From Paraburkholderia aromaticivorans (GTDB taxonomy: Bacteria > Pseudomonadota > Gammaproteobacteria > Burkholderiales > Burkholderiaceae), in assembly GCF_002278075.1 (NCBI RefSeq), contig NZ_CP022989.1:124001-188000 (forward strand): DNA of 64,000 nt. Direction: 5' to 3'. The notes below the pieces were generated by a model. The model had not been told where the DNA came from. It was given only the letters and a program-made list of their open reading frames with translations, and made no database searches. This document shows, in pieces, positions 1 through 64,000 of this stretch. The number at the start of each line of letters is the position of its first letter. Within the stretch, counting starts at the first letter, position 1. The position numbers were made by a program, and so were the translations under genes.

Positions 1-80
1 AGAGATGTTTGTCTGGCATGTTCTGTCCTCGACCAGGAGTGTCCATGCCGTGCGCGCGCTGGTCGCTTGTAAGCGCCACG

Positions 81-521
81 TTACGAATTTCCGGGTCGAC
101 CGGTTTTGACCGTTTCGACAGCCGAAATTGCCGCGAGCAGCCGCTTCGCCGATGCCGCCTCGAGCAGAATCAGTCCCGCGCGCAGAAGCTCACTTTTCCT
201 GACCGACACGCCCGCGTCGAGGCACGTCTGTTTCAATGCTGCGATTTTGTCGTAGTCGGATTTCGGCATTGTGAAACTGTCGCGCACGACCTTCTCCTTC
301 TTCACACGCTTCGCCTTGTCCTCTACGGCTCCGCCAGTTGGCGTCGCGTCGACCGCTAGCACCCGCTTTGGTTTTTTCGTCTTTGTCGGGGCAGCCCGAG
401 TATCAGTGGTTACCGCGTCCGGCGCCTCTGCTTGCGTCTCATCGGCTGCTGCACGTCCATTGCCATTCTTCGGAAAGTGAAACGCCTTCTTCGTCGGCTT
501 CCTGATACGGGGTTCAATCAT
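81..521 (-). CDS. Ribbon-helix-helix-like DNA-binding protein, hypothetical
   Basis: This 146-residue protein has a basic, Lys/Ala/Thr-rich disordered N-terminal half (about residues 1-75). A compact C-terminal domain follows, with a short strand (VVRDSFTMP) and two helices (KSDYDKIAALKQ..., VRKSELLRAGLILLEAAS). That layout is what a ribbon-helix-helix repressor shows, so a DNA-binding role is inferred from architecture only. I chose the ATG at 521 because GGAG lies six bases upstream; a TTG at 539 is the longest alternative. A perfect 11-bp inverted repeat (540-568) sits immediately upstream and would be a natural autoregulatory operator. No functional partner is adjacent. Confidence 0.6.
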   Translation of the reverse strand: MIEPRIRKPTKKAFHFPKNGNGRAAADETQAEAPDAVTTDTRAAPTKTKKPKRVLAVDATPTGGAVEDKAKRVKKEKVVRDSFTMPKSDYDKIAALKQTCLDAGVSVRKSELLRAGLILLEAASAKRLLAAISAVETVKTGRPGNS

Positions 522-539
522 GGCCATCTCCAGCCTCAA

Positions 540-568
540 TAAACGATATAAACAGTATATATCGTTTA
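540..568. promoter_or_regulatory. Perfect palindrome upstream of the RHH-like gene
   Basis: The arms taaacgatata and tatatcgttta are exact reverse complements separated by 7 bases. The AT-rich repeat lies just ahead of the start of the RHH-like gene in otherwise GC-rich sequence. It may be an operator bound by that protein; the function is inferred from position and symmetry. Confidence 0.5.
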
Positions 569-929
569 TGAGTCTTTTCCCGGCTTTGTGGTGAGCGCCC
601 CGCGAGGCGCCGACTGGAAAGCTGTCCGTAGACCTGTTTGCAAGGCTGTGGAATCACATAGACAAGTTCAGCAAGCCGCCGATGTGACCGGATTCGTACA
701 ATGCGAGCGTTAGCCACGCATCCAGGTTCTGACGATAAAGATTCTAGGGAGTAAGCACACTGGAATAAGCACACCTTCTTTCGAAAGACAGCTGGGTATG
801 TTCAGACAAGACGAGGATAACCAGTTTGCGTCAACCATAGGATGATTCAATTTGCACGGAGGCCGACAACGTCGTTTAATCGACTTCCAGCTGGCTCCCA
901 TCACTCTTGCAGCACGCCCGGAGCGCACA
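569..929. other. Intergenic stretch, no gene seen
   Basis: Both strands carry short open frames here, but none has a plausible ribosome binding site or a recognisable product. It separates the divergent RHH-like and DUF3562 genes and probably holds both promoters. Confidence 0.4.
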
Positions 930-1127
930 ATGGCCGACCTTAACTTTGAAGACGTCGTCAAGGCAATCGCCTCTGACACCAATACCCCAACCGAGACCGT
1001 ATCGAGGATGTACGCCGAGACGTGGGCTCAATACAGTGACGGGGCGCGTGTCCTGGACTACCTGACAGTCCTGGTCGCTAAACGTGTCCGGGAAAACCTT
1101 CGCGGGGTTTCGCAAGACAGGCACTAG
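930..1127 (+). CDS. DUF3562 family small protein
   Basis: The 65-residue product starts MADLNFEDVV and contains IASDTNTPTETVSRMYAETWAQ and ARVLDYLTVLVAKRVRENL in two segments, the signature of the short DUF3562 proteins common in Burkholderiaceae. Their function is unknown. The ATG at 930 is preferred over an upstream in-frame ATG at 852 because the family begins close to this Met and the extra 26 residues look non-coding. The gene stands alone, divergent from the RHH-like gene. Confidence 0.75.
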   Translation: MADLNFEDVVKAIASDTNTPTETVSRMYAETWAQYSDGARVLDYLTVLVAKRVRENLRGVSQDRH

Positions 1128-1471
1128 ACCGCCGCCACAGAGTTTCATCCAGTCGATTCGCGGCATCCTGCATCATCAGATGCTTTCTCATAACCAGTTC
1201 GTTATCCTTACATCTGCTGCGCGCCTGATGTTGAGAAATACAGTCTGATGAGCGGCTTTCGGTATCGCCGCATGTATCGTGTCATGATACGTACGGTAGG
1301 CGCCGACTACGACACCGGCATTTCAAGTGTGCGAGGAACGGTATCAACGGTACTGGAACTCCTCACGAGGTCGCTGTCAACTGACGTGTCTCGCCGAAAG
1401 GAGGAAACGAAAATCCGGCGAAAAAATCACACTCGCTCTGGAATGTGCAAGCAAGCTGCTTCCTTGGCCGA
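1128..1471. other. Intergenic stretch, no gene seen
   Basis: Roughly 340 bases between the DUF3562 gene and the end of the CHAD gene. The short frames present have no supporting start signal or recognisable domain. Confidence 0.4.
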
Positions 1472-2407
1472 TTAGCCCGTCGTCCTGCGCAGGATTTCAC
1501 GTGCGGCGCGCATGTGGCGCTTTCTCAGTTCTTCCAGAAAGCCCACGGCCGCCTCGACCGTCTTCGGCTCGCCGAGCTGGAACGAATACTCCCGCAATAG
1601 TGTCTCGCTTGTGACGACGTCGTTGAGTTTGCCAAGTTCGTCCTGCACGGACGTCAGGCGTGCGATGCCATCCTCATGGCTACCGTCAAGGACTGGCGAA
1701 AAGAACTCCAGCAGATATCGCAGCTTCTTCCCGGCGATTCGTACGTCGTGAAGCGTCGCGTAGCCTACCCCTTCCTGCAAGGCAACTCTTTTCACTCTTT
1801 TCATGAGCGCTTTCTCAGCCGATTCCACACGTTCCCGCGCAAACGCGTCAATCGTGGGGCTGACGGCACGCAAATCCAGCTGGTGTCGGGCGCCTGTCAG
1901 TGCGCGCTCGATTATCCGCTCGACACCGGCGTTCCCGATTGTCTTTCGACTGAACGACAGCGCTGCGGCACGATGCTCGTCGACGAATTCGAGAAGTGAA
2001 GCAAATTCGTGCATCGACTGTTCGGCCGATAGCAGGTCGCGCAGGACATCCCAGTCGCGCGTTTTGCCTGCGGCATTGGCCAGCGATTTGAACTCGCCCC
2101 GTTGCAGCTCCGAGTCTTGCCGGTCGAGCAGTGGCTGGTATGCCCACCAGAGCGACCGCAAACGACGGAGCGAGACGCGAAGCTTGTGGAGGATTTCAGG
2201 GTCCGCGTCCAGATGCAATGCGTGAGCGCGCCGCACTGCATCCGAAGAAACTGACGTCGCCAGACAAGCAAACGCGTCGGCCGCCGACATGGTCCGGGTT
2301 ATCGAATTCCCTCTCTTTCCCTCGTCGCCGGGGTTAGGTGTACATGCTCGTGCTGCTGTCGACACGTGTATGTTGGAACTCATTTTCCGGAATACCTGCG
2401 AACACAT
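1472..2407 (-). CDS. CHAD domain protein
   Basis: The protein (up to 311 residues) is a single CHAD domain: helical, with conserved His and basic residues in ILHKLRVSLRRLRSLWWAY near the N-terminus and LHDVRIAGKKLRYLLEFF in the second half. CHAD domains bind polyphosphate through these basic clusters and often accompany CYTH or other polyphosphate enzymes; none is adjacent here. The start is uncertain: ATGs at 2407, 2383 and 2290 are all in frame, none has a strong ribosome binding site, and the domain itself begins near the 2290 Met. An IS21 element inserted about 50 bases upstream and may have displaced its promoter. Confidence 0.85.
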   Translation of the reverse strand: MCSQVFRKMSSNIHVSTAARACTPNPGDEGKRGNSITRTMSAADAFACLATSVSSDAVRRAHALHLDADPEILHKLRVSLRRLRSLWWAYQPLLDRQDSELQRGEFKSLANAAGKTRDWDVLRDLLSAEQSMHEFASLLEFVDEHRAAALSFSRKTIGNAGVERIIERALTGARHQLDLRAVSPTIDAFARERVESAEKALMKRVKRVALQEGVGYATLHDVRIAGKKLRYLLEFFSPVLDGSHEDGIARLTSVQDELGKLNDVVTSETLLREYSFQLGEPKTVEAAVGFLEELRKRHMRAAREILRRTTG

Positions 2408-2454
2408 TATTGTCGACAGAGATAGCGAGCGGCCGGTACGTCCGCACTTGCGAA

Positions 2455-2459
2455 TTCCA
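2455..2459. repeat. IS21 target site duplication, left copy (ttcca)
   Basis: The five bases ttcca directly precede the left end of the IS21 element and recur directly after its right end at 5128-5132. IS21 transposition normally leaves short direct duplications of 4-8 bp. Confidence 0.85.
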
Positions 2460-2465
2460 TGTCAC

Positions 2466-2610
2466 GGATCGGCGTAATGAGGCCATTCCGGGATCGGCGT
2501 AATCGAGCCACCAGATGATCGCCGTAATCGAGCCAGTGCAGGATCGGCATATTGGAGCCACTCGATGATCGGCGTATAGGAGCCACCTCAGGATCGGCGT
2601 AATCGGGCCA
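2466..2610. repeat. Six tandem 25-bp terminal repeats at the IS21 left end
   Basis: The motif ggatcggcgtaatcgagcca, with small variations, starts at 2466, 2491, 2516, 2541, 2566 and 2591, an exact 25-bp period. IS21-family transposases recognise such subterminal repeats. The regular spacing, a little over two helical turns, would present all copies on similar faces of the DNA. Confidence 0.9.
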
Positions 2611-2703
2611 CTTGACCGGCTCGTTGTTATGTCGGGCTGCAGCCCGAAACGCATTTCGAATTTCCGCAACCCGGTACCTTCGGATTCTTTGCCCGGAGGG
2701 CCG

Positions 2704-4248
2704 ATGAGTAGAAGGAGGTTCGAAGTGTTTGAGTATCGACAGGTCCTGGCGCGCATGCGTCAGGGCGATTCTGACCGCGACATTGCCGGCGCGCGCCTGA
2801 TGGGGCGCAGCAAGCTGAAGACTGTACGGCAGGTCGCGCTTAACCAGGGCTGGCTCGATCCCGGGCGCCCTTTGCCAGACGACGCCGAACTCGCTGGCAT
2901 CTTCGGCCGCAATCCGAAGCTGCCCCGCAGTTGCGTCTCCACGCTTGAGCCGTTTCGCGATCTGGTGCGCGGCTGGTTCGATGCCGACGTACAAGGCACG
3001 ACGATCTTCAGCGCGCTGCAACGCAACCACGGTTACAGCGGCAGCTATTCGGCGGTACGCCGCTTCCTGCTGCACCTGAAGGCTGAGCGAGGCGTCGCTG
3101 CGACGACCATCCTTGAGTGGGCGCCAGCTGACGCCGTGCAGGTGGACTTCGGCGCCGGGCCGGTGCTCACACACGAGTCGGGCATTCCGCTCAAGACGTG
3201 GATCTTCGTCATGACCCTGTGCTGGTCGCGGCATCAGTACGCCGAGATTGTGCTCGACCAGACGGTCGAGACATGGCTGGCCTGCCATAGGCGTGCGTTC
3301 GAATGGTTCGGTGGCTGCCCAGGTCGCGTCATCATCGACAATGCGAAGTGCGCGATCACGAAGGCCTGCATGTACGATCCCGAGGTACAGCGCTCGTATG
3401 CTTCGGCTGCCGAAGCGTACAGTTTCCGGATTGACGCATGTCCGCCACGGGATCCGCAAAAAAAAGGAATCGTTGAATCGGGCGTCAAATACGTCAAACG
3501 ATCCTTCGTGCCGCTGCGCGAGTTCCGCGATCTGGCCGATGCCAACCGGCAGTTGCGTGACTGGGTAATGCAGCAGGCCGGTGTACGCGATCACGGCACA
3601 ACACGTCAACAGCCGCTGGCGCGCTTCGCCATCGAGAAGCCCCTGCTCACGGCACTGCCCGATGTGCCGCCGGTGCTCGCGGTGTGGAGCGAGGTCAAGG
3701 TACATACGGATGGGCACGTCGTCTACAAGAAGGTGCTGTACTCCGTGCCATTCACGCTGGTCGGCAAGCAATTGTGGCTGAAGGCGACCGACACGGTGGT
3801 GCAGGTGTTCCACCGGCATGAGCTCGTCGCGACACACGCTCGCAAGCGCAAGCCCGGCGATCGCTCGACAGTACGGGAGCACCAGCCACCTGAAGCGCAG
3901 GCCTGGCTCGAGCACGACCCGCAGTGGTGTCTGGCCCGGGCAAAGGAGATCGGGCCGGCCTGCCACGCAGTGATTCTCGCGCTGTTCAACGACAAGGTAC
4001 TCGTGAACCTGCGCGGCGCGCAGGGCATCGTGCGTATGCGCGAGAAGTACGGCGATGCACGACTGAACGCCGCCTGCGAACGCGCACTCACGTTCTCCAG
4101 CCCGAAGTACCGCACCATCAAGACCATTCTCGACAAGGGGCTGGACAGCCAGCCTGCGGCGGCCCCCGCGCAAACGCCGGCGCCCGCCGACACCTATCTG
4201 AACGGCGGCCGCTTCGGCCGCGATCTCCAATCTATCCTGCTGCATTGA
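2704..4248 (+). CDS. istA: IS21 transposase IstA
   Basis: The 514-residue DDE recombinase has an N-terminal helix-turn-helix (about residues 10-50) and a retroviral-integrase-like core. The catalytic triad is visible at D148 (VQVDFGAG), D212 (VIIDNAK) and E258 (KKGIVESG). It cuts and joins the element ends with the help of IstB. The ATG at 2704 follows cccggaggg, a good ribosome binding site; an upstream in-frame ATG at 2629 would begin inside the terminal repeat zone. The stop is five bases before the istB start, so the two are co-translated. Confidence 0.95.
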   Translation: MSRRRFEVFEYRQVLARMRQGDSDRDIAGARLMGRSKLKTVRQVALNQGWLDPGRPLPDDAELAGIFGRNPKLPRSCVSTLEPFRDLVRGWFDADVQGTTIFSALQRNHGYSGSYSAVRRFLLHLKAERGVAATTILEWAPADAVQVDFGAGPVLTHESGIPLKTWIFVMTLCWSRHQYAEIVLDQTVETWLACHRRAFEWFGGCPGRVIIDNAKCAITKACMYDPEVQRSYASAAEAYSFRIDACPPRDPQKKGIVESGVKYVKRSFVPLREFRDLADANRQLRDWVMQQAGVRDHGTTRQQPLARFAIEKPLLTALPDVPPVLAVWSEVKVHTDGHVVYKKVLYSVPFTLVGKQLWLKATDTVVQVFHRHELVATHARKRKPGDRSTVREHQPPEAQAWLEHDPQWCLARAKEIGPACHAVILALFNDKVLVNLRGAQGIVRMREKYGDARLNAACERALTFSSPKYRTIKTILDKGLDSQPAAAPAQTPAPADTYLNGGRFGRDLQSILLH

Positions 4249-4253
4249 ACACC

Positions 4254-5042
4254 ATGAATCCGAGTCCAGAACTGAATTCCATCCTCAAGCAACTGCGCCT
4301 GTCGGGCATCCTCGACTCGCTCGAGCAGCGCAACCGCCAGGCCATCGACGGGCAGCTCGCCTACACCGAGTTCCTCGCCATGTTGCTGCATGACGAGGTC
4401 GCGCGGCGCGACCAGAAGAAGCTCGGCGCGCGGCTCGCCCGCGCCGGTTTCGCGCTGGGCAAGACGCTCGAGAGCTTCAACTTCGACCTGCTGCCTAAAC
4501 TCAATCGAGCACACATTCACGATCTGGCCACGGGCCGCTACATCGACGAGAAGGTCTGCATTCTGATGGTCGGCCAAACGGGCGTCGGCAAGTCGCACCT
4601 GGCTCAGGCCCTGGGCCACTGCGCTGCCCGCCAGGGGCGCGACGTGTTGTTCATCACGCAGACTGACCTGCTCAAGAAACTGCACGCGGCGCGCGCCACA
4701 GGCCTTTACGAGCGCAAGTTCCAGCAGTTCGTGCGCTCGCCCCTGCTGATCATTGACGACTTCGCGCTCAAACCCCTGCATCCGCCCCACGACGAAGACT
4801 TCCACGATCTGATCGCCGCGAGGTATGAGAAGGCCGCGACGGTCTTGACTTCAAATCTCGACTTCAGTGAATGGGGCGACGCATTCCCCGATAACCGCAT
4901 TCTTGGCGCCGCTACGCTTGACCGGTTACGCCACGGCGCCTATCGGGTAGTGATCGAGGGCGAGAGCTTCCGCAAGCCCAAACCAATGCCTGAAAATGGC
5001 GAAAACGCCGTTGCAAAATCCGGCAAAAAACCGCATTCTTGA
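4254..5042 (+). CDS. istB: IS21 AAA+ ATPase helper IstB
   Basis: The 262-residue protein is an IstB/DnaC-type AAA+ ATPase, the usual length for the family. The Walker A motif GQTGVGKS is at residues 107-114, Walker B is LLIIDDF, and an N-terminal helical region mediates IstA or DNA contacts. IstB bends target DNA and activates IstA. The frame stays open well upstream of 4254, overlapping istA, but homology begins at MNPSPELNSILKQLRL, so that ATG is taken as the start. The gene lies within the intact element. Confidence 0.95.
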   Translation: MNPSPELNSILKQLRLSGILDSLEQRNRQAIDGQLAYTEFLAMLLHDEVARRDQKKLGARLARAGFALGKTLESFNFDLLPKLNRAHIHDLATGRYIDEKVCILMVGQTGVGKSHLAQALGHCAARQGRDVLFITQTDLLKKLHAARATGLYERKFQQFVRSPLLIIDDFALKPLHPPHDEDFHDLIAARYEKAATVLTSNLDFSEWGDAFPDNRILGAATLDRLRHGAYRVVIEGESFRKPKPMPENGENAVAKSGKKPHS

Positions 5043-5084
5043 GTCCCTTCGAAATCGCGTTTCGGGGCCACTTCTGGTGGCCTC

Positions 5085-5127
5085 ATTATGCCGATCATCC
5101 CCGGCGCGATTACGCCGATCCGTGACA
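5085..5127. repeat. Inverted terminal repeats at the IS21 right end
   Basis: Two inverted copies of the left-end motif occur here (attatgccgatca and attacgccgatcc), offset by 24 bases. The outer one is part of the perfect 19-bp inverted end. The right end has two copies against six at the left. Confidence 0.85.
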
Positions 5128-5132
5128 TTCCA
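5128..5132. repeat. IS21 target site duplication, right copy (ttcca)
   Basis: Direct copy of the five bases that precede the element at 2455-2459. Confidence 0.85.
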
Positions 5133-5284
5133 CGAACCGCTATGGTTTCGGACGCTATCGCCCCACCTGATTAAATCGTACAACGATAAGTTGCCGAAAG
5201 CCAATTGAGCTCTGCCTTACCAGGAGGGTTGCGGAAAATCCCGCCATACCAATAAGTGCATAACGAAAATACCGGGTCGAAGGC

Positions 5285-5515
5285 CTAAACCTCACAAGGT
5301 TGTGGTTGCGGCAATACAAGCAGCGCGTTGGCGGCCTGAGCGACGACCGGTACAGCTTGCGTTGAAGGCGCGGTCGTTGCCTTGGACATCGGAAGAATGC
5401 CGGTCATCGCAGCGATGCCAGTCGCACTAGCCAGGACAACGGCCACTGCCCGGGCTGCAAACAGACGGTGGATACGACCGCCTTGCGGCAAACTGGAAGT
5501 CAGGTTGGTATTCAT
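5285..5515 (-). CDS. Small membrane or secreted protein, unknown function
   Basis: This 76-residue protein has a basic N-terminus (MNTNLTSSLPQGGRIHRLFAAR) followed by one hydrophobic segment (AVAVVLASATGIAAMTGIL), then an Ala/Pro/Val-rich tail ending in CEV. It could be a single-pass membrane protein or be secreted after signal cleavage. The start is well supported by GGAG six to seven bases upstream of the ATG. I do not recognise the family. It lies between the IS21 element and the VIT-family gene, both of which could be unrelated to it. Confidence 0.5.
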   Translation of the reverse strand: MNTNLTSSLPQGGRIHRLFAARAVAVVLASATGIAAMTGILPMSKATTAPSTQAVPVVAQAANALLVLPQPQPCEV

Positions 5516-5667
5516 GTCGCGCTCCGTTGACGTGTGTCAGCAAGAACGCCAGACGCGACAAACCGGTGGGCGTAAGACCTCGATATTTGTAAGCAGTCTT
5601 GGCGTTTCCCGGCTGTCTTTCGGCAGCGTTGTCCCGGACGTATCGCTTTCAGATGGCGTCCGGCGCT

Positions 5668-6363
5668 TCAGGCAACCGCTCCGAACAAGGCACCGACACC
5701 TGAGGACACGCCCATGGCTAAGGCGCTCCAGAATACCACCCGGATAACACCCGGGCCGACTTTCGCCCCGCCAGCTTTCGCGGCCAAGCCACCCAGGGCC
5801 GCCAGCGAAACAAGAGCAGAGACGACGATGGCCGGCAGTAGTACGGCTTCGGGCGCGAGTGCGGCAACGATAACCGGCAACGCGGCGCCAACCGCAAAGC
5901 TGCCGGCAGAAGCCAGTGCTGCTTGCAGAGGACGGGCGGCAGTGACCTCCGAGATGCCCAGTTCATCGCGAGCATGAGCACCCAGCGCATCGTGCGCCAT
6001 CAGCTTTTCGGCAACCTGCCTCGCAAGCGGCAAATCCAGGCCCCGCCGCACATAGATTGCCGTCAATTCTCGATGCTCGCGGGAGAGGTCGGCATCGAGC
6101 TCCGCCCGCTCCTGGACCAGCGCCGCCTTCTCCGTATCCGCCTGCGAGGAAACCGAGACGTATTCTCCCGTCGCCATCGACATGGCCCCTGCAGCCAGGC
6201 CGGCCACAGCCGTCAGCACTACGCTTCCGTGAGTAGTGTGCGCGGAGGCTACGCCGGCAACGAGGCTGGCCGTTGAGACAATCCCGTCGTTGGCGCCCAG
6301 TACAGCGGCACGCAACCAGCTAATGGATTCCAGACGGTGCTGCTCCTCATGCCGAACAGGCAT
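5668..6363 (-). CDS. VIT1/CCC1 family iron/manganese transporter
   Basis: The 231-residue integral membrane protein begins MPVRHEEQHRLESISWLRAAVLGANDGIVSTASLVAG, the conserved opening of VIT/CCC1 proteins, including the ANDGIVS turn of the first membrane helix. A second hydrophobic helix (VLTAVAGLAAGAMSMATGEYVSVSSQ), a charged cytosolic region (about residues 75-125) and three further helices follow. Family members move Fe2+ or Mn2+ out of the cytosol; the exact substrate here is not shown. The ATG at 6363 has a strong GGAGGAG upstream, which excludes the 67 extra in-frame residues. No metal-responsive regulator is visible nearby. Confidence 0.9.
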   Translation of the reverse strand: MPVRHEEQHRLESISWLRAAVLGANDGIVSTASLVAGVASAHTTHGSVVLTAVAGLAAGAMSMATGEYVSVSSQADTEKAALVQERAELDADLSREHRELTAIYVRRGLDLPLARQVAEKLMAHDALGAHARDELGISEVTAARPLQAALASAGSFAVGAALPVIVAALAPEAVLLPAIVVSALVSLAALGGLAAKAGGAKVGPGVIRVVFWSALAMGVSSGVGALFGAVA

Positions 6364-6654
6364 AACTCCTCCAGGTTTGAAATGTTGATTCACTGGCTCA
6401 CAGCGGTGGATGCAGTGGCAGTCGTTTGCTGAAGCTGTTATGGGGGTGCAGTGCACCCGTTCGCTGGCTCGTGACGCCCATCCCGCGGCATTTCGTGCCA
6501 GCGCAGACGGGTCTCGCAATTCGCGCAGCAGCTTTGCCCCCCTACTCGACCGGTCGGTACTCACCTGACCACGTCAGCGGCTATTCATATTCTTCCATTT
6601 GCGTATTTGATTGCGTGTGCGAAAGCATCCAGCGCATAAGCCGGGCTTCCCGTC

Positions 6655-6966
6655 CTAGGTTGTAAGAGATATACCACAGTATCGCGAAGGTCCGGCCCCT
6701 CCGCAGCACGTCCCAATGACCACATCCATTTCCGGAGCAGAAGGGCCGACGAACGGGCCCCAAGTCTTTGCCCGTAGCTTGCCTAGTCCGGAAATCATGG
6801 GGCGCCGCTGCTCAAGCGTCCGTAGACTCATATCGACTGCCGGCTCGATGTCAGCACTGAATGCATCGAATCGCAGGCCGCCAAGTTTGCGCAGCAATGC
6901 CTCGACCATGACGCCAAGAGCGGAATTTCCGCGACACGAGAACAGGACGTTGCATTTCTGAACCAT
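6655..6966 (-). pseudogene. Degenerate low-molecular-weight phosphatase (arsenate reductase-like)
   Basis: The 103-residue frame aligns with the N-terminal two thirds of the intact paralogue at 16412-16921 (VLFSCRGNSALG against VLFLCRGNSARS; EALLRKLGGLRFDAFSA against EALLRELAGHRFEAFSA). The catalytic CX5R loop is broken: the Arg at position 17 is Leu. The C-terminal part, including the DP acid motif, is missing. It can therefore not be an active phosphatase or arsenate reductase. Partial upstream similarity (gaattct...ccgtgaca) to the intact copy suggests an old segmental duplication followed by decay. Confidence 0.75.
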
Positions 6967-7217
6967 AGAACGCCCCAGTCATATTCTGGCGATAAATTTT
7001 TGCGAGAATTCTAAAGGGAACATTTTTCGCTGCCGTGACATCCCTTCTTCGAAGACGTCCGAAAGTTCAGGCTCTTCGCGCCAGGCGCGAGGGTTTCACA
7101 TCCTGCGAGCAGTCACAGGCCTTTTAAGGAGCGTGGCCCTGATGCTCTGCCAGGCCACTTTCTAGATTTACGCCGCCAATCCTCTGGACGCGTGGTGCTT
7201 TACCTTTACCGCAAGAC

Positions 7218-7580
7218 ATGACATCGAAAGAAACTGGTCAAGCGAACCAAAACCGCACCGTGACCCAAATTGCGGCCGACTTCGCGGAGCTTCTGGCGAC
7301 ACGACTATCATTCATTGAGGCAAGCCGGAGGTTCGAACTGTTGTGGGACGAGGCGAACGCGGCGGCGAGTCGTCTGTTAGAAAACGGTCTCGGGCACGGC
7401 TATATCGCCTTGCTCAGGCCAATGCACGCAGAGTTCAGTTCTCGCTTTCCAGATAGCGACGACACGGATTGGATGGGGACCAGGTCGGCAACGGCAAACG
7501 CCGCGATGCAGGCAGCCAGTAAGGTCTTGACAATGCATGAGCGTTCGACGACGCCGTCACAAATTGATATATGCCGTTGA
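7218..7580 (+). CDS. Hypothetical protein
   Basis: The 120-residue frame has a polar N-terminus and an amphipathic helical body (QIAADFAELLATRLSFIEASRRF...ASRLLENGLGHGYIALLRPMHAEF). Composition is protein-like and a Met start is present, but there is no convincing ribosome binding site and I do not recognise a family. An overlapping frame runs on the opposite strand (7400-7891) and looks less natural. The gene stands alone between the dead phosphatase and the chemotaxis receptor. Confidence 0.4.
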   Translation: MTSKETGQANQNRTVTQIAADFAELLATRLSFIEASRRFELLWDEANAAASRLLENGLGHGYIALLRPMHAEFSSRFPDSDDTDWMGTRSATANAAMQAASKVLTMHERSTTPSQIDICR

Positions 7581-8318
7581 TGCGAGTGTGTCGCCAACCC
7601 ATCAGGACAATGTCGGGACCTGCCATTCAAAAGACCAACAAACCCGGGAATCTGCGGGCTCGCTCCCGGGCGGTGCGGGTCGTTGCCGATGACGAGTGGG
7701 CCAACGAGCAGCACAAGACAATTGTCGTCAGATGGGACCGGGTGCGCCCTCGTTCTGTAACCCGAGACGAGACGCACCTGTTCGCGCCTGGTCAAGTCAG
7801 CGCCAACGTCATCGACAACCACTTCTCTTATCCGACGTTCACGATAATGCACGCGGCAGGTCTCGCTATCGGCAGCGGTCAGCGCTGGCATCTACGGAAA
7901 CCGGCTTGGCAGGGAGGACTCTAGGGGATGAACGGCGCTGGGAAACCCGCTGCTCAGGCGCAATGGGCTTGAACAACTTACGCGGGCGACATGGATGCGT
8001 CTGCGTCTCCGATGGCCACAGCGGCCATGACGCCGACGAGGCCCTGTGCCCTACGCCCCGCGTCAGCCGACCTGTCGCTTCGTACACCCGTGCTTAAGAC
8101 GCCACGTCGAGCAACGCTATCCAGCCTCACAGAACTGACGCCTCCTATGCGCACCAAATCCGTGCATTGCGTCACAAAACATTCACTGAATATCGTGCGA
8201 CGCCGGCCGTAAACAAGACGCACGCCACGCTGATGGCTGCGCTCCGCCACAAGTCCTGTATGAACCCGCGTGTGCTAGCCGCCCGCCCACCGAATTGCGA
8301 AGTATGCAGCCCCCCGCC
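7581..8318. other. Gene-poor stretch
   Basis: About 740 bases with no recognised gene. A plus-strand frame from an ATG at 7613 (MSGPAIQKTNKPG...) reaches 7924 with aggaca just upstream and could encode a 103-residue protein, but it has no recognisable domain and I rate it at most one chance in four. The rest, up to the chemotaxis gene, shows nothing. Confidence 0.35.
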
Positions 8319-9866
8319 ATGAGCAAACTCACCGTAAAAAGCCGCCTCCTGATTGTGACGACGGCCGTCGCCGCTATCCTCATTGCCGTTGGAGTTGCAG
8401 GACTTTTTGGCATGACGCAGGGAACGAACGCCCTGAAAAACGTCTTCGAGGGCAGCGCAAAGGCACTCCAGACCATATCGGCAATAGATGAGCTCGTGGG
8501 GGAGACGCATTTCTCTGTAAGTGACGCAGTGCTCGACCCTTCCGCCGCGAAAACCCAGGCAGTGACTGAGGCAACAGCGCGCCGCATCGAGAAAATTGAC
8601 CATCTCATCGACAGTTTTCTGAGCTATCAGTTGGTCGGCGACGAGAAAAAGCTTGCCGCACAATTCGTGTCCAACTGGCGCACGCTCCGCGACAAGGGAT
8701 TCAAGCCCGTCGCGCAGTTGCTGCAGGCAAACAACCTCTCAGAAGCACAGTGGGTGGTGACTCAAACCATCGAACCTACGGCTTCGGCCGTGAAGGCTGA
8801 AGGAGCACAGCTGCGCGAACTTCAACTTGTCGCTGCTCAAGGAGAGTATGACCGGGCGATGAACACCAGTCGCGTTGTGCAATGGGTCGTTGCCGCGTCT
8901 ATCGCCATCGGCGTCGGCATTGTGGCCCTTCTGTGCACTTCGATGGCACGCATGCTCTTCCTGCAACTGGGAGGCGAGCCAGCGGTGGCGGCTAGCATCG
9001 CCCACCGGGTCTCCGAGGGCGATTTGTCCGTGGTCGTTCCCGTCAAACATGGCGACACGCACAGTGTCATGTACGCAATGAGCCTGATGCGTTCGAGGTT
9101 GGCATCGATGATTGGTGGCATTCAGTCGTCGACGGACACCATCGCGACTACTACTTCCGCTATCAGCGCGGGCAACACCGCACTGTCCAGCCGGACTGAA
9201 GAGCAAGCTGCAAGTATCGAACAAACGTCAGCGAGCATGGAACAGCTTGCGTCCACTGTTAAGGCGAATGCGGACCACGCGCGCCAGGCGCGCGAACTTG
9301 CAAACGTGGCTTCGGACAAGGCGCACGAAGGCGACCGCGCGGCTGCGGACGCAGTCCGCCGGATGCAAAGTCTCGCCCAACGTTCCGCCCAGATACGGGA
9401 AATCACTTCAGTCATCGAAGGCATTTCTTTCCAGACCAATCTGCTTGCACTGAACGCGGCTGTGGAAGCGGCGCGCGCTGGCACTCAGGGCCGTGGATTT
9501 GCTGTTGTTGCGCAGGAGGTACGGGGTCTTGCGGAGCGCAGCTCGAAGGCTGCGAAGGAAATCGCGGCGCTCATTAGAGATGTAACGACAGAGGTGGATT
9601 CAAGCGGAACCGCGGTAAAGGTTGCCGGCGAAACTATCGTAGAACTTCTTGGCTCCGTTACAGGCGTGTCAGAACTCGTCGAAGCAATCGCACACGCCTC
9701 TCGCGAACAAAGCGCGGGCATCGACCAAATCAATGCGGCGGTTTCACTCATGGACCACATGACCCAGCAAAACTCGGCTTTGGTTCAAGACAGCGTCAGT
9801 GCCGCGAACGCTCTGGAGATACAGGCTCAACAGTTGAGACAGGCCGTTCAGACGTTTCAACTCTGA
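8319..9866 (+). CDS. Methyl-accepting chemotaxis protein
   Basis: This 515-residue receptor has an N-terminal membrane helix ([23 protein letters not shown]), a periplasmic four-helix-bundle sensor of about 150 residues, a second membrane helix ([21 protein letters not shown]), a HAMP region and a long signalling coiled coil. The hairpin tip [22 protein letters not shown]...[18 protein letters not shown] is the CheA/CheW-binding signature. It relays ligand binding to the flagellar chemotaxis kinase; the ligand is unknown. Starts at 8304 and 8319 are both possible; neither has a strong ribosome binding site. No che genes are adjacent, so this is an orphan receptor. Confidence 0.95.
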
Positions 9867-10773
9867 CGCAGACCTTGGCCGGCCTATTGACAGGGAACGG
9901 ACGACATCAGGACATCTCCGGACCCGCAGTCCTGGCGGGAAAACAGAGGCTGGTACCCTGGTCGCGTTTCGCTGTAAGCCCTTTTCTCAGGGCATCCTGC
10001 TCCGCATGCAACTTGTCCGACAGGCTCCAATGGTGCCCGACTGGTGCCGCCCTGCGATGTGCAGGCGCCATCGGTGAAATAATTCTCGGCACGGCTGCGC
10101 CTCTCCATTCGCCACGGCTAACAATCTCGCGCTCATCGGCTATGACCGCATTGCGCGACGGGCATCCGCACAACATCCATGCCGCCGCTTGCACGCGCTT
10201 GGGCAAGATGACGACCGAACCTCGTCACGTGGAACTGGGTCATTGTCGTCCTCATTCTGACCGTCGGCGTGCTATGCCATTTGCGATAAAGCACCTTCAA
10301 CGCGACACCGCCACTTCACATTCCCCGGCCAAATTAGATAAATATAGTGGCCAGCGCGAAAGCAATAGGAAATTTGAATTAAAGATAACGTTTACGCCTT
10401 TGCCTCAATCAACCTAGGACCCTGTTTAAATGCGCCGGAGTGCCGTTAAGCCGTATGAGAGGACATGGAGCGCAGTTTCGGACAATTTCGCAAACTGTTA
10501 CGAGAAGCGAGATAGCCGCAAAGGCTTTCTCGCGCAGTGACCGCTCGTTGAGAGATTGGCGGCTTCCATCGTCGGGCCGCACGAGAAGCTCTCATCGGTG
10601 TTTCCAGGTGCGAGTCATCGGCGCAGTGCGGATATGCGAAAGTGCCGAGCACGTTGAAAGATGCCGACGAGGAATGCTCGTGTTACGCATCGACGATTAT
10701 TGCGCAGCGACCTTAGCTCCGGACGTTAAAAAATCGCCACTTCCGGCCGGATGTACTTCGTTGGGTGGAAAAA
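9867..10773. other. Gene-poor stretch before the c-di-GMP cluster
   Basis: About 900 bases. Open frames exist (for example 9875-10417 plus) but their composition is unlike a protein and none has a start signal. An AT-rich patch near 10325-10430 could carry a promoter. No gene is supported. Confidence 0.4.
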
Positions 10774-12546
10774 ATGACTGTATCGATTGCTGAGTGCATC
10801 AAAGGGCAGCTCCTCCGACCAGCCTTCCAGCCTATCGGGATGCTTGCGTCGGGTGACGTCATCGCGTTCGAGGCACTGCTTCGTGGTCCCGCCCAGTCAG
10901 CGCTGGAGAGTCCTGCTGCACTATTCGGACTTGCTCAGCGCGAAGGTTGTATGGTTCATCTGGAGCGTTTCGCCGCGCGCCTGTCCCTGACGGCGTTCAG
11001 TCAAGCTCAGTTGCCGGGCAAACTGTTCGTGAACTTCAGTGCGGCCGCCGTCCGGGAACTCGCCACCTGCCAGGAGGAAATACTGGTCTTTTTGCGGTCC
11101 CTGCAGTTCAGCCCTGACCGGATGGTCATCGAGCTGACAGGGCAGTCTGCCGTCGGCGACCTCCGGTCGCTCGGGTCGGCTGTTAGCGTTTTGCGCGAAT
11201 CTGGATTGCAATTGGCTCTCGACGACTACGGCTCGGGTTTCTCGAACCTGGGTCTCTGGATTAGCCTGGAGCCAGACTACATTAAAATCGACAATTCAAT
11301 TATTGGCGGAGCGAGGACTTCGCCTTTTCGTTTCGAGGCGCTGCGCTCTGTGTGCCAACTCGCGGAAGCGGGACGGGTGCAACTCATAGCAGAGGGTCTC
11401 GAAGACGCAGAAGACCTGATGGTCTGTCGTGACCTGCGCATCGAACATGGCCAGGGATTTTTTCTCGGCAGGCCGAATTTCCACCCGGTTGAGCGGCTCG
11501 AAGACGCTGCGCTTTCAGCAATTCATGACAGTGCGATAACGGTGTTTCCCGAGACCATGGTGGGGTCTCCGCGCGCGTTTTCCGCTAGCAAGCTTGTCAT
11601 CGCCGCGCCAACGCTGTCGCCCGCGGCGACGAACGATGATGTCCTCGATGTGCTTACGAACTGTCCGGACCTGCACGCGATTGTCATTGCCGATGAAGGA
11701 CGGCCGGTCGGACTGGTCAATCGACGCGCCTTTGTTAATGCCTACGCGCGTCCCTTCTACCGGGAAATTTTCGGCAGGAAGAGCTGCGCAGCGTTTGCCG
11801 ACATGTCACCCGTGCTGGTCGAAAAAACCGCCACAATGCAGGAACTGGCTGAGCTGTTGACCGGCGACGACCAGCGTTACCTGGCGGAGGGACTGGTCGT
11901 CGTCGAAAACGGGCGATATGTCGGTCTTGCCACCGGGGAGGCGCTGGTACGCGCTGTCACGGAAGTTCGTATAGAAGCAGCGAGGTACGCTAATCCGCTG
12001 ACGTCACTGCCGGGCAATATTCCAATCGACATGCACATCAAGCGCCTGGTAGAGCGCGGCGCACCATTTCATGCGTGCTATTGCGACCTGAACAATTTCA
12101 AGCCCTTCAACGACCAGTATGGGTACTGGAAGGGCGATGAAATGCTGAAGCTCGCGGCATCCATCCTCAGTGATGCATGTAATCCATGCCGGGATTTTCT
12201 CGGCCATGTGGGCGGCGATGACTTCCTCATTTTTTACCAGAGCGAGGATTGGGAAGTTCGGATTCGCGCCGCAATGCAGCGCTTCAATCAGAGTGCGCGA
12301 CAACTTTATACGTCGGCCGATATCGAAGCGGGAGGAATACATGGGGAGGACCGTCACGGCGACGTGCGCTTTTATCCTTTCGTCACCATCGCCGTAGGCG
12401 TAGTGCCAGTTGCTGCGGACCTCGATATCGATAGCGATTCCATTGCTTCGCTTGCCGCAACAGCCAAACGCGCGGCAAAAAAATCGGTTGACAGTTTCTA
12501 TGTCGCCGATTGTCCGCGAGAACCTGCTTGCTGCCCCTCCCTCTGA
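10774..12546 (+). CDS. EAL-CBS-GGDEF c-di-GMP enzyme
   Basis: The 590-residue soluble protein has an N-terminal EAL phosphodiesterase domain (FEALLRG, VNFS, ELTG, LDDYGSGFSN, YIKID, AEGLED and GQGFFLGRP all present, so the catalytic set is complete). A CBS-type pair follows at about residues 270-400, then a C-terminal GGDEF domain with the motif GGDDF. The usual RxxD inhibitory site is absent ahead of GGDDF. It could break down and possibly make cyclic di-GMP, with the CBS pair sensing a nucleotide. The ATG at 10774 follows ggtggaa; a GTG at 10765 is the longer option. It converges on the membrane PAS-GGDEF-EAL gene. Confidence 0.92.
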   Translation: MTVSIAECIKGQLLRPAFQPIGMLASGDVIAFEALLRGPAQSALESPAALFGLAQREGCMVHLERFAARLSLTAFSQAQLPGKLFVNFSAAAVRELATCQEEILVFLRSLQFSPDRMVIELTGQSAVGDLRSLGSAVSVLRESGLQLALDDYGSGFSNLGLWISLEPDYIKIDNSIIGGARTSPFRFEALRSVCQLAEAGRVQLIAEGLEDAEDLMVCRDLRIEHGQGFFLGRPNFHPVERLEDAALSAIHDSAITVFPETMVGSPRAFSASKLVIAAPTLSPAATNDDVLDVLTNCPDLHAIVIADEGRPVGLVNRRAFVNAYARPFYREIFGRKSCAAFADMSPVLVEKTATMQELAELLTGDDQRYLAEGLVVVENGRYVGLATGEALVRAVTEVRIEAARYANPLTSLPGNIPIDMHIKRLVERGAPFHACYCDLNNFKPFNDQYGYWKGDEMLKLAASILSDACNPCRDFLGHVGGDDFLIFYQSEDWEVRIRAAMQRFNQSARQLYTSADIEAGGIHGEDRHGDVRFYPFVTIAVGVVPVAADLDIDSDSIASLAATAKRAAKKSVDSFYVADCPREPACCPSL

Positions 12547-12662
12547 CACGTTGGCCTTGCTGATGCCGGGCTCGTTCACGGTCATCGCAGGCGTATAAAC
12601 CGTATAGACCGCTATTGTTAATCGCCCAGGCTATATCATCCCAGCAACAACAGATGGCGCTA

Positions 12663-15600
12663 TCACGAATATAGGTCGGTTCCGTCAGGTGCCGTCGCGT
12701 CAGTTGCGTCGCGCAACGCTGGTCGCAGCATCTTCGCGATTTCAGCTTCAGGGACAGCTGGGCTGTACAGAAAACCCTGTCCTTCGAGGCAGCCATGCTC
12801 AACCAGAAAGCGTCGATGAACGTCCAGCTCCACGCCTTCCGCAACGACATCGAATTTCAGCGCGCGGGCGATGGCGATGACGGCAAGTGTCAACGCCTCG
12901 TATTCGGTGTCGCGACCGATTTCCTGAATGAACGCCCGGTCAATCTTGATGCGGTCGATACTGAAGCGTTTCAGGTAGCTCAAGCTCGAGTAACCGGTAC
13001 CGAAGTCGTCAATTGCGATTTTTACCCCAAGCCGGCGCAGGTCCCGCAACACCCGCGCCACCGCGTCGGCATTGCGCATCAGCCCGCCTTCTGTCACTTC
13101 GAGCTCGAGCATTTCCGCAGGCCAGTCGGCCTCTTCCAGCGCCGAGCGAACGATGCTCAACAGGTCCGAGTGCTCCAGCTGAAGCGGCGAAACGTTTACC
13201 GATACCCGGATTGGCGCCAGCCCAGCGTCGCGCCATCGGCCGGCCTGCAGGCACGCTGTGCGCAACACCCATTCGCCGATGCCCTGAATCAATCCCGTTT
13301 CTTCGGCGACCGGAACGAATATGGCAGGTGATACGACGCCAAGCTCCTCGTCATGCCAACGCAGCAGCGCCTCGACACCCTGAACGCGGCCCGTCACCAT
13401 GTCGATTTGGGGTTGATAGGCCACCTGCAGACCCTGATTCTTCACTGCACGCTTTAAACGACCCGAAAGCTGCAATTTCTCGGCGGCCGCGCGATTCAAC
13501 TCCGGCTGGTAAAACTGGTAGCCATTGCGTCCGTTCGCCTTCGCCAGGTACATCGCCGCGTCCGCATTCCTTATCAACGTGTCGGCATCGTCACCATCCT
13601 GCGGATAGGTGCTGACGCCGATACTGGCTTCGACATACAACTCCTGCTCGCCCACATGAAAGGGCTCTCCTATTTCGACAATCAGTCCGTCAAGCATCGG
13701 TATGAGTTGTCCGTCCTTCGAAGGCTCGACAACGATGATGAACTCGTCTCCGCCGTAACGCGCGACCAGGTCACAGGAGCGCACCAGTCGCTGCAGGCGT
13801 TTCGCGACACACGCCAGAAGCGCGTCGCCTACCCGATGCCCGAGTGAATCATTGACCACCTTGAACCGGTCGAGGTCGAGGAAGAGCACCGATACCTGTC
13901 CATCGGTCCTGGTAGCGCGCCGAATCATCTCCGTCAGGTGTTCGTTCAGGTGGGTGCGGTTTGGAAGGTCAGTCAATGCATCGTACCGCGCCTGATGCTG
14001 CAGGCGGGTCTGATAATCGACCACCGCGGTGACGTCACTCATGACGCAAACATGGTGAGTGACCTCTCCGTTCCCGTCGCGCACTGGAGCGCCCAGGACA
14101 TTGACCCAAAACCGCTCGCCACTCTTGCGCGTGCAGAACAGCGTGACGTTCGCGTCGGTGTTGCTGTCCATGGCCTGACGAATGCGTTCCCACTTCTGCG
14201 CCTCACCGTCCTTCCCAAAGAGCGTATTGCAGTCAGTGCCCGCGACGTCTGCCGGCGAATACCCGGTGATACGCTCGAAGGCTGGATTGGCAAAAGTGAT
14301 GACATGACGGTCATTCAGCCGCTCTGCGATAATAATTCCGTTGATGCTCGCGTCTATCGCCCTCGCTTGCAGGCGCAGAGCCAAATCGGCATCGCGTCGG
14401 GCAGTGATGTTTTCGTAGGCGGTGAGCACGCCGGTGATGTTGCCGCTCTGGTCTTCCAGCGGCAGCTTGGTTTCTGAAATCCAGACTTCTGAACCATCGA
14501 CGGCAACCGCTGCACGCTCAAAGTGCCTCTTTGTCAGTTCGCCACGCATCACGCGTACATCTTCGTCCCTTACCTCCTTTGGGTCATCTCCCCATCGCAA
14601 ATCCCCGTCAGTCAGGCCAATCAGGGCGCTTCGGGATGGTAGCCCCGCGTCGCGCGCATAAATCTCGTTGCCACCAGCGTAGCGATGGTCTGCGTCCTTC
14701 CATGCGATGCCCTGCGGAATATGGTCGAGTACATACTCGAGGGTCTGCTTCGACTTGAACAGCTCTGACCTGGCCGTCGCCTCGGTGGTAACGTCCAACA
14801 TGACCGCCATGGTGGACGGAGCACCTTCGAATTCCACGTTCAAATGGTGAACGTCCATCAAGCGACGTTCACCCGCTTTCGTCTGATACACCCACACGCC
14901 GATTGACTGAGCTTCGCCGTAGACCGCCTCGGGTTTCGATTCGCGAGTTTCTCTCAGGCGGGCGAGTTCATCTGCTGGACGCACATCCCGCATCGACATG
15001 GTGAAGAACTCGGATTCTGAATAGCCGAATGCACGTAGCGCGGCGGCATTGACAGCAACGATGCCCAGAGAGGCATTGTCAAATATCCAGATAGGCAACG
15101 GATGTTCGTCAAAGAACCGCTGGTACTTCGCCCGAGCCCTATCGGCGGAGTGCAGGGCCGCTCTTAACCGGTCCGAGATAAGCGAGTTCCAGCGCATGAG
15201 CGCAAGCAGCAGGACGGCCGCCGTCGCACCGCAGACCAGCACAGCATCGGCGACCCATTTGGCGTCCGAGGATGACTTACCGACAGTGGAACTGATAGCG
15301 GTGTCAGCCTCCATCCTCGCATCAACGACCTCTTCGAGAACGCTGTAGAAGTAGGCGTCAATTTCGCTCAGTGCGGGGTCGGTCAACCCGACACTCCCCG
15401 GATGCAATGTCGCCCGTATCGCAAGCGCATTGCTATGCCTCGCCAGCGTTCGAATCATCCTGTCCAGGTCGTCGAGCCGGGAGAGGCACGCATCGCTCCG
15501 GCGGCACCCTCCGCGCGCGTCGCCTGTCAGGTCGAGTAGCGCCGTCAGCGGGAAGATATAGGCCGCCCGCCTGTAGAACGCACGAGTCCCGACCAGTGTG

Positions 15601-15875
15601 TAAAGCTGACCATGTTCATCGAGCATCATCTGCTGGACCTGGTCGAGGTCCTGCTTCAGACGCCCCGAAGCTTGCAGCGTTCGCAGCGAGTTGTCCTGCT
15701 CGCGCGTCTGGCGCATCGCCAGAAACGTGCTCAACGCAATCGCCGAAAGGATGATGGTGACCACGACGAATGTGATTGCCCTACGGACAGCCTTTCCGCT
15801 CAGGATGTCCCCTCCGGGCCAGGCACCTTGGCTTTGCCCCACCGTCTGACGGCTACCCGCCTGATTCACTTTCAT
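12663..15875 (-). CDS. Membrane PAS-GGDEF-EAL cyclic-di-GMP protein
   Basis: A protein of about 1070 residues. The N-terminus carries a membrane helix (AITFVVVTIILSAIALSTFLA), a sensor region of about 150 residues and a second helix (AVLVCGATAAVLLLALMRW), so the sensor is predicted to be periplasmic. Three PAS modules follow (near residues 250, 375 and 505), then a GGDEF domain (RYGGDEF preceded by the inhibitory site RSCD) and an EAL domain with its complete catalytic set (VEALLRW, NVS, EVTE, DDFGTGYSS, KID, AEGVE, GQG). It is likely bifunctional in c-di-GMP turnover. The ATG at 15875 follows agggtg; a GTG at 15881 is alternative. Confidence 0.95.
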   Translation of the reverse strand: MKVNQAGSRQTVGQSQGAWPGGDILSGKAVRRAITFVVVTIILSAIALSTFLAMRQTREQDNSLRTLQASGRLKQDLDQVQQMMLDEHGQLYTLVGTRAFYRRAAYIFPLTALLDLTGDARGGCRRSDACLSRLDDLDRMIRTLARHSNALAIRATLHPGSVGLTDPALSEIDAYFYSVLEEVVDARMEADTAISSTVGKSSSDAKWVADAVLVCGATAAVLLLALMRWNSLISDRLRAALHSADRARAKYQRFFDEHPLPIWIFDNASLGIVAVNAAALRAFGYSESEFFTMSMRDVRPADELARLRETRESKPEAVYGEAQSIGVWVYQTKAGERRLMDVHHLNVEFEGAPSTMAVMLDVTTEATARSELFKSKQTLEYVLDHIPQGIAWKDADHRYAGGNEIYARDAGLPSRSALIGLTDGDLRWGDDPKEVRDEDVRVMRGELTKRHFERAAVAVDGSEVWISETKLPLEDQSGNITGVLTAYENITARRDADLALRLQARAIDASINGIIIAERLNDRHVITFANPAFERITGYSPADVAGTDCNTLFGKDGEAQKWERIRQAMDSNTDANVTLFCTRKSGERFWVNVLGAPVRDGNGEVTHHVCVMSDVTAVVDYQTRLQHQARYDALTDLPNRTHLNEHLTEMIRRATRTDGQVSVLFLDLDRFKVVNDSLGHRVGDALLACVAKRLQRLVRSCDLVARYGGDEFIIVVEPSKDGQLIPMLDGLIVEIGEPFHVGEQELYVEASIGVSTYPQDGDDADTLIRNADAAMYLAKANGRNGYQFYQPELNRAAAEKLQLSGRLKRAVKNQGLQVAYQPQIDMVTGRVQGVEALLRWHDEELGVVSPAIFVPVAEETGLIQGIGEWVLRTACLQAGRWRDAGLAPIRVSVNVSPLQLEHSDLLSIVRSALEEADWPAEMLELEVTEGGLMRNADAVARVLRDLRRLGVKIAIDDFGTGYSSLSYLKRFSIDRIKIDRAFIQEIGRDTEYEALTLAVIAIARALKFDVVAEGVELDVHRRFLVEHGCLEGQGFLYSPAVPEAEIAKMLRPALRDATDATAPDGTDLYS

Positions 15876-16411
15876 CTTCACCCTACATTGTCCCGATTAC
15901 GTCGCCCCACCGGGATAATGACGTTAATCACAGAATTCTTCCGCGCCAGGCGCAGGTAGCTGCCCTGTTCTCAGCTCACGTGGGCTGGCACCTCCAACAG
16001 GCCGCATGGGCGCGGTAACGCGGGAAGAGACTGGCGCTTGGCGCCCTTGGATTGCCCGGGAGTTTCCCGGCAAGTCGACCGTGCTAGGAAAGTCCGACCG
16101 CGCACTCGCGCACGACCTTCCCCCATCATGTTCGAAAGACCCGAAAGGCGCGAATACTCACCGCTGCTGGGGACGATGGCGTTCGCTCGCCATAGCGCTG
16201 GTTTCCGCTCCGAATACCCGCCGCGGGAGCCACCACCTGGAAGCATTCCCCACGACCTGCTTATGGTCACCACTGCGCCCCCCTGCGCTCGCTGCAAGCG
16301 TTTGGCGCAACATGTTGCCGTGACGTAGACGGCCACGCACCTCAAGGTTCAAACGATGGTCCGCGAGAAGGACTGCACAGTGAAAATCTGAAGTGCGCCG
16401 GCAGTAACCGG
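15876..16411. other. Intergenic stretch, no gene seen
   Basis: About 535 bases between the PAS-GGDEF-EAL gene start and the phosphatase gene end. Long frames on both strands mirror each other and have Arg/Pro-rich shadow composition. No RNA gene was recognised. Confidence 0.4.
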
Positions 16412-16921
16412 CTAACCGTCGCACGCGACCTCGTTTCCGCAGGAGTCAGGGTTGACGGCCGTTACAGGCTCCGGCGCGCCCGCGTATCCCGGCAATTCCA
16501 TGAAGAGCGTGACACGGCGCAAAATTTGCCAGAAAACCGTTTCGAACGAGCGCGCACACTCGGCCTGAGTCATACCTTCCGCGAGCGGGTCTGCAAAATT
16601 CCACCTGAAAAAGGGCGGCGCACCCGGAAACACGGGCGCGTGATATTCCTCTACACAGCCATCCATGGCGATGACAAGGTCCATCTGCGGCGCCCACTCG
16701 CTCGTGAATTCAAGCCAGCTTTTTGGACTAAGCCGCTCGAGGTCGGAGATGCCAGCACGCAGTTGCGGCAGGGCCAGTGGATGAACGCGCGCTGCCGGCT
16801 CGGCCCCGGCGCTGAATGCTTCGAACCGGTGGCCTGCCAGTTCGCGCAGCAGTGCCTCGGCGATGATGCTGCGTGCGGAATTCCCCCGGCAGAGAAACAG
16901 CACCCTATATGTTCTGGTCAC
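16412..16921 (-). CDS. Low-molecular-weight phosphatase / arsenate reductase-like protein
   Basis: The 169-residue protein has the low-molecular-weight tyrosine phosphatase fold. The catalytic loop CRGNSAR (C11 to R17, CX5R) lies near the N-terminus, and the acid motif FADPLAEG provides the general acid Asp. Relatives either dephosphorylate phosphotyrosine or reduce arsenate (ArsC). The absence of ArsR, ArsB or ACR3 neighbours leaves the role open. The first Met, MTRTYRVLFLC, matches the family start. A degenerate paralogue is at 6655-6966. Confidence 0.88.
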   Translation of the reverse strand: MTRTYRVLFLCRGNSARSIIAEALLRELAGHRFEAFSAGAEPAARVHPLALPQLRAGISDLERLSPKSWLEFTSEWAPQMDLVIAMDGCVEEYHAPVFPGAPPFFRWNFADPLAEGMTQAECARSFETVFWQILRRVTLFMELPGYAGAPEPVTAVNPDSCGNEVACDG

Positions 16922-17609
16922 GCACCTACCCCATTACGTACATCCTGATTTTGTCCGGAATTCTGCCGGGCCAGTCTTGCACTTCCGTGACAGCACAAAA
17001 GAGCGGAGACGGAATTCGCATCAAAAGGCGGGGAAATTGCTTCCGGGCTGCGTGGTGTCGTGTCACCCGAGAACCGAACATGACGCCATGCGCCTGCCCA
17101 GCAGTCGTTGCTTGCTGACCGAAGCGAGTTTGCTGCCGTCCTGCGGCACTCGCGTAGCCCGTCAACGCAGCAGCCTCACGGAAAGATAGGTCAGACCCGT
17201 GAGCTAAAAAGACCTCCATCCACTTATGGCTTTGTGTCTTAAAGGGCTCTTCATGTCGATGAAGAAGTAAAAAGACATCTAGCGAATGATGTTTTAACTT
17301 TTACCGAGGCTTATTTCAGGTCCCCGGCACTACTCCCAGCGCCGCACCACCGCTCTCCTCAAAAGCGCGGCCGGGCGCAGGTCAGCATGTCCCTGTATTC
17401 CCGACGCGGCATCCCGACCGCCTGAGCAAGCCCCATTTCGGGCCGTCCTTCGCAGAGAGTGCGCATTCAGTTGTACGCCTACGTTGCCTAAACTAGCGGG
17501 AAATACAGCAGGCGTTCTGCGAGCAAGCAATGGGGAAGAACGAATAGAAATTCAGCGATTCTCATGCAGGTCCGTCAGTTCGCTCATTCGTGCTCCCGCC
17601 GTGGGCATC
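16922..17609. other. Gene-poor stretch
   Basis: Nearly 690 bases with no supported gene on either strand. A small inverted repeat (cttcat-gtcg-atgaag, near 17250) occurs close to an AT-rich patch, but nothing ties it to a transcript. Confidence 0.4.
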
Positions 17610-18779
17610 TTAAGCGCGTTGACTGTCAGCCAACCGCGTACCGACAACGCAATTCCGACCCATGGCTTTTGCGGTGTATAGCGCGGCATCCGCTTTTCCC
17701 ATCATGTTGGCCAACGTGTCGCCTTCCTGGTACTCCTCGACGCCGGCACTGAAGGTGTAGATGACTTCGCCTGACGCAACAGCGAGACGTGATGCTGCGA
17801 TACGGACGCGAAGTTGGTCTATCAGACGAAAGGTGTCGACCTGCCCGGTGGACTGAGACAGGACAGCGAATTCCTCTCCGCCGAGGCGGCCGAAGACATC
17901 CCCGCTGCGCAAGCCGCTTGATACTGTGGAAGCGAAATGCGCAAGTACCTGGTCGCCGCCGGCATGCCCGTGCTCGTCATTGATTGCCTTGAACTTGTCG
18001 AGGTCCAGAATTGCAATAGACAGCCGCAACCTCGAATTCCTGGCCTCATCCAGCAATGACTCGGCCTGGGCAAGGAAAGCACGGCGCACAAGCGCGCCGG
18101 TCAGCCCGTCGACGTTTGCCAGGCGCTCCATCCGCTCAGCCATCCGGTCGTGAGCAAGCATGACGACGCCAATCGAAAGACATGGCAGCGCTAATATGGC
18201 AAGACCGAGGAATGCAATGTTTATCGGCGTCGGCGCCAGAAAGGTAGTCTGATGCTCCCACCCCACTACACAGGCGATACTGCGTGATGCGTGGACAGCC
18301 GCACCGAGGAATGCCGCACCCGACAAAAACTGATAGCAATATTTCGGTCTGCCCGGCGGCCGCAACCTGAACACAGTCCAGCCGATGGCGAGACGGGCAT
18401 ACGCAAGAAACGCCGATAGCAAAGCAATTCTGGCGTTGACGTTTGGCGACAGGTATCCCCAATAGACAATCCCAAGCAGCAAGGCGCAGTACGCGACGTA
18501 CTCCAACGAACGCGAAGGCCGAAGACCAAAAAACTCGCGACAGCCCTGCAACATCATGAGCGCCGCAGCTCCGAGCAATGCGCTCGCGACAACGATAACC
18601 GGTGCTGCAGGGGCGGGCGCTTGCAGTGCGAGGAGGACGAGCGCTGCGACTACGACGGCGTTTGCGCAAATCCAGCGCCGCAACCCTTGTATCTGTGCGT
18701 GCAGCAGCGAACCAAACACCGCCGTGCTCACCAAACTGGACATGATTGCGACAACCAGGAGGGTGACGGGGCTGAACAT
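17610..18779 (-). CDS. Membrane diguanylate cyclase (GGDEF)
   Basis: The 389-residue protein has about six hydrophobic helices in its N-terminal 210 residues (from MFSPVTLLVVAIMSSLVSTAVFG to IAFLGLAILALPCLSIGVVMLAH), an MASE-like membrane sensor. A C-terminal GGDEF domain follows, with the active-site motif GGEEF and an upstream RSGD inhibitory site. It should make cyclic di-GMP and respond to product inhibition. The Met at 18779 is preferred because the 59 extra residues upstream are polar and low in credibility; the ribosome binding site is weak. It lies on the minus strand, alone, within the c-di-GMP cluster. Confidence 0.9.
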   Translation of the reverse strand: MFSPVTLLVVAIMSSLVSTAVFGSLLHAQIQGLRRWICANAVVVAALVLLALQAPAPAAPVIVVASALLGAAALMMLQGCREFFGLRPSRSLEYVAYCALLLGIVYWGYLSPNVNARIALLSAFLAYARLAIGWTVFRLRPPGRPKYCYQFLSGAAFLGAAVHASRSIACVVGWEHQTTFLAPTPINIAFLGLAILALPCLSIGVVMLAHDRMAERMERLANVDGLTGALVRRAFLAQAESLLDEARNSRLRLSIAILDLDKFKAINDEHGHAGGDQVLAHFASTVSSGLRSGDVFGRLGGEEFAVLSQSTGQVDTFRLIDQLRVRIAASRLAVASGEVIYTFSAGVEEYQEGDTLANMMGKADAALYTAKAMGRNCVVGTRLADSQRA

Positions 18780-19627
18780 ACCTATTGGCGCGAAGTCGAA
18801 ACTTACAGGGATATGGATTAGCTGGCACCAGAGCGCGTGGCCATGTTGAAGCGCCCTTGGGGGGTTATCTTGAGTCGCAGAGCACGGGCTCCCGTATGCG
18901 TTAACGGCAGGCGGCTGGCGTTCTTGAATTCTCCGCGGATTTCCATATCGGCGCACAGACTCCCCGCGGGGTGAAACCTCATAGATACGGGCATCGTCTG
19001 CAGCACATTAGCCGCCAACGCTCTTTAGCGTATGGCAGCTTCAAAATCGACGAAATGTCACATTGGAAAGAGCGGCGCAGTTGCCTTCACAAACCTCGGA
19101 ACGAAGTGGGTCGCTGCGATAGTATCGAATGACGCTCACCGTCGGGAAAGATTTCCTGAGACCCCAGCGAAGCGGGGACGACATCCGAAAAATCACCGCC
19201 AGCGGCCAGCGATGCCAGGCGTGCGACCCCAAGTGCGGCTATGCACTGAGTGTCGGGCGGCCGGCATATCGGCACTCCATCCGTGACCCGTTCGCGAAAT
19301 TCGCCATGACCTTCGGTTCGCAATTCGCACGAGGTCACCCCCCCAAGCTTGCCAGGGCGGTCATAAAATATATGCGAAAGATTTTCCATGATTATCCAGA
19401 ATTAGCGATGGCCTCCTCTTGGAACCCCACCACTACGAGCGTAAAATGCCGGCCATTAAAGTCAAAGTGTCGGCGACTGCAGTCTGACCTTAATAGCGCC
19501 CGGCAGGAACGTCGCCCTTTATGCGAGCCCTGCGCTCAAGTCTTCAGAACATGTATGGCAAAGTCTCGCTGAATTGCCAGTCCGGTTTGATGATTGTCGC
19601 CAACGCTTGTCGAATTAAAGTTCAGTC
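18780..19627. other. Gene-poor stretch
   Basis: About 850 bases between the membrane GGDEF gene and the HD-GYP gene. Frames such as 19129-19572 (plus) have no recognisable domain. If the HD-GYP gene has lost its true N-terminus, its former upstream part should have been here, but I see no sensor-domain remnant. Confidence 0.4.
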
Positions 19628-20323
19628 GTGAATGTGAAATACCCCGTCGTGGTAACGCTAGCAAGCCTGACTCTCGCTGGCTGCGCGCGCTACCCCCAAG
19701 CTGCCGGTCATCTTATTCGAACCGCCTTCATCGCAGACTGCCTTGCGGATTTGGTGGGCCGGGATGCCATCGAACGGAAACGCATACGCCTGGTTACGCC
19801 CGTACATGACATCGGGAAGCTTGGCATCCCGGACAAAGTATTGCTAAAGCCCGGAAAGTTAAACGGCGAGGAGCGGAGCATCATAGAGCGCCATTCGGCC
19901 ATCGGCGCTGACCTTCTTGCTGGCAGTTCGGACCCGCTCATTCAGCTTGCCTCGCAGGTGGCGCGCCACCGCCATGAGCGATTCGATGGCAGTGGATACC
20001 CGAGCGGCCTGGTGGGAGCCAACATACCATTGGCCGCCCGAATCGTGGCAGTCGCCGATGCCTTCGATGCGATGACGGAGCCAAGGGTGTACCGCACGAA
20101 GATGACTGACGATGACGCCAATGCAGTAATTACTGCGGGTAGCGGCACACATTTCGACCCGCTCGTGGTCAGGATGTTCCTCGCGGGTTTCTCGTCGGTC
20201 CAACGGGCGCGTGCTGCTGCCAACAAAATACTCGCTCTTGAAAATGACGTCGCTGTCGTCACAAAATTCTTCGGCGTAGCCCGCTCCGCATCAAGCTCGA
20301 TGTCGCACCCAAGCGAAACTTGA
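19628..20323 (+). CDS. HD-GYP domain phosphodiesterase, unusual N-terminus
   Basis: The 231-residue frame consists almost wholly of an HD-GYP domain: HD at residues 60-61 (HDIGKLGIPDKVLLKPGKL), RHRHERFDGSGYP with GYP at 123-125, IPLAARIVAVADAFDAMT and GSGTHFDP. HD-GYP enzymes hydrolyse cyclic di-GMP in the cytosol. Here the frame starts at a GTG and reads a hydrophobic stretch ending LTLAGC, which looks like a lipoprotein signal directly joined to the HD-GYP domain. Either the start is wrong, the gene lost its sensor by rearrangement, or the enzyme is exported; the first two seem likelier. There is no recognisable ribosome binding site. Confidence 0.7.
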   Translation: MNVKYPVVVTLASLTLAGCARYPQAAGHLIRTAFIADCLADLVGRDAIERKRIRLVTPVHDIGKLGIPDKVLLKPGKLNGEERSIIERHSAIGADLLAGSSDPLIQLASQVARHRHERFDGSGYPSGLVGANIPLAARIVAVADAFDAMTEPRVYRTKMTDDDANAVITAGSGTHFDPLVVRMFLAGFSSVQRARAAANKILALENDVAVVTKFFGVARSASSSMSHPSET

Positions 20324-20452
20324 ACAGTTCCACACCAACCTCATGCACGGAACAGCGCAACCGCAGGAGACGGGCTCGGCAAGGATGCTCGCCGCACCAG
20401 GAAGCCGCGTCAAGGTGTTCGTACGCCAGCGGCTACTTGACCATATTCACAG

Positions 20453-21244
20453 TTACGGAAAATACGCGGCCGTATCGATTTGCGGAATCGATTTGAAACC
20501 CGGTTTCGCGAAGAAGTAACCTTGCATCAGGCTGACGCCATGTGCAACGAAGAAGTCACGCTCCCCTTTGGTTTCGATGCCCTCCGCGACCACGCGGATG
20601 CCGAGGTCGTCACATATTGATATCACGCCACGTACGATGCGCTGACGCACCGAGTCATTGTCGATGCCGCGGAGGAGTTCCATGTCGAGCTTGATAATGT
20701 CTGGCTGGAAATCCACGAGGAGCGCGAGCCCCGAGTAACCGGCTCCAAAATCATCAATTGCTGTCAGGAAACCAAATTTCTTGTATGCCCTGAAAATCTC
20801 GACGAGATGAGAACGGTCGGCCAGATGTTCTCCCTCGACTGTCTCGAATATAATCTTTTCGATTGGGAAGCCATGCTTCTGCGCAGCGTCCAGGGTGCTC
20901 CTTATGCACACCTCTGGCCTATAGACCGCGTTGGGCATGAAATTGATGGAGAGAAACGCGTCAAGACCTAGCGCGGCGGCACTCGCGATAGCAACCTGCC
21001 GGCAATGCTGGTCGAACTGATACTTCTTCGCGTCATCGATTTGCGATAGCACCGAATGAGCGGATTCCCCGTGCGCACCACGCACGAGCGCCTCGTATGC
21101 AAACGCGGCCTTGGCGCTCACATCGACGATGGGCTGAAATGCGAAATCAATCTCGACAGGCAACGGCGTTGCGTCCCTGCACCCGGAACATTTTTGCGAT
21201 TGTCCGTTACTCCCGTCGTGGCTATGAATCTTCAACGAATCCAT
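20453..21244 (-). CDS. Stand-alone EAL phosphodiesterase
   Basis: The 263-residue soluble protein is one EAL domain with a short Cys-containing N-terminal tail (CSGCRDATPLP). All catalytic residues of the family are visible: YEALVRG, INFMPNA, FETVEGEH, AIDDFGAGYSG, IIKLD, AEGIET and MQGYFF. It resembles the output domain of BLUF-EAL and related single-domain phosphodiesterases and should hydrolyse cyclic di-GMP. It is followed on the same strand, after about 65 bases, by the PAS-GGDEF gene's 3' end (the PAS-GGDEF gene lies upstream of it in transcription), so the three genes 23047-20453 may form one transcript. Confidence 0.92.
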   Translation of the reverse strand: MDSLKIHSHDGSNGQSQKCSGCRDATPLPVEIDFAFQPIVDVSAKAAFAYEALVRGAHGESAHSVLSQIDDAKKYQFDQHCRQVAIASAAALGLDAFLSINFMPNAVYRPEVCIRSTLDAAQKHGFPIEKIIFETVEGEHLADRSHLVEIFRAYKKFGFLTAIDDFGAGYSGLALLVDFQPDIIKLDMELLRGIDNDSVRQRIVRGVISICDDLGIRVVAEGIETKGERDFFVAHGVSLMQGYFFAKPGFKSIPQIDTAAYFP

Positions 21245-21311
21245 CTCTGTCTAACGCCGCCAATGTTTGCTGGTTGGGATTGCGACCGTTTTCCCCGTCG
21301 CCGGGCATCGG

Positions 21312-22652
21312 TCAGTTTTGACCCGCACTATCTTCTTCGCAGGTGGAAGAGGAAACCGCCGTTGAATCCAGCATCTCGCCGCGCACGCAGTTTCGCCCAG
21401 CTCTTTTCGCCTCATAAAGTGCGCGGTCAGCAGCGGCTAGCAGGCTCTGCAGCGTCGGGTTTGCGTGGCTTAGGGTTGCGACGCCAAGACTAACCGTCGT
21501 CTTCAATTTCCCGACCGCTGTGTCGATTCGTGCTCGCTCGACCGCAATGCGCAATCGCTCAGCGACCGCCACTGCCTCGCTGGTCGTCGTAGACGGCAGC
21601 ATAAGAATGAACTCCTCACCTCCGAGCCTCGCCACAGTGTCGGATGTCCGTAACAGTCCCTTCGCCTCGCCAGCGATGCGTTTCAAAACCTCGTCACCCG
21701 CTTGATGCCCTGCCGTGTCGTTGATACGCTTGAAGTAATCCGCGTCCAGCATAACAACCGACAATGCACGGCCATGCCGTTCGGCACGTGCCACCTCGGC
21801 CTCCGCAATTTCAAAAAAGTGGGCTCGGCTCGATACGCCAGTCAGATGGTCGGTCGTAAGCAGGCGCGCAAGGTTATCGCTGTTTACCTTGCGCTCCGTC
21901 ACGTCTCTCAGAACGACCGAATACCCCGCTATCTCCCCTTCCTCTTCGCGCAGCACCGCGACGAGAACCTGCCCCCAGTAGCGTCGACCGCCCCTGGTTT
22001 CACACCAGAACTCCTCTACATGCCAACCCTCGTCACGCGTTAGCGCGATATGCTCCGGTGAGCGGTGCGATACGTGCTCGTCGCGGGCATAAAAGCACGA
22101 GAGTGTGTGCCCGACGACGTCGGTCTCGCCAAATCCCGTCAGGCGTTCAACCGATGGATTCCAGCTTTCAATACGCCCTTGCGCATCAAGCGAGAAGAAA
22201 GCAAAGTCGTTGACGCTCGTGTAGATTCCGGCCAGCCACGATTCTGTTTGCCGCGCTCTTCTCTCGGCCGCAACCTGCCGGGAAATGTCCGTCAGCACCG
22301 TCATCAGCAGATTCTCACCCACCTTGATGATGGAACAGGCGAGCACGACCGCCCCCTCATTGGCCGGCGTCACAAACACCCGGTGGTTTTCACACACTGC
22401 CCCCCGCTCGCCCTCAAAGCTGGCCGCCAGGTTGCGCAGCTCCGGCGCCACTGACGCCAGGCTATCGAAAATATTCTCGATACCGCCGCCTTTTACCAGA
22501 GGCATGAGAAGCTGCGCGGCAAGGGGGTTCATCATGTCCACGAGACCCGCCTGGTCGCTGCGGATAATCCCGACCGGGGACAGGTACATGAACGAGAGTA
22601 ACGCCTCGTATTCGGACTCGAGGTCGTTCGTGTCTGGATTCACCGCGTTCAA
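21312..22652 (-). CDS. PAS-GGDEF diguanylate cyclase coupled to a PYP-like protein
   Basis: This 446-residue soluble protein has an N-terminal PAS-like region (about residues 15-130), a second PAS domain with PAC tail (about 140-260, FFSLDAQGRIESWNPSVERLTG ... GYSVVLRDVTERK in outline) and a GGDEF domain. GGDEF carries ARLGGEEF and an RTSD inhibitory site. It should make cyclic di-GMP. The start is a TTG overlapping the stop of the upstream PYP-like gene as TTGA, with aaggcgg just ahead, so translation is coupled. That arrangement suggests the upstream PAS protein signals to this enzyme. Confidence 0.9.
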   Translation of the reverse strand: MNAVNPDTNDLESEYEALLSFMYLSPVGIIRSDQAGLVDMMNPLAAQLLMPLVKGGGIENIFDSLASVAPELRNLAASFEGERGAVCENHRVFVTPANEGAVVLACSIIKVGENLLMTVLTDISRQVAAERRARQTESWLAGIYTSVNDFAFFSLDAQGRIESWNPSVERLTGFGETDVVGHTLSCFYARDEHVSHRSPEHIALTRDEGWHVEEFWCETRGGRRYWGQVLVAVLREEEGEIAGYSVVLRDVTERKVNSDNLARLLTTDHLTGVSSRAHFFEIAEAEVARAERHGRALSVVMLDADYFKRINDTAGHQAGDEVLKRIAGEAKGLLRTSDTVARLGGEEFILMLPSTTTSEAVAVAERLRIAVERARIDTAVGKLKTTVSLGVATLSHANPTLQSLLAAADRALYEAKRAGRNCVRGEMLDSTAVSSSTCEEDSAGQN

Positions 22653-23047
22653 TGGGCCGCCTTTCGCTCAATCAGGACAAACCGCGTCGCGCAGTCCGGC
22701 GCTTTCAGCAGCCTGAGCCGCACCGGGGTCGGGCGCATGCGCAAGGTCAAAACGTAGGGAACAATATCGTCAATTGCCTCCTCGTCTTCGAAGCGCTGCG
22801 CCACCATGAAATTATTCATGCACGGGGCCACCTCTTCGAAGAAATGTTTCCCTAATACTCGCTGCGCCCGCAATCCGGCGTTCTTCGATTCGGTCGCGTT
22901 ATAGACCGTGACAAGTGCATCCGAGGTAAATCCGATGACGCCAAATGGGACCCCGTCTAACCGGTCCGTGCCCAGTATGGCCAGTTCTGCTATCCGCACA
23001 GCTTCGAATTCGTTGTCCACGCTCTGTCCTATACCCGGTTCCGCCAC
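22649..23047 (-). CDS. Photoactive-yellow-protein-like PAS protein
   Basis: This 132-residue single-domain PAS protein has segments LDGVPFGVIGF, VYNATE, VLGKHFFEEVAPC and MRPTPVRLRL that line up with photoactive yellow protein. The residues matching PYP Tyr42, Glu46 and the chromophore-bearing Cys69 are Y49, E53 and C76, at a constant offset of seven. Thr50 and Arg52 of PYP are Ala and Leu here. PYPs bind p-coumaroyl through the Cys and sense blue light; binding here is inferred. No tyrosine ammonia-lyase or coumaroyl ligase gene is seen nearby. The start is a GTG. Its stop overlaps the start of a PAS-GGDEF gene. Confidence 0.75.
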   Translation of the reverse strand: MAEPGIGQSVDNEFEAVRIAELAILGTDRLDGVPFGVIGFTSDALVTVYNATESKNAGLRAQRVLGKHFFEEVAPCMNNFMVAQRFEDEEAIDDIVPYVLTLRMRPTPVRLRLLKAPDCATRFVLIERKAAH

Positions 23048-23163
23048 ACAAACGTACCCTGCCCAAACATCAGGCCAACCACCCTGTCACGCCATGACCT
23101 GCAAATCGAGGAAGACCTTCAATCACGATGACTTTGCGCGATATACCGCTTATCGACCGATTA

Positions 23164-23847
23164 CTATAAAACTTTAGCAGCGGAGCGATTGATACGTTCC
23201 AGAATATCCGAAGCGGGGCCTGAACGTCCGAGCAGATACCCCTGCACCTTGTCGCACTGCGATGCTTTCAGCATGTCGAGCTGCTGCTGCGTTTCCACGC
23301 CTTCTGCTACCACCGACATACCGAGTTTATGAGCTAGGTCGATAACTCCTTCGACGACCGTCTTTGCCGAACTGTCGTCAGCGATGTCGTCGATGAATGA
23401 TTTGTCCAGCTTGAGGATATCCGGGCTGAATCTTATCAGGTACCTGAGGCTCGAATATCCGGTGCCGAAATCATCAATCGCTATCTTGATACCCAACGCT
23501 CGAATCGCTCCAAGGACGTGCTGAACATCTTCAAAGTTATCAATCAGCGCGGATTCCGTTATCTCAATGACCACTTTCGACGCATTAACGCCACGTTTTT
23601 TGGTGGCGAGCGCGAGTGTTGGCACAAGCCGCGAATCACGCAATTGGGTCGCCGACACGTTAGTCGACATCGTAATTGGTCCGGCATCTGCCTCGGTGAG
23701 TTCACTCAACGCGTTCAAAGTTTCGCGCACAATCCAGTGTCCAACGTCGATGACGAGCCCACTCTCTTCAAGGACTGGGATAAACAGGTCGGGATAAATG
23801 AGCCCCCTGCTTTGTTCGGGTGCGAGCGCCTGCCTGCGGGCTGCCAC
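23164..23847 (-). pseudogene. 5'-truncated EAL phosphodiesterase
   Basis: The frame keeps most of an EAL domain (FIPVLEESGL, TNVSATQL, EITESALID, AIDDFGTGYSSL, ILKLD, AEGVET, VQGYLLGR) but begins after the EALLRW strand, so the catalytic Glu of the EAL motif is missing, and so is any N-terminal sensor or GGDEF domain. Homology starts near 23820. Directly beyond it lies a diverged copy of the leader of the gene at 30227, so the 5' end was probably replaced by recombination. A residual c-di-GMP-binding role cannot be excluded, but catalysis is unlikely. Confidence 0.75.
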
Positions 23848-23960
23848 CGCGCAACCGGTAGGGCTTTAGCGGCACATGCAATTTCGGCACGGCTGACGCA
23901 CGAGCCGACGTCACTGGAGAAACACCATGGAAATGCTGATGATTGAATTTCTGTTCGCGC
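23828..23960 (+). repeat. Diverged duplicate of the leader and signal region of the 30227 gene
   Basis: The stretch from about 23828 to 23960 aligns with about 30130-30260, sharing tttagcgg, cttcgg/ttcgg, gagccga and ggagaaacaccatggaa in the same order. In this copy the ATG at 23927 opens only a 29-codon frame (MEMLMIEFLFARD...), ending in TGA after a few residues of a decayed signal peptide. It abuts the truncated EAL gene. Confidence 0.6.
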
Positions 23961-23997
23961 GCGACGCATGGGCGTTGACCGTGAACCAGAGCACAAC

Positions 23998-24744
23998 CTA
24001 CGAAACGACTCTTTCCTGATGGCCCTGTTCGCCGTGCTCCGCCACTGCGGCAGTCTGCCGGGTCCTTAATCTGCACGTCACGTCCGCTGAGTTCGTCACT
24101 AACCGATACCCCGCTCCGTTGCGCGTCTCGATGCGCTGAGTGCCGAGCTTCTTTCGCAGGCTATGCACATGTACCTGGATTGCATTGCTCTGGACCTCTT
24201 CTCCCCAGCCGTAGATTTTCTCTTCAAGATAAGCAGCGGAAAAAAAGCGGTTAGGCTCCGTGAAGAAGATGCGCAATATTGCGTACTCTCTGGTCTTTAA
24301 AGCGATAGGCGCATCATCAGCCCACACACTGCATGAAGCATCGTCGAGCGTCAGCGTGCCATAAGACACGACGGACCGAAGTTGTCCGATGCGCCGCCGC
24401 ATAAGTGCGCGAATCCGCGCTGTAAGTTCAGTTATATCGACGGGCTTTTCGAGGCAGGCATCGGCACCCGCCTCAAATGCGAGGGTCCGCTCCGCAACGG
24501 AATGCTGCGAACTGAAAGCCACAACGCTTGCCGCACTGCCGCCGGAACGATATTCCTTGAGGATTGAAAGGCTGCCAAGGTCGCCATCGATTCCGAAAAG
24601 AATCAAATCATAAATGTCATTTTCGAGCGCGAGTGCGGCGTGCCGACTGCTGCTAACCCGGTCGACAGCGTAACTTCGCGCCCGCAAAGCCTCCCGCAAA
24701 ACTTCAGCGAACGCGTTGTCGTGCTCATATATCAATACACGCAT
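23998..24744 (-). CDS. OmpR-type response regulator with degenerate receiver
   Basis: The 248-residue protein has an N-terminal receiver-like domain (residues 1-115) and a winged-helix OmpR/PhoB output domain (about 125-225; LKTREYAILRIFF, VHVHSLRKKLG, IETRNGAGYRLV). The phospho-acceptor Asp is replaced: in YDLILFGIDGD the position equivalent to the Asp in YDLVLLDLGLP is Gly51. The acidic pair is E7-H8-D9, while Lys100 (EKP) is kept. Normal phosphotransfer is therefore unlikely. No histidine kinase is adjacent. It probably binds DNA constitutively or under non-phosphate control. The start ATG has only a weak ribosome binding site. Confidence 0.9.
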   Translation of the reverse strand: MRVLIYEHDNAFAEVLREALRARSYAVDRVSSSRHAALALENDIYDLILFGIDGDLGSLSILKEYRSGGSAASVVAFSSQHSVAERTLAFEAGADACLEKPVDITELTARIRALMRRRIGQLRSVVSYGTLTLDDASCSVWADDAPIALKTREYAILRIFFTEPNRFFSAAYLEEKIYGWGEEVQSNAIQVHVHSLRKKLGTQRIETRNGAGYRLVTNSADVTCRLRTRQTAAVAEHGEQGHQERVVS

Positions 24745-25051
24745 AGGTCAACCCGTATTCACGTACCTTTGCTCCGCGTGTGCCCGCCCCTCAACCGGCA
24801 GGACCACGCCCAGGTTGGAATCGAGGCATCAATGGAATGCAAGTGTACTTAAACCTGACCACTTTCGCAGCGAATCGGGCAAGTATCCCCGAGTAGCTCA
24901 GAAAGTATTGATACGCGAGGAAGTCCACCGGTACGGCCAGGCATATTTCAAAGCCTATCAGCAATCAAATCTGACACCCTTGCTTGACATCGCTGAGCGC
25001 GTCCCCCTGGAAACATTGGGACGCACGACATCCTGTTGGAGAGTTTCTTGA
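24716..25051 (+). CDS. Possible partial gene, coupled to the next gene
   Basis: Only the 3' half of this frame looks protein-like (QKVLIREEVHRYGQAYFKAYQQSNLTPLLDIAERVPLE). Its stop overlaps the ATG of the following gene as TGATG, the usual sign of translational coupling. The 5' half overlaps the antisense response-regulator start and is not credible, so the true start is unknown or lost. I do not recognise the family. It may be the tail of a first member of the RepB-associated gene set that follows. Confidence 0.3.
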   Translation: MSCSYINTRIGQPVFTYLCSACARPSTGRTTPRLESRHQWNASVLKPDHFRSESGKYPRVAQKVLIREEVHRYGQAYFKAYQQSNLTPLLDIAERVPLETLGRTTSCWRVS

Positions 25052-25386
25052 TGCGCCCGCGCCGACCAGACATCAGTCCCTCTGGAATTGAGCCAAACCT
25101 GCACCGGCAAAATGGCGAATCAAAACCAGCAGGGGTCAACCTGAACGTCGTCGTGCCGGTAGAAAAGCGACACCGGAGGAACGGGGCCAAAGACGTTCTC
25201 AAGCTGGAGCGTGCGCGACAGCGAACTGCAATCGGACATATGCAGGCGACGCGCGGCGAGATGGCTCTGACGACAAAGGTCCTGCTGGAGCTGCTGTCGG
25301 ACCCCGCCTTCGTGGCGCTGTTACGTGCCGAGGGGTCTACCTCGATACCGAAGCTCCTTCATCAACGACTCGTGGAGCGGCGCTAA
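25051..25386 (+). CDS. Hypothetical protein ahead of the RepB-like gene
   Basis: The 111-residue protein is basic, with a C-terminal helical segment (MALTTKVLLELLSDPAFVALLRAEGSTSIPKLLHQRLVERR). The ATG at 25051 has ggagag upstream and overlaps the stop of the preceding frame (TGATG). Its own stop overlaps the next start (TAATG). This tight packing argues that the three frames are one translational unit. Position suggests a link with plasmid-partition-type proteins, but no domain is recognised. Confidence 0.5.
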   Translation: MRPRRPDISPSGIEPNLHRQNGESKPAGVNLNVVVPVEKRHRRNGAKDVLKLERARQRTAIGHMQATRGEMALTTKVLLELLSDPAFVALLRAEGSTSIPKLLHQRLVERR

Positions 25387-26009
25387 TGACGCAAGCCCAA
25401 CCTGCGAGATTCATACGTCGTTCAAACGCGGCTCAAGCCGCGTGCGAAAGACCGCTAGGAATCTGTGCGGAAGCGTTCGCCCTGGTCGTCGGGCAAACGC
25501 TTCCGAAGCGGACAGTCGCAGCGCTCGCAAGGATGACTCCGGCGCGTCAGGTTGCAGCTGCCCGGACGATGGTCGCAATGGATAACCTCAGCGGAGATTT
25601 CGCTAGGGCCCTACTGGCAGCGACGCCATCAAGCGAGAGGGTCGATGATGCTCGGGGGCGACAGTCTCACCCCGATTGCGCAACCCGACTGGCCAGGATG
25701 GAACGGAGGCTCATTCAGATGCAACTCGAAGCGGCAGAGCTGCGCTGGCAATACGACGATGACCTGTTTCATCTGGCGCTTGCCGCCAGTTACGTTCGGG
25801 GCTGGATGCGGAACGAGGTGGTTACAACTTGGCTCTACTCGCACCATCCGGAGTTCGCCATTGTGCTCGACCGCCTAGCGAAGGCGGCAGACTTTGCAAT
25901 CGAGCCAGGGCGCCCAATGCGGCTTCCTTACTCGCCAGCTGCTAGCCCGGCAATATCGCGCAAAGACAAATCAGGTAGACGCTCATCGGCAGGCATCCCG
26001 ACCCGTTAA
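25386..26009 (+). CDS. RepB-like plasmid partition protein C-terminal domain
   Basis: The 207-residue protein matches the C-terminal RepB domain found downstream of ParB modules. LGICAEAFALVVG, VAALARMTPARQVAAARTMVAMDNL, FARALLAATP and the later YDDDLFHLALAASYVRGWM...WLYSHHPEFAIVLDRLA (two segments) all fit the family. The N-terminal ParB nuclease-like and helix-turn-helix parts that normally precede it are absent, so it is either a truncated paralogue or an accessory partner. Full-length relatives take part in plasmid segregation or recombination modules. It is the third frame of a tightly overlapping cluster. The C-terminal tail is basic and low complexity. Confidence 0.65.
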   Translation: MTQAQPARFIRRSNAAQAACERPLGICAEAFALVVGQTLPKRTVAALARMTPARQVAAARTMVAMDNLSGDFARALLAATPSSERVDDARGRQSHPDCATRLARMERRLIQMQLEAAELRWQYDDDLFHLALAASYVRGWMRNEVVTTWLYSHHPEFAIVLDRLAKAADFAIEPGRPMRLPYSPAASPAISRKDKSGRRSSAGIPTR

Positions 26010-26687
26010 GACCACCGCGTACCAACAAGGTAGGTCAAGCAGTGCTGGTAGATGGTCCGCGCTGTTTCCGACCGGAAGTCCAGCCTCAAGTTCTCACAAA
26101 ACAGCATGGTAAACGTCTGTCGCGAAAAAGCGGACAGCGGTGCCGCCTCCAACTGTCGGACCAGTTCCAGAGCGCGACTCGACAGCATGACCCGCTGCAT
26201 GACATCAGCGCCCCCCATTTGTGTTTAACCACAAGGTCGTGGACTCCACGACGTGGTCGGGCGAAAGCCAGTGACCCGTCAATTGTTTCGCGAGCAGGTG
26301 CGACGAAACAAGATAGGCAAGCAGTTCGGCTCGCGCCCGTAGGTCGAGGTTGAGTGGATTCGTCACGCTTAAACGCAGTCAGTAGACTCAACGGGGATGA
26401 TACAGCGGTCAAGGCCAGTGGCAGCTCCTCCGGCTGTGACTGGTCCGTACGGCGGCAAAGAACAGTGAACTTGGTTCGGCCAGTGTCGACCACTGCGACC
26501 AAAGTAAGGCGACCAGGATGCCATGCGCTGGTCGTGCGGAATTCCGAATCCACGTTCTCGTCTTTTTCTCCTTCCGCAGGCTACCAACCTTCCAGCCCTG
26601 TTCAACTTCGTGTCTGTACATGGGGCGATGAAATGACGTTAGCATCGCGGTTCTTCACACAAAAACCTCTCCGTGGAAGTTGCGCAA
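26010..26687. other. Gene-poor stretch
   Basis: About 680 bases. A 70-codon minus-strand frame (26006-26218; MQRVMLSSRALELVRQLEAA...) has protein-like composition but no start signal or known family. Longer minus-strand frames up to 26553 look like noise. Nothing is confirmed. Confidence 0.35.
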
Positions 26688-28871
26688 ATGCCTACCGCCG
26701 AACCCGCCATGTTCCAGCATGACCAGCCGCAAGTTACAAATGACCTCTACAGTCGGAAGCCTTTTGCGGAGCAACTTGGTCGCCTACTGGTGCTACCGCC
26801 GAAGAGTCCCGGCGTTGTCATAGGTGTTGAAGGGCCGTGGGGTTCAGGTAAAACAACCGTGGTGCGTTATATCATCGAGTCGCTCAAGACGGCTGCTGAC
26901 GGAGCACCAATCGTCGTCGAGTTCAACCCATGGATGCTCGCAGGTGCGGACGCGCTGGTTGAGGCCCTTTTGACCGAGCTCGCTTCCGGCATCGGGATGA
27001 ACGCAGGCAAGAAGCGTGCGAAGAAATCGCTGGACGCAGCAGGAAAAATACTGGGATACGCTGGGCTACTACGCCACCTGAAATATCTCAAATACGCTCC
27101 CGGGGTAAGTCTCGTGGGAGTTGCGGCGGATACTGTCGGTACCGCGCTTCACGAAGCAGGAAAATTGGCGAACAAAGCCGGTGAGAATGCGGATAACGCG
27201 AAGAAGATAGTCGAAGAAGCTGAGAAGCTCGTATCCGTCAAAGCTGGGCTAAGTGAACGAAAAAGAGAAGTTATCAAGGCGCTCGCCAAGCTTGACCGCA
27301 GCATTGTCGTCATTGTGGACGACCTTGACCGCTTGACGCCTGATGAAATCAAGGCAGTGTTCCGCACAATCAAGGCAGTCGCGGACTTCCCACGCGTCGC
27401 TTATTTACTCGCGTACGACCGAAACGTAGTTAGCGAAAGTCTTGGCGGTGGCCCGGTCGCAGGGGGCAACGCCTACATCGAAAAAATCGTGCAGGTTGCG
27501 TACCCCATCTCACCTGCATTTCCGTGGCAGTTGCAGTCTCACATTTCTGGCGAGCTTGCCAGCCTGCTGAAGCGTATCCATCGCGAACCCGAGCCCTTCG
27601 AATCCGAGCTGCTGGGGCGGGCCACCACGCTGACGTGCAGCCTCTGTCGGTATCCGCGGGATATCGTGAGGCTCATGAATCGCCTCACGCTTAGCCTGAC
27701 CAGCACAACCCACGAAGTCAACGCGTCAGACGTCATCGTGGCCGAAGCGCTCTTCCAACGATTTCCAGGAATCCGCGACGCGGTAGTCCAGAACCCCGAG
27801 CAGTTCACGGGGTTCTTCTGGTCAGTGGAGGAAGAGGCCAGCTCCACTGATTGGTCAATGTATTTTTCGAACACGAAAGAAGAGAGGCGAACAGCGTGGC
27901 AGGCGCACTTGCCGCCAGACAATGCTGACAAGGCGGTTGCGACGGCTGCGCTCAAGTTCCTCTTCCCAATTACGAACGGCACCGGTTCGAATTCGCCGCT
28001 CCGTAGCCATCTCCGGATATCTGAACTGTCTCGGCTCATTCGATTCTTCACTTTGACCTCAGTGACCGGCGTCCAGGAAGTCGCAGATATCCACGAAATG
28101 CTAGCTGAGCCAAGCCAGCTCGGAGACATGCTAAACGACCTGGATTATGCAAGAGCGACTGAGATGGTCAATCACATGATTGCCTATATCGACACTGCGA
28201 AATCCGTCGACTGCACAGGAGTCGTCCGAGAGCTCATTCGGTCGTGCACAGAGGAGGGACTTCACACGTCATCTACGCGCGAATTTAGTCGCGCCGTCGC
28301 CACCCTGGCCGCGAATTGCATTCAACGGGGCGGGGCTCAGATATTCTCTATCGCCGTCGAATTCGTCAACAGCGTTCCACTTACGTACGGATTGGATTTT
28401 CTCGTGACTGTCGCCACGCGCCACGGGGAGATTCGACTTGTTGACGGGTACAGGATTGAAAATGCCCCCATGTACATCGATGACGCACAAATCTTGTCAA
28501 CTTGCGTTGCTTCTTGGCGCAAGCGGGCAGAAGAATCGATTTTGTCTGGTAGCGTTATTGAAAGTGACAACCTATTCCCCAATCTCTATGGCCTGTCTCA
28601 CGTCGGACGCGACTCCCGTGATATCGATGCAATCAATGCATTCCGAGCGTTTTGTCTCCAAGTGGCAAGCGGGCTAGAGCACTTTTTGGATAGGGCACGT
28701 CCGTATAGAGAGCTTCAGCTTCAAACGTTCTTCCTCTATGTCTGGGACGCGGATGAGATGGCGACGCTTGTCGAACAATCGCCCTTCGCCACTGAATTCG
28801 CTTGGTATGCCGACCAACTTCGGACAGACCTAGTGGCGCGCAAATTTGTCCAAGACAGGTGCAACGCTTGA
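26688..28871 (+). CDS. KAP family P-loop NTPase
   Basis: The 727-residue protein has the KAP signature. Walker A is GPWGSGKTT (residues 49-57), an insertion with hydrophobic and coiled-coil stretches follows (about 118-200), and Walker B is IVVIVDDLDRL (206-216). The C-terminal half is large and helical. KAP NTPases are membrane-associated and include the phage-exclusion protein PifA; many sit in defence islands. The ATG at 26688 has ggaag nine bases upstream; a GTG at 26673 is possible. The gene stands alone here. A defence role is inferred from the family and from the neighbouring accessory genes. Confidence 0.88.
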   Translation: MPTAEPAMFQHDQPQVTNDLYSRKPFAEQLGRLLVLPPKSPGVVIGVEGPWGSGKTTVVRYIIESLKTAADGAPIVVEFNPWMLAGADALVEALLTELASGIGMNAGKKRAKKSLDAAGKILGYAGLLRHLKYLKYAPGVSLVGVAADTVGTALHEAGKLANKAGENADNAKKIVEEAEKLVSVKAGLSERKREVIKALAKLDRSIVVIVDDLDRLTPDEIKAVFRTIKAVADFPRVAYLLAYDRNVVSESLGGGPVAGGNAYIEKIVQVAYPISPAFPWQLQSHISGELASLLKRIHREPEPFESELLGRATTLTCSLCRYPRDIVRLMNRLTLSLTSTTHEVNASDVIVAEALFQRFPGIRDAVVQNPEQFTGFFWSVEEEASSTDWSMYFSNTKEERRTAWQAHLPPDNADKAVATAALKFLFPITNGTGSNSPLRSHLRISELSRLIRFFTLTSVTGVQEVADIHEMLAEPSQLGDMLNDLDYARATEMVNHMIAYIDTAKSVDCTGVVRELIRSCTEEGLHTSSTREFSRAVATLAANCIQRGGAQIFSIAVEFVNSVPLTYGLDFLVTVATRHGEIRLVDGYRIENAPMYIDDAQILSTCVASWRKRAEESILSGSVIESDNLFPNLYGLSHVGRDSRDIDAINAFRAFCLQVASGLEHFLDRARPYRELQLQTFFLYVWDADEMATLVEQSPFATEFAWYADQLRTDLVARKFVQDRCNA

Positions 28872-28926
28872 TATCGCGGCGCCGTGTTATTCGCGAAATG
28901 ATGGCGGCCGCCCCTGCGGCTTCGAT

Positions 28927-29115
28927 TCAAATGGCCGCAAACGAAGGCTCCGCCGGCAACCCCAAGGGCTCCCGCTGCACTTTGGCCTGTCGCCTCGTGC
29001 GCTCGTTAATCACCTGATGGCGCCGGTGGTCGGCCATCTTCTTCCAACCGGGAGTTTCATCCAGCGTTTGAAAACACCCGACGCACAGTTGGGACTTGCG
29101 ATTGAAAGCACACAC
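28927..29115 (-). CDS. DUF1289 family Cys-rich protein, 5' end damaged
   Basis: The frame reads CAFNRKSQLCVGCFQTLDE and then WKKMADHRRHQVINERTRR, the pattern of DUF1289 proteins (SPCxxVC...LCxGCxRTLDEI.xW). The first Cys of the family, in SSCIDVC, lies just upstream of the GTG at 29115, and no ATG, GTG or TTG exists between it and the preceding stop. The gene therefore lacks a usable start for a full domain and may be a remnant. DUF1289 proteins probably bind a metal ion through the cysteines; their role is unknown. Confidence 0.45.
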   Translation of the reverse strand: MCAFNRKSQLCVGCFQTLDETPGWKKMADHRRHQVINERTRRQAKVQREPLGLPAEPSFAAI

Positions 29116-29448
29116 GTCAATGCACGAGGACTTGATTGCGATGACTCAGGTCACCGCCTGTGAAGGTTGCACTTCGACTGTGACAAGCGACAGCCCCCTC
29201 CTGCCTCGAACACGACGGTTGCAGCAAGGGAAGCTCTACGGCATGCGCCGTAACACTTCTGTAGCCGATGCTGGCATGTGGTGCATTTCGATTGTCGGAG
29301 AGCACAATCCCGCAGCTCGTCGTTCAACAGGGCCGCATCAGGCTACATCGCGGCGATGCAGTCCGTTTTTTTAATCCAGGCGCGAGTAATCCCCGTATAT
29401 GAGCTCAAGACCGCGCAACCACGCGTGGTAACTCAGAGGGAGTACATG
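29116..29448. other. Intergenic stretch upstream of the fasciclin gene
   Basis: About 330 bases with no supported gene. It should contain the promoter of the fasciclin-domain gene; no clear hexamers stand out. Confidence 0.4.
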
Positions 29449-30003
29449 ATGAATTACAAGACTATGTTCGTAGCTGTCACATTGTCGGCAGCTGTTTCAG
29501 GTGCCTTCGCCGCCAGCGACACAGTCATGGTCGGCGGTCAAGCCATGTATCCGAGCAAAGACATCGTGGACAACGCGGTCAACTCGGCTGACCACACCAC
29601 GCTCGTCGCTGCGGTCAAAGCAGCTGGTCTCGTCGATACCTTGAAGAGCGCAGGGCCATTCACGGTGTTCGCACCATCAAACGAAGCGTTTGCTGCATTG
29701 CCGGCTGGCACAGTCGACACGCTCGTCAAGCCTGAAAACAAGGCGATGCTGACCAGCATCCTCACCTACCACGTCATTCCTGGGCGCTACGACTTCCGCA
29801 AGCTCGACCAGGCTATCAAGGCAGGTGGTGGCAAGGCGGAACTGACAACGGTCAATGGGGAGCCGCTGACGTTCACCGAGAATGGTCCGCACAACATCGT
29901 AGTCATGGATGCCGGCGGCCATACCGCCGACATATCAACTTACGACGTGACGCAGAGCAACGGCGTCATCATGGTGGTCGATAAGGTTCCGATGCCGAAG
30001 TAA
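29449..30003 (+). CDS. Secreted fasciclin (FAS1) domain protein
   Basis: The 184-residue protein has a signal peptide (MNYKTMFVAVTLSAAVSGAFA, cleaved near residue 22) and one FAS1 domain. Box H1 is seen as GPFTVFAPSNEAFAALPAGT and box H2 as SNGVIMVVDKVPMPK, with the central YH motif in ILTYHVIPGRY. FAS1 proteins act in adhesion and are often small exported bacterial proteins of unknown partner. The second of two adjacent ATGs (29449) is chosen because GGAG lies six bases upstream. A small secreted protein gene follows. Confidence 0.92.
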   Translation: MNYKTMFVAVTLSAAVSGAFAASDTVMVGGQAMYPSKDIVDNAVNSADHTTLVAAVKAAGLVDTLKSAGPFTVFAPSNEAFAALPAGTVDTLVKPENKAMLTSILTYHVIPGRYDFRKLDQAIKAGGGKAELTTVNGEPLTFTENGPHNIVVMDAGGHTADISTYDVTQSNGVIMVVDKVPMPK

Positions 30004-30129
30004 AAGGCAAGCGCGCACCGTCTCGGGTTTGAATTCAGCGCAGCCATGTCATTTTTGGTGTCGAGCCACGACTAACGCACACACTTCGCATCTGGATGCA
30101 GGGCATGTTTGCCCCGTTCAGATGGGAGT

Positions 30130-30260
30130 CGCTGCTTGCGCTCGCCGCTACGCAAGCACTCGGTGTTTAGCGGTATTTGAGACTTCGGCGCGGCTAACGC
30201 ATGAGCCGATATCACGGAGAAACACCATGGAAAAGTTGACGATGAAAACGTTCGTCGCGC
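30130..30260 (+). repeat. Leader region with a diverged copy at 23828-23960
   Basis: This is the apparently functional copy: it provides the ribosome binding site ggaga and the start of the small secreted protein gene at 30227. The diverged copy sits next to a truncated EAL gene about 6.3 kb away. Confidence 0.6.
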
Positions 30261-30511
30261 GTGTCGCTGTCGCGTCCCTCTGCGTGTGTGCCGCTACGCT
30301 TGCGCAGGCTGGCGGAAACGGCCACGGTGGCAATGGCAGCGGCGGCGCTCACGGTGCAGCAACCGCGGGGATGACGCACCACAGCGAGCCGGTTCCGAGC
30401 CCGTGGAACAGGGTTCCTGGCGACATGAGCAAAACGGCAGACCGGGCCTCTATGGATATGTCGGGCATGAAGACGAACGACAGCAGCATGCCGGCAAAGA
30501 CGGTCCAATAA
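30227..30511 (+). CDS. Small secreted Gly/His/Met-rich protein
   Basis: The 94-residue product has a signal peptide (MEKLTMKTFVARVAVASLCVCAATLAQA, cleaved near residue 28). The mature part is rich in Gly, His and Met (GGNGHGGNGSGGAHGAA, MTHHSEPV, MDMSGMKTNDSSM). The His/Met content would suit metal binding, but no family is recognised. The ATG at 30227 has GGAGA at good spacing. It follows the fasciclin gene by about 220 bases on the same strand and may share its regulation. A decayed duplicate of its leader and signal lies at 23828-23960. Confidence 0.65.
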   Translation: MEKLTMKTFVARVAVASLCVCAATLAQAGGNGHGGNGSGGAHGAATAGMTHHSEPVPSPWNRVPGDMSKTADRASMDMSGMKTNDSSMPAKTVQ

Positions 30512-30810
30512 CTAGCACATAGCTTCAACTTTCCTGGCCCTGATGAGCGCTATGCAAGCGTCTTCAATAGCCCAGAGAAAGGGTTAGTGTTGAACACTCT
30601 GAAATTGCAACAGCCCAACTGAAGGCACCGTTGTGCCGTACCTTCGGTAACCTCCGAACGGTCCCGCCGGCTATGGAATGCCGGCGCGTTTGGGTACATG
30701 GACACCTTGTTCGCAGGTGCAAGCAGCCACCGCCGCCCAAGCGCCATCATCATCGGCCGCTTCCGCACCACCGGCCGCCCCTCCGTATCGATAATGATGT
30801 CCCGTACGAT
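30512..30810. other. Intergenic stretch, no gene seen
   Basis: About 300 bases between the small secreted protein gene and the end of the transposase gene. It should hold the left end of the IS630-like element if one exists; I did not find a matching inverted repeat by eye. Confidence 0.35.
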
Positions 30811-32352
30811 TCATCTGTATGCCGGGTCCTTGCAATTGTTCGCAGCCGAAAACTCGCTCGTCGTCCGCTCCTTTCGCCAGATTGCTTTGCCCGCGCGTTT
30901 CGGATGTTCCGTGAAGTGCTGATTGCGCTCTGCGAAATAGCGGTCAATTGCCGCCTTCGCAGCATCCGCGGACGCGTAGTCACTATTGTGAATAATGGCC
31001 CGCGCCATGCCACTGAAGACTGATTCGATGACATTCAGGAATTGAGCACTTGCAGGCAAAGGAGCCAGTTCCAGAATCGGCTGATGACGCGATTGCGCTG
31101 ACTCATTGTGGTCAGAGATGAACGCCGACAGCCTCCTCGAAAGATGCCAGGAGGCTGCGTCCCACGAGAGATACAGCTTCCGCATCAAACCGTACTCGTC
31201 GAGCAGGGCAGTTGCCATGCGAATCATCTCATCGGTGTTCTTGGCCGTGGAATAAAAATGCGTCACCCGGTTGGACGACAACTCCAGTGCGGCGGTGCAA
31301 ATCAGACACCCCTTCGATTTCTGCCATTGCGGAACATTCGGCTGAACATCGGCGGCCGCCAGCACGCGGCCGGGCTTCACAGTGACGGAGAAGGGTCCAA
31401 ACTCGTCGATAGAGAAGAACCGTTCGTCAGGCTGAAGGTTGGCTAGAATCGACCGGATGTGGCCAAGTTTTTCGCGATAATTGGGGTCGGTGCTCGTGAG
31501 GACAATCTTGGCCGATTTCCAACGATAGCCGGCGTGCCGCAGTATCGACCGAATAGCATCCATGCCCGCATGATGCCCACGCACCGCCAGCACGCGCCGC
31601 AGGTCGACCATTTTCCATGTCGTCCTGTTAATGCCTGATGCAGACGGTGGCTCGTGCAACAGCGTGAAAACCGCGCTCTTCAACGCTTCGTCGTCCTCCC
31701 TTCGGGAGCGGTTCGCTTTTGCGAACAGTGATTCCAATCCACCCGCCTTGTAGTCGCCGATGTACGTGCGAACGGATGCGCGGCTAACTGCGAGATGCGT
31801 CGCGATTTCACGTAAGGAAAAACCTGCTTCATGTGCAAGCACGGTAAGCGACTTATGGCGCTGGTTCCTTGAGACCGGTAACAACATTCGCATCAGCCTG
31901 TCCTGTTGCCTGCCATCCTCACCTGCTGGCACAGAAACGACACCCTGTTCGACTTGATATATCCAGTTCTGCCATCGCTGTCGGCTCCGCTCAGCAGAGC
32001 CTATCGTCGGAGATTCGACACCCCATGTGCGCAATCGACGCCCGGCTGCCTCTTCGAGTTCCTCCGTCTCGTCCTCGCTAAACAAGCGGGCCAGGAACCG
32101 CGCTGCCCCGCGCTCCGGGAGTGCACGTACGATGCGTTGGACCGCTGACCATGGCACTGCCAGTTTTCGGCGGTGGGTACCATCTCTCGTATTGTCGGTG
32201 ACCCTGCAGTAGCCTGGGGGCAACTCGAAGTGGACCATTTTCCGGACAGTGTTCCGGCTTATCCCTTCGGCATTTGCGACATACCGGATAGATTCGCCCT
32301 TGGCGAGAACCCGCGCTCGGATACGCGTCCACTCTTTGATATCTGAGTACAT
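30811..32352 (-). CDS. IS630-like DDE transposase
   Basis: The 513-residue protein has an N-terminal helix-turn-helix (residues about 10-40, YVANAEGISRNTVRKMV), a second HTH (about 175-205, LREIATHLAVSRASVRTYI) and a DDE domain of the IS630/Tc1 type. D316 (SIDEFGPF), D398 (LSWDAASWH) and E443 (NVIESVF) form the triad. It is longer than typical IS630 transposases (about 340 residues) because of the extra N-terminal part. The ATG at 32352 is secure: GAGGAGG lies six bases upstream. I could not identify terminal repeats or the TA duplication, so the element borders are not given. Confidence 0.85.
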   Translation of the reverse strand: MYSDIKEWTRIRARVLAKGESIRYVANAEGISRNTVRKMVHFELPPGYCRVTDNTRDGTHRRKLAVPWSAVQRIVRALPERGAARFLARLFSEDETEELEEAAGRRLRTWGVESPTIGSAERSRQRWQNWIYQVEQGVVSVPAGEDGRQQDRLMRMLLPVSRNQRHKSLTVLAHEAGFSLREIATHLAVSRASVRTYIGDYKAGGLESLFAKANRSRREDDEALKSAVFTLLHEPPSASGINRTTWKMVDLRRVLAVRGHHAGMDAIRSILRHAGYRWKSAKIVLTSTDPNYREKLGHIRSILANLQPDERFFSIDEFGPFSVTVKPGRVLAAADVQPNVPQWQKSKGCLICTAALELSSNRVTHFYSTAKNTDEMIRMATALLDEYGLMRKLYLSWDAASWHLSRRLSAFISDHNESAQSRHQPILELAPLPASAQFLNVIESVFSGMARAIIHNSDYASADAAKAAIDRYFAERNQHFTEHPKRAGKAIWRKERTTSEFSAANNCKDPAYR

Positions 32353-32448
32353 GGGCAGCCTCCTCATATGGGCCGCATCGAAATAGCATGATGCAATCGC
32401 TCGCGCTACCCTGTCGGCGGCCAAAAGGCGGTGAGGTCGACCGCAGAA

Positions 32449-34233
32449 CTATTGAAACGCAGCCAGCATCTTGATGAAATTTCGCTTAGCACGATAAGCC
32501 TTCCGGATTTCATCGAGTTCTATGGTGAACAGCGCGTGCTCGCTCAGTTCTGCTCTCAACCGGCCGATGGCCCGTACGATTCCAGCAGCCTCGTCATATC
32601 GCGCGTTCCGTGTGCCATTTTCCGCCGATATTGGCAGTAAGCGGTGGTACAGCGCAATGGCGTCGTGCGGATGGGTCTTCGCGCGAACCGCCGCCACCGT
32701 TGCCCACATGCTTACCGCTACTGGACCTCCGCAGAATGCCTCCCATGCGGCCTCACGTTCGTGCTCGGCGAGAAAAACCTTGACCAGTTCGGTACGGCTC
32801 GGCGTTTGCCAGTGGCTGCGCTTCGCTTTGGACGGAGCCTCTTCCGTGCGGACAAGCTCCCACATATGCTTGAGTGCGCGCTCGCGCGTTAAATCGTACC
32901 GACCGGTAGCTTTGGCGACATCCATCAGCGCTGTGAACGCTTCGGCGACGGGACGCGACTCGAAGCGCCGCCAGGCGAACAAATCGACCTTCTCAAAATC
33001 CTTCCGCCGCAAGTACTCGGCTATACAGAAATCAAGCAGACGCACATCAGTATTGTTTCCTGACTCCCTAAGCCCGCGCTCCGCCCAGGTCAGCCCTTCA
33101 TCGGGACGCCCATGCTTCGCGCAAAGCTCTGCGACCAGCAAAAAACGGTACGGGCTCGATAGGTCCTTCGAACGAATCCGAATCAGTGCGTCGACGTCAC
33201 CATCGAGTTCCGCGAGCCTCTCCATCGCCCGCTCAAGTCGCATCCGCAGCGTGTCGAACGACCTACGAAATTCATTGCTCGGCGCGAGTGACGGTAGCGC
33301 GTCCCATCCATTCACAACAAGCTCGCGGTACCTGCGCAGTCCGGTGTCGCCCAACGGTTCGGTGTAAGCTGGCAACACATCGTAGAAGGTGTCCCATACT
33401 CCTTCCGTCTGGTAGCGAAACAGGCGCTCGGCGAGTTTCACCGCATCCGGTCGCGTCTGCTGACAGGCTGCTAGATGAACAGCTGCAAGCTCCATGATTG
33501 CCGGCATGACGTCACCGCCCGAGTCATCAATCTGTTCGAGACTCTTTTCCGCCCCGGCAATCGCCAGTTCCGCGAGGTCGACTACCTGCGCCGCATTCGG
33601 CCCTGCGAGACGCTGGCGCAGCATATCTGCGAGCGACATCAGGCCGTCCCCGTACGCTCCGGCTTCCCGCCAGTCGAGCGGTCGCGAAATTCGCGTTGCC
33701 TGGCGCACCGCTGTTTTCATGCCCGGCAAGTCGCTAGCGCTTGCCGCACGCGCAGCGAAGAGCAGCTTGTCGCGCAGCGTCATGTCACGCTCAACCGCTT
33801 CGAGCAACAACTCCTGCAAACATTCTTTGTCCAGTGCCGCCACGTACTCGCGGATTTGCTCTTCGTACGTCTTTCGCTTCTTGCGCGGCTTTGCGGGCTC
33901 GGCTTCGTCGACATGAAACACTTCCTCACCCGAGTTTTCGAGCCATGAAAGCGCGACCGCGACGGCATGCTTGCAGAAGATGCCATCGCCACCCACCGGA
34001 CAATCGCACTCGTACGTCAGCTCGCCGTCCTCGCCTGTGCCCAACTCGACGTTGTACCGGTGAGTGCCGCGGACGTTCGCGGTGAGTACGCCGTCGCGTT
34101 CCTCGAGCCGTGAAACCATGCCCTCGTGGAAATAGGCTTTACCTCGGGAAAAAGTCTTCTGGTCAGCAAGCGACTGGACTTCGACGAGCCTGATAACGTC
34201 ATGAAAAGATGACTGGCGGGACATGGCACACAT
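32449..34233 (-). CDS. SWIM zinc-finger domain protein
   Basis: The 594-residue protein has a SWIM zinc finger near the N-terminus (YECDCPVGGDGIFCKHAVAV, CxCx(n)CxH; about residues 74-92), a Lys/Arg-rich linker, and a long helical C-terminal region that looks like tandem helical repeats. SWIM domains bind DNA or proteins and occur beside helicases and in plasmid-borne genes. No Snf2 helicase is adjacent. The ATG at 34233 follows gagaag; an ATG at 34224 is alternative. It is transcribed in the same direction as the transposase gene downstream, about 100 bases apart. Confidence 0.88.
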   Translation of the reverse strand: MCAMSRQSSFHDVIRLVEVQSLADQKTFSRGKAYFHEGMVSRLEERDGVLTANVRGTHRYNVELGTGEDGELTYECDCPVGGDGIFCKHAVAVALSWLENSGEEVFHVDEAEPAKPRKKRKTYEEQIREYVAALDKECLQELLLEAVERDMTLRDKLLFAARAASASDLPGMKTAVRQATRISRPLDWREAGAYGDGLMSLADMLRQRLAGPNAAQVVDLAELAIAGAEKSLEQIDDSGGDVMPAIMELAAVHLAACQQTRPDAVKLAERLFRYQTEGVWDTFYDVLPAYTEPLGDTGLRRYRELVVNGWDALPSLAPSNEFRRSFDTLRMRLERAMERLAELDGDVDALIRIRSKDLSSPYRFLLVAELCAKHGRPDEGLTWAERGLRESGNNTDVRLLDFCIAEYLRRKDFEKVDLFAWRRFESRPVAEAFTALMDVAKATGRYDLTRERALKHMWELVRTEEAPSKAKRSHWQTPSRTELVKVFLAEHEREAAWEAFCGGPVAVSMWATVAAVRAKTHPHDAIALYHRLLPISAENGTRNARYDEAAGIVRAIGRLRAELSEHALFTIELDEIRKAYRAKRNFIKMLAAFQ

Positions 34234-34516
34234 CGGTTCGCTTCTCTGCGTTAGTCAACGCGTGATTCTAACTTGGCGGGCGCGTCGCGCTGCCACGACG
34301 CCGTCTTCGCACTCTCGTGTCTGCACAACCGGCCATGGTCTGCGCGTCGGCGCTCTTCGATAAGAGTCATCCAACCATTCTAGTTTGGTAAAGGTGCGAT
34401 ACCTGGCGTCGAGCACGAACGTAACGGACATGGTCGCCGACGAACCAACTTGACGGTGAACGCGCCATCAAGCAGAAGTTCGATTGCGCCGCAGAACGCC
34501 ACCGACGGTTCGTTTG

Positions 34517-34993
34517 CTATAGGTCGTCGATGTCGACCTTGACCGCAACCTCAACTGATTTCAGCCGTTCCTCAATATGGCCGTATTCGGAAGCTATGCT
34601 TTCTGCAAGCCGCAGCGCTACGCGATATCGTTTCCCACGGCGCGTTGCCTGCAGTGGCGATTTGTCTGCAAGTGAACCTCTGCGACCACCCAGAAAGAGA
34701 TATTTCGACATTGGCGGCATCGCAGACGGAAGGCGTCTCAGAAGCTTCCCGAGCCGTCGCTGGTCGAGCGAATTGTCGGCAAGCACCGCGGGGAAGTACC
34801 GTTTCTGGTCAACTACAACTGCGAACACTTTTCCGCGTCGCTCCAATTCTAGAAGTCGGTCGCGGGATATGCCTTTTTGCTCGCAAAACTGCATTGGCGA
34901 CAGAAGCTTCCCATGCCGCGCGAGTTGGCGACGCCTTTGACGCACCCGCCAAGCGGAGTTTTGCCACCGAATGCGGTTCCCGGGTACTGTCAT
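34517..34993 (-). CDS. Hypothetical protein, HTH and ParS-like tail
   Basis: The 158-residue basic protein has a helix-turn-helix-like segment (SPMQFCEQKGISRDRLLELERRG) and a C-terminal segment (RRLGKLLRRLP...SKYLFLGGRRGSLADKSPLQATRRGKRYRVALRLAE, two pieces). The tail is reminiscent of the MbcA/ParS toxin-binding domain; that link is tentative. Its ATG overlaps the stop of the upstream gene as ATGA, so the two are translationally coupled. No toxin of the RES type is adjacent, which weakens a toxin-antitoxin reading. Confidence 0.6.
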   Translation of the reverse strand: MTVPGNRIRWQNSAWRVRQRRRQLARHGKLLSPMQFCEQKGISRDRLLELERRGKVFAVVVDQKRYFPAVLADNSLDQRRLGKLLRRLPSAMPPMSKYLFLGGRRGSLADKSPLQATRRGKRYRVALRLAESIASEYGHIEERLKSVEVAVKVDIDDL

Positions 34994-35376
34994 TTCGGGA
35001 GCTGGCCCGCGATAAGCTTGCGCACAATCGTAACGACGTCGTCATCCGGCAGATAGTGCGTGGGCTCCGCGTCCCAGCCAGGCAGAATTCCTTCTACCCC
35101 GGCTCGTACCAATCCGTCGCGCGCGAAAATATCCAGCCGCACAACGATGGTCATCTCTGTGCCGTTCATGCGCCCGATAAAGACAGTAAAACATGGTCCG
35201 CGTGGCCGAGGGACGGTGTACCGCTCAACGCACATCTCAAGCACACGTAGCGATTCCTCCAACAGGCTAAATGGAGGACGGTCGTCGGGGATGACACAGC
35301 CTTCGATGTCGCAAACGTGCGTCAGTTCTTCCATGGTGCCATGGAAATCGCCGTCAAAAATCGAGATTCTCAGCAT
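34990..35376 (-). CDS. Hypothetical protein
   Basis: The 128-residue acidic protein (MLRISIFDGDFHGTMEELTHVCDIEGCVIPDDRPP...) has mixed alpha/beta composition with no recognised domain. The ATGA overlap with the following gene at 34993 shows the pair is read as one unit. It starts only about ten bases after the AbiEi-like gene ends, so all three may be an operon. Function is unknown. Confidence 0.6.
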   Translation of the reverse strand: MLRISIFDGDFHGTMEELTHVCDIEGCVIPDDRPPFSLLEESLRVLEMCVERYTVPRPRGPCFTVFIGRMNGTEMTIVVRLDIFARDGLVRAGVEGILPGWDAEPTHYLPDDDVVTIVRKLIAGQLPK

Positions 35377-35386
35377 AGGACTGGTC

Positions 35387-35788
35387 TCAGAAGTTTTCGT
35401 ACTTTATTGTTTTGCTTCCAACTTGGATTTTTCGGTGGATACGTCTCTTTCCGGTGCTCACAAGGGGCGCCATGGGAATCTGAGTTGTGCGTCCGGCGTT
35501 GTACTCGCGTGCGAGTCGTCCCGGCCACACTTCAATTCGGAGCTTCCGAAACGTCTGCGCGGCAATCACATCGAAGGGCGCAGCTGGTGCCAGTTTCCCC
35601 GTGAACTTATTGATGCGCGTCTTGGCAAATACACCCTTGCTAACACGCACCAGTCTTCCGTCGCTCACCATCTTTGCTAGCACCCGGCCCACCTGAGCAG
35701 TGCTACCGAGCCGCGCGACCTCAGAGCGCAAAATAGCGACACCTCTGCGCCGCCTTATTGAACGTACGATGCGGTCTTCAATGGTCAT
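35387..35788 (-). CDS. AbiEi/DUF6088-like HTH protein
   Basis: The 133-residue protein begins with a winged-helix-like segment, IEDRIVRSIRRRRGVAILRSEVARLG, then AQVGRVLAKMVSDGRLVRVSKGVFA. This matches the N-terminal half of AbiEi-type antitoxins and DUF6088 proteins. In AbiE systems such a protein represses and counteracts an AbiEii nucleotidyltransferase; no AbiEii gene is seen here, so it is an orphan or its partner is one of the unrecognised neighbours. It continues the minus-strand run of small genes and lies about 60 bases after the frameshifted gene at 35852-36138. Confidence 0.7.
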   Translation of the reverse strand: MTIEDRIVRSIRRRRGVAILRSEVARLGSTAQVGRVLAKMVSDGRLVRVSKGVFAKTRINKFTGKLAPAAPFDVIAAQTFRKLRIEVWPGRLAREYNAGRTTQIPMAPLVSTGKRRIHRKIQVGSKTIKYENF

Positions 35789-35851
35789 GGCTGAACATTG
35801 CCTGTAGCTTTTCCTTCAGTACTACCAGTACAGTCGGCTCCCCGGTTTGCA

Positions 35852-36138
35852 TCAGTAGAGTCCAGCTTCTTGAGTAACTCGAGCAAGCTCACGTAGCGCC
35901 TTGCGCGCAATTCTCTGACGCTTGCGATAATAGGCCTCAGCTTTTGCGCGAAGCACGTGCCGCCGTCCCCGAATATGAAAGATTGGTCGCAGGACGTGCG
36001 TACGCAGCAGTGTTTCCTCAAGGCCGACTTCATAATCCGCCAAGGCACCGTCTTTACGCGCCCTAAGTCCGCAGTTGCAATCACACGCCGTCCGGACTCG
36101 CGGCCACCTGGCCACAGTTCAACTGTTACTCGCAGCAT
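35852..36138 (-). pseudogene. Conserved hypothetical gene with a frameshift
   Basis: Reading starts at the ATG at 36138 (gagaggg just upstream) as MLRVTVELWPGGRESGRRVIATADLGRVK. It then appears to need a shift near 36053-36055 to continue as DGALADYEVGLEETLLR...KALRELARVTQEAGLY, ending at 35852. Joined, the product resembles short conserved proteins of the form MLRVxxELWPGG...ATADIGRV..GALADYEVxLEE known in Burkholderiaceae accessory DNA. The shift lies at an AAA run and looks like a one-base loss. The unshifted frame runs on to 35785 and has no family-like tail. Confidence 0.6.
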
Positions 36139-36181
36139 TTTCCCTCTCGTGAATCGCGTCGCGTGCACTTGCATTGCGCGG

Positions 36182-36610
36182 TCATCGCTTTCGAAGATGA
36201 GCGATAACACGTTTTGCAACATCAACTACTGTCCGGTGTTTGCCAACAGGCACCGTTTCCGCTTTGCGAAATGGGTCGGGCGCAAATATCGTATGTATGC
36301 GGATGAAGTCGTCTTTTGCGAGAATCTGCAAGCAAGCTTCAGGGACGGGTTGCGCGTGCCCTGCCGACTGGCGGGAGACAAACATGGTGTGTGTTCGATA
36401 TTCGCGATACGGACCAAGTGGCCATTCGTAACCATGGTCATGAAGCGCCTTCGACGCGCGCTCCCACAGTGGCTTTCGAGGGTCAATCTCAGCTGTGGCC
36501 GTATAGAGCGGTTCGACACCATCAGGCTCGGTCTCGTGCTCTCCTTCGTAGAGTCTGACGGTAGTCCGCGAATATTCGACAGACCATGTCGTGCAATGAA
36601 CGTTAAACAT
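36182..36610 (-). CDS. Hypothetical protein
   Basis: The 142-residue protein (MFNVHCTTWSVEYSRTTVRLYEGEHETEPDG...) has mixed strands and helices and no recognised domain. Its start overlaps the end of the metallophosphoesterase gene by eight bases, so the two are probably co-translated. The C-terminus (DVAKRVIAHLRKR) is basic. The role is unknown; its place between the phosphoesterase and small regulatory-type genes suggests accessory DNA. Confidence 0.55.
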   Translation of the reverse strand: MFNVHCTTWSVEYSRTTVRLYEGEHETEPDGVEPLYTATAEIDPRKPLWERASKALHDHGYEWPLGPYREYRTHTMFVSRQSAGHAQPVPEACLQILAKDDFIRIHTIFAPDPFRKAETVPVGKHRTVVDVAKRVIAHLRKR

Positions 36611-37388
36611 CGACCACCAGGAGCGGATTGAACCTGTCGTTTTCGAACGTCAGTTCTTTGGCACATTCGGCGGACTTCGCATATCGCGCGTATCCGGCCG
36701 CATTGCAAACAACACGGCAACGTCCGACCTTGAAATCCGACGAGATGTGAGTATGTCCGTGGACCCACAAGTCAACCGACTCGAGCAGCGGTGACAGGTC
36801 ACTTGCAAAGGCCGCGTTCAGAAGGTCACCGTAAAATCGCGAGTCAACACAATGCGGATGGGGTGCGTGATGAGTGATAACAACGGTTTTGCCTGCAAAT
36901 GGGTGAGCAAGTTCAGCTTCCAACCAGCGGCGCGCTTTCTGATGCTCTGCAAGGGCATGTGAAGGCAAGAACCGATTGCCGCCTCCAACGCGGATGAGCT
37001 GATGGTCGGGCATCGAATACTCAGCTTCGCGCATGGCAGCAGTGCGTTTTCCGTCCATTGCGTAATCCGTCCACAGGCAACAACCGAATACGCGCACACC
37101 TTCCATCTCACAAACGGACCGCTCGAGATATCGCACGACGCCCCCGCTTGCATTGCGTCCAAGCTCGCGAACAAGGCCCCAGTAGTGCGCGTTAATCACT
37201 TCATGGTTTCCATGCACGTACAAGACCGGGACTGGCCAATCCGCAAACGCCCTCAAACCGTGTGTGTGCGAATGGATGTCACCAGCGAGGATGAGCGCAT
37301 CCGCGTCGACTGCTGGCTCGACGATTCGGTAGCCGGGAAAGGGTGAAAGCAGCTCAAGATGTAAATCGGACGCGACTTGGAAGCGCAA
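36603..37388 (-). CDS. Calcineurin-like metallophosphoesterase
   Basis: The 261-residue protein has every motif of the superfamily: SDLHLE (metal D/H), LAGDIHSH, YVHGNHE, ITHHAPHP and VHGHTH. It should be a binuclear-metal hydrolase of phosphomonoesters or diesters; the substrate is not evident. The start is an unusual TTG at 37388, supported by gagggag six bases upstream and by the motif SDLHLE falling at residues 7-12, normal for the family. It ends overlapping the next gene. Such stand-alone phosphoesterases are common in prophages and defence regions. Confidence 0.88.
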   Translation of the reverse strand: MRFQVASDLHLELLSPFPGYRIVEPAVDADALILAGDIHSHTHGLRAFADWPVPVLYVHGNHEVINAHYWGLVRELGRNASGGVVRYLERSVCEMEGVRVFGCCLWTDYAMDGKRTAAMREAEYSMPDHQLIRVGGGNRFLPSHALAEHQKARRWLEAELAHPFAGKTVVITHHAPHPHCVDSRFYGDLLNAAFASDLSPLLESVDLWVHGHTHISSDFKVGRCRVVCNAAGYARYAKSAECAKELTFENDRFNPLLVVDV

Positions 37389-37421
37389 TCACATCTCCCT
37401 CTTCTCATGAACAAACCGACG

Positions 37422-37856
37422 TTAGGCGAAAAAGTGAATCGTGCGCACAGCCACATCCCTTGCCAGCATGCACACGTCTTCGAGACTTAACCGCGGCATG
37501 AAAGGCGAATTGCTCGACGCCCACTCAGTCAATGTTCGCAGCGTCACGTCGTCTGCGGTGGTTAAGTCCAACATCGTTGCAGCAGCATTCACAACGGCTG
37601 TGCTTGGATGCTCGACTCGCTTTGACGACAATCCTGACGCCTCCGCGAGTTCGCAACAGCATAGGTAAGCGCTCTCGAAGGCGCACCGCATCCGCGTATG
37701 CACAGACAATCCGTTGTTGAACGCGCTGCACAGAAACTCGGCATCGGCGGCTATCCGGGGTCGACGATGCTCAATCTCGGAAAGTTGCCCGCTCGTCACG
37801 CCTCGCATGAGAGAACGGTCGACGCCGGAAGCATCCAAGCTTTCAGAAAGTGACAT
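37422..37856 (-). CDS. Hypothetical protein
   Basis: The 144-residue, largely helical protein (GQLSEIEHRRPRIAADAEFLCSAFNNG, AAATMLDLTTADDVTLRTLTEWAS) has no recognised domain. Its first residues overlap the 3' end of a 55-residue gene by 14 bases, which supports both as members of one transcript. It contains several Cys residues in the middle (FESAYLCCCELAEASG). Function is unknown. Confidence 0.5.
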   Translation of the reverse strand: MSLSESLDASGVDRSLMRGVTSGQLSEIEHRRPRIAADAEFLCSAFNNGLSVHTRMRCAFESAYLCCCELAEASGLSSKRVEHPSTAVVNAAATMLDLTTADDVTLRTLTEWASSNSPFMPRLSLEDVCMLARDVAVRTIHFFA

Positions 37857-38010
37857 ACGATTTACCTATGCTTGCCTTACCAAACATCTCGTGACGACTG
37901 GTCACGCTCTCGTCGACGAGCCCTTCGCCGATGTGCACGATTTCGCTGAACCGGATGTACAACGTCGGATTGGAAGGGTCCAGTTTTTGACGTTCATAAG
38001 GCGCGCTCAT
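37843..38010 (-). CDS. Small 55-residue protein
   Basis: A short frame, MSAPYERQKLDPSNPTLYIR to ...GKSYVTF, with balanced, protein-like composition and codon use like its neighbours. It overlaps the following gene by 14 bases, a layout seen throughout this minus-strand run. The ribosome binding site is weak (aaga). I do not recognise the family. Co-location suggests an operon partner of the 144-residue protein downstream. Confidence 0.45.
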   Translation of the reverse strand: MSAPYERQKLDPSNPTLYIRFSEIVHIGEGLVDESVTSRHEMFGKASIGKSYVTF

Positions 38011-38132
38011 TCTTGTTTGCCCCGTCTAGTATTCCCCACCTCAGCGGGTCCGCCGGCCAAGTCGGGGCTTCGCGGCACCCCTGTGGCTCTCAGAATCGGA
38101 AGGTTCGTTAGCCCAACGGTCATCTGCCCGCC

Positions 38133-38732
38133 TCACTCTTGGTGGGCTCCGGTCGAATGGGAAAGTTCGCGCCGCTTTGCGTGCTTTCTCACGATTGACG
38201 CGTAACGCTCACGAAGCTTGTCGCCTTCATGTGCGAGGTGCGCTTCGAACAGGACCGCGCCGCGCACCAAGCTTTCGATGTCCTCATCCGACAAATCCTG
38301 GATGGTGGCAAGCGCGCCCTCGATGACAATTTGCGCCTCCGTCACATGTAGCCAAATCCGCTTTACGAGGTCGGCCTCGATGAGGAGAAGCTGTTCCACC
38401 CAATCTTTGCGCGGCAAGGAGGCTAGGTAATGGAACGTGCGTCGTAGGAGCCATTGGATGAAGTCGCCCCGCCATTTCGCCTCGCCCGACATCTCCGTTG
38501 GCGGCAGCTCAAACGTCGTCCCATCAATCTCGGCTATTTGCGGGATTCCAATTTGTGCCAGTGACCTTCGCGCCGAAGCTGGTGCGTGTACCAGAGAAAC
38601 CGTATCCACATTGACTCCAGTGAGTTTTGTGCGACTGCGCTCGACTTTAGGCGGCCGTTCTCGACGGTTTTCGGCACCCGTCGAACCACTGACAGAGCGA
38701 CAGCTCAAGAAAACTGCTCCATATTGACACAC
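38133..38732 (-). CDS. Hypothetical protein
   Basis: Up to 199 residues, of which the C-terminal 130 are convincingly helical and protein-like (WRGDFIQWLLRRTFHYLASLPRKDWVEQLLLIEADLVKRIW). The N-terminal 45 residues are basic and may not be translated. The GTG at 38732 is the longest start and a TTG shortly after it has GGAG upstream, so the start is undecided. Its upstream region carries a perfect 6-bp-armed palindrome and is shared with the divergent XRE regulator, which is therefore a likely controller. Confidence 0.55.
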   Translation of the reverse strand: MCQYGAVFLSCRSVSGSTGAENRRERPPKVERSRTKLTGVNVDTVSLVHAPASARRSLAQIGIPQIAEIDGTTFELPPTEMSGEAKWRGDFIQWLLRRTFHYLASLPRKDWVEQLLLIEADLVKRIWLHVTEAQIVIEGALATIQDLSDEDIESLVRGAVLFEAHLAHEGDKLRERYASIVRKHAKRRELSHSTGAHQE

Positions 38733-38737
38733 AGGAT

Positions 38738-38755
38738 ACTATCAATATGGATAGT
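38738..38755. promoter_or_regulatory. Palindrome in the divergent XRE promoter region
   Basis: actatc-aatatg-gatagt: perfect 6-bp arms with a 6-bp spacer, in an AT-rich divergent promoter region of 84 bases. It is a candidate operator for the XRE regulator encoded 62 bases downstream. Confidence 0.45.
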
Positions 38756-38796
38756 CCACAATATGTAGAGCTGAACGCGTGTAGATTTGTAGTCTG

Positions 38797-38827
38797 GTTT
38801 TAGACATCCTTCGGGCATGTCTAAAAC
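38797..38827 (+). promoter_or_regulatory. Perfect 11-bp hairpin covering the XRE start codon
   Basis: The arms gttttagacat and atgtctaaaac flank the loop ccttcgggc, and the second arm begins exactly with the ATG of the XRE gene. No ribosome binding site is present. As DNA it could be the autorepressor's operator; as RNA it would hide the start codon. If the transcript begins close to the ATG the gene may be leaderless. Confidence 0.55.
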
Positions 38828-39056
38828 AGCCCCCGAACAAAACCCCATCCGTGGCTTGGTAGCAGCGAACCTAAAGCGGCTGCGCCGAGCAGCTGGATAT
38901 TCTCAGGAAGGTCTGGCCGTCGCGGCCGGTTTTCACCGTACCTACGTGAGCCAGATAGAGCGCGGACGCATAAACGTCACCGTTGATGGGATATGGCGGC
39001 TAGCGGTGCTACTTAGGGTCGACGTGATGGAGTTCTTTTCACCGCTGGAGGACTAG
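38817..39056 (+). CDS. XRE family transcriptional regulator
   Basis: The 79-residue protein is a single helix-turn-helix domain: LKRLRRAAGYSQEGLAVAAGFHRTYVSQIERGRINVTVDGIWRLAVLLRV in two overlapping segments, with the Cro/CI pattern. It lacks an extra sensing domain and is probably a repressor of itself and the divergent minus-strand genes. The start codon lies within a perfect hairpin (38797-38827) and no ribosome binding site precedes it. Such short XRE proteins commonly control toxin-antitoxin, restriction-modification or mobile-element genes. Confidence 0.88.
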   Translation: MSKTAPEQNPIRGLVAANLKRLRRAAGYSQEGLAVAAGFHRTYVSQIERGRINVTVDGIWRLAVLLRVDVMEFFSPLED

Positions 39057-39179
39057 CGGCGAAGTGCGTTGAGCGTGCCGAGAGGCACGTCACGGGATGC
39101 CGATGGCGTCGAGACAGAGCAGTCCTCGATTTCGCTGAAATGACGGGAACAGCAACGAACGTTACTTCGACGTACCTTC

Positions 39180-39395
39180 CTAAGACGGACGACCCGACCG
39201 CCCCATCGCGACCCACGTCTCAACGACATCGCTCCGCCAACGAAAAAGCTCTTGGTCGTAAAGCTCGGCGCGGGATGGAAGCAGCCAAGGGCGGTGTCTT
39301 GCTCGCACGATGATTGTGCGGACTGACAGGCCGAGAAGTTCGGCGAGCTCGTAAGCGTCCAGATACGTGTAAGTTTGCGGGTGAATGGCTTCCAT
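39180..39395 (-). CDS. AlpA-like helix-turn-helix protein
   Basis: The 71-residue protein (MEAIHPQTYTYLDAYELAELLGLSVRTI...LFRWRSDVVETWVAMG) has the MerR-like HTH plus basic recognition segment of AlpA/excisionase proteins. These small regulators control integrase genes or act as excision factors in mobile islands. No integrase is adjacent. The ribosome binding site is weak. It supports the view that this part of the window came from an integrative element. Confidence 0.65.
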   Translation of the reverse strand: MEAIHPQTYTYLDAYELAELLGLSVRTIIVRARHRPWLLPSRAELYDQELFRWRSDVVETWVAMGRSGRPS

Positions 39396-39630
39396 GCGCT
39401 TTGTAGCGCAATCGTTTTAGTCATCAAAGTCCCGTGGAGACCCAAGAGCTTCCGGCCGCAGGATTTGCGTAGGTGATTGCCGCGTCGCACCTGGGACCCG
39501 CGCCCCTTCAGAGTTGCCTGACTGCTATCGGATGACGCAAACCGCCCGCCTTGGCTTCTGCTACATTGGAAGCGCCCAAAACAACGCCGAGTTGCAACGC
39601 GAATCGAATCTGCAGCCGCGCGAAAATGCG

Positions 39631-39786
39631 ATGCTCCAAGGGGACGACGTGCACGTCGCAGCGCTTCGGATTCGCAATTTTCGAGGAATCCGCGAACTCG
39701 CGTGGTGCCCTCGCCAAAGTGTCAACTGTTTGATTGGCCCGGGCGATAGCTGCAACACGACTCTTCTCGATGCTACGGAGACATGA
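39631..39786 (+). pseudogene. Remnant of an OLD/RecF-type ATPase
   Basis: The 51-residue remnant reads VAALRIRNFRGIRELAW followed by LIGPGDSCNTTLLDATET and a stop. Overcoming-lysogenization-defect (OLD) family ATPases begin with a FRGI segment and a GPGDSGKST-like P-loop. Here the P-loop Gly-Lys has become Cys-Asn and the rest of the gene is missing, so no ATPase can be made. An in-frame extension upstream to 39514 has no support. It lies directly beside the ABC-3C operon and hints at a defence-gene hot-spot with turnover. Confidence 0.6.
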
Positions 39787-39842
39787 GTCGTCGCAGCACA
39801 GCGTGAAGCTAACAGCTTGTCCAGTGGGTCAAGATTCGCCTC

Positions 39843-41693
39843 TTACACTTGCCAGGACTGCGGGATGAGAGCCTCCCCGTTACGGAATTCAGGAAGTATA
39901 TGCACGTACGCCATGTCCCTGAAGGTTTCTCGTGGCACGTGCTCGAAGACAATCATCTGGAACTCGGTCTTGTAGTCCCGATTCATCCGCGCGATAAAAT
40001 TGTTGAGCAGATTGAAGGCAATCGATACCTTCTCGGTGTCGCTGTTTTTCAGCTTCACATTGTCGTCGGCCTTGTTGTCCGGATAGTAAGGGCGACTGGG
40101 CTGGTCGATGATGAGGAAGCTCGGAATGAACATCGACTTATGATTGATGGCGACCTCGTGCAACGCGAGAAAATGTAGCAGATGCAGGAACATGTGGTTC
40201 GAGCTGCTGCCAACGTTCTCAATCAGCTTCGACCGAGGCTTCCGTAACCGCAGTCGCTTTTCCCTGTAGGCAAAATCGGTCTGATAGGTTGCATAGTTCG
40301 CTAGAGCGTCTCCGGTTTCCTTGAGAAGGCCAAGCGCAATCTCGTTAATCATAGAGACGACCGCCTCGCGAGTCTCTTCCACGTCCCGCACCTCGATGGC
40401 GTCCATCTGCCTCTGCAAGTCAGCTTCGTCGGAGGTCGTAGTCTGCAGAGAAGCAGGAGCACGCGCTCCCTCATACGCCTTGAATCGCCCCATCGCCTCG
40501 CCCACGAACATCCATTTCTCGCGCTGAGACGCGAAGGACTTGGGTTCTTGCGGAAGTCCGGAGAGGTCCCGCTGCAGCGTATCGCGTTCACCCTCCAGCG
40601 ATTTGACCATCGCGCCAATCTGGCCGTCCACTGGTTGCTTGCCGGCGATTGATTTCTTTACAGCCGACAGGTCTGATTTGAGGCCGCTGATGAGGTCATC
40701 GAAAATCTCCGACTTGACCAAGCTCGGTGCCTGCTTCATCAACTGCTCGATTGGTCGGAGACTGTCTTCAGCGTTCCTGAAGGTGTCCTTGTAGGACCGA
40801 TATTCAGAAGAGAACTGCCTGAGTTTTCGAAGGCGGCGCTCCACAACGAACAGTTTGGCACTGGTCTCGACGTACCTGTTCAGGGCCTGCCCGGTCTCCG
40901 GCGACGCGGCGTCGCTGATAGCACGCCGGACGTGGTCCATGGACAGGCTCGCAGGGTCACTATCTATGAGACCGTATTCGGCTGCCTTGACGGCAATATC
41001 GCGCACTTCCTCATCAAAGGTCTCTCTCCCTTGGCCAAGATGTGCCTCCTTCCGCTGGAGCCTTGCAATCTCCTTCCTCAGAGCTTCTTTTTTCTCGCGT
41101 GCAGCGATGTTAGAGAGGTCATCTATGCCGAGAGCCATGTCAAAGATGCGCGGCAAAGCTTCCTGGTATCGCTCCTCAGACTGCTTGTCGAAGAACACCT
41201 TGCTGTTGGTAATGATGTCTTCGGAGATAGTGTTGAACAGGAAGAAGTATCGGAATGAGACCTTCGAACCCGACTTCAGCGCGCGCCCACCGTAAGCGAC
41301 CGTAACCTTATCGGTGATATGAAACTCTGCTTCGAGTATCGTTCTGATGTCGTCTTCTTTCGTATTCGACTCGGGCATGTCCGGCACCACCCCGGTGCTC
41401 GAAAAATAATACTCGCTTGAGACCTCGTTGTCCCTTGGGCTCCTACGTGCAATCGTGTAAGTTTTGTCGTTCACGTAGAATGTGAGCCCATACCAGCCGA
41501 CGTTCTCGTTGATGATGCTGTCCGGGAGCTTGTGGGAACTCGCCAGAAAGCAATAATCGATGATATCGAGCAACGCGCTTTTGCCGGTGTGACTTTCGCC
41601 GGTAATCACGTTCAGGCGATTGCGCTTGAACTGGAGCCCGCGACGTTCGCCTTTGCGTGACCAAAGTGTGATGGAATCAAAGCCGAAATTCAA
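39843..41693 (-). CDS. DUF3732 SMC-like ATPase of an ABC-3C system
   Basis: The 616-residue protein is a Rad50/SMC-like ABC ATPase. Walker A is GESHTGKS (residues 32-39), a coiled-coil middle region lies at about 200-440, and the Walker B-like motif is FLIIDQPS, where the usual Glu after Asp is Gln, as is normal in DUF3732. In ABC three-component systems this subunit would gate a nuclease or other effector upon sensing foreign DNA. It starts at a TTG overlapping the middle-component stop as TTGA, so it is translationally coupled. It is the third gene of the operon. Confidence 0.85.
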   Translation of the reverse strand: MNFGFDSITLWSRKGERRGLQFKRNRLNVITGESHTGKSALLDIIDYCFLASSHKLPDSIINENVGWYGLTFYVNDKTYTIARRSPRDNEVSSEYYFSSTGVVPDMPESNTKEDDIRTILEAEFHITDKVTVAYGGRALKSGSKVSFRYFFLFNTISEDIITNSKVFFDKQSEERYQEALPRIFDMALGIDDLSNIAAREKKEALRKEIARLQRKEAHLGQGRETFDEEVRDIAVKAAEYGLIDSDPASLSMDHVRRAISDAASPETGQALNRYVETSAKLFVVERRLRKLRQFSSEYRSYKDTFRNAEDSLRPIEQLMKQAPSLVKSEIFDDLISGLKSDLSAVKKSIAGKQPVDGQIGAMVKSLEGERDTLQRDLSGLPQEPKSFASQREKWMFVGEAMGRFKAYEGARAPASLQTTTSDEADLQRQMDAIEVRDVEETREAVVSMINEIALGLLKETGDALANYATYQTDFAYREKRLRLRKPRSKLIENVGSSSNHMFLHLLHFLALHEVAINHKSMFIPSFLIIDQPSRPYYPDNKADDNVKLKNSDTEKVSIAFNLLNNFIARMNRDYKTEFQMIVFEHVPRETFRDMAYVHILPEFRNGEALIPQSWQV

Positions 41694-42136
41694 AGCTGCA
41701 CCCTGAAGTTTAAATACAGCTCCTCGACCGGACCAGTGAGAAGCGAAGCGATGTTACCCGCGGCTTTTGCGATTTTTTGCGCCCGCTTACCAAACGCAGG
41801 GTCCACCTCCAGTGACTTCGACAACATCAAACCGCCATCGAAGCGAACAAACTCCACTTCGACGAGAAGCTGTATCGCGTTTATTGTCATAGCGAGACTG
41901 TCGTCATACCGTGTCGCGAAATTGGCAAACAAATCGGGGCGCTGTGCAACCAGCGCCGCGGCCTCTCGTCGCCCGACTCGTGAGTCGCCCAGATAACGTA
42001 CAGTCGCGTCGTGCATGACCAGAGGCATCACGAGCAGCGCTTTGGGCAGCGTCAAGCTCTTTGAGTGTTCAAGGACGCTCATCAACGCGATTGAACATAT
42101 CCCAACGTTGTTATATCCCGACCATCTACTGCTCAT
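41690..42136 (-). CDS. ABC-3C system middle component
   Basis: The 148-residue helical protein (YNNVGICSIALMSVLEHSKSL, LVMPLVMHDATVRYLGDSR, SLAMTINAIQLLVEVEFVRFDGG) matches the small middle component that always sits between the effector and the ATPase genes of ABC three-component systems. It is thought to bridge the two. The ATG at 42136 with GGAG five bases upstream is preferred to the GTG at 42142. Its start lies inside the 3' end of the effector gene (11-bp overlap) and its stop overlaps the ATPase start. Confidence 0.75.
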   Translation of the reverse strand: MSSRWSGYNNVGICSIALMSVLEHSKSLTLPKALLVMPLVMHDATVRYLGDSRVGRREAAALVAQRPDLFANFATRYDDSLAMTINAIQLLVEVEFVRFDGGLMLSKSLEVDPAFGKRAQKIAKAAGNIASLLTGPVEELYLNFRVQL

Positions 42137-43529
42137 TGGCACTCCAGTCTTTATGCCAGCCTATCTGACCGGCGTCCGACAGGTAATAGAGTTCGCCGTT
42201 GCTAAGAGTCGTTGATAACTCAGTATCTCCCAACTTGAACTTGTCACGCCGGAGCGTAATCAGCAAGCCCATCGCCGCGTCGATAATCTGATGTGGAGTA
42301 CTGCACCCCCGAAACGCCACCCGAAACTCGTTTCGCCAGCGCACGAACACCTCCTCGTGGAAGGCGTCAATTTCCTCGCTGACGAGGTCGCCCTCCTGCA
42401 CCCATTGCTGCAGATATCGCGAAATCCGTAACTTATAGGTGGTGTAATCTACAGCGAGCTCTTCGTCAGATTCGGAGATGTCGCCAATCTCTAATAGACG
42501 CCTGATAAATCTCTGAGCAAATATATCGTCCGGAAGCTCCGGCGTGAATCGTGGAAAAACCAACTTCTTCGTGCGCCCATCATCGAATATTCGGCGATAC
42601 CGCTTCATGAAATCGTCGAAGCTGATAAGTATCGATTCACCTCGCTTTACGGCAATGAAGTTATCGGTTCGGATGCTTGAGTCCAGACGAGCGAATACTG
42701 TCTCAATCTTATCCTCATCGATAATCTTCTCGAGAAGTGAACACTTTACGCGACCGATAATGTCGTCAAGCTCAAGCTCTATGTAGATGCGACGGAAGAA
42801 CTCTTCCAAAACCGCAACCCGAAGTTTGCGCACCGCTGCTATGTATCCCTTGATACTCTCGTCAGCGGTCTTTTCTTCGAGATATTTTAGGCGATTGGAG
42901 AGTGTGTTGAAGTCAACTTCGCCGGCTTTGAATCGGTCTAGAGTCTGCAGAAACTCATTCTGCCTGGATTCAGATTTATTTGAGACAAGATGAAACTCGG
43001 TCTTTTCTATAAACTGAAGTTGCTGAGGCGGAAGCTTTCGCCCTTCTGCCTCGTCGCTAATAACCTGTGACCAGTTATAGATTGTCTTCCAAAGGTCCGA
43101 ATCAAGCTCAGTCAGTGCAACGGGGTCGCCCTTCGAATTATTTCGAACGGTATGTTTGAGCTGAACCAAAATATTGAAGTCAGCGTCAAGCGACGTATGG
43201 ACGTCATCCTTGACTTCAAGTCCGACGGTTTGACCTGATTTCAAATTCAGGATGCGGTCCAGGAAATAATAATATTGGTACTCGAAACCAATAATCTTAT
43301 CGTCCGCGCTGGTCTTGTCTGTAAAGCTTTTTTCGTTTGCCACGTGCCACGCCCAGTTCTTCTGCTGACTACGCACACTCTTGACACCAAGGTCGGCAAT
43401 AAACTGAATCTTGGTGGCATCCCCGGAATTGAAAGCAGACAGACTTACGAAAGCTTTCTGAAGACAAATGATACTGCGTCTGAACGTAGATTTGTTAGTT
43501 GCGCCGCTCGTGTGGCGCAGGTGCCGCAA
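42126..43529 (-). CDS. ABC-3C effector with nuclease-like N-terminus
   Basis: This protein of up to 467 residues has a restriction-endonuclease-like N-terminal domain: GFEYQYYYFLDRIL, then VGLEVKDDVHTSL and ILVQLKHT. The E105, D108/D109, Q123 and K125 residues form the E/D...QxK pattern of DUF4297/Cap4-type nucleases. The C-terminal part is the helical ABC-3C CTD. It is predicted to cut DNA when the ATPase is activated. The start is uncertain: a TTG at 43529 overlaps the upstream gene, and the next in-frame option (GTG, codon 52) would still keep the nuclease domain. Confidence 0.8.
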   Translation of the reverse strand: MRHLRHTSGATNKSTFRRSIICLQKAFVSLSAFNSGDATKIQFIADLGVKSVRSQQKNWAWHVANEKSFTDKTSADDKIIGFEYQYYYFLDRILNLKSGQTVGLEVKDDVHTSLDADFNILVQLKHTVRNNSKGDPVALTELDSDLWKTIYNWSQVISDEAEGRKLPPQQLQFIEKTEFHLVSNKSESRQNEFLQTLDRFKAGEVDFNTLSNRLKYLEEKTADESIKGYIAAVRKLRVAVLEEFFRRIYIELELDDIIGRVKCSLLEKIIDEDKIETVFARLDSSIRTDNFIAVKRGESILISFDDFMKRYRRIFDDGRTKKLVFPRFTPELPDDIFAQRFIRRLLEIGDISESDEELAVDYTTYKLRISRYLQQWVQEGDLVSEEIDAFHEEVFVRWRNEFRVAFRGCSTPHQIIDAAMGLLITLRRDKFKLGDTELSTTLSNGELYYLSDAGQIGWHKDWSANEQ

Positions 43530-43791
43530 TGGCTCGTGCGGTCAAAAATTTCTTGATTTCGGACAGGTGTCGGCGGCCTTCCGCCCGTGGCGTGATAACG
43601 ACCGCTTCTGGTAAGGTGACGCCCAGCATCCTGGCAATGTTGGAAACATAGGGCCGTGTTCGTCCGGGAAGCGCTTGGCGGGCCTTGGCGACTCGTTGGA
43701 GTCTACAAGTGTCGACGAGGTACGCGAGGGAACGGCGGTCCCTCTCGTTCGCCACGATGACGTCAAGGCTGTCGGGGATGGTTGCTTCCAT
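43495..43791 (-). CDS. Conserved hypothetical protein
   Basis: The 98-residue protein (MEATIPDSLDVIVANERDRRSLAYLVD...RTRPYVSNIARMLGVTLPEAVV...RRHLSEIKKFL) belongs to a small family seen in Burkholderiaceae plasmids and islands, with the conserved stretch KPYVSNIAKxLGVxxP. Function is unknown; helical composition suggests nucleic-acid or protein binding. The ATG at 43791 has GGAG six bases upstream. Its 3' end overlaps the longest version of the ABC-3C effector gene, so it may be the first gene of that operon. Confidence 0.65.
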   Translation of the reverse strand: MEATIPDSLDVIVANERDRRSLAYLVDTCRLQRVAKARQALPGRTRPYVSNIARMLGVTLPEAVVITPRAEGRRHLSEIKKFLTARAIAAPAPHERRN

Positions 43792-43985
43792 GGTCGACTC
43801 CGTTTGGCGGTTGCGCACAAAGAGGAATCTAGCCGAGAAAATGAGAAAAACAACTTATTTTTCATATACTTACGCTCAATTTTTCTCACCCCTCCCCCGG
43901 ACCCCCTCCCGGTTTCGGGCATGCTTGCCCTCAACCTACAACAGCTCGGTTCCCTGCTGGGAACCTTCGAAAAGCTTAGATAAAG

Positions 43986-44942
43986 ATGCACGTATACCCT
44001 ACCTGGACACAAAGTGCTCAAAATCGATTGACTACATACGTGTTCGACTGGGCCTGGGCCGACGCCTACAAGCGCAACGGTCTGCCGTATTACCCGAAGC
44101 TGCTGTGCGCGGTGCCGTTCACGCCGGTGCAAGGCAACCGGTTGTTATCGACGGATACGCACGCGCTCAAGCATCTGGCGGCCACGCTGATGGCGTTCGC
44201 CGAGCAGGCCGACGTGTCGTCGCTGCATGTGCTGTTTCCCACCGAAACGGAAGCCGACGCGCTCACCGACATGGGCATGATGCAACGCGAAGGCGTGCAG
44301 TTTCACTGGCTGAACGACGGCTACCGCGACTTCGACGATTTTCTCTCCACGCTCGAGCAGAAGAAGCGCAAGAACATTCGCGCCGAGCGGCGCAAAGTGC
44401 AGGAGGCCGGCGTGACGATGCGCCGGATTCGCGGCGAGGACATTCAGGATGCGGACTGGCGTTTTTTCAGCAAGTGCTATCGGCAAACCTACCGCGAGCA
44501 CTTTTCGAGTCCGTATCTGAACCTCGATTTCTTCCGCATGATCGGCGCGTCGATGCCGGAGAATCTGCTGCTCGTGATCGCCGAATACGAAGGCAAGCCG
44601 ATCGCGAGTTCGCTCGTGGTGTATCAGCGCGACGCCAAAACCGGCGGCACGCTGTATGGCCGCTACTGGGGCGCGCTCGAACACGTGCCGTGCCTGCACT
44701 TCGAAACCGCGTACTACCAGCCGCTCGAATTCTGCATCGAGGAAAAGCTCGGCGCATTCGAAGGCGGCGCCCAAGGCGAACACAAGATGGCGCGCGGCTT
44801 CCTGCCCACGGTGACGCGCTCGGCGCACTGGCTCGCGCACCCTGCTTTCGCGGATGCGGTCGGCCACTTTCTCGCCAACGAAAAGAACAGCATCCACGCG
44901 TATGTGGATGAACTGCGCGAACACAATCCGTTCAAAGGCTGA
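43986..44942 (+). CDS. GNAT/DUF482 acetyltransferase, N-terminally truncated
   Basis: The protein matches the peptidoglycan-type acyltransferase family DUF482 from YVFDWAWADAYKRNGLPYYPKLLCAVPFTP onward (in two pieces: YVFDWAWADAY, YPKLLCAVPF), through KKRKNIRAERR and EGGAQGEHKMARGFLP. Full-length members carry about 80 more residues ahead of YVFDWAWADA. Here 17 unrelated residues (MHVYPTWTQSAQNRLTT) take their place, and the break at about 44035 coincides with a change in base composition. The gene was probably cut by integration of the DNA on the left. The remaining core is open to its normal stop, but function is doubtful. Confidence 0.85.
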   Translation: MHVYPTWTQSAQNRLTTYVFDWAWADAYKRNGLPYYPKLLCAVPFTPVQGNRLLSTDTHALKHLAATLMAFAEQADVSSLHVLFPTETEADALTDMGMMQREGVQFHWLNDGYRDFDDFLSTLEQKKRKNIRAERRKVQEAGVTMRRIRGEDIQDADWRFFSKCYRQTYREHFSSPYLNLDFFRMIGASMPENLLLVIAEYEGKPIASSLVVYQRDAKTGGTLYGRYWGALEHVPCLHFETAYYQPLEFCIEEKLGAFEGGAQGEHKMARGFLPTVTRSAHWLAHPAFADAVGHFLANEKNSIHAYVDELREHNPFKG

Positions 44943-44951
44943 AGCGCATCC

Positions 44952-45290
44952 ATGGCGTGGTTTCTTTATCTGCTCGAATGCTCGGACGGCAGCGTCTATA
45001 CCGGCATCGCCGTCGACGTGCAGGCGCGCTTCGACAAACACGTCAGCGGCGAGGGCGCGCGTTATACGCGTTCGCGCAAGCCGTTGCGGGTGTTGGCGTC
45101 GTTCGAATTGACGGACCGGTCGAGCGCATCGCGCGCCGAGTATTGGGTCAAGCGTCTCGCGCCGTCCGAGAAGCGGGCGCTGGCGGCGGGATTGCGCACG
45201 CTCGAATCGGTGATGCCGCTGCCTGAGCCCGAAGCGGTGGCCGACGAGTCAACGGAACAGGTAACAGAACAGGCTTCGGGCGCGTCCTGA
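44952..45290 (+). CDS. GIY-YIG domain nuclease-like protein
   Basis: The 112-residue protein starts MAWFLYLLECSDGSVYTGIAVDV, with the GIY-YIG pair seen as FLYLLEC...VYTGI, then RFDKHVSGEGARYTRSRKP and the family's AEYWVKRL. It is a UPF0213/YhbQ-type single-domain protein. Relatives may act on DNA, but the family is poorly characterised. The Ala/Glu-rich tail is extra. It follows the acetyltransferase by nine bases and is probably co-transcribed. Confidence 0.88.
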   Translation: MAWFLYLLECSDGSVYTGIAVDVQARFDKHVSGEGARYTRSRKPLRVLASFELTDRSSASRAEYWVKRLAPSEKRALAAGLRTLESVMPLPEPEAVADESTEQVTEQASGAS

Positions 45291-45355
45291 ACGAAGGCCG
45301 TTCGGCTTCGTCCTGCCTCGCGCCGCCTCGCCGCGGCCTGAGTCGCTTCGCCCTG

Positions 45356-45385
45356 CTTCGCGATTCGCCGCTTCGCGATTCGCCG
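45356..45385. repeat. Two tandem copies of a 15-bp unit
   Basis: cttcgcgattcgccg occurs twice head to tail. It lies in a 115-base intergenic zone with many related cttcg/cctcg units between converging genes. It may reflect slipped-strand expansion; no function is implied. Confidence 0.7.
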
Positions 45386-45405
45386 CCTCGCTTTGCGCGG
45401 CCTCG

Positions 45406-47505
45406 CTATCCCCTCGCCTCGCGCATGCGCTCGTTGAGCAGGCGGTGCATCAGCGCAAGCTCGCCCACCGCATCGGCTTCCAGCGAAGTCAGCCCGTCCC
45501 GCGCCGGCAGCGCGTGACGCACCGGCCGCAAGGTCCGATCCAACGCGGCGTCGATATCCGCGCCCACGGTCGCGATCCACGCGCCGAGTTCGTCGTGCGT
45601 GTCGCGCCGGTTCGTACTCAGCCGCAATTGCGTCGCGGTGCCGGCCATTCTTCGCAACACGCTCAGCACCGTCAGCGTCACCGTGTCGGCCATGGAGTCC
45701 TCGAGTTTTTCAAGGCGCATCCGGCCGATCGCTTCTTCCGCGTTATTGCTGCCCAGACCCGCGGCCCGGCGCAAGCGCTCCATATCCTTCTCGCTGCGGC
45801 GAGGCGACTCCAGCGCGGCTCGCAGATACGCGAGATTGGCGCGCACGGCCTCGCCCAGATACGCGCGGCAGTCGATCTTCTCGCGCGTCGGCCATAGATA
45901 GAACGTGGCCAGCAGCGCCAATACGCAGCCGAGCACGTTGTTGCCGAGCCGCGTGATCGCATAGACGAATTCGCTGGCGCCCGGCGTCGCGAAGTCGGCC
46001 ACCAGCACGAAGGTCGGCGTGAGAAACAGCACGAACAGACTGTAGCTGACGGGGCGCAGCGCCATGGTCGCCATCACCAGCGGAAATACCGCGAGGGAAA
46101 TGCCGAGCGGCGAATGGATCGCGTAGCCGATACCCGCGGCCAGCACGCCGCCGACAATGCTGCCCGCCGCTCGCTCGATACTGCGCGGCCAGGTCGCGGC
46201 AATCGACGGCTGCAAGATCAGCAGCGTCGCCATGGTGGCCCAGTAGCCGAACGGCAGCCCCAGCGCGCGGATCACGAGAAAGCCGGCGGTGGTCGTCACG
46301 CCGACGCGCGCCGCATGCCGCAAGCCGACGGATTCGACCGACAGGTTCGCCTTGAAAGTGGCCCAGATCCGCGTGAAGAGCCGCGTGGCGCTGTCGCGCC
46401 AACCTTCGGGCTGTGCATAGACCGGCGCGAAGTCGACCAGTTCGAAATCGGATTTCAGCGACACGGGTTCCGACAACGCGGTTTCGAGCCGCTTCGCAAA
46501 GCGCCGCAAGCGCAGTTGCAACGCGGTGAGACGCTCCCACTGCGCGTCGTTGACGGCCGCGCCGATATCGCGCAGCAGATCGCCCATGACGGCCAGCAGC
46601 CGCGCCGCGCGTTTCGCGCGCCATGCGTTCTCCGGCGCTCGCTCACAGGCGCCGGACACGGCGATCAGATAAGCGAACAACGCTTCGCTGTCGGTCAGCA
46701 AGCCGAGCAGCGTGTCGTAGGTTTCGCGGCCGCCCGTTCTCGACGCGGGCACCCGCGCCAGCACTTTGCGCGAGCGCTCCAGCGCGGCTCGGGCATCGGC
46801 GCGAAATTTCGCGGCATGCGTGGCCCACTCGCCGCGGGCCGCGCGCCGCTCCAGCAACCGGGCGCTATCCAGAGCGATATCGGCCAGACGCAGATACACG
46901 GCGCGCAGCGTCGAGCGGCTCGTGCCGAATGGGTGAATGCGCCAGACCGTCAGACTCAGCGCGACGGCGAACAGGCAGCCGACCAGGTACACGCCGAGAA
47001 ACGCCATGCCTTGCCGGACATCGTGCATCGGCCGATCGACCATCACGACGCATGCGGTCGCCACGAGAATCGTCACCTGCGACGTGGCCGCGCCCCAGAT
47101 CCTGCCGAAGGCGCCGAGGCTCGTGAACAGCAGCACCGCGAGCGCGGCGACCACGGTCCCCTGCGCGGACGCGAATGACGTCAAGCCACCGCACAGCGTG
47201 GACAGCAACGCAAAGCCCATCATCGACGCAAAGCGGGCGCGGTTGGAGCCGGCGGCATCGGCGAGACAAGTCCAGAAGGCGCCGATGGCGGCCCACGCGA
47301 ACACCGGTTCGTGCAGCACGTTGCCGAGCGCGAGCATGGCCGTCGATGCGCAGGCCGCTCGCAAGCCTTCCGAGAGACTGGCCTCGCTCGTCGAAAACGA
47401 CACCATCCAGACCGGCCGCTTGCGGTAAATCGCACTGGCGACGGCATACAGCCAGTTCGACCAGCGCAGCGAAGACGACGACGGGTTGGACTTGCGATTC
47501 AGCAT
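45406..47505 (-). CDS. FUSC family membrane transporter (YccS/FusC-like)
   Basis: The 699-residue protein has two sets of hydrophobic helices (about residues 45-190 and 390-530) separated by a cytosolic helical region, the FUSC plan. The second set includes YWATMATLLILQPSIAATWPRSIERAAGSIVGG in two pieces, matching the conserved FUSC motif. Relatives export aromatic acids, fusaric acid or other toxic compounds. No membrane-fusion or outer-membrane partner gene is adjacent. The ATG at 47505 lacks a good ribosome binding site; an AT-rich patch near 47590 could be its promoter. Confidence 0.9.
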   Translation of the reverse strand: MLNRKSNPSSSSLRWSNWLYAVASAIYRKRPVWMVSFSTSEASLSEGLRAACASTAMLALGNVLHEPVFAWAAIGAFWTCLADAAGSNRARFASMMGFALLSTLCGGLTSFASAQGTVVAALAVLLFTSLGAFGRIWGAATSQVTILVATACVVMVDRPMHDVRQGMAFLGVYLVGCLFAVALSLTVWRIHPFGTSRSTLRAVYLRLADIALDSARLLERRAARGEWATHAAKFRADARAALERSRKVLARVPASRTGGRETYDTLLGLLTDSEALFAYLIAVSGACERAPENAWRAKRAARLLAVMGDLLRDIGAAVNDAQWERLTALQLRLRRFAKRLETALSEPVSLKSDFELVDFAPVYAQPEGWRDSATRLFTRIWATFKANLSVESVGLRHAARVGVTTTAGFLVIRALGLPFGYWATMATLLILQPSIAATWPRSIERAAGSIVGGVLAAGIGYAIHSPLGISLAVFPLVMATMALRPVSYSLFVLFLTPTFVLVADFATPGASEFVYAITRLGNNVLGCVLALLATFYLWPTREKIDCRAYLGEAVRANLAYLRAALESPRRSEKDMERLRRAAGLGSNNAEEAIGRMRLEKLEDSMADTVTLTVLSVLRRMAGTATQLRLSTNRRDTHDELGAWIATVGADIDAALDRTLRPVRHALPARDGLTSLEADAVGELALMHRLLNERMREARG

Positions 47506-47724
47506 CCGGACGGTGTATTCCCAGTAAGACGATTGGCGCCGCGTCAGGCCATGGAGCTAGCCGGTGACACGTAAGCACGCGAGCGGTCATGATAAGGGTT
47601 TACACCTAATTATAAAAATGCATTCGGTTCATCCTTTCGATGCGCTGCGTCTATGCGACCTCGACCATGACCGCGCTCTCTGAAGACTATGCAACGCGAC
47701 AGGTTCATTGTTCGACATGCCATG

Positions 47725-47763
47725 AAAAAACCGCGCGGCCCTTGCAGGCGCGCGCGGTTTTTT
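47725..47763. terminator. Strong bidirectional intrinsic terminator
   Basis: aaaaaaccgcgcg and cgcgcggtttttt are exact reverse complements with a 13-base loop that itself contains a gcc/ggc pair. A-run and T-run make it work in either direction. It would end leftward transcripts from the FAH gene, or a short plus-strand transcript starting near the AT-rich patch at about 47590. Confidence 0.8.
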
Positions 47764-47789
47764 TGCAGCCACCAAACGTGGCGCAGCTT

Positions 47790-47965
47790 GTAGCTCAAGG
47801 CAGCCGGGACGACGCCTGTGGTCTGACCGATAAATGCCCCGGCATCCCGGCCCAACGCGCCCCCTTCCTCAATGCGTCAACGAGGGTTGCGTCGTCCGCA
47901 TTCAAGACGGCCGCGATGAGCATCCGTCCCATGCGGCCCGTTGCGCCAGCTACTGCGATTCCCAT
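47790..47965 (-). pseudogene. Remnant of dapB (dihydrodipicolinate reductase), N-terminal part
   Basis: From the ATG at 47965 the frame reads MGIAVAGATGRMGRMLIAAV and continues LNADDATLVDAL, the nucleotide-binding start of DapB. A shift of frame then gives ALGRDAGAFIGQTTGV, which also fits the family. The frame decays soon after (about residue 60 of roughly 265), so only the N-terminus survives. It lies between the FAH gene and a terminator. A complete dapB is expected elsewhere in the genome. Confidence 0.7.
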
Positions 47966-48025
47966 TAGTTTCCGCGTGCGGCGCCGTTGCACACGCCCAT
48001 GACGCGCACTTCAGCGCGCGGCCAA

Positions 48026-49204
48026 TCAGGTATTGCCGCGCAGACCTCGCGCCTCCAGATTTCCGTATAAAGCGCGGACGCCGAATGTCCACGGAGCAAT
48101 CTCGTCGGACCGCCTGACGGTGTTCACCAATGAGCCGAGCGAGGGCGACGAAATAGTCACTACGTCACCGAGGTGATGAGTAAACCCGGCGCCCTCGGCG
48201 TCCCGGTCCTTGATGGGAGAGAACATGGTGCCGAGAAAGAGCATGAAGCCATCAGGATACTGATGATGCGGACCATACGTCTGGTTCACGAGGTCGGCCG
48301 GGTCGCGGCTGATCTCGCTCATATGGCTGACACCTTCGAGGACGAAACCATCATCGGGCCCCTCGATCTTCAGCAACACGCTCTCCCTGCGGATGGAATC
48401 AAGCGTGAAACGGTCATCAAAAAGGCGAATAAACGGTCCGATGGAACATGAGCCGTTATTGTCCTTTGCCTTCCCGAGCAACAGCGCACTGCGGCCTTCT
48501 ATATCCCGCAGATTGACATCGTTCCCCAGCGTTGCACCGACGATTCGACCGGCGCTGCTGACTGCCAGCACAATCTCCGGCTCCGGATTGTTCCAGACCG
48601 ACGTCTTGTAGAGACCGATATTGGCGCCCAGACCGACAGCCGACATCGGCTGCGCCTTGGAGAATACCTCCGCGTCCGGGCCGATACCGACCTCCATGTA
48701 CTGGGACCACGCACCCCGCCGCTCCATCTCGGCCTTCAATTTCTGCGCGCTTTCCGAACCCGGCTTGATCTTCGAAAGGTCCGCGCCAATCAGCGCGTTG
48801 ATCGTCTCCCGGATTTCGTTCGCCTTGCTCGCATCGCCGCCGGCCTGCTCCTCGATGACGCGTTCAAGCAGACTGACCGCAAACGTCACACCGCACGCCT
48901 TGATTGCCTGGACGTCACACGGCGCGAGCAGCCTGAGCCCAGCCGCCTGCGGGTCGAGGCTTTTCGCTATCAGTTCGTCCACGCTTCCCAGCGTCTCGCC
49001 GGGCGCGTTACGGGCAATGTCGAGTGCGTCGCTCCGGTCAAAAAGGTCGGCCGTCGTGCGAACCGTGCTGGTGATGTCGAAGACTTCACCCTGTCGAATT
49101 GCAACCACCGCCGGGCCGTTGTGCGGCTGCGGCCGCCAGACTCGACCTACGAGCACCGCCCGTTCCACATCTGCCGGAAGGCAGGAGTATGAAGAAATAG
49201 CCAT
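48026..49204 (-). CDS. Fumarylacetoacetate hydrolase (FAH) family protein
   Basis: The 392-residue protein has the FAH C-terminal domain with metal and substrate motifs in YMEVGIGPDAEVF, EPEIVLAVSSAGRIVGATLGNDVN and GKAKDNNGSC...GPFIRLFDD. An N-terminal region of about 100 residues precedes it. This length and the GNDVN...GKAKD pattern resemble 2-keto-3-deoxy-sugar-acid dehydratases of the family rather than true fumarylacetoacetase; that assignment is an inference. The gene is divergent from an IclR-type regulator, which is a common arrangement for sugar-acid or aromatic catabolism. The ATG start is clear. Confidence 0.85.
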   Translation of the reverse strand: MAISSYSCLPADVERAVLVGRVWRPQPHNGPAVVAIRQGEVFDITSTVRTTADLFDRSDALDIARNAPGETLGSVDELIAKSLDPQAAGLRLLAPCDVQAIKACGVTFAVSLLERVIEEQAGGDASKANEIRETINALIGADLSKIKPGSESAQKLKAEMERRGAWSQYMEVGIGPDAEVFSKAQPMSAVGLGANIGLYKTSVWNNPEPEIVLAVSSAGRIVGATLGNDVNLRDIEGRSALLLGKAKDNNGSCSIGPFIRLFDDRFTLDSIRRESVLLKIEGPDDGFVLEGVSHMSEISRDPADLVNQTYGPHHQYPDGFMLFLGTMFSPIKDRDAEGAGFTHHLGDVVTISSPSLGSLVNTVRRSDEIAPWTFGVRALYGNLEARGLRGNT

Positions 49205-49282
49205 ATATGTTCGTCGCCCGTCACGCAGAGGAATGCGCGCATCCTATGCCCACGATTCGAGGCCGTCTATTATGTTGTTAAT

Positions 49283-49302
49283 CTGTCCAACAGGTTGGAC
49301 AG
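49283..49302. promoter_or_regulatory. Operator-like perfect palindrome between FAH and IclR genes
   Basis: ctgtccaac-ag-gttggacag has perfect 9-bp arms around a 2-bp centre. It lies about 80 bases ahead of the FAH start and 33 bases ahead of the IclR start. IclR regulators typically bind such sites in divergent promoters, so it is a likely shared operator. Confidence 0.7.
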
Positions 49303-49335
49303 CCTCCCGTCAACTCTCCACTGAATGCCATCGCG

Positions 49336-50091
49336 ATGGAAAAGGTCTACGAGGTACCCGCTTTGCGCCGCGCCCAAGAAGTTCTCGACATCCTGGCTCG
49401 TGCGAGAGAACCCGTTCGCGTAGCGGCGTTGCGCGACGCAACCGGGCTGTCGCGCAGCACGCTCTATCTGATGCTGGATTCACTCCAGCGGCAGGCCTGG
49501 ATCGAAAAGCGCGGCGACGGCTACCTGATCGGCGTGAAGCTTTTCGAGTTGGGAAATGCTTATGTGCGTCACGACGGATATCAGTCCGTATTCCGCGCAC
49601 TGGCGGCAGCGTTCGTTGCAACACACGACGAAGTCGTGCAACTGGCAACGCTCGACGGAGCAGACGTCGTCTACATTGCCCGGGAGGATTCCCGACGTCC
49701 GGTCCGCCTCGTGTCGGACCTTGGCTCGCGACTTCCGGCACACTGTTCCGCGCTAGGGAAAGCGTTGCTCGCCACGCTTCCTCAATCAGACCTGATCGCA
49801 CTTCTTCCTGAACGGCTCGCCGCACTGACGCCGCGGACCATTACACGACGCGCAGCGTTGCTCCGCGAACTCGAAAGCGTTCGCGAAACAGGTCAAGCGA
49901 GTGAATTCGAGGAATCGGCCGCCGGGCTAGCCTGTTTTGCCGCGTATGTCGGACAAACCGCTTATGGCAAAAGGCTTGCCGTCAGCACCAGCATCCCAAC
50001 CGGCCGGGTCGACCCAAAGCGTGAGAAGCGAATCCGTCTGGCTATCTCACGGATGGCATTGCAAATCGGCGCCCGTCTTGGAAGTGCTTGA
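49336..50091 (+). CDS. IclR family transcriptional regulator
   Basis: The 251-residue protein has an N-terminal winged helix (residues about 7-65, LDILARAREPVRVAALRDATGLSRSTLYLMLDSLQRQAWI in segments) and the GAF-like IclR effector domain (about 80-250) with ALGKALLA, the hallmark signature. It probably controls the divergent FAH gene through the palindrome at 49283-49302. The ATG at 49336 fits the family start. Confidence 0.92.
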   Translation: MEKVYEVPALRRAQEVLDILARAREPVRVAALRDATGLSRSTLYLMLDSLQRQAWIEKRGDGYLIGVKLFELGNAYVRHDGYQSVFRALAAAFVATHDEVVQLATLDGADVVYIAREDSRRPVRLVSDLGSRLPAHCSALGKALLATLPQSDLIALLPERLAALTPRTITRRAALLRELESVRETGQASEFEESAAGLACFAAYVGQTAYGKRLAVSTSIPTGRVDPKREKRIRLAISRMALQIGARLGSA

Positions 50092-50480
50092 CCGACTGCG
50101 GCAAGCGACCGGAAGAAGTCGAACGGCGGGACGATCGGACCCAGCCCTCTGCCGGTCGATCACGGTCGACAAGCGATAAGGTCAACTCTTCAGCGCCGCG
50201 GTTCGACGCGGTGCCGCGCAAGAGCCCCGCATCACGAGTTCGGCGTCGACTGTCAGTCTTCGTCTCGGCCCGCTCGGACTCAATCGACTGACGGACGGAA
50301 AATTGACGCTTGCCGAGTAAAGGCGGCGCTGAACCCCGGATTTCGCCGGATACCGCCTCGCGCGCATTCGCACGCGGCTTTCCGAGGCCTCGCAACCTTT
50401 GCCCAACGCTGTGGTCAGATACGAAGCATGTCCCGCTGGTATCCCGCTGGTAGTCAAGCAGCCCAACATTGGAGTTCGTG
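50092..50480. other. Gene-poor stretch with a possible LacI-type remnant
   Basis: On the minus strand, the frame ending at 50182 includes RRLTVDAELVMRGSCAAP, which resembles the last strand of LacI-family regulators. The rest of the frame does not read as a protein. If real it is a decayed 3' end. Nothing else is seen. Confidence 0.3.
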
Positions 50481-51158
50481 ATGAAAATCCTGATGGTTTT
50501 GACGTCCCACGACCAACTTGGTAGCACAGGGAAAAAGACCGGATTCTGGCTCGAAGAATTTGCCTCACCTTTCTACGTATTCAAAGACGCGGGCGCAGAC
50601 ATTACGCTGGCTTCTGTCAAGGGCGGTCAACCCCCTCTCGACCCGAAGAGTGACGAACCCGACGCGCAAACCGAGTCGACGAAACGCTTCCGTGCCGACA
50701 AGGACGCGCAAGCGCTGCTCGCCCATACGCACCCGCTCCCGGAGGTCGATGAGGCGGAATACCACGCCGTCTTTTACCCCGGCGGCCATGGCCCGCTGTG
50801 GGACCTTGCCGAAGACTCGACATCGATATCGCTGATTGAAGCGTTTCGGACAGCGGGGAAACCGGTTGCGTTCGTCTGCCATGCACCTGGCGTGCTTCGG
50901 CACGTCAAGGGCGCCGACGGAAAGCCGTTCGTGAACGGGAAAAATGTCACCGGTTTTTCTAATTCGGAGGAAGCGGCAGTCGGGCTTGTCGACGTGGTTC
51001 CGTTTCTTGTCGAGTCGGAGATGCAAAAGCTGGGCGCGCACTACAGTAAAGGGCAGGATTGGGCGAGCCATGTGGTGGTCGACGGACAGTTGGTGACGGG
51101 GCAGAACCCCGGCTCATCGGAGGCGAGTGCAAAGGCGCTCTTGAAGATGCTTGCCTGA
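50481..51158 (+). CDS. DJ-1/PfpI (type 1 glutamine amidotransferase-like) protein
   Basis: The 225-residue protein follows the Hsp31/DJ-1 subfamily: AVFYPGGHGPLWDL and, further on, KPVAFVCHAPGVL, where the nucleophile is the Cys in the VCHAP elbow with its adjacent His. E-rich LEEFASPFYVF and GADITLAS at the front fit as well. Relatives are glyoxalase III/deglycase or chaperone-type stress proteins. The ATG at 50481 has GGAG six bases upstream, which excludes the longer frame from 50469. It is a stand-alone gene. Confidence 0.9.
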   Translation: MKILMVLTSHDQLGSTGKKTGFWLEEFASPFYVFKDAGADITLASVKGGQPPLDPKSDEPDAQTESTKRFRADKDAQALLAHTHPLPEVDEAEYHAVFYPGGHGPLWDLAEDSTSISLIEAFRTAGKPVAFVCHAPGVLRHVKGADGKPFVNGKNVTGFSNSEEAAVGLVDVVPFLVESEMQKLGAHYSKGQDWASHVVVDGQLVTGQNPGSSEASAKALLKMLA

Positions 51159-51640
51159 AATGCGGTGAAGCGGTCGGCACCCGAGCGCTTGCGGTGTCGA
51201 CTCAGTGGCCTCCCAGGAGCACTCTGTAACGATGCGGGTCGCTATCTTCAGTTTAACTGCAACGTCGCGCGTCAACGGATAGGCGAAGCCCGTCATATTG
51301 CGGCATAGCCTCGACTGCTTGCAGCTTCGCGGGAGCATTTATCTGTCTTTCTCCCACCTTTCCTTTTTGTCATATTGAAAGAATGGATGGCGCCGTCAAT
51401 CATATTCGCTCTGCTTATCGAATCATGTTGACTTTGGTTTAAGGGAGCGCCTAAAATTCGCGAATCTTCACAGACGGGGCTGACGCCTTGAACAGCTGTA
51501 GTAGTCGACCTTCGAATAGTTTTTCTGCCTGACCGGCAGGACGTCCGCGCTCTCCTTTCTCAGCCGCCGTCTTGCCATCAGGCAGACGGTGCGCGCCGCA
51601 GTACCCCACTCCGTGCACCTTGACTAGCGCCATCCGGGCG
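51159..51640. other. Gene-poor stretch
   Basis: About 480 bases without a supported gene. The minus-strand frame at 51451-51813 has no known domain and overlaps the structured leader on its right. AT-rich patches near 51340-51430 may hold promoters. Confidence 0.4.
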
Positions 51641-51672
51641 TAGCGATTACGCGCGTCCGCATGGCATCGCGT

Positions 51673-51736
51673 CGCGAGCGTGAGCTCGCGGCAGCATTCG
51701 TTCGCGCCTATTCGATTCGATAGCGCGAACGAATGC
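51673..51736 (+). promoter_or_regulatory. Two strong hairpins in the leader of the NRAMP-like gene
   Basis: Hairpin 1: cgcgagc-gtga-gctcgcg (51673-51690), 7 perfect pairs and a tetraloop. Hairpin 2: gcattcgttcgcgc (51694-51707) pairs with gcgcgaacgaatgc (51723-51736), 14 perfect pairs, extendable across a bulge by ctat/atag. They lie about 500 bases ahead of the transporter and just ahead of two short frames. A cis-regulatory RNA is suspected; no known riboswitch class was recognised. Confidence 0.5.
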
Positions 51737-51792
51737 GTGATTAAGCACACGTGCCGCGAACACGCGTGCACTAACGCCGATAAGGAGCCGCC

Positions 51793-51858
51793 ATGCCGGA
51801 CAGTGACAGTCATCCCTTATGCCGCTCATCTTTACCTTTGCCTGAGGAAAGCGAGTAG
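51793..51858 (+). CDS. Short leader ORF, 21 residues
   Basis: A 21-residue frame, MPDSDSHPLCRSSLPLPEESE, with an excellent ribosome binding site (taaggag, 6 bases upstream of the ATG), right after the hairpins. The size, Pro/Ser content and place suggest a regulatory leader peptide rather than a functional protein. Leader peptides of this kind control Mg2+ transporter genes in some bacteria; that analogy is an inference. Confidence 0.45.
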   Translation: MPDSDSHPLCRSSLPLPEESE

Positions 51859-51947
51859 ACGTCAATCGATGCGCGCATAGTGCGCCCGACCTCCATGTCT
51901 GCCGGCTTTCCGCGAACCGCGTCAAGCCTGACGCATGGAGAAACATC

Positions 51948-52088
51948 ATGATCTTCGGCCTCCTTCTGTCGCAACTGCCGCACGTCCAGCAATCACGCGC
52001 CCACTACGACGGCATGCTGGCACTGCACGCCCCGGCGCCTCACAAACTCACCGCGTTCTGGCGACGCCTCAAAACGCTCGTTTCGTAA
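51948..52088 (+). CDS. Short leader ORF, 46 residues
   Basis: A 46-residue frame from MIFGLLLSQLPHVQQSRAHY to FWRRLKTLVS, with GGAG seven bases upstream of the ATG. It has a hydrophobic front and an HAPAPHKL stretch in the middle. Its ribosome-binding context (tggagaaacatcATG) resembles that of the gene at 30227. It sits 115 bases before the NRAMP-like transporter and may be translated as a leader or a small membrane-associated protein. No homology is recognised. Confidence 0.45.
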   Translation: MIFGLLLSQLPHVQQSRAHYDGMLALHAPAPHKLTAFWRRLKTLVS

Positions 52089-52203
52089 CCTCGCGCTCTC
52101 TTTCCGCCATACGCAAGCGACGTCGTCATTCGACGGTACACGCCCTTACGTATGCCGGAGAGTCCCGTGCCATTCAATAATCAGAATCAGGACAGGAAGC
52201 AAA

Positions 52204-53850
52204 ATGGCCACTCCCGCCAACGTCTCAACGCCACGCAGCGCCGTGCTGGACTCTGCGCACGTCGGCGACATTAGAGGTGCATTGGGCACCATCGCCCATC
52301 ACGACACCGCGCCCCGCACCGGTTGGTGGGCGCGCTTGCGTACGCTGCTCGCCATCATCGGTCCGGGCCTTATCGTGATGGTCGGCGACAACGATGCAGG
52401 CGCCTTCGGCACTTATACCCAGGCCGGACAGAACTACGGCACGACCTTGCTGTGGACGATGCTGCTGCTGGTGCCCGTCCTCTTCGTCAATCAGGAGATG
52501 GTGCTGCGGCTTGGCGCGGTGACGGGTGTCGGCCACGCACGCCTCATCTTCGAGCGCTTCGGCAAATTCTGGGGGGCGTTCAGCGTCGTCGACCTGTTCA
52601 TTCTCAACGCGCTGACCATCGTCACCGAGTTCATCGGCATCACGTTCGTCCTCGATTTCTTTGGGATCTCGAAGTTTCTGGGTGTCTGCATTGCCGCGGC
52701 GCTGACCATGGCGGCCGTCAGTACGGGCAACTTCAGGCGCTTCGAACGATTCGCCGTGGTGCTGTGCCTGCTGAGCCTGTTGCTGGTGCCGGTGCTGGTG
52801 TCGATTCACCCGCCGGTCGGCCAGATGACGCACGATTTCCTCATCCCGAACTGGCCCGCGCATTCCAAGCTGAGCGACGTGATGCTGCTGGTCATCGGCA
52901 TTGTCGGCACGACCGTCGCGCCATGGCAACTGTTCTTCCAGCAGAGCTACATTGTCGACAAGCGCATTACGCCGCGCTTCATGAAATACGAAAAGGCCGA
53001 CCTGTGGATCGGTATTGTGTTCGTGCTGATTGGCGCGGTGGCGATGATTTCGTTTTGCGCGGCGCTATATGCCGGCAAGCCTGAGTTCGGCAACTTCACG
53101 GACGCAGGCGGCGTGATTGCGGGCCTTGAAAAGTACGCCGGTCGCACGCCGGCCACGCTCTTTGCCGTTGCACTGCTCGATGCCTGCATCATCGGCGCTG
53201 CTGCCGTGTCGCTTTCGACCGCGTACGCCATTGGCGACGTCTTCAGGATTCGCCACTCGTTGCATCGTCCGGTATCGGACGCCAAAGGTTTCTATCTCGT
53301 CTACTTCGGCATTGTTGCCGCCGCGGCAGCGCTCGTGCTGATTCCCGGCAGCCCGCTCGGCCTGCTGACTGAAGCCGTGCAGACGCTCGCCGGTGTGCTG
53401 CTGCCGAGCGCCACCGTGTTTCTGCTGCTGCTATGCAACGACCGCGCGGTCCTCGGTCCGTGGGTCAATTCGAAGAAGCTCAATTTATTCACGGGCGCTG
53501 TCGTGTGGGTGCTGGTGATGCTATCCATCATCCTGACCGCCTCCGTTATCTACCCGGACATCACGGGCGAGACGATTCTGGAAACGCTCGCCGGCGGGAC
53601 CTTGCTTGCCGTGTTCGGTTATGCCGCAACGGTCGGCCTTCGCAGGCTGCGTCGCGAGACGGCGGGAGGCGCCGTACAGGCGTATCCGGAAGGCGCGCGC
53701 GATACGTGGCGCATGCCGCCGCTCGATGAACTGCCCCCGCCGAATCTCACGCTGAGCAAGCGTGTGTGGATGGGGGTGCTGCGCGGCTATTTGCTGCTCG
53801 CCGTGGGTCTGGTTGCCGTGAAGGTTGTGCAAATGATGCTGCTGAAATAG
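52204..53850 (+). CDS. NRAMP-like divalent metal transporter
   Basis: The 548-residue protein has eleven or so hydrophobic helices in NRAMP order. The first helix carries VGDNDAGAFGTYTQAG in place of the usual DPGN motif. Helix 6 carries GTTVAPWQLFFQQSY in place of the MPH motif, so the metal-binding site differs from Mn2+/Fe2+ transporters and may suit Mg2+ or another ion. The N-terminal 45 residues and a C-terminal proline-rich segment (ELPPPNLTL) are cytosolic. The ATG follows aggaag. The gene has a long structured leader with two short frames, so post-transcriptional control is likely. Confidence 0.88.
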   Translation: MATPANVSTPRSAVLDSAHVGDIRGALGTIAHHDTAPRTGWWARLRTLLAIIGPGLIVMVGDNDAGAFGTYTQAGQNYGTTLLWTMLLLVPVLFVNQEMVLRLGAVTGVGHARLIFERFGKFWGAFSVVDLFILNALTIVTEFIGITFVLDFFGISKFLGVCIAAALTMAAVSTGNFRRFERFAVVLCLLSLLLVPVLVSIHPPVGQMTHDFLIPNWPAHSKLSDVMLLVIGIVGTTVAPWQLFFQQSYIVDKRITPRFMKYEKADLWIGIVFVLIGAVAMISFCAALYAGKPEFGNFTDAGGVIAGLEKYAGRTPATLFAVALLDACIIGAAAVSLSTAYAIGDVFRIRHSLHRPVSDAKGFYLVYFGIVAAAAALVLIPGSPLGLLTEAVQTLAGVLLPSATVFLLLLCNDRAVLGPWVNSKKLNLFTGAVVWVLVMLSIILTASVIYPDITGETILETLAGGTLLAVFGYAATVGLRRLRRETAGGAVQAYPEGARDTWRMPPLDELPPPNLTLSKRVWMGVLRGYLLLAVGLVAVKVVQMMLLK

Positions 53851-53867
53851 CCCGCGCGCACGCGGGC
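53850..53867 (+). terminator. Possible terminator after the NRAMP-like gene
   Basis: gcccgcg-cgca-cgcgggc forms a 7-bp GC-rich stem overlapping the stop codon's last base. The downstream sequence is not T-rich, so termination efficiency is uncertain. Confidence 0.35.
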
Positions 53868-53931
53868 CCTCTGTCTGCAGCACGTTATTTGCGGGGCGTG
53901 CTCAGTGGAAGATCGTGCGTTGCCACGTCAC

Positions 53932-55368
53932 CTACTGCGCGCCTTCCCGGTATCCGTCGTTCAACGTTTTCAGAAACGCGATGATGTCGTGAATATCGGC
54001 GTCAGTCATCGCGGGCTGATCGCCGAACTTCCGGTCGAACGGCGCGTCCTTGTCGTCGATGTTCGCGTGAAACTGCACTGGCAGATCATCGTACTTCTGA
54101 GGCTTTCCATCCGCGCCGCGCGGATAGAACTTTTGCGGAGCGGTATTGCGCTCGTTGTAGAACGCCATGACATCCTCAAGCGACGTATAGACGCCATTGT
54201 GGAAAAACACCTTGCGTGTCGACACGTTTCGCAGCGTCGGCGTGAGGAACATTCCGCAATACTGGGTCTGATCCTTCAGGTCCGTCCGGAAAGGCCCGCA
54301 GATACCCATGTCGAAGAAGTTACGGTCCCGGTTGGCCGCAAGACGAGTGTTACGCGGCACGCCGAGCGCTTCGTACTGGTAGTCCGTGAACATCGGCGGC
54401 AGGCCATCGGGGCTCGGCTTCGAAAGATGGCAGCCCGCGCAGTTCGCCTTGTTCGGATCGTTGAACAAACGCAGTCCACGCAGTTCCGCCTGACTGAGCC
54501 GAGCCTTGCCTTCCAGCCAGTAGTCGTACTTGCTGGTGTAGGGATGAAACGACTGCTCCTCGACCTGATATCGCGCTACCGCAAACATGGCTTCGGACAT
54601 CGCAAGCGTGGTGTTGTCGAACACATGCGCCCCAAACAGCTGCGTGAAGTCATTCCTGTACGGCGTGCGTTCGAGCTTGGCCATCACATCCGCAATGCTT
54701 GCGTTCGCCATCTCGACCGGATTGAGCAGTGGGCCTGATGCCTGTGCCTGGAGCGTATCCGCGCGGCCGTCCCAGAACATGCCGCCCTGCGGCACCATTG
54801 CAGGCGCCGCCGGTGCCACGCCCGCGTTCTTCTGCGCCCGCGCGACGCCCGCGGCCTGACTTGCAATCTGCGCGAGATCGGGCGCGTTGTCCGCGTCTCC
54901 CGCATCGGGGCCGATGCTGAAATTCGGCTGCCGGTACAGGTACATGAGCGACTGCGGTGGCCGGTAGCCTTGCTGCGACAAAGCGGGACCGCCCAACTGC
55001 ACGGCCAGGTTATTGGCCGGCCCGTAGGCATGCTCCGGGCTGTGACACGACGCACATGACTGGCGACCCGACGCGGAAAGCGTCGGGTCGAAGAATATCT
55101 TCTTTCCAAGCTGCGCCACCGAGCTCAATTGAGGCGGTGCGATGGGGCGCTGAAGCTCGACGGGGTTGGCGTTCGCCCCAGTGAGGTTTTCGACCATCGC
55201 ACCCACGACCGCTGGCGCGCGCGCCGGGTACAGCAGCGCACAGATGCAAAGCCCGACGGCTATGGCAATCGCTGCGGCGACGATCCGCACAAGGACGCGC
55301 CGGGCGCTGATGCGGGATTTCCGCTGAATAGGATTCGTTTCGGCTGGGTGTGCTGAGGAGGCGGGCAT
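53932..55368 (-). CDS. Di-haem cytochrome c peroxidase / MauG-like protein
   Basis: The 478-residue protein has an N-terminal membrane anchor (LVRIVAAAIAIAVGLCICALL, residues about 26-46) and two haem c sites: CASCH (105-109) and CAGCH (310-314). The flanking features GKKIFFDPTLSASG, GGMFWDGRADTLQAQ, LRGLRLFND and KVFFHNGVYTSLEDV are typical of bacterial cytochrome c peroxidases and MauG. It is located in the periplasm and reduces H2O2 or oxidises a partner. It converges on the NRAMP-like gene and is transcribed after the phosphoesterase gene on the same strand. Confidence 0.93.
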   Translation of the reverse strand: MPASSAHPAETNPIQRKSRISARRVLVRIVAAAIAIAVGLCICALLYPARAPAVVGAMVENLTGANANPVELQRPIAPPQLSSVAQLGKKIFFDPTLSASGRQSCASCHSPEHAYGPANNLAVQLGGPALSQQGYRPPQSLMYLYRQPNFSIGPDAGDADNAPDLAQIASQAAGVARAQKNAGVAPAAPAMVPQGGMFWDGRADTLQAQASGPLLNPVEMANASIADVMAKLERTPYRNDFTQLFGAHVFDNTTLAMSEAMFAVARYQVEEQSFHPYTSKYDYWLEGKARLSQAELRGLRLFNDPNKANCAGCHLSKPSPDGLPPMFTDYQYEALGVPRNTRLAANRDRNFFDMGICGPFRTDLKDQTQYCGMFLTPTLRNVSTRKVFFHNGVYTSLEDVMAFYNERNTAPQKFYPRGADGKPQKYDDLPVQFHANIDDKDAPFDRKFGDQPAMTDADIHDIIAFLKTLNDGYREGAQ

Positions 55369-55391
55369 ATGCGCAACGACAAGGGAAGCTG

Positions 55392-55430
55392 AAAACGAAA
55401 AAATGTTGCCAACCCTGAAGGGCTGGCAAC
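55392..55430 (-). terminator. Intrinsic terminator after the phosphoesterase gene
   Basis: On the minus strand gttgccagccc-ttc-agggttggcaac forms a stem, with one internal mismatch, followed by attttttcgtttt. It lies between the phosphoesterase stop and the peroxidase start and should separate the two transcripts. Confidence 0.7.
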
Positions 55431-55484
55431 ACTGGCGTCCGTTGCGGGTGGTATCGGCGCCGAGCGCCGATGCCCCGACGGAAT

Positions 55485-57170
55485 TTAGATGGCAGGTACC
55501 GAAGAGACCACCGTGCCGAGATTCGGATCGACGAACACAGTCGGGTTGCTGCCGTTGCCGCTGAAGTTGAACAGACCCATGATGCTGCCGGCCGTCGCAT
55601 CGAAGGAGCCGCCGCCGATGCGTTGGCTGCCCAGCCAGTTGTCTTCGATGAAGCGAACCACGGATGCCTGGCTAATCGGCGTGTGGTCGACATAGTTGAC
55701 CTTTGCCCACGGCGAAATCACGAGGAACGGAATACGCGTGCCCGGACCACAGCGTCCATTGACCGGCGCACCGTTGACGCCGTTCGGAGCCGTTCCCGTA
55801 CCGCACTTGCCCGCGCCGTTCAACTGATCCGCCTGAGCATCGAATGACGCGCTCGTGGGATTCGCATAAGCATGGTCGTACCAGCCGTCCGAGTCGTCCC
55901 ACGCCACGATCACCGCCGTGCTCTTCCAGTCAGGCTGTTGCTGCAGGAAGTTGACTATCTTCGCCGTGAAGGCCTGTTCGTCGAGCGGGTCCGAGTAGCC
56001 GGCATGGCCGTCCTGGAAAGCCGGCGCCTTGATGAAGCTGACCGACGGATAGTTTCCGGCCTTCACCGCGGCGAAGAAATCGTCGGAGTCGTACTGGTGG
56101 TTTGCCGGGTCGACCGTCTTGCCGTCGGACTGGAGCGTGTAGCCGATGGCGGCTGTCGCGCTAGGACGCAAATGTTGCGGGTTTGCCGTCGACGCGTAGT
56201 ACTGGAACCAGTTGTGGTGCGGGATGTAATCGGCCGTCGCCTGACCGACCACCGGGGCCACCGTACTGCGTTTGCAGCCGGTCGTACCGTTGCTGTTGGT
56301 CGTCGACAGGTTGAAGCCGCCCATGAAGCCGCCCCACGTAATGCCCTTGGCGTTAAGCAGGTCGCCGATGTTCTTGCCGGACATCAGAATCTGGTCGGTC
56401 GTGCTGGAGCACAGGTCGTTTGCCGGGTCGACGTCATTGATGAGGGTAATGCCCCCTTGGCCGTCGTTGACGTAGTACGAATGCGAAGCCGTGGTCAGAT
56501 TGAATGGCTGCTGGCTGGTCTTGACCAGTTGCACACCGTTGGTCTGGCCGGCGATAACTTCCAGCGCGCCCGGCGTGGACGGCCCGAACGTGTCCGTGTA
56601 AGCGTTGTCGCTCATCGCAAAGTGCTGAGCGTAATTCCACATGGCAGTGACGGTGTTGCCGTCGTAGTAGCCCATCACCTGGCCGGTCGTGCCGAAGGCG
56701 CCCGCGCCACCGCTCGAACCCTTACCCGTGAACTTCGGGAACAGGTCCGCCGCGCCATTGTTATACGCTTGCTCTTCCGCCGTATAGGCATGGTTCTGGT
56801 CGGCCGTCGCGGCCTGTGTACGGTCCAGGCGGAACGGATTCGCAGCGCCCGCGCCGTTCAAGGTATTGATGAAGTTGGGATTGTTGGTGAGCAGCGTGCC
56901 GCTCAGCCCATTCACCGACGGCGTGCCTGCGGCAGCCGTGAACGCCGGTTCACCCGACGGATTCGTCGCATTCGGGTAGGTTGCGAAGTAGTGGTCGAAA
57001 GAGACGTTCTCGTTGTAAATCACCACGACGTGCTTGATGGGTGTCGCCGTCGTCAACTGATTCTGGGCGCTTACGGGCGTGAGGCCGTTTGAGCCGCTGC
57101 CACCGCATGCGTACAGTGAAACCGCCATTGCAATGCCTGATACACCAAACAGGAAAGCTCGAGAAAACAT
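55485..57170 (-). CDS. Lipoprotein phosphoesterase (acid phosphatase/phospholipase C type)
   Basis: The 561-residue protein starts with a signal ending SLYACGG, a lipobox-like Cys, so it is probably a lipoprotein. The family signature follows: HVVVIYNENVSFDHYFATYPN, then FAMSDNAYTDTFGPSTPGALEVIAGQT in pieces, and VIVAWDDSDGWYDH and RIPFLVISPWAK near the end. These belong to the phosphoesterase family that includes AcpA acid phosphatases and phospholipase C. It should hydrolyse phosphate esters outside the cytosol, releasing phosphate. The gene is upstream of the peroxidase but separated from it by a terminator. Confidence 0.9.
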   Translation of the reverse strand: MFSRAFLFGVSGIAMAVSLYACGGSGSNGLTPVSAQNQLTTATPIKHVVVIYNENVSFDHYFATYPNATNPSGEPAFTAAAGTPSVNGLSGTLLTNNPNFINTLNGAGAANPFRLDRTQAATADQNHAYTAEEQAYNNGAADLFPKFTGKGSSGGAGAFGTTGQVMGYYDGNTVTAMWNYAQHFAMSDNAYTDTFGPSTPGALEVIAGQTNGVQLVKTSQQPFNLTTASHSYYVNDGQGGITLINDVDPANDLCSSTTDQILMSGKNIGDLLNAKGITWGGFMGGFNLSTTNSNGTTGCKRSTVAPVVGQATADYIPHHNWFQYYASTANPQHLRPSATAAIGYTLQSDGKTVDPANHQYDSDDFFAAVKAGNYPSVSFIKAPAFQDGHAGYSDPLDEQAFTAKIVNFLQQQPDWKSTAVIVAWDDSDGWYDHAYANPTSASFDAQADQLNGAGKCGTGTAPNGVNGAPVNGRCGPGTRIPFLVISPWAKVNYVDHTPISQASVVRFIEDNWLGSQRIGGGSFDATAGSIMGLFNFSGNGSNPTVFVDPNLGTVVSSVPAI

Positions 57171-57545
57171 ACGAGTTAACTCCGGATGTCGTTTTGCTAT
57201 TTATTTTTCGTCCGCCGTTCATTGCGAAATGAGCGGGCGCGTGGATACCTTCAAAAACCACGCGTATTGGATCATCCAGTCGTTACCGGGAAATGGCGTT
57301 TTATTTACCCAACCCTTACGCCCAAACACACAACGAAAGAGTATTGAATGGTTCGGCGCATGCGTAGGCACAAAATTCAAGGAATTGAACAATCCACGCA
57401 ATCTTGAACGAAGATCATGCACACAGCACACGCGGTTGGCCTCAGCGCCCGCCTCAGCGCCTTGCGAGACGCTCAAGAAATCTTCTTTATTTTTAATTCA
57501 GCGCCGCAATGGCCCAACAGCCCAACATCAACCGCACAAACGCAA
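57171..57545. other. Intergenic stretch, no gene seen
   Basis: About 375 bases between the phosphoesterase start and the terminator of the pyrophosphatase gene. It probably contains the phosphoesterase promoter. The short frames are not credible. Confidence 0.45.
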
Positions 57546-57572
57546 AGAGGCAAGCCATTACGGCTTGCCTCT
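57546..57572 (-). terminator. Intrinsic terminator after ppa
   Basis: agaggcaagcc-attac-ggcttgcctct: perfect 11-bp stem with a 5-base loop, followed on the minus strand by ttgcgtttg. It lies about 60 bases after the pyrophosphatase stop. Confidence 0.75.
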
Positions 57573-57630
57573 CTCGGTGAATCCGTTTTCCGCAAAGCAA
57601 AGTCAATCATTCACTTTGCGATTACGCCGC

Positions 57631-58158
57631 TTACTTCTTGTAGTTCGCCGCGCCGTCGGTGATTTCCTTGTGGGCGGCTTCAATGCCCGCCCAGCCGTCC
57701 ACCTTCACCCACTTGCCCTTCTCCAGCGCCTTGTATTGCTCGAAGAAGTGCTTGATCTGATCTTTCAGGTACGACGGAACGTCGTCGATCGACTTCAGGT
57801 CGGCGGTCATCGGGCAGACCTTGTCGTGCGGGACGGCGACCAGCTTCGCGTCCACGCCGGATTCGTCGGTCATTTGCAGCATGCCGAGTGCGCGCGCACG
57901 CACCACCGAGCCAGCCAGCAGCGGGAACGGCGTGATGACCAGCACGTCGACCGGGTCGCCGTCGCCCGACAGCGTTTGCGGAATGTAGCCGTAGTTAGCC
58001 GGATAGCGCATGCCCGTGCTGATGAAACGATCGACGTGGAGCAGACCCGTTTCCTTGTCGGCTTCGTACTTCACCGGATCGCTTTGCGCCGGGATTTCGA
58101 TGATGACGTTGAAATCTTGCGGAAGGTCTTTGCCTGCGGGGACGTTATTGAAGCTCAT
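57631..58158 (-). CDS. ppa: Inorganic pyrophosphatase
   Basis: The 175-residue cytosolic enzyme hydrolyses pyrophosphate to two phosphates and pulls biosynthetic reactions forward. The active-site signature DGDPVDVLV and the preceding [15 protein letters not shown] are intact, as are the K-rich segments FNVIIEIP and VKYE. The length is normal for family I. The ATG at 58158 begins [13 protein letters not shown]; the 45 extra in-frame residues upstream are not credible. It is a core housekeeping gene and marks this right part of the window as chromosomal. Confidence 0.97.
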
Positions 58159-58411
58159 GAGCGCTCTCTGGTCGGGATGGAATTCGGAACACGGCGTGCG
58201 GCGCGCTTGCTCGGACGGGATGCAACGTGGAACTCGCCTCGAGCAGCCGCGCGGCGGCCGGACAGTGCTGAATACGCCATTATAGCCAATCACCCAATGG
58301 CATCCCTCGTTGGAACGGGGTGATAATCGTCTGGCGTCTCTCGATTGTGCCTCTCGTTTGTGAACACCACGTCACCGCCGCGCGGTGCTCGTGACACCTC
58401 AAGGAGCATGC

Positions 58412-59851
58412 ATGGAAGAAGCCCGACATTTCATCGGCGGCGAATGGTCCGCCGCATCAGGCGGCGAGACGATCGCCGTGCTCGATCCCTCGGACGGCCA
58501 GCCCTTCACCCAACTCGCGCGCGGCACCGCGGCGGATATCGACGCCGCCGTGCATGCCGCGCGCCGTGCGTTCGAAGGCGTGTGGGGTCAAGCCAGCGCC
58601 GCCGAACGGGGCCGCATTCTTTACCGGCTGTCCATGCTGGTCGCGGCGCGTCAGGAAGAATTGGCGCTACTGGAAGCGCGCGACACCGGCAAGCCGCTCA
58701 AGCAGGCGCGCGCCGATTCGGCCGCCCTCGTCCGCTATTTCGAGTTTTACGCCGGCGCGGCGGACAAGCTGCATGGCGAAACGCTGCCTTACCAGACCGG
58801 CTATACGGTGCTGACCATTCGCGAGCCGCACGGCGTGACCGGCCATATCGTGCCGTGGAATTACCCCATGCAGATTTTTGGGCGCAGCGTGGGCGCGGCG
58901 CTCGCCGCCGGCAATGCCTGCGTCGTCAAACCGGCCGAAGATGCGTGCCTCTCTGTGCTGCGCGTCGCCGAACTCGCCGCCGAGGCCGGTTTGCCGGCCG
59001 GCGCGCTGAATATCGTCACCGGCTACGGCCATGAAGCGGGCGCGGCGCTCGCGCGTCATCCGGGCATCGATCACATCTCGTTCACCGGCTCGCCGGATAC
59101 CGGCAAGCTCGTCACGCAAATGGCCGCCGAGAATCACGTGCCGGTCACGCTGGAACTCGGCGGCAAGTCGCCGCAAATCGTTTTCGCCGATGCCGACCTC
59201 GACGCCGCGCTGCCCGTGCTGGTGTCGGCGATCGTGCAAAACGCAGGTCAGACCTGCTCGGCGGGTAGCCGCGTGCTGATCGACCGGGCCATTTACGAGC
59301 CCTTGCTCGACCGGCTGAGCAGCGCGTTTCACGCGTTGCGCGTCGGCCCTTCGCAGGCCGACCTCGACTGCGGGCCGCTGATCAGCGCGAAACAGCAGCG
59401 GCGCGTGTGGGATTTCCTCAACGATGCGCAACACGACGGCATCGCCATGGCGGCGCACGGCGAGGTGGTTCCAGAAGCGCCAGAAAGCGGTTTCTATCAG
59501 GCACCGACGCTGCTGCGCGACGTGCCCGCGAGCCACCGCCTTGCGCGCGACGAAGTATTCGGACCGGTGCTGGCCGCTATGTCGTTCAGCGACGAAGATG
59601 AAGCTTTGAAGCTCGCCAACGGCACGCCATTCGGTCTGGTCGCCGGCATCTGGACGCGCGACGGCGCACGGCAGATGCGGCTCGCGCGCCGCCTGCGCTC
59701 CGGCCAGGTGTTCATCAACAACTATGGCGCGGGCGGCGGCGTGGAATTGCCGTTCGGCGGCGTCAAGCATTCGGGCCACGGACGCGAAAAAGGCTTCGAA
59801 GCGCTCTATGGGTTCACCGTGCTGAAGACCATTGCCATCCGGCACGGTTAG
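58412..59851 (+). CDS. NAD(P)-dependent aldehyde dehydrogenase
   Basis: The 479-residue enzyme has the full aldehyde dehydrogenase set: PWNYPMQIFG (cofactor loop), FTGSPDTGK, the general-base Glu in LELGGKSPQI, and the catalytic Cys in NAGQTCSAG. It oxidises an aldehyde to the acid; the substrate is unknown but betaine-aldehyde-type or aromatic aldehydes are possible. The ATG at 58412 has AAGGAG six bases upstream. It is followed after about 50 bases by an SDR dehydrogenase and then by an MFS transporter, so the three probably form a catabolic operon. Confidence 0.93.
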   Translation: MEEARHFIGGEWSAASGGETIAVLDPSDGQPFTQLARGTAADIDAAVHAARRAFEGVWGQASAAERGRILYRLSMLVAARQEELALLEARDTGKPLKQARADSAALVRYFEFYAGAADKLHGETLPYQTGYTVLTIREPHGVTGHIVPWNYPMQIFGRSVGAALAAGNACVVKPAEDACLSVLRVAELAAEAGLPAGALNIVTGYGHEAGAALARHPGIDHISFTGSPDTGKLVTQMAAENHVPVTLELGGKSPQIVFADADLDAALPVLVSAIVQNAGQTCSAGSRVLIDRAIYEPLLDRLSSAFHALRVGPSQADLDCGPLISAKQQRRVWDFLNDAQHDGIAMAAHGEVVPEAPESGFYQAPTLLRDVPASHRLARDEVFGPVLAAMSFSDEDEALKLANGTPFGLVAGIWTRDGARQMRLARRLRSGQVFINNYGAGGGVELPFGGVKHSGHGREKGFEALYGFTVLKTIAIRHG

Positions 59852-59902
59852 ACGGCGCGGCACGCACAGGCATCACCATCCACAACGAACAACGGAGACA
59901 CT

Positions 59903-60661
59903 ATGCGGTTGACAGGTAAAACAGCCATCGTCACAGGTGGCGGATCGGGTTTCGGTGAAGGCATTGCGAAGACCTACGCGCGCGAAGGCGCGAACGTGGT
60001 GGTCAACGATCTGAACGGCCCGGCCGCCGAGCGCGTGGCGAGCGAAATCGCGCTGGCCGGCGGCAAGGCGATCGCGGTGGCGGGCAACGTCGCCCAGCGT
60101 GAGGACTGGCAGACGCTGCGCGAGGCCGCGCTCGAAGACTTCGGCAGCGTGCAGATCGTCGTCAACAACGCCGGCACCACGCATCGCAACAAGCCGGTGA
60201 TGGAAGTCACGGAAGCCGAATTCGACCGCGTCTACGCAGTGAATGTGAAAAGCATCTACTGGAGCGTGCAGGAATTCGTGCCGTATTTCCGCGAGCAAGG
60301 CGGCGGCTGCTTCATCAATATTGCGTCCACAGCGGGTGTGCGGCCGCGCCCCGGGCTCGTCTGGTACAACGGCAGCAAAGGCGCGGTGATTATCGCGAGC
60401 AAGTCGCTGGCGGTCGAGCTGGGTCCGGACCGGATTCGGGTGAACTGCGTGAATCCGGTGATCGGCGAGACGGCGCTGCTGTCCGAATTCATGGGCGTGG
60501 AAGATACGCCGGAAAATCGCCAGCGCTTTCTCGCCGGCATTCCGCTCGGGCGTTTCTCCACGCCGCAGGATATTGCCAATGCCGCGCTTTATCTGGCTTC
60601 GGACGAGGCGGAGTTCATCACCGGCGTGTGCCTGGAAGTGGACGGCGGGCGCTGCGTGTAG
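59903..60661 (+). CDS. Short-chain dehydrogenase/reductase (SDR)
   Basis: The 252-residue classical SDR has the cofactor motif TGGGSGFG (residues about 12-19), NNAG, and the catalytic YxxxK as YNGSK. The N-terminal region suggests NAD(H) preference because of the Asp in VNDLNG at the end of the second strand. It probably oxidises an alcohol whose aldehyde is handled by the neighbouring dehydrogenase. The ATG follows ggaga. It is the middle gene of the aldehyde dehydrogenase-SDR-MFS cluster. Confidence 0.93.
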   Translation: MRLTGKTAIVTGGGSGFGEGIAKTYAREGANVVVNDLNGPAAERVASEIALAGGKAIAVAGNVAQREDWQTLREAALEDFGSVQIVVNNAGTTHRNKPVMEVTEAEFDRVYAVNVKSIYWSVQEFVPYFREQGGGCFINIASTAGVRPRPGLVWYNGSKGAVIIASKSLAVELGPDRIRVNCVNPVIGETALLSEFMGVEDTPENRQRFLAGIPLGRFSTPQDIANAALYLASDEAEFITGVCLEVDGGRCV

Positions 60662-60816
60662 CGCCGCGCCGCATCCGGTCCGCGAGGGTTTCGTGTGCTG
60701 CGGCCCTCGCTGCAGTCAGTGTTTTCCCCGGGTATCGATTCGTCATGCAGACGACGCAGCGCGGATAGAATCGATCGACGGCGGTACTTCAATTCCACAA
60801 GAAAAGAGGAGACACC

Positions 60817-62136
60817 ATGGCTAGTCCCGCAAATCCGCTCCACCATCCCGGCGCGGGTGCGCCGCCTTCCACTTTCGAAGAGGCCACCTACCGCAAGGTC
60901 ACCTGGCGCCTCGCGCCGCTTCTGATGCTCTGTTACGTGGTCGCGTATCTGGATCGCGTCAACGTTGGTTTCGCCAAGCTGCAAATGACCAGCGACCTTG
61001 GGCTGAGCGATGCGGTGTATGGGTTCGGCGCGGGGATTTTCTTTGTCGGCTATTTCATCTTCGAGATTCCGAGCAATGTGATTTTGCATAAGGTCGGCGC
61101 ACGGGTGTGGATTGCGCGGATCATGGTGTCGTGGGGCGTGATCTCCATGCTGACCATGTTCGTGACTACACCGACGATGTTTTATGTGATGCGCTTTCTG
61201 CTTGGTCTGGCTGAAGCGGGGTTCTTTCCTGGGATCATTCTTTATCTGACGTACTGGTATCCGTCGCATCGGCGTGGTCGCATGACTACTTGGTTCATGA
61301 CGGCGATTGCGTTGTCGGGTGTGATCGGCGGACCGGTGTCGGGTTATATCCTGAAGACCTTTAACGGCTTGAACGGCTGGCATGGCTGGCAGTGGCTGTT
61401 TCTGCTCGAAGGGATTCCTTCGGTGATCGTCGGGATCATGGTGTTCGCCATGCTGGACGATCGGATCTCGAAGGCGAAGTGGCTGACCAAGGAAGAGCAA
61501 GAGATGCTCGAGCGGCACGTGTCCGCGGAGGAAGCGACCAAGCATGACATGCCGATTCGGCAGGTGCTCACGAGTGGGCGGGTGTTGATGCTCAGTCTGA
61601 CGTACTTCTCGTTTGTGATGGGGTTGTATGGGGTGAGCTTCTGGTTGCCGACGATTATTAAGGCGACTGGGGTGACGGATGCTTTCATGATCGGGTTGCT
61701 GTCGGCGATTCCGTTCGCGGGGGCTGTGGTGGCGATGGTGTTTGTGTCGCGTAGTGCAGACCGGAAGCGGGAGCGGCGGTGGCATATTGCGCTGCCGGCG
61801 TTTGCGGGGGCGATTGGGTTGGTGCTTTCTGTCGTGTGGACGCATAACACTGTGCTGGCGATGGCTTCGCTGACGCTTGCGACGATGGGGATTCTTACTA
61901 CCCTGCCGCTGTTTTGGAGTTTGCCTACGGCGATTTTGGCGGGGACTGGCGCGGCGGCCGGGATCGCGATGATTAATTCGATTGGGAATCTGGCGGGGTT
62001 TTTGAGTCCGTATGCGGTGGGGTGGTTGAAGCAGGCTACGGCGGCTAATGATTCGGGGATGTATATGCTGGCGGCGTTTATGGTGCTGGGTGGGTTGCTG
62101 GCGGTTAGTGTGCCGGCGAAGATGGTTAATAAGTGA
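60817..62136 (+). CDS. MFS transporter, anion:cation symporter type
   Basis: The 439-residue membrane protein has twelve predicted helices. The signature YLDRVNVGFAKLQM in the first helix, GLAEAGFFPGIILYLTYWYP, and RGRMTTWFM are typical of the ACS family that takes up organic anions such as tartrate, phthalate or sugar acids. The ATG has GAGGAG upstream. It should import the substrate for the two dehydrogenases ahead of it. The 3' half uses G-ending and T-rich codons more than the 5' half, an unexplained change. Confidence 0.92.
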   Translation: MASPANPLHHPGAGAPPSTFEEATYRKVTWRLAPLLMLCYVVAYLDRVNVGFAKLQMTSDLGLSDAVYGFGAGIFFVGYFIFEIPSNVILHKVGARVWIARIMVSWGVISMLTMFVTTPTMFYVMRFLLGLAEAGFFPGIILYLTYWYPSHRRGRMTTWFMTAIALSGVIGGPVSGYILKTFNGLNGWHGWQWLFLLEGIPSVIVGIMVFAMLDDRISKAKWLTKEEQEMLERHVSAEEATKHDMPIRQVLTSGRVLMLSLTYFSFVMGLYGVSFWLPTIIKATGVTDAFMIGLLSAIPFAGAVVAMVFVSRSADRKRERRWHIALPAFAGAIGLVLSVVWTHNTVLAMASLTLATMGILTTLPLFWSLPTAILAGTGAAAGIAMINSIGNLAGFLSPYAVGWLKQATAANDSGMYMLAAFMVLGGLLAVSVPAKMVNK

Positions 62137-62270
62137 GAGGTTGAAGTGCGGGCCTTGGCGGTGATTTACTGCTGAGGCTTTTCGCGAGGTGTCGAAGGAG
62201 CGACCGCTTTGCGGCTCAGAACGGCTCGACAAATGCTGGTCGACTGCTGCTAAGGCGTGAGACTGTAGTC

Positions 62271-62293
62271 GGCCGATTCTGTTGAAAAAGTCG
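62271..62293 (+). repeat. IS1182 left inverted repeat
   Basis: 23 bases matching the reverse complement of 63864-63886 without a mismatch. Confidence 0.9.
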
Positions 62294-62354
62294 GCGGCGA
62301 TGCGGAATGTTGGGTATCCTGGAAGACATCAAACGACGGGAGCGAATCGTCATG

Positions 62355-63767
62355 ATGGGTCGACTGGATAGCGGACAGGACAAGCTCTTCTACTCGTTCA
62401 ACCTCGATAACCACGTCCCGCAATCGCACCTGTTGAGAGGCATCGATCGCTTCCTTGATCTGCGAGATCTGCGCCGACACCTCGCGCCGTTCTACAGCCC
62501 GATGGGTCGGCCATCGATTGACCCGGAGCTCATGATTCGCATGTTGATCGTGGGTTACTGCTTTGGCATCCGGTCCGAGCGACGTCTATGCGAAGAGGTG
62601 CATCTGAACCTCGCATACCGGTGGTTCTGCCGCCTGGGTCTGGAAGACGCCGTACCGGAACACTCGACGTTCTCAAAGAACCGTCACGGTCGCTTTCGCG
62701 ATAGCGACCTGTTGCGCCACGTATTCGAATCTGTGCTGAGTCGTTGCATGGCCGAGGGCCTCGTCAAGGGCGAGGGATTCGCCATTGACGCAAGCATCAT
62801 CAAGGCGGACGCGAGTCCTGCTCGCGGAGTGCCGGGAACCGAGCCTATCGACTGGGGACGTGCCGACGGCCAGAGCCGCGCTGTGCGGGAATATCTTGAG
62901 GCACTGGAGCAAGCCAATCCGGTGGCCGCAGATACGTCCGAGCCAGCATCGTCTTCGGCACCTCCAAAGAAGATATCCCTGACTGATCCTGCTGCACGAT
63001 GGACGGCCGCTCCGGGCGGTCCTGCGTTCTTTGCCTACTCGACGAATTACCTGATCGATCTGCAGGCAGGGATCATTGTGGATGTTGAAGCGACGCCGGC
63101 GAACCGGTCACAAGAGGTCGAATCAACCAGGACAATGATCGATCGTGTTCAACACCAACGGGACCTGAAGCCTCGCCGACTGGTAGGTGACACCGCATAC
63201 GGCACAGCAGCACTGCTTGGCTGGATGGTTGAAGAGAAACAAATTGAGCCGCACGTTTCAGTCTGGGATAAAACAGAGCGCAAGGACAATACATTCTCTC
63301 GTAGCGAATTCATCTGGGATGAAGAGGCCAACGAGTATCGATGTCCTGCAGGGAACGCGCTGCGCTGCGACTGGCGTCCACTGAAGAATCCACGCACGCA
63401 CATCACGAAAGCCGACACTATCGTGTATCGATCGAGCGAAAAGAACTGCAACCGATGTTCGATTAAGAATCAATGCTGCCCGAATATGTCGTTTCGCAAA
63501 ATCACGCGCAGCATCCATGAAGCCGCCCGCGATGAGGCTCGACGCATCGCGGCAACCCCCGAATACAAACAGTCGCGCCGGCAGCGAAAGAAGGTGGAAA
63601 TGCTCTTCGCTCACCTCAAGCGCATTCTCAAACTTGATCGCTTGCGACTGCGTGGTCCAAGCGGTGCCCATGATGAGTTTCTGATGGCAGCAACTGCGCA
63701 AAATCTGCGAAGAATGGCCAAGTGGCTCACGCCTGAAGGTAAGCAGGCAAACCAGGCAGCTACATGA
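62355..63767 (+). CDS. IS1182 family transposase
   Basis: The 470-residue transposase begins MGRLDSGQDKLFYSFNLDNHVP. It has the family's N-terminal DUF772-type segment (DPELMIRMLIVGYCFGIRSERRL), a DDE core with GFAIDASIIKADAS and LVGDTAYGT carrying the two Asp residues, a Cys cluster (YRCPAGN, CNRCSIKNQCCP) and the C-terminal RRQRKKVEMLFAHLKRIL with the catalytic Glu in VEMLF. Two adjacent ATGs (62352 and 62355) are possible starts. It is the only gene of the element. Confidence 0.93.
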   Translation: MGRLDSGQDKLFYSFNLDNHVPQSHLLRGIDRFLDLRDLRRHLAPFYSPMGRPSIDPELMIRMLIVGYCFGIRSERRLCEEVHLNLAYRWFCRLGLEDAVPEHSTFSKNRHGRFRDSDLLRHVFESVLSRCMAEGLVKGEGFAIDASIIKADASPARGVPGTEPIDWGRADGQSRAVREYLEALEQANPVAADTSEPASSSAPPKKISLTDPAARWTAAPGGPAFFAYSTNYLIDLQAGIIVDVEATPANRSQEVESTRTMIDRVQHQRDLKPRRLVGDTAYGTAALLGWMVEEKQIEPHVSVWDKTERKDNTFSRSEFIWDEEANEYRCPAGNALRCDWRPLKNPRTHITKADTIVYRSSEKNCNRCSIKNQCCPNMSFRKITRSIHEAARDEARRIAATPEYKQSRRQRKKVEMLFAHLKRILKLDRLRLRGPSGAHDEFLMAATAQNLRRMAKWLTPEGKQANQAAT

Positions 63768-63863
63768 CGAGAAACGGGGGGCGTCGCACGTTGCAAGACC
63801 GCCGCCTCGCTGAACTCCCCAACTCGAAACTTACTGCCGAAGCCCGGGACCCAAACCAAAACA

Positions 63864-63886
63864 CGACTTTTTCAACAGAATCGGCC
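63864..63886 (-). repeat. IS1182 right inverted repeat
   Basis: 23 bases, exact reverse complement of the left end at 62271-62293. Confidence 0.9.
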
Positions 63887-64000
63887 AATTTGGGACATTC
63901 GACACCATCGCACAGACCGTTGACAATTGCACTGCGGCGAGGATATTCGCGCGATTGCGTTATGGCCAGGGCCTTGGCCTGCCAATCGCGCGTTTGCATA

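Follow-up and report, generated by a model that had tools for sequence, protein, structure and literature searches.

Photoactive yellow protein (PYP) is among the most studied photoreceptors. In the genome of Paraburkholderia aromaticivorans, a gene for a 132-residue protein resembling PYP overlaps the gene for a diguanylate cyclase. This arrangement raises the questions of which ligand the PYP-like protein holds, whether the pair is a light switch for c-di-GMP and, if so, how the signal passes from one protein to the other. The window analysed here is a whole stretch of 64,000 nucleotides (assembly GCF_002278075.1, contig NZ_CP022989.1, positions 124,001 to 188,000), and coordinates below count from its first letter. 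The homology to PYP, the predicted PYP fold, the conserved chromophore residues, the gene overlap and the intact cyclase motifs are all in evidence at this locus. We favour, with a probability of about two in three, the reading that it encodes a three-gene c-di-GMP switch consisting of a clade C PYP, its cyclase and an EAL phosphodiesterase, in which light would act via p-coumarate and the cyclase's N-terminal domain (denoted ggN) would receive the signal. The relevant features are:

22649..23047, minus strand: PYP clade C homologue, an ORF of 132 aa with a GTG start
22901..22903, minus strand: codon of Tyr49 (PYP Tyr42 by alignment; kept in 100/102)
22889..22891, minus strand: codon of Glu53 (PYP Glu46 by alignment; kept in 101/102)
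22820..22822, minus strand: codon of Cys76 (PYP Cys69, the chromophore thioester site, by alignment; kept in 102/102)
22649..22652, minus strand: 4-nt overlap of the PYP stop with the cyclase TTG start, from the ORF coordinates
21312..22652, minus strand: diguanylate cyclase of 446 aa with a TTG start (PAS-like N-terminal domain, PAS, GGDEF)
22248..22652, minus strand: N-terminal PAS-like domain (ggN), candidate PYP receiver from the model and co-occurrence, without a Pfam match
21885..22247, minus strand: second PAS domain of the cyclase, limits approximate (Pfam PAS_9, residues 151-253)
21390..21854, minus strand: GGDEF catalytic domain (Pfam PF00990, residues 267-421)
21609-21623, minus strand: GGEEF motif, residues 344-348
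21639-21650, minus strand: RxxD I-site, R335-D338
20453..21244, minus strand: stand-alone EAL protein of 263 aa, third in this same-strand run of genes and 67 nt downstream of the cyclase

The 132-residue protein matches the TIGR02373 (photo_yellow) model with 61.4 bits (E 8.8e-17) and does not reach the curated cut-off of this classical PYP equivalog, 143.05 bits. In a sequence search of the PDB, PYP chains match at E ~1e-12; among the 35 sequences with E ≤1, 33 have E ≤1.6e-5 and are all PYP or PYP-derived, and the remaining two (E 0.9) are unrelated to PYP. Structure prediction followed by comparison with the PDB likewise points to the PYP fold, with PYP structures matched ahead of other PAS proteins and the best 37 entries all PYP or PYP-derived. 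Given these entries and the relatives described below, the identification as a PYP is far above chance. The alignment confirms the correspondence of Y49, E53 and C76 to PYP Tyr42, Glu46 and Cys69 at an offset of 7 that had been proposed in a preliminary description of this DNA, and the VAPC stretch and MRPT (MTPT in PYP) are present as stated there. Farther along, the offset drops from 7 to 4 after a net deletion of three residues, with M104 matching Met100; PYP Phe92, Phe96 and Trp119 are replaced by Val, Leu and Phe, and Met100 remains Met. The preliminary description also singled out Thr50 and Arg52 as changed. They are, to Ala50 and Leu52, but these two residues are the consensus of 984 PYPs according to Dohmen 2025 (PMC12826048), so the substitutions are ordinary rather than odd.

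TIGR02373 covers only about 20% of the PYP homologues (Xing, Gumerov and Zhulin 2022, PMC9664959), and the protein is therefore filed under clade C of these authors rather than under the equivalog. Clade C is described in that work as having lost Phe92, Phe96 and Trp119 while keeping Met100, as coming mostly from Burkholderiales and as adjoining GGDEF genes. The window protein has every one of these sequence marks (homology, the Tyr, Glu and Cys, the loss of Phe92, Phe96 and Trp119, Met100, and an adjacent GGDEF gene), and nothing sets it apart from the published clade. Thus, by its sequence, it is a member of the PYP family in the wide sense and of clade C, a poorly studied Burkholderiales branch that as of 2022 lacked a thoroughly characterised protein (PMC9664959). 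Relatives on plasmids are labelled 'phosphonate transporter', as the same paper reports for PYP homologues.

A scan of genome contigs (the genome_contigs set) with sequence words, some of which included the Cys, produced 89 relatives, of which 80 were kept. All 80 have the Tyr, Glu and Cys; Thr50 is Ala in 77/80, Arg52 and Phe96 are both Leu in 80/80, and Met100 is kept in 80/80. The Cys in these relatives was rejected as proof of function because some scan words contained it, and conservation was recounted on the clade C sequences that whole-genome profile searches had supplied, 38 of them distinct; the PYP profile used for these was itself built from Cys-bearing sequences. The Cys is present in 38/38 of these and Tyr-x3-Glu in 36/38, the exceptions being the sequences of loci L107 (Tyr42 to Phe) and L188 (both Tyr42 and Glu46 lost). 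All 102 distinct clade C sequences together, a set from which 10 divergent PYPs and both fragments of a split copy in genome G095 (locus L118) were excluded, keep Cys69 in 102/102, Glu46 in 101/102 and Tyr42 in 100/102, so the conservation of C76 among homologues is borne out. In a tree of 114 rows the 102 form a single clade C branch (SH-aLRT 100); this is a quick tree from few columns, in which long branches meet at the base.

As first described, the PYP stop overlaps the TTG start of the cyclase; the four bases 22649-22652 are shared. The accompanying claim that the two proteins are made together is supported; such pairing has already been published for clade C (PMC9664959). The cyclase had been called a PAS-GGDEF protein; both domains were found (Pfam GGDEF, 7.7e-45; PAS_9, 8.9e-17), but a further domain ahead of the PAS had been overlooked. 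Across 29 orthologues of the cyclase, GGEEF at residues 344-348 is invariant and R335 and D338 of the I-site are nearly so. The active-site and inhibition-site motifs are intact in the window protein, which is predicted to be an active diguanylate cyclase. The third gene of the run encodes the 263-aa EAL protein (Pfam EAL, 6.1e-45; NF052265 RimA, 396.7 bits with a cut-off of 430), and the order PYP, cyclase, EAL recurs in loci L006, L007 and L009-L012.

The overlooked domain, ggN, comprises the first ~135 residues of the cyclase. The Pfam scan of the window ggN yielded no family, and that of 34 ggN members yielded no family in more than two members, all matches being weak. The model (pLDDT 89.9) predicts a PAS fold flanked by helices. 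An origin of ggN as a degenerate PYP copy was considered and rejected: hhalign gives only 4% probability (E 0.01) for PYP against ggN, below the 88% for PYP against the ordinary second PAS domain of the same cyclase.

We traced ggN and PYP across genomes with two profiles that both derive from clade C loci, the one for ggN having been trained on 34 neighbours of PYP. Of the 398 genomes in the family sample, 47 match the PYP profile at E ≤0.001; 26 of these matches are strong (≥145 bits), and the other 21 genomes, with weak partial PAS-like matches (~26 bits or less, mostly in longer frames), were not counted. ggN is present in 26/398 genomes, exactly those with the strong PYP match, and the profile search found it in none of the other 372; at most 10-11 first-look candidates per genome were scored, so that very distant PYP-free relatives of ggN could be missed. 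In the order sample, it is present in 11/399 genomes, exactly the 11 with a clade C PYP. Genomes without a clade C PYP yielded no ggN at E ≤1e-6 (family) or ≤1e-5 (order), and none was found in G519, a Burkholderiales genome that has four divergent PYPs only. The two samples overlap, sharing the window's own genome (G000) and some other family genomes, and the Fisher values for the co-occurrence are descriptive only, as they ignore shared ancestry.

The arrangement of the genes is equally regular. ggN opens the next downstream gene in 102/102 distinct clade C PYPs; counted from the first possible start codon, this gene lies ≤30 nt from PYP in 99/102, overlaps or abuts it in 66/102 and shows the exact 4-nt overlap in 49/102. 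The 102 downstream frames include one cut by the contig end (L014) and three of small size (L008, 59 aa; L116, 93 aa; L081, 147 aa). The usual output after ggN is GGDEF. Output domains were scanned in 10 partners chosen as unusual, and these include GGDEF-EAL, EAL with PAS-GGDEF, HisKA-HATPase (L039, L187) and PAS only (L030, L061 and the upstream copy in L028). The last of these loci, from Roseomonas, carries two clade C PYP-ggN pairs in tandem, the first followed by PAS only and the second by GGDEF.

Plasmids show the same association: among 72,556 plasmid records, a set not wholly independent of the genome samples (NZ_CP049159 and NZ_CP071131 equal contigs of G250 and G081 in length), 13 match PYP and 11 match ggN, all 11 being among the 13, and in all 11 the two are adjacent at the best place of each. 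Of the two PYP-only records, one is a Comamonadaceae plasmid (L249) with a clade C PYP and no ggN found in the 8.3 kb read, and the other is from Niveispirillum, with 27.7% identity. Conversely, a ggN copy in a 68% complete genome (G557:C41) has no PYP in the 14 kb read. The viral contigs searched contained no ggN.

Thus, the pairing of PYP with ggN is nearly exclusive. Because ggN tracks clade C PYP while the outputs vary, we propose that it is the dedicated receiver of this PYP. The receiver idea is the new part; the adjacency of PYP and GGDEF in clade C is already published. No description of ggN was found in the consulted parts of PMC9664959 and PMC12826048, and those of the former yielded no mention of the N-terminal domain of the cyclase or of the clade to which neighbouring ligases belong. 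A broader proposal, to which we give even odds, is that ggN is a receiver plug of clade C that places GGDEF, EAL and histidine-kinase enzymes under light control in trans, and that in lineages that lost the dedicated ligase, where the sensor would be charged only with p-coumaroyl-CoA of plant origin, the pair would respond to the coincidence of light and plant phenolics.

The alternative to a receiver is that PYP does respond to light while the cyclase is merely a co-expressed neighbour, with ggN sensing something else and PYP signalling elsewhere. It would accommodate the clade C PYP of L249 without ggN, and also the fact that ggN starts the third gene in many loci and so is not confined to the first partner. 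We nevertheless regard it as unlikely: the search found no ggN in the 372 family genomes that lack a strong PYP match, ggN is absent from the genome with divergent PYPs only, and it adjoins PYP throughout the 102 loci while the output domain changes.

As to the ligand, the preliminary description reported no chromophore-synthesis gene near the window PYP, which is correct for this region of this genome, and suggested a different ligand or a redox-sensing Cys. Relatives of the locus speak to this suggestion. The NCBIfam model TIGR02372 describes a 4-coumarate:CoA ligase (cut-off 334.7 bits) and, because of where its matches fall, we infer that this is the ligase of PYP operons. Three ligases were scored with it: that of L019, whose gene immediately precedes a clade C PYP gene, reaches 328.3 bits; that of L077, flanked by one PYP of classical type and one of clade C, 362.7 bits; and that of L120, next to a classical-type PYP, 345.3 bits. 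Other ligases were recognised with our own profile of 12 such enzymes. In L073, L074 and L080, the gene runs read lyase, ligase, PYP, cyclase, EAL; in L077, the run is lyase, classical-type PYP, ligase, clade C PYP, cyclase, EAL. On the Caballeronia plasmid NZ_CP049319, a clade C PYP with its cyclase and EAL genes faces a ligase gene and a gene annotated as photoactive yellow protein. Overall, a ligase lies ≤400 nt away in 14/102 clade C rows, and its presence on the tree requires at least nine changes of state, or four if only the starred branches are trusted.

TIGR02372 picks out six of the 398 family genomes at 188-345 bits (one over the cut-off); the next score is 138.3. Each of the six also belongs to the 26 PYP genomes, leaving 20/26 without such a ligase. 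In three of the six (G197, G081 and G160; 328, 324 and 319 bits), the ligase adjoins the sole detected PYP, of clade C. The same holds for G659, G687 and G452 of the order sample, where PYPs were sought at E ≤1e-10 and the ligases were scored by our own profile alone (445-542 bits). The ligase of G048, G250 and G031 instead accompanies an additional PYP of classical type, and that of G031 is only half contained in one frame. Two further genomes (G191, G277) keep PYP with its Cys and lack the ligase of their near relatives, so the sensor can apparently outlive its ligase; such retention fits an outside source of p-coumaroyl-CoA and also a changed role. None of the 14 rows of the subclade around the window PYP has a ligase within 400 nt.

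Several of these loci are peculiar in their own right. Clade C and classical-type PYPs share one locus in L077, L010, L024, L119 and L250, with a single ligase that is nearer the classical-type gene. The aligned relative set contains five conspicuous sequences that have Thr50, Arg52, Phe96 and Trp119. The open frame of the ligase near the two PYPs in L010 and L121 covers just the C-terminal half of the enzyme (217 aa). In the G519 genome, which has no clade C PYP, a tandem array of four divergent PYP homologues is interrupted by a ligase-like gene of 246 bits (L242, G519:C1:133878-137364).

The window's own genome (8.9 Mb in 8 contigs) contains no TIGR02372-type ligase: the best match, an AMP-ligase fused to an ApeI-like dehydratase ~2 Mb from the PYP locus, reaches 127.6 bits against the cut-off of 334.7. 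There are three MIO-type lyases, one of them beside this fused gene (C1:2.1 Mb), and by our reading the cluster is of the aryl-polyene type. As a supply of PYP chromophore it is unproven and was set aside, its ligase being far below the 4-coumarate:CoA ligase model. The genome also encodes a p-hydroxycinnamoyl-CoA hydratase/lyase (502.6 bits, cut-off 276), so that p-coumaroyl-CoA is probably made there during hydroxycinnamate breakdown; no CoA ligase motif was found within 16 kb around this gene.

The other explanation of comparable standing is that Cys76 is a redox or electrophile sensor, or holds a different acyl ligand, and that photoreception has been lost and the cyclase is controlled in the dark. 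The lack of a PYP-type ligase in the window's genome would fit, as would the replacement of Phe92, Phe96 and Trp119 by Val, Leu and Phe, since these residues tune the photocycle or UV absorbance (PMC9664959). We nevertheless consider it improbable. Tyr42 and Glu46, which serve the phenolate and not a thiol switch, are almost as constant across the clade as the Cys, and 4-coumarate:CoA ligases adjoin clade C PYPs, in six genomes without any other detected PYP and in the lyase-ligase-PYP-cyclase runs of L073, L074 and L080. We read these ligase neighbours as good evidence that clade C proteins would bind p-coumarate; they favour p-coumarate and light over a redox thiol, and the different-ligand or redox suggestion is accordingly not the one that we prefer.

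The preferred reading, a light switch operating through p-coumarate and ggN, would work in the following steps. Cys76 would carry p-coumarate as a thioester, which blue light would isomerise. The N-terminal domain of the cyclase would then sense the changed surface of PYP, a PAS-PAS contact being the simplest way, and this readout would alter the activity of the GGDEF domain and, together with the EAL enzyme, shift the c-di-GMP level. Given no dedicated ligase, a different CoA ligase would have to supply the p-coumaroyl-CoA, probably the one that serves hydroxycinnamate breakdown, and the sensor may for this reason be charged only when plant hydroxycinnamates are present. That the window pair is instead a decaying copy, with the ligase lost and PYP apo and non-functional in this lineage, is very improbable even given the missing ligase and the decay seen elsewhere in the clade (the split PYP copy in G095 and the pocket-poor L188), because the PYP and cyclase frames of the window are intact with all three site residues present, and the 14-row subclade around the window PYP, in which no ligase lies ≤400 nt away, keeps these residues as well.

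We know of no measured property of a clade C PYP-cyclase pair; several known systems are similar in part. The PYP of Halorhodospira halophila (PDB 2PHY) has Thr50 and Arg52 where the window protein has Ala and Leu along with a net three-residue deletion, and it is provided with ligase and lyase genes (PMC12826048), neither of which stands beside the window PYP gene. The Idiomarina loihiensis PYP, implicated in biofilm formation (van der Horst 2009, cited in PMC12826048), is likewise linked with GGDEF signalling; unlike the window's clade C protein, it belongs to clade A and has a measured photocycle (447 nm). In the Ppd fusions of PYP, phytochrome and GGDEF/EAL, as in Thermochromatium tepidum (PMC12826048, PMC9664959), PYP is an input to c-di-GMP enzymes, as proposed here; however, Ppd is one fused protein with a phytochrome, whereas in the window PYP and cyclase are encoded by distinct, overlapping genes and a phytochrome is lacking.

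The signalling partner of the model PYP was called unidentified in 2022 (PMC9664959), and that of the H. halophila protein was still so called in 2026 (PMC13250908). Clade C offers one constant, short partner domain on a separate protein, suitable for joint expression and testing with PYP. If the contact is real, it would provide a defined interface for PYP signal transfer and a two-part optogenetic module, one that already drives cyclases and, apparently, kinases in nature.

The locus lies within a run of c-di-GMP genes (window 12663-24744), in which the domain scan identified, besides the genes listed above:

12663-15881: PAS-GGDEF-EAL protein
17610-18956: GGDEF protein
19628-20323: HD-domain protein resembling HD-GYP
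23164-23847: EAL protein adjoining the PYP gene on its upstream side, Pfam match from profile position 41 on

The front part of the last protein is apparently missing from the open frame, as its EAL match begins only at that profile position; EAL stretches upstream of PYP also occur in L106, L111 and L116. In G095, the second clade C PYP copy (L118, G095:C2:1887545-1887897) is split in two frames beside an open receiver-GGDEF frame. Near the window locus, a KAP-family P-loop NTPase of 732 aa (26673-28871) and a protein with a RepB-type plasmid partition domain (25386-26009) may mark a mobile segment.
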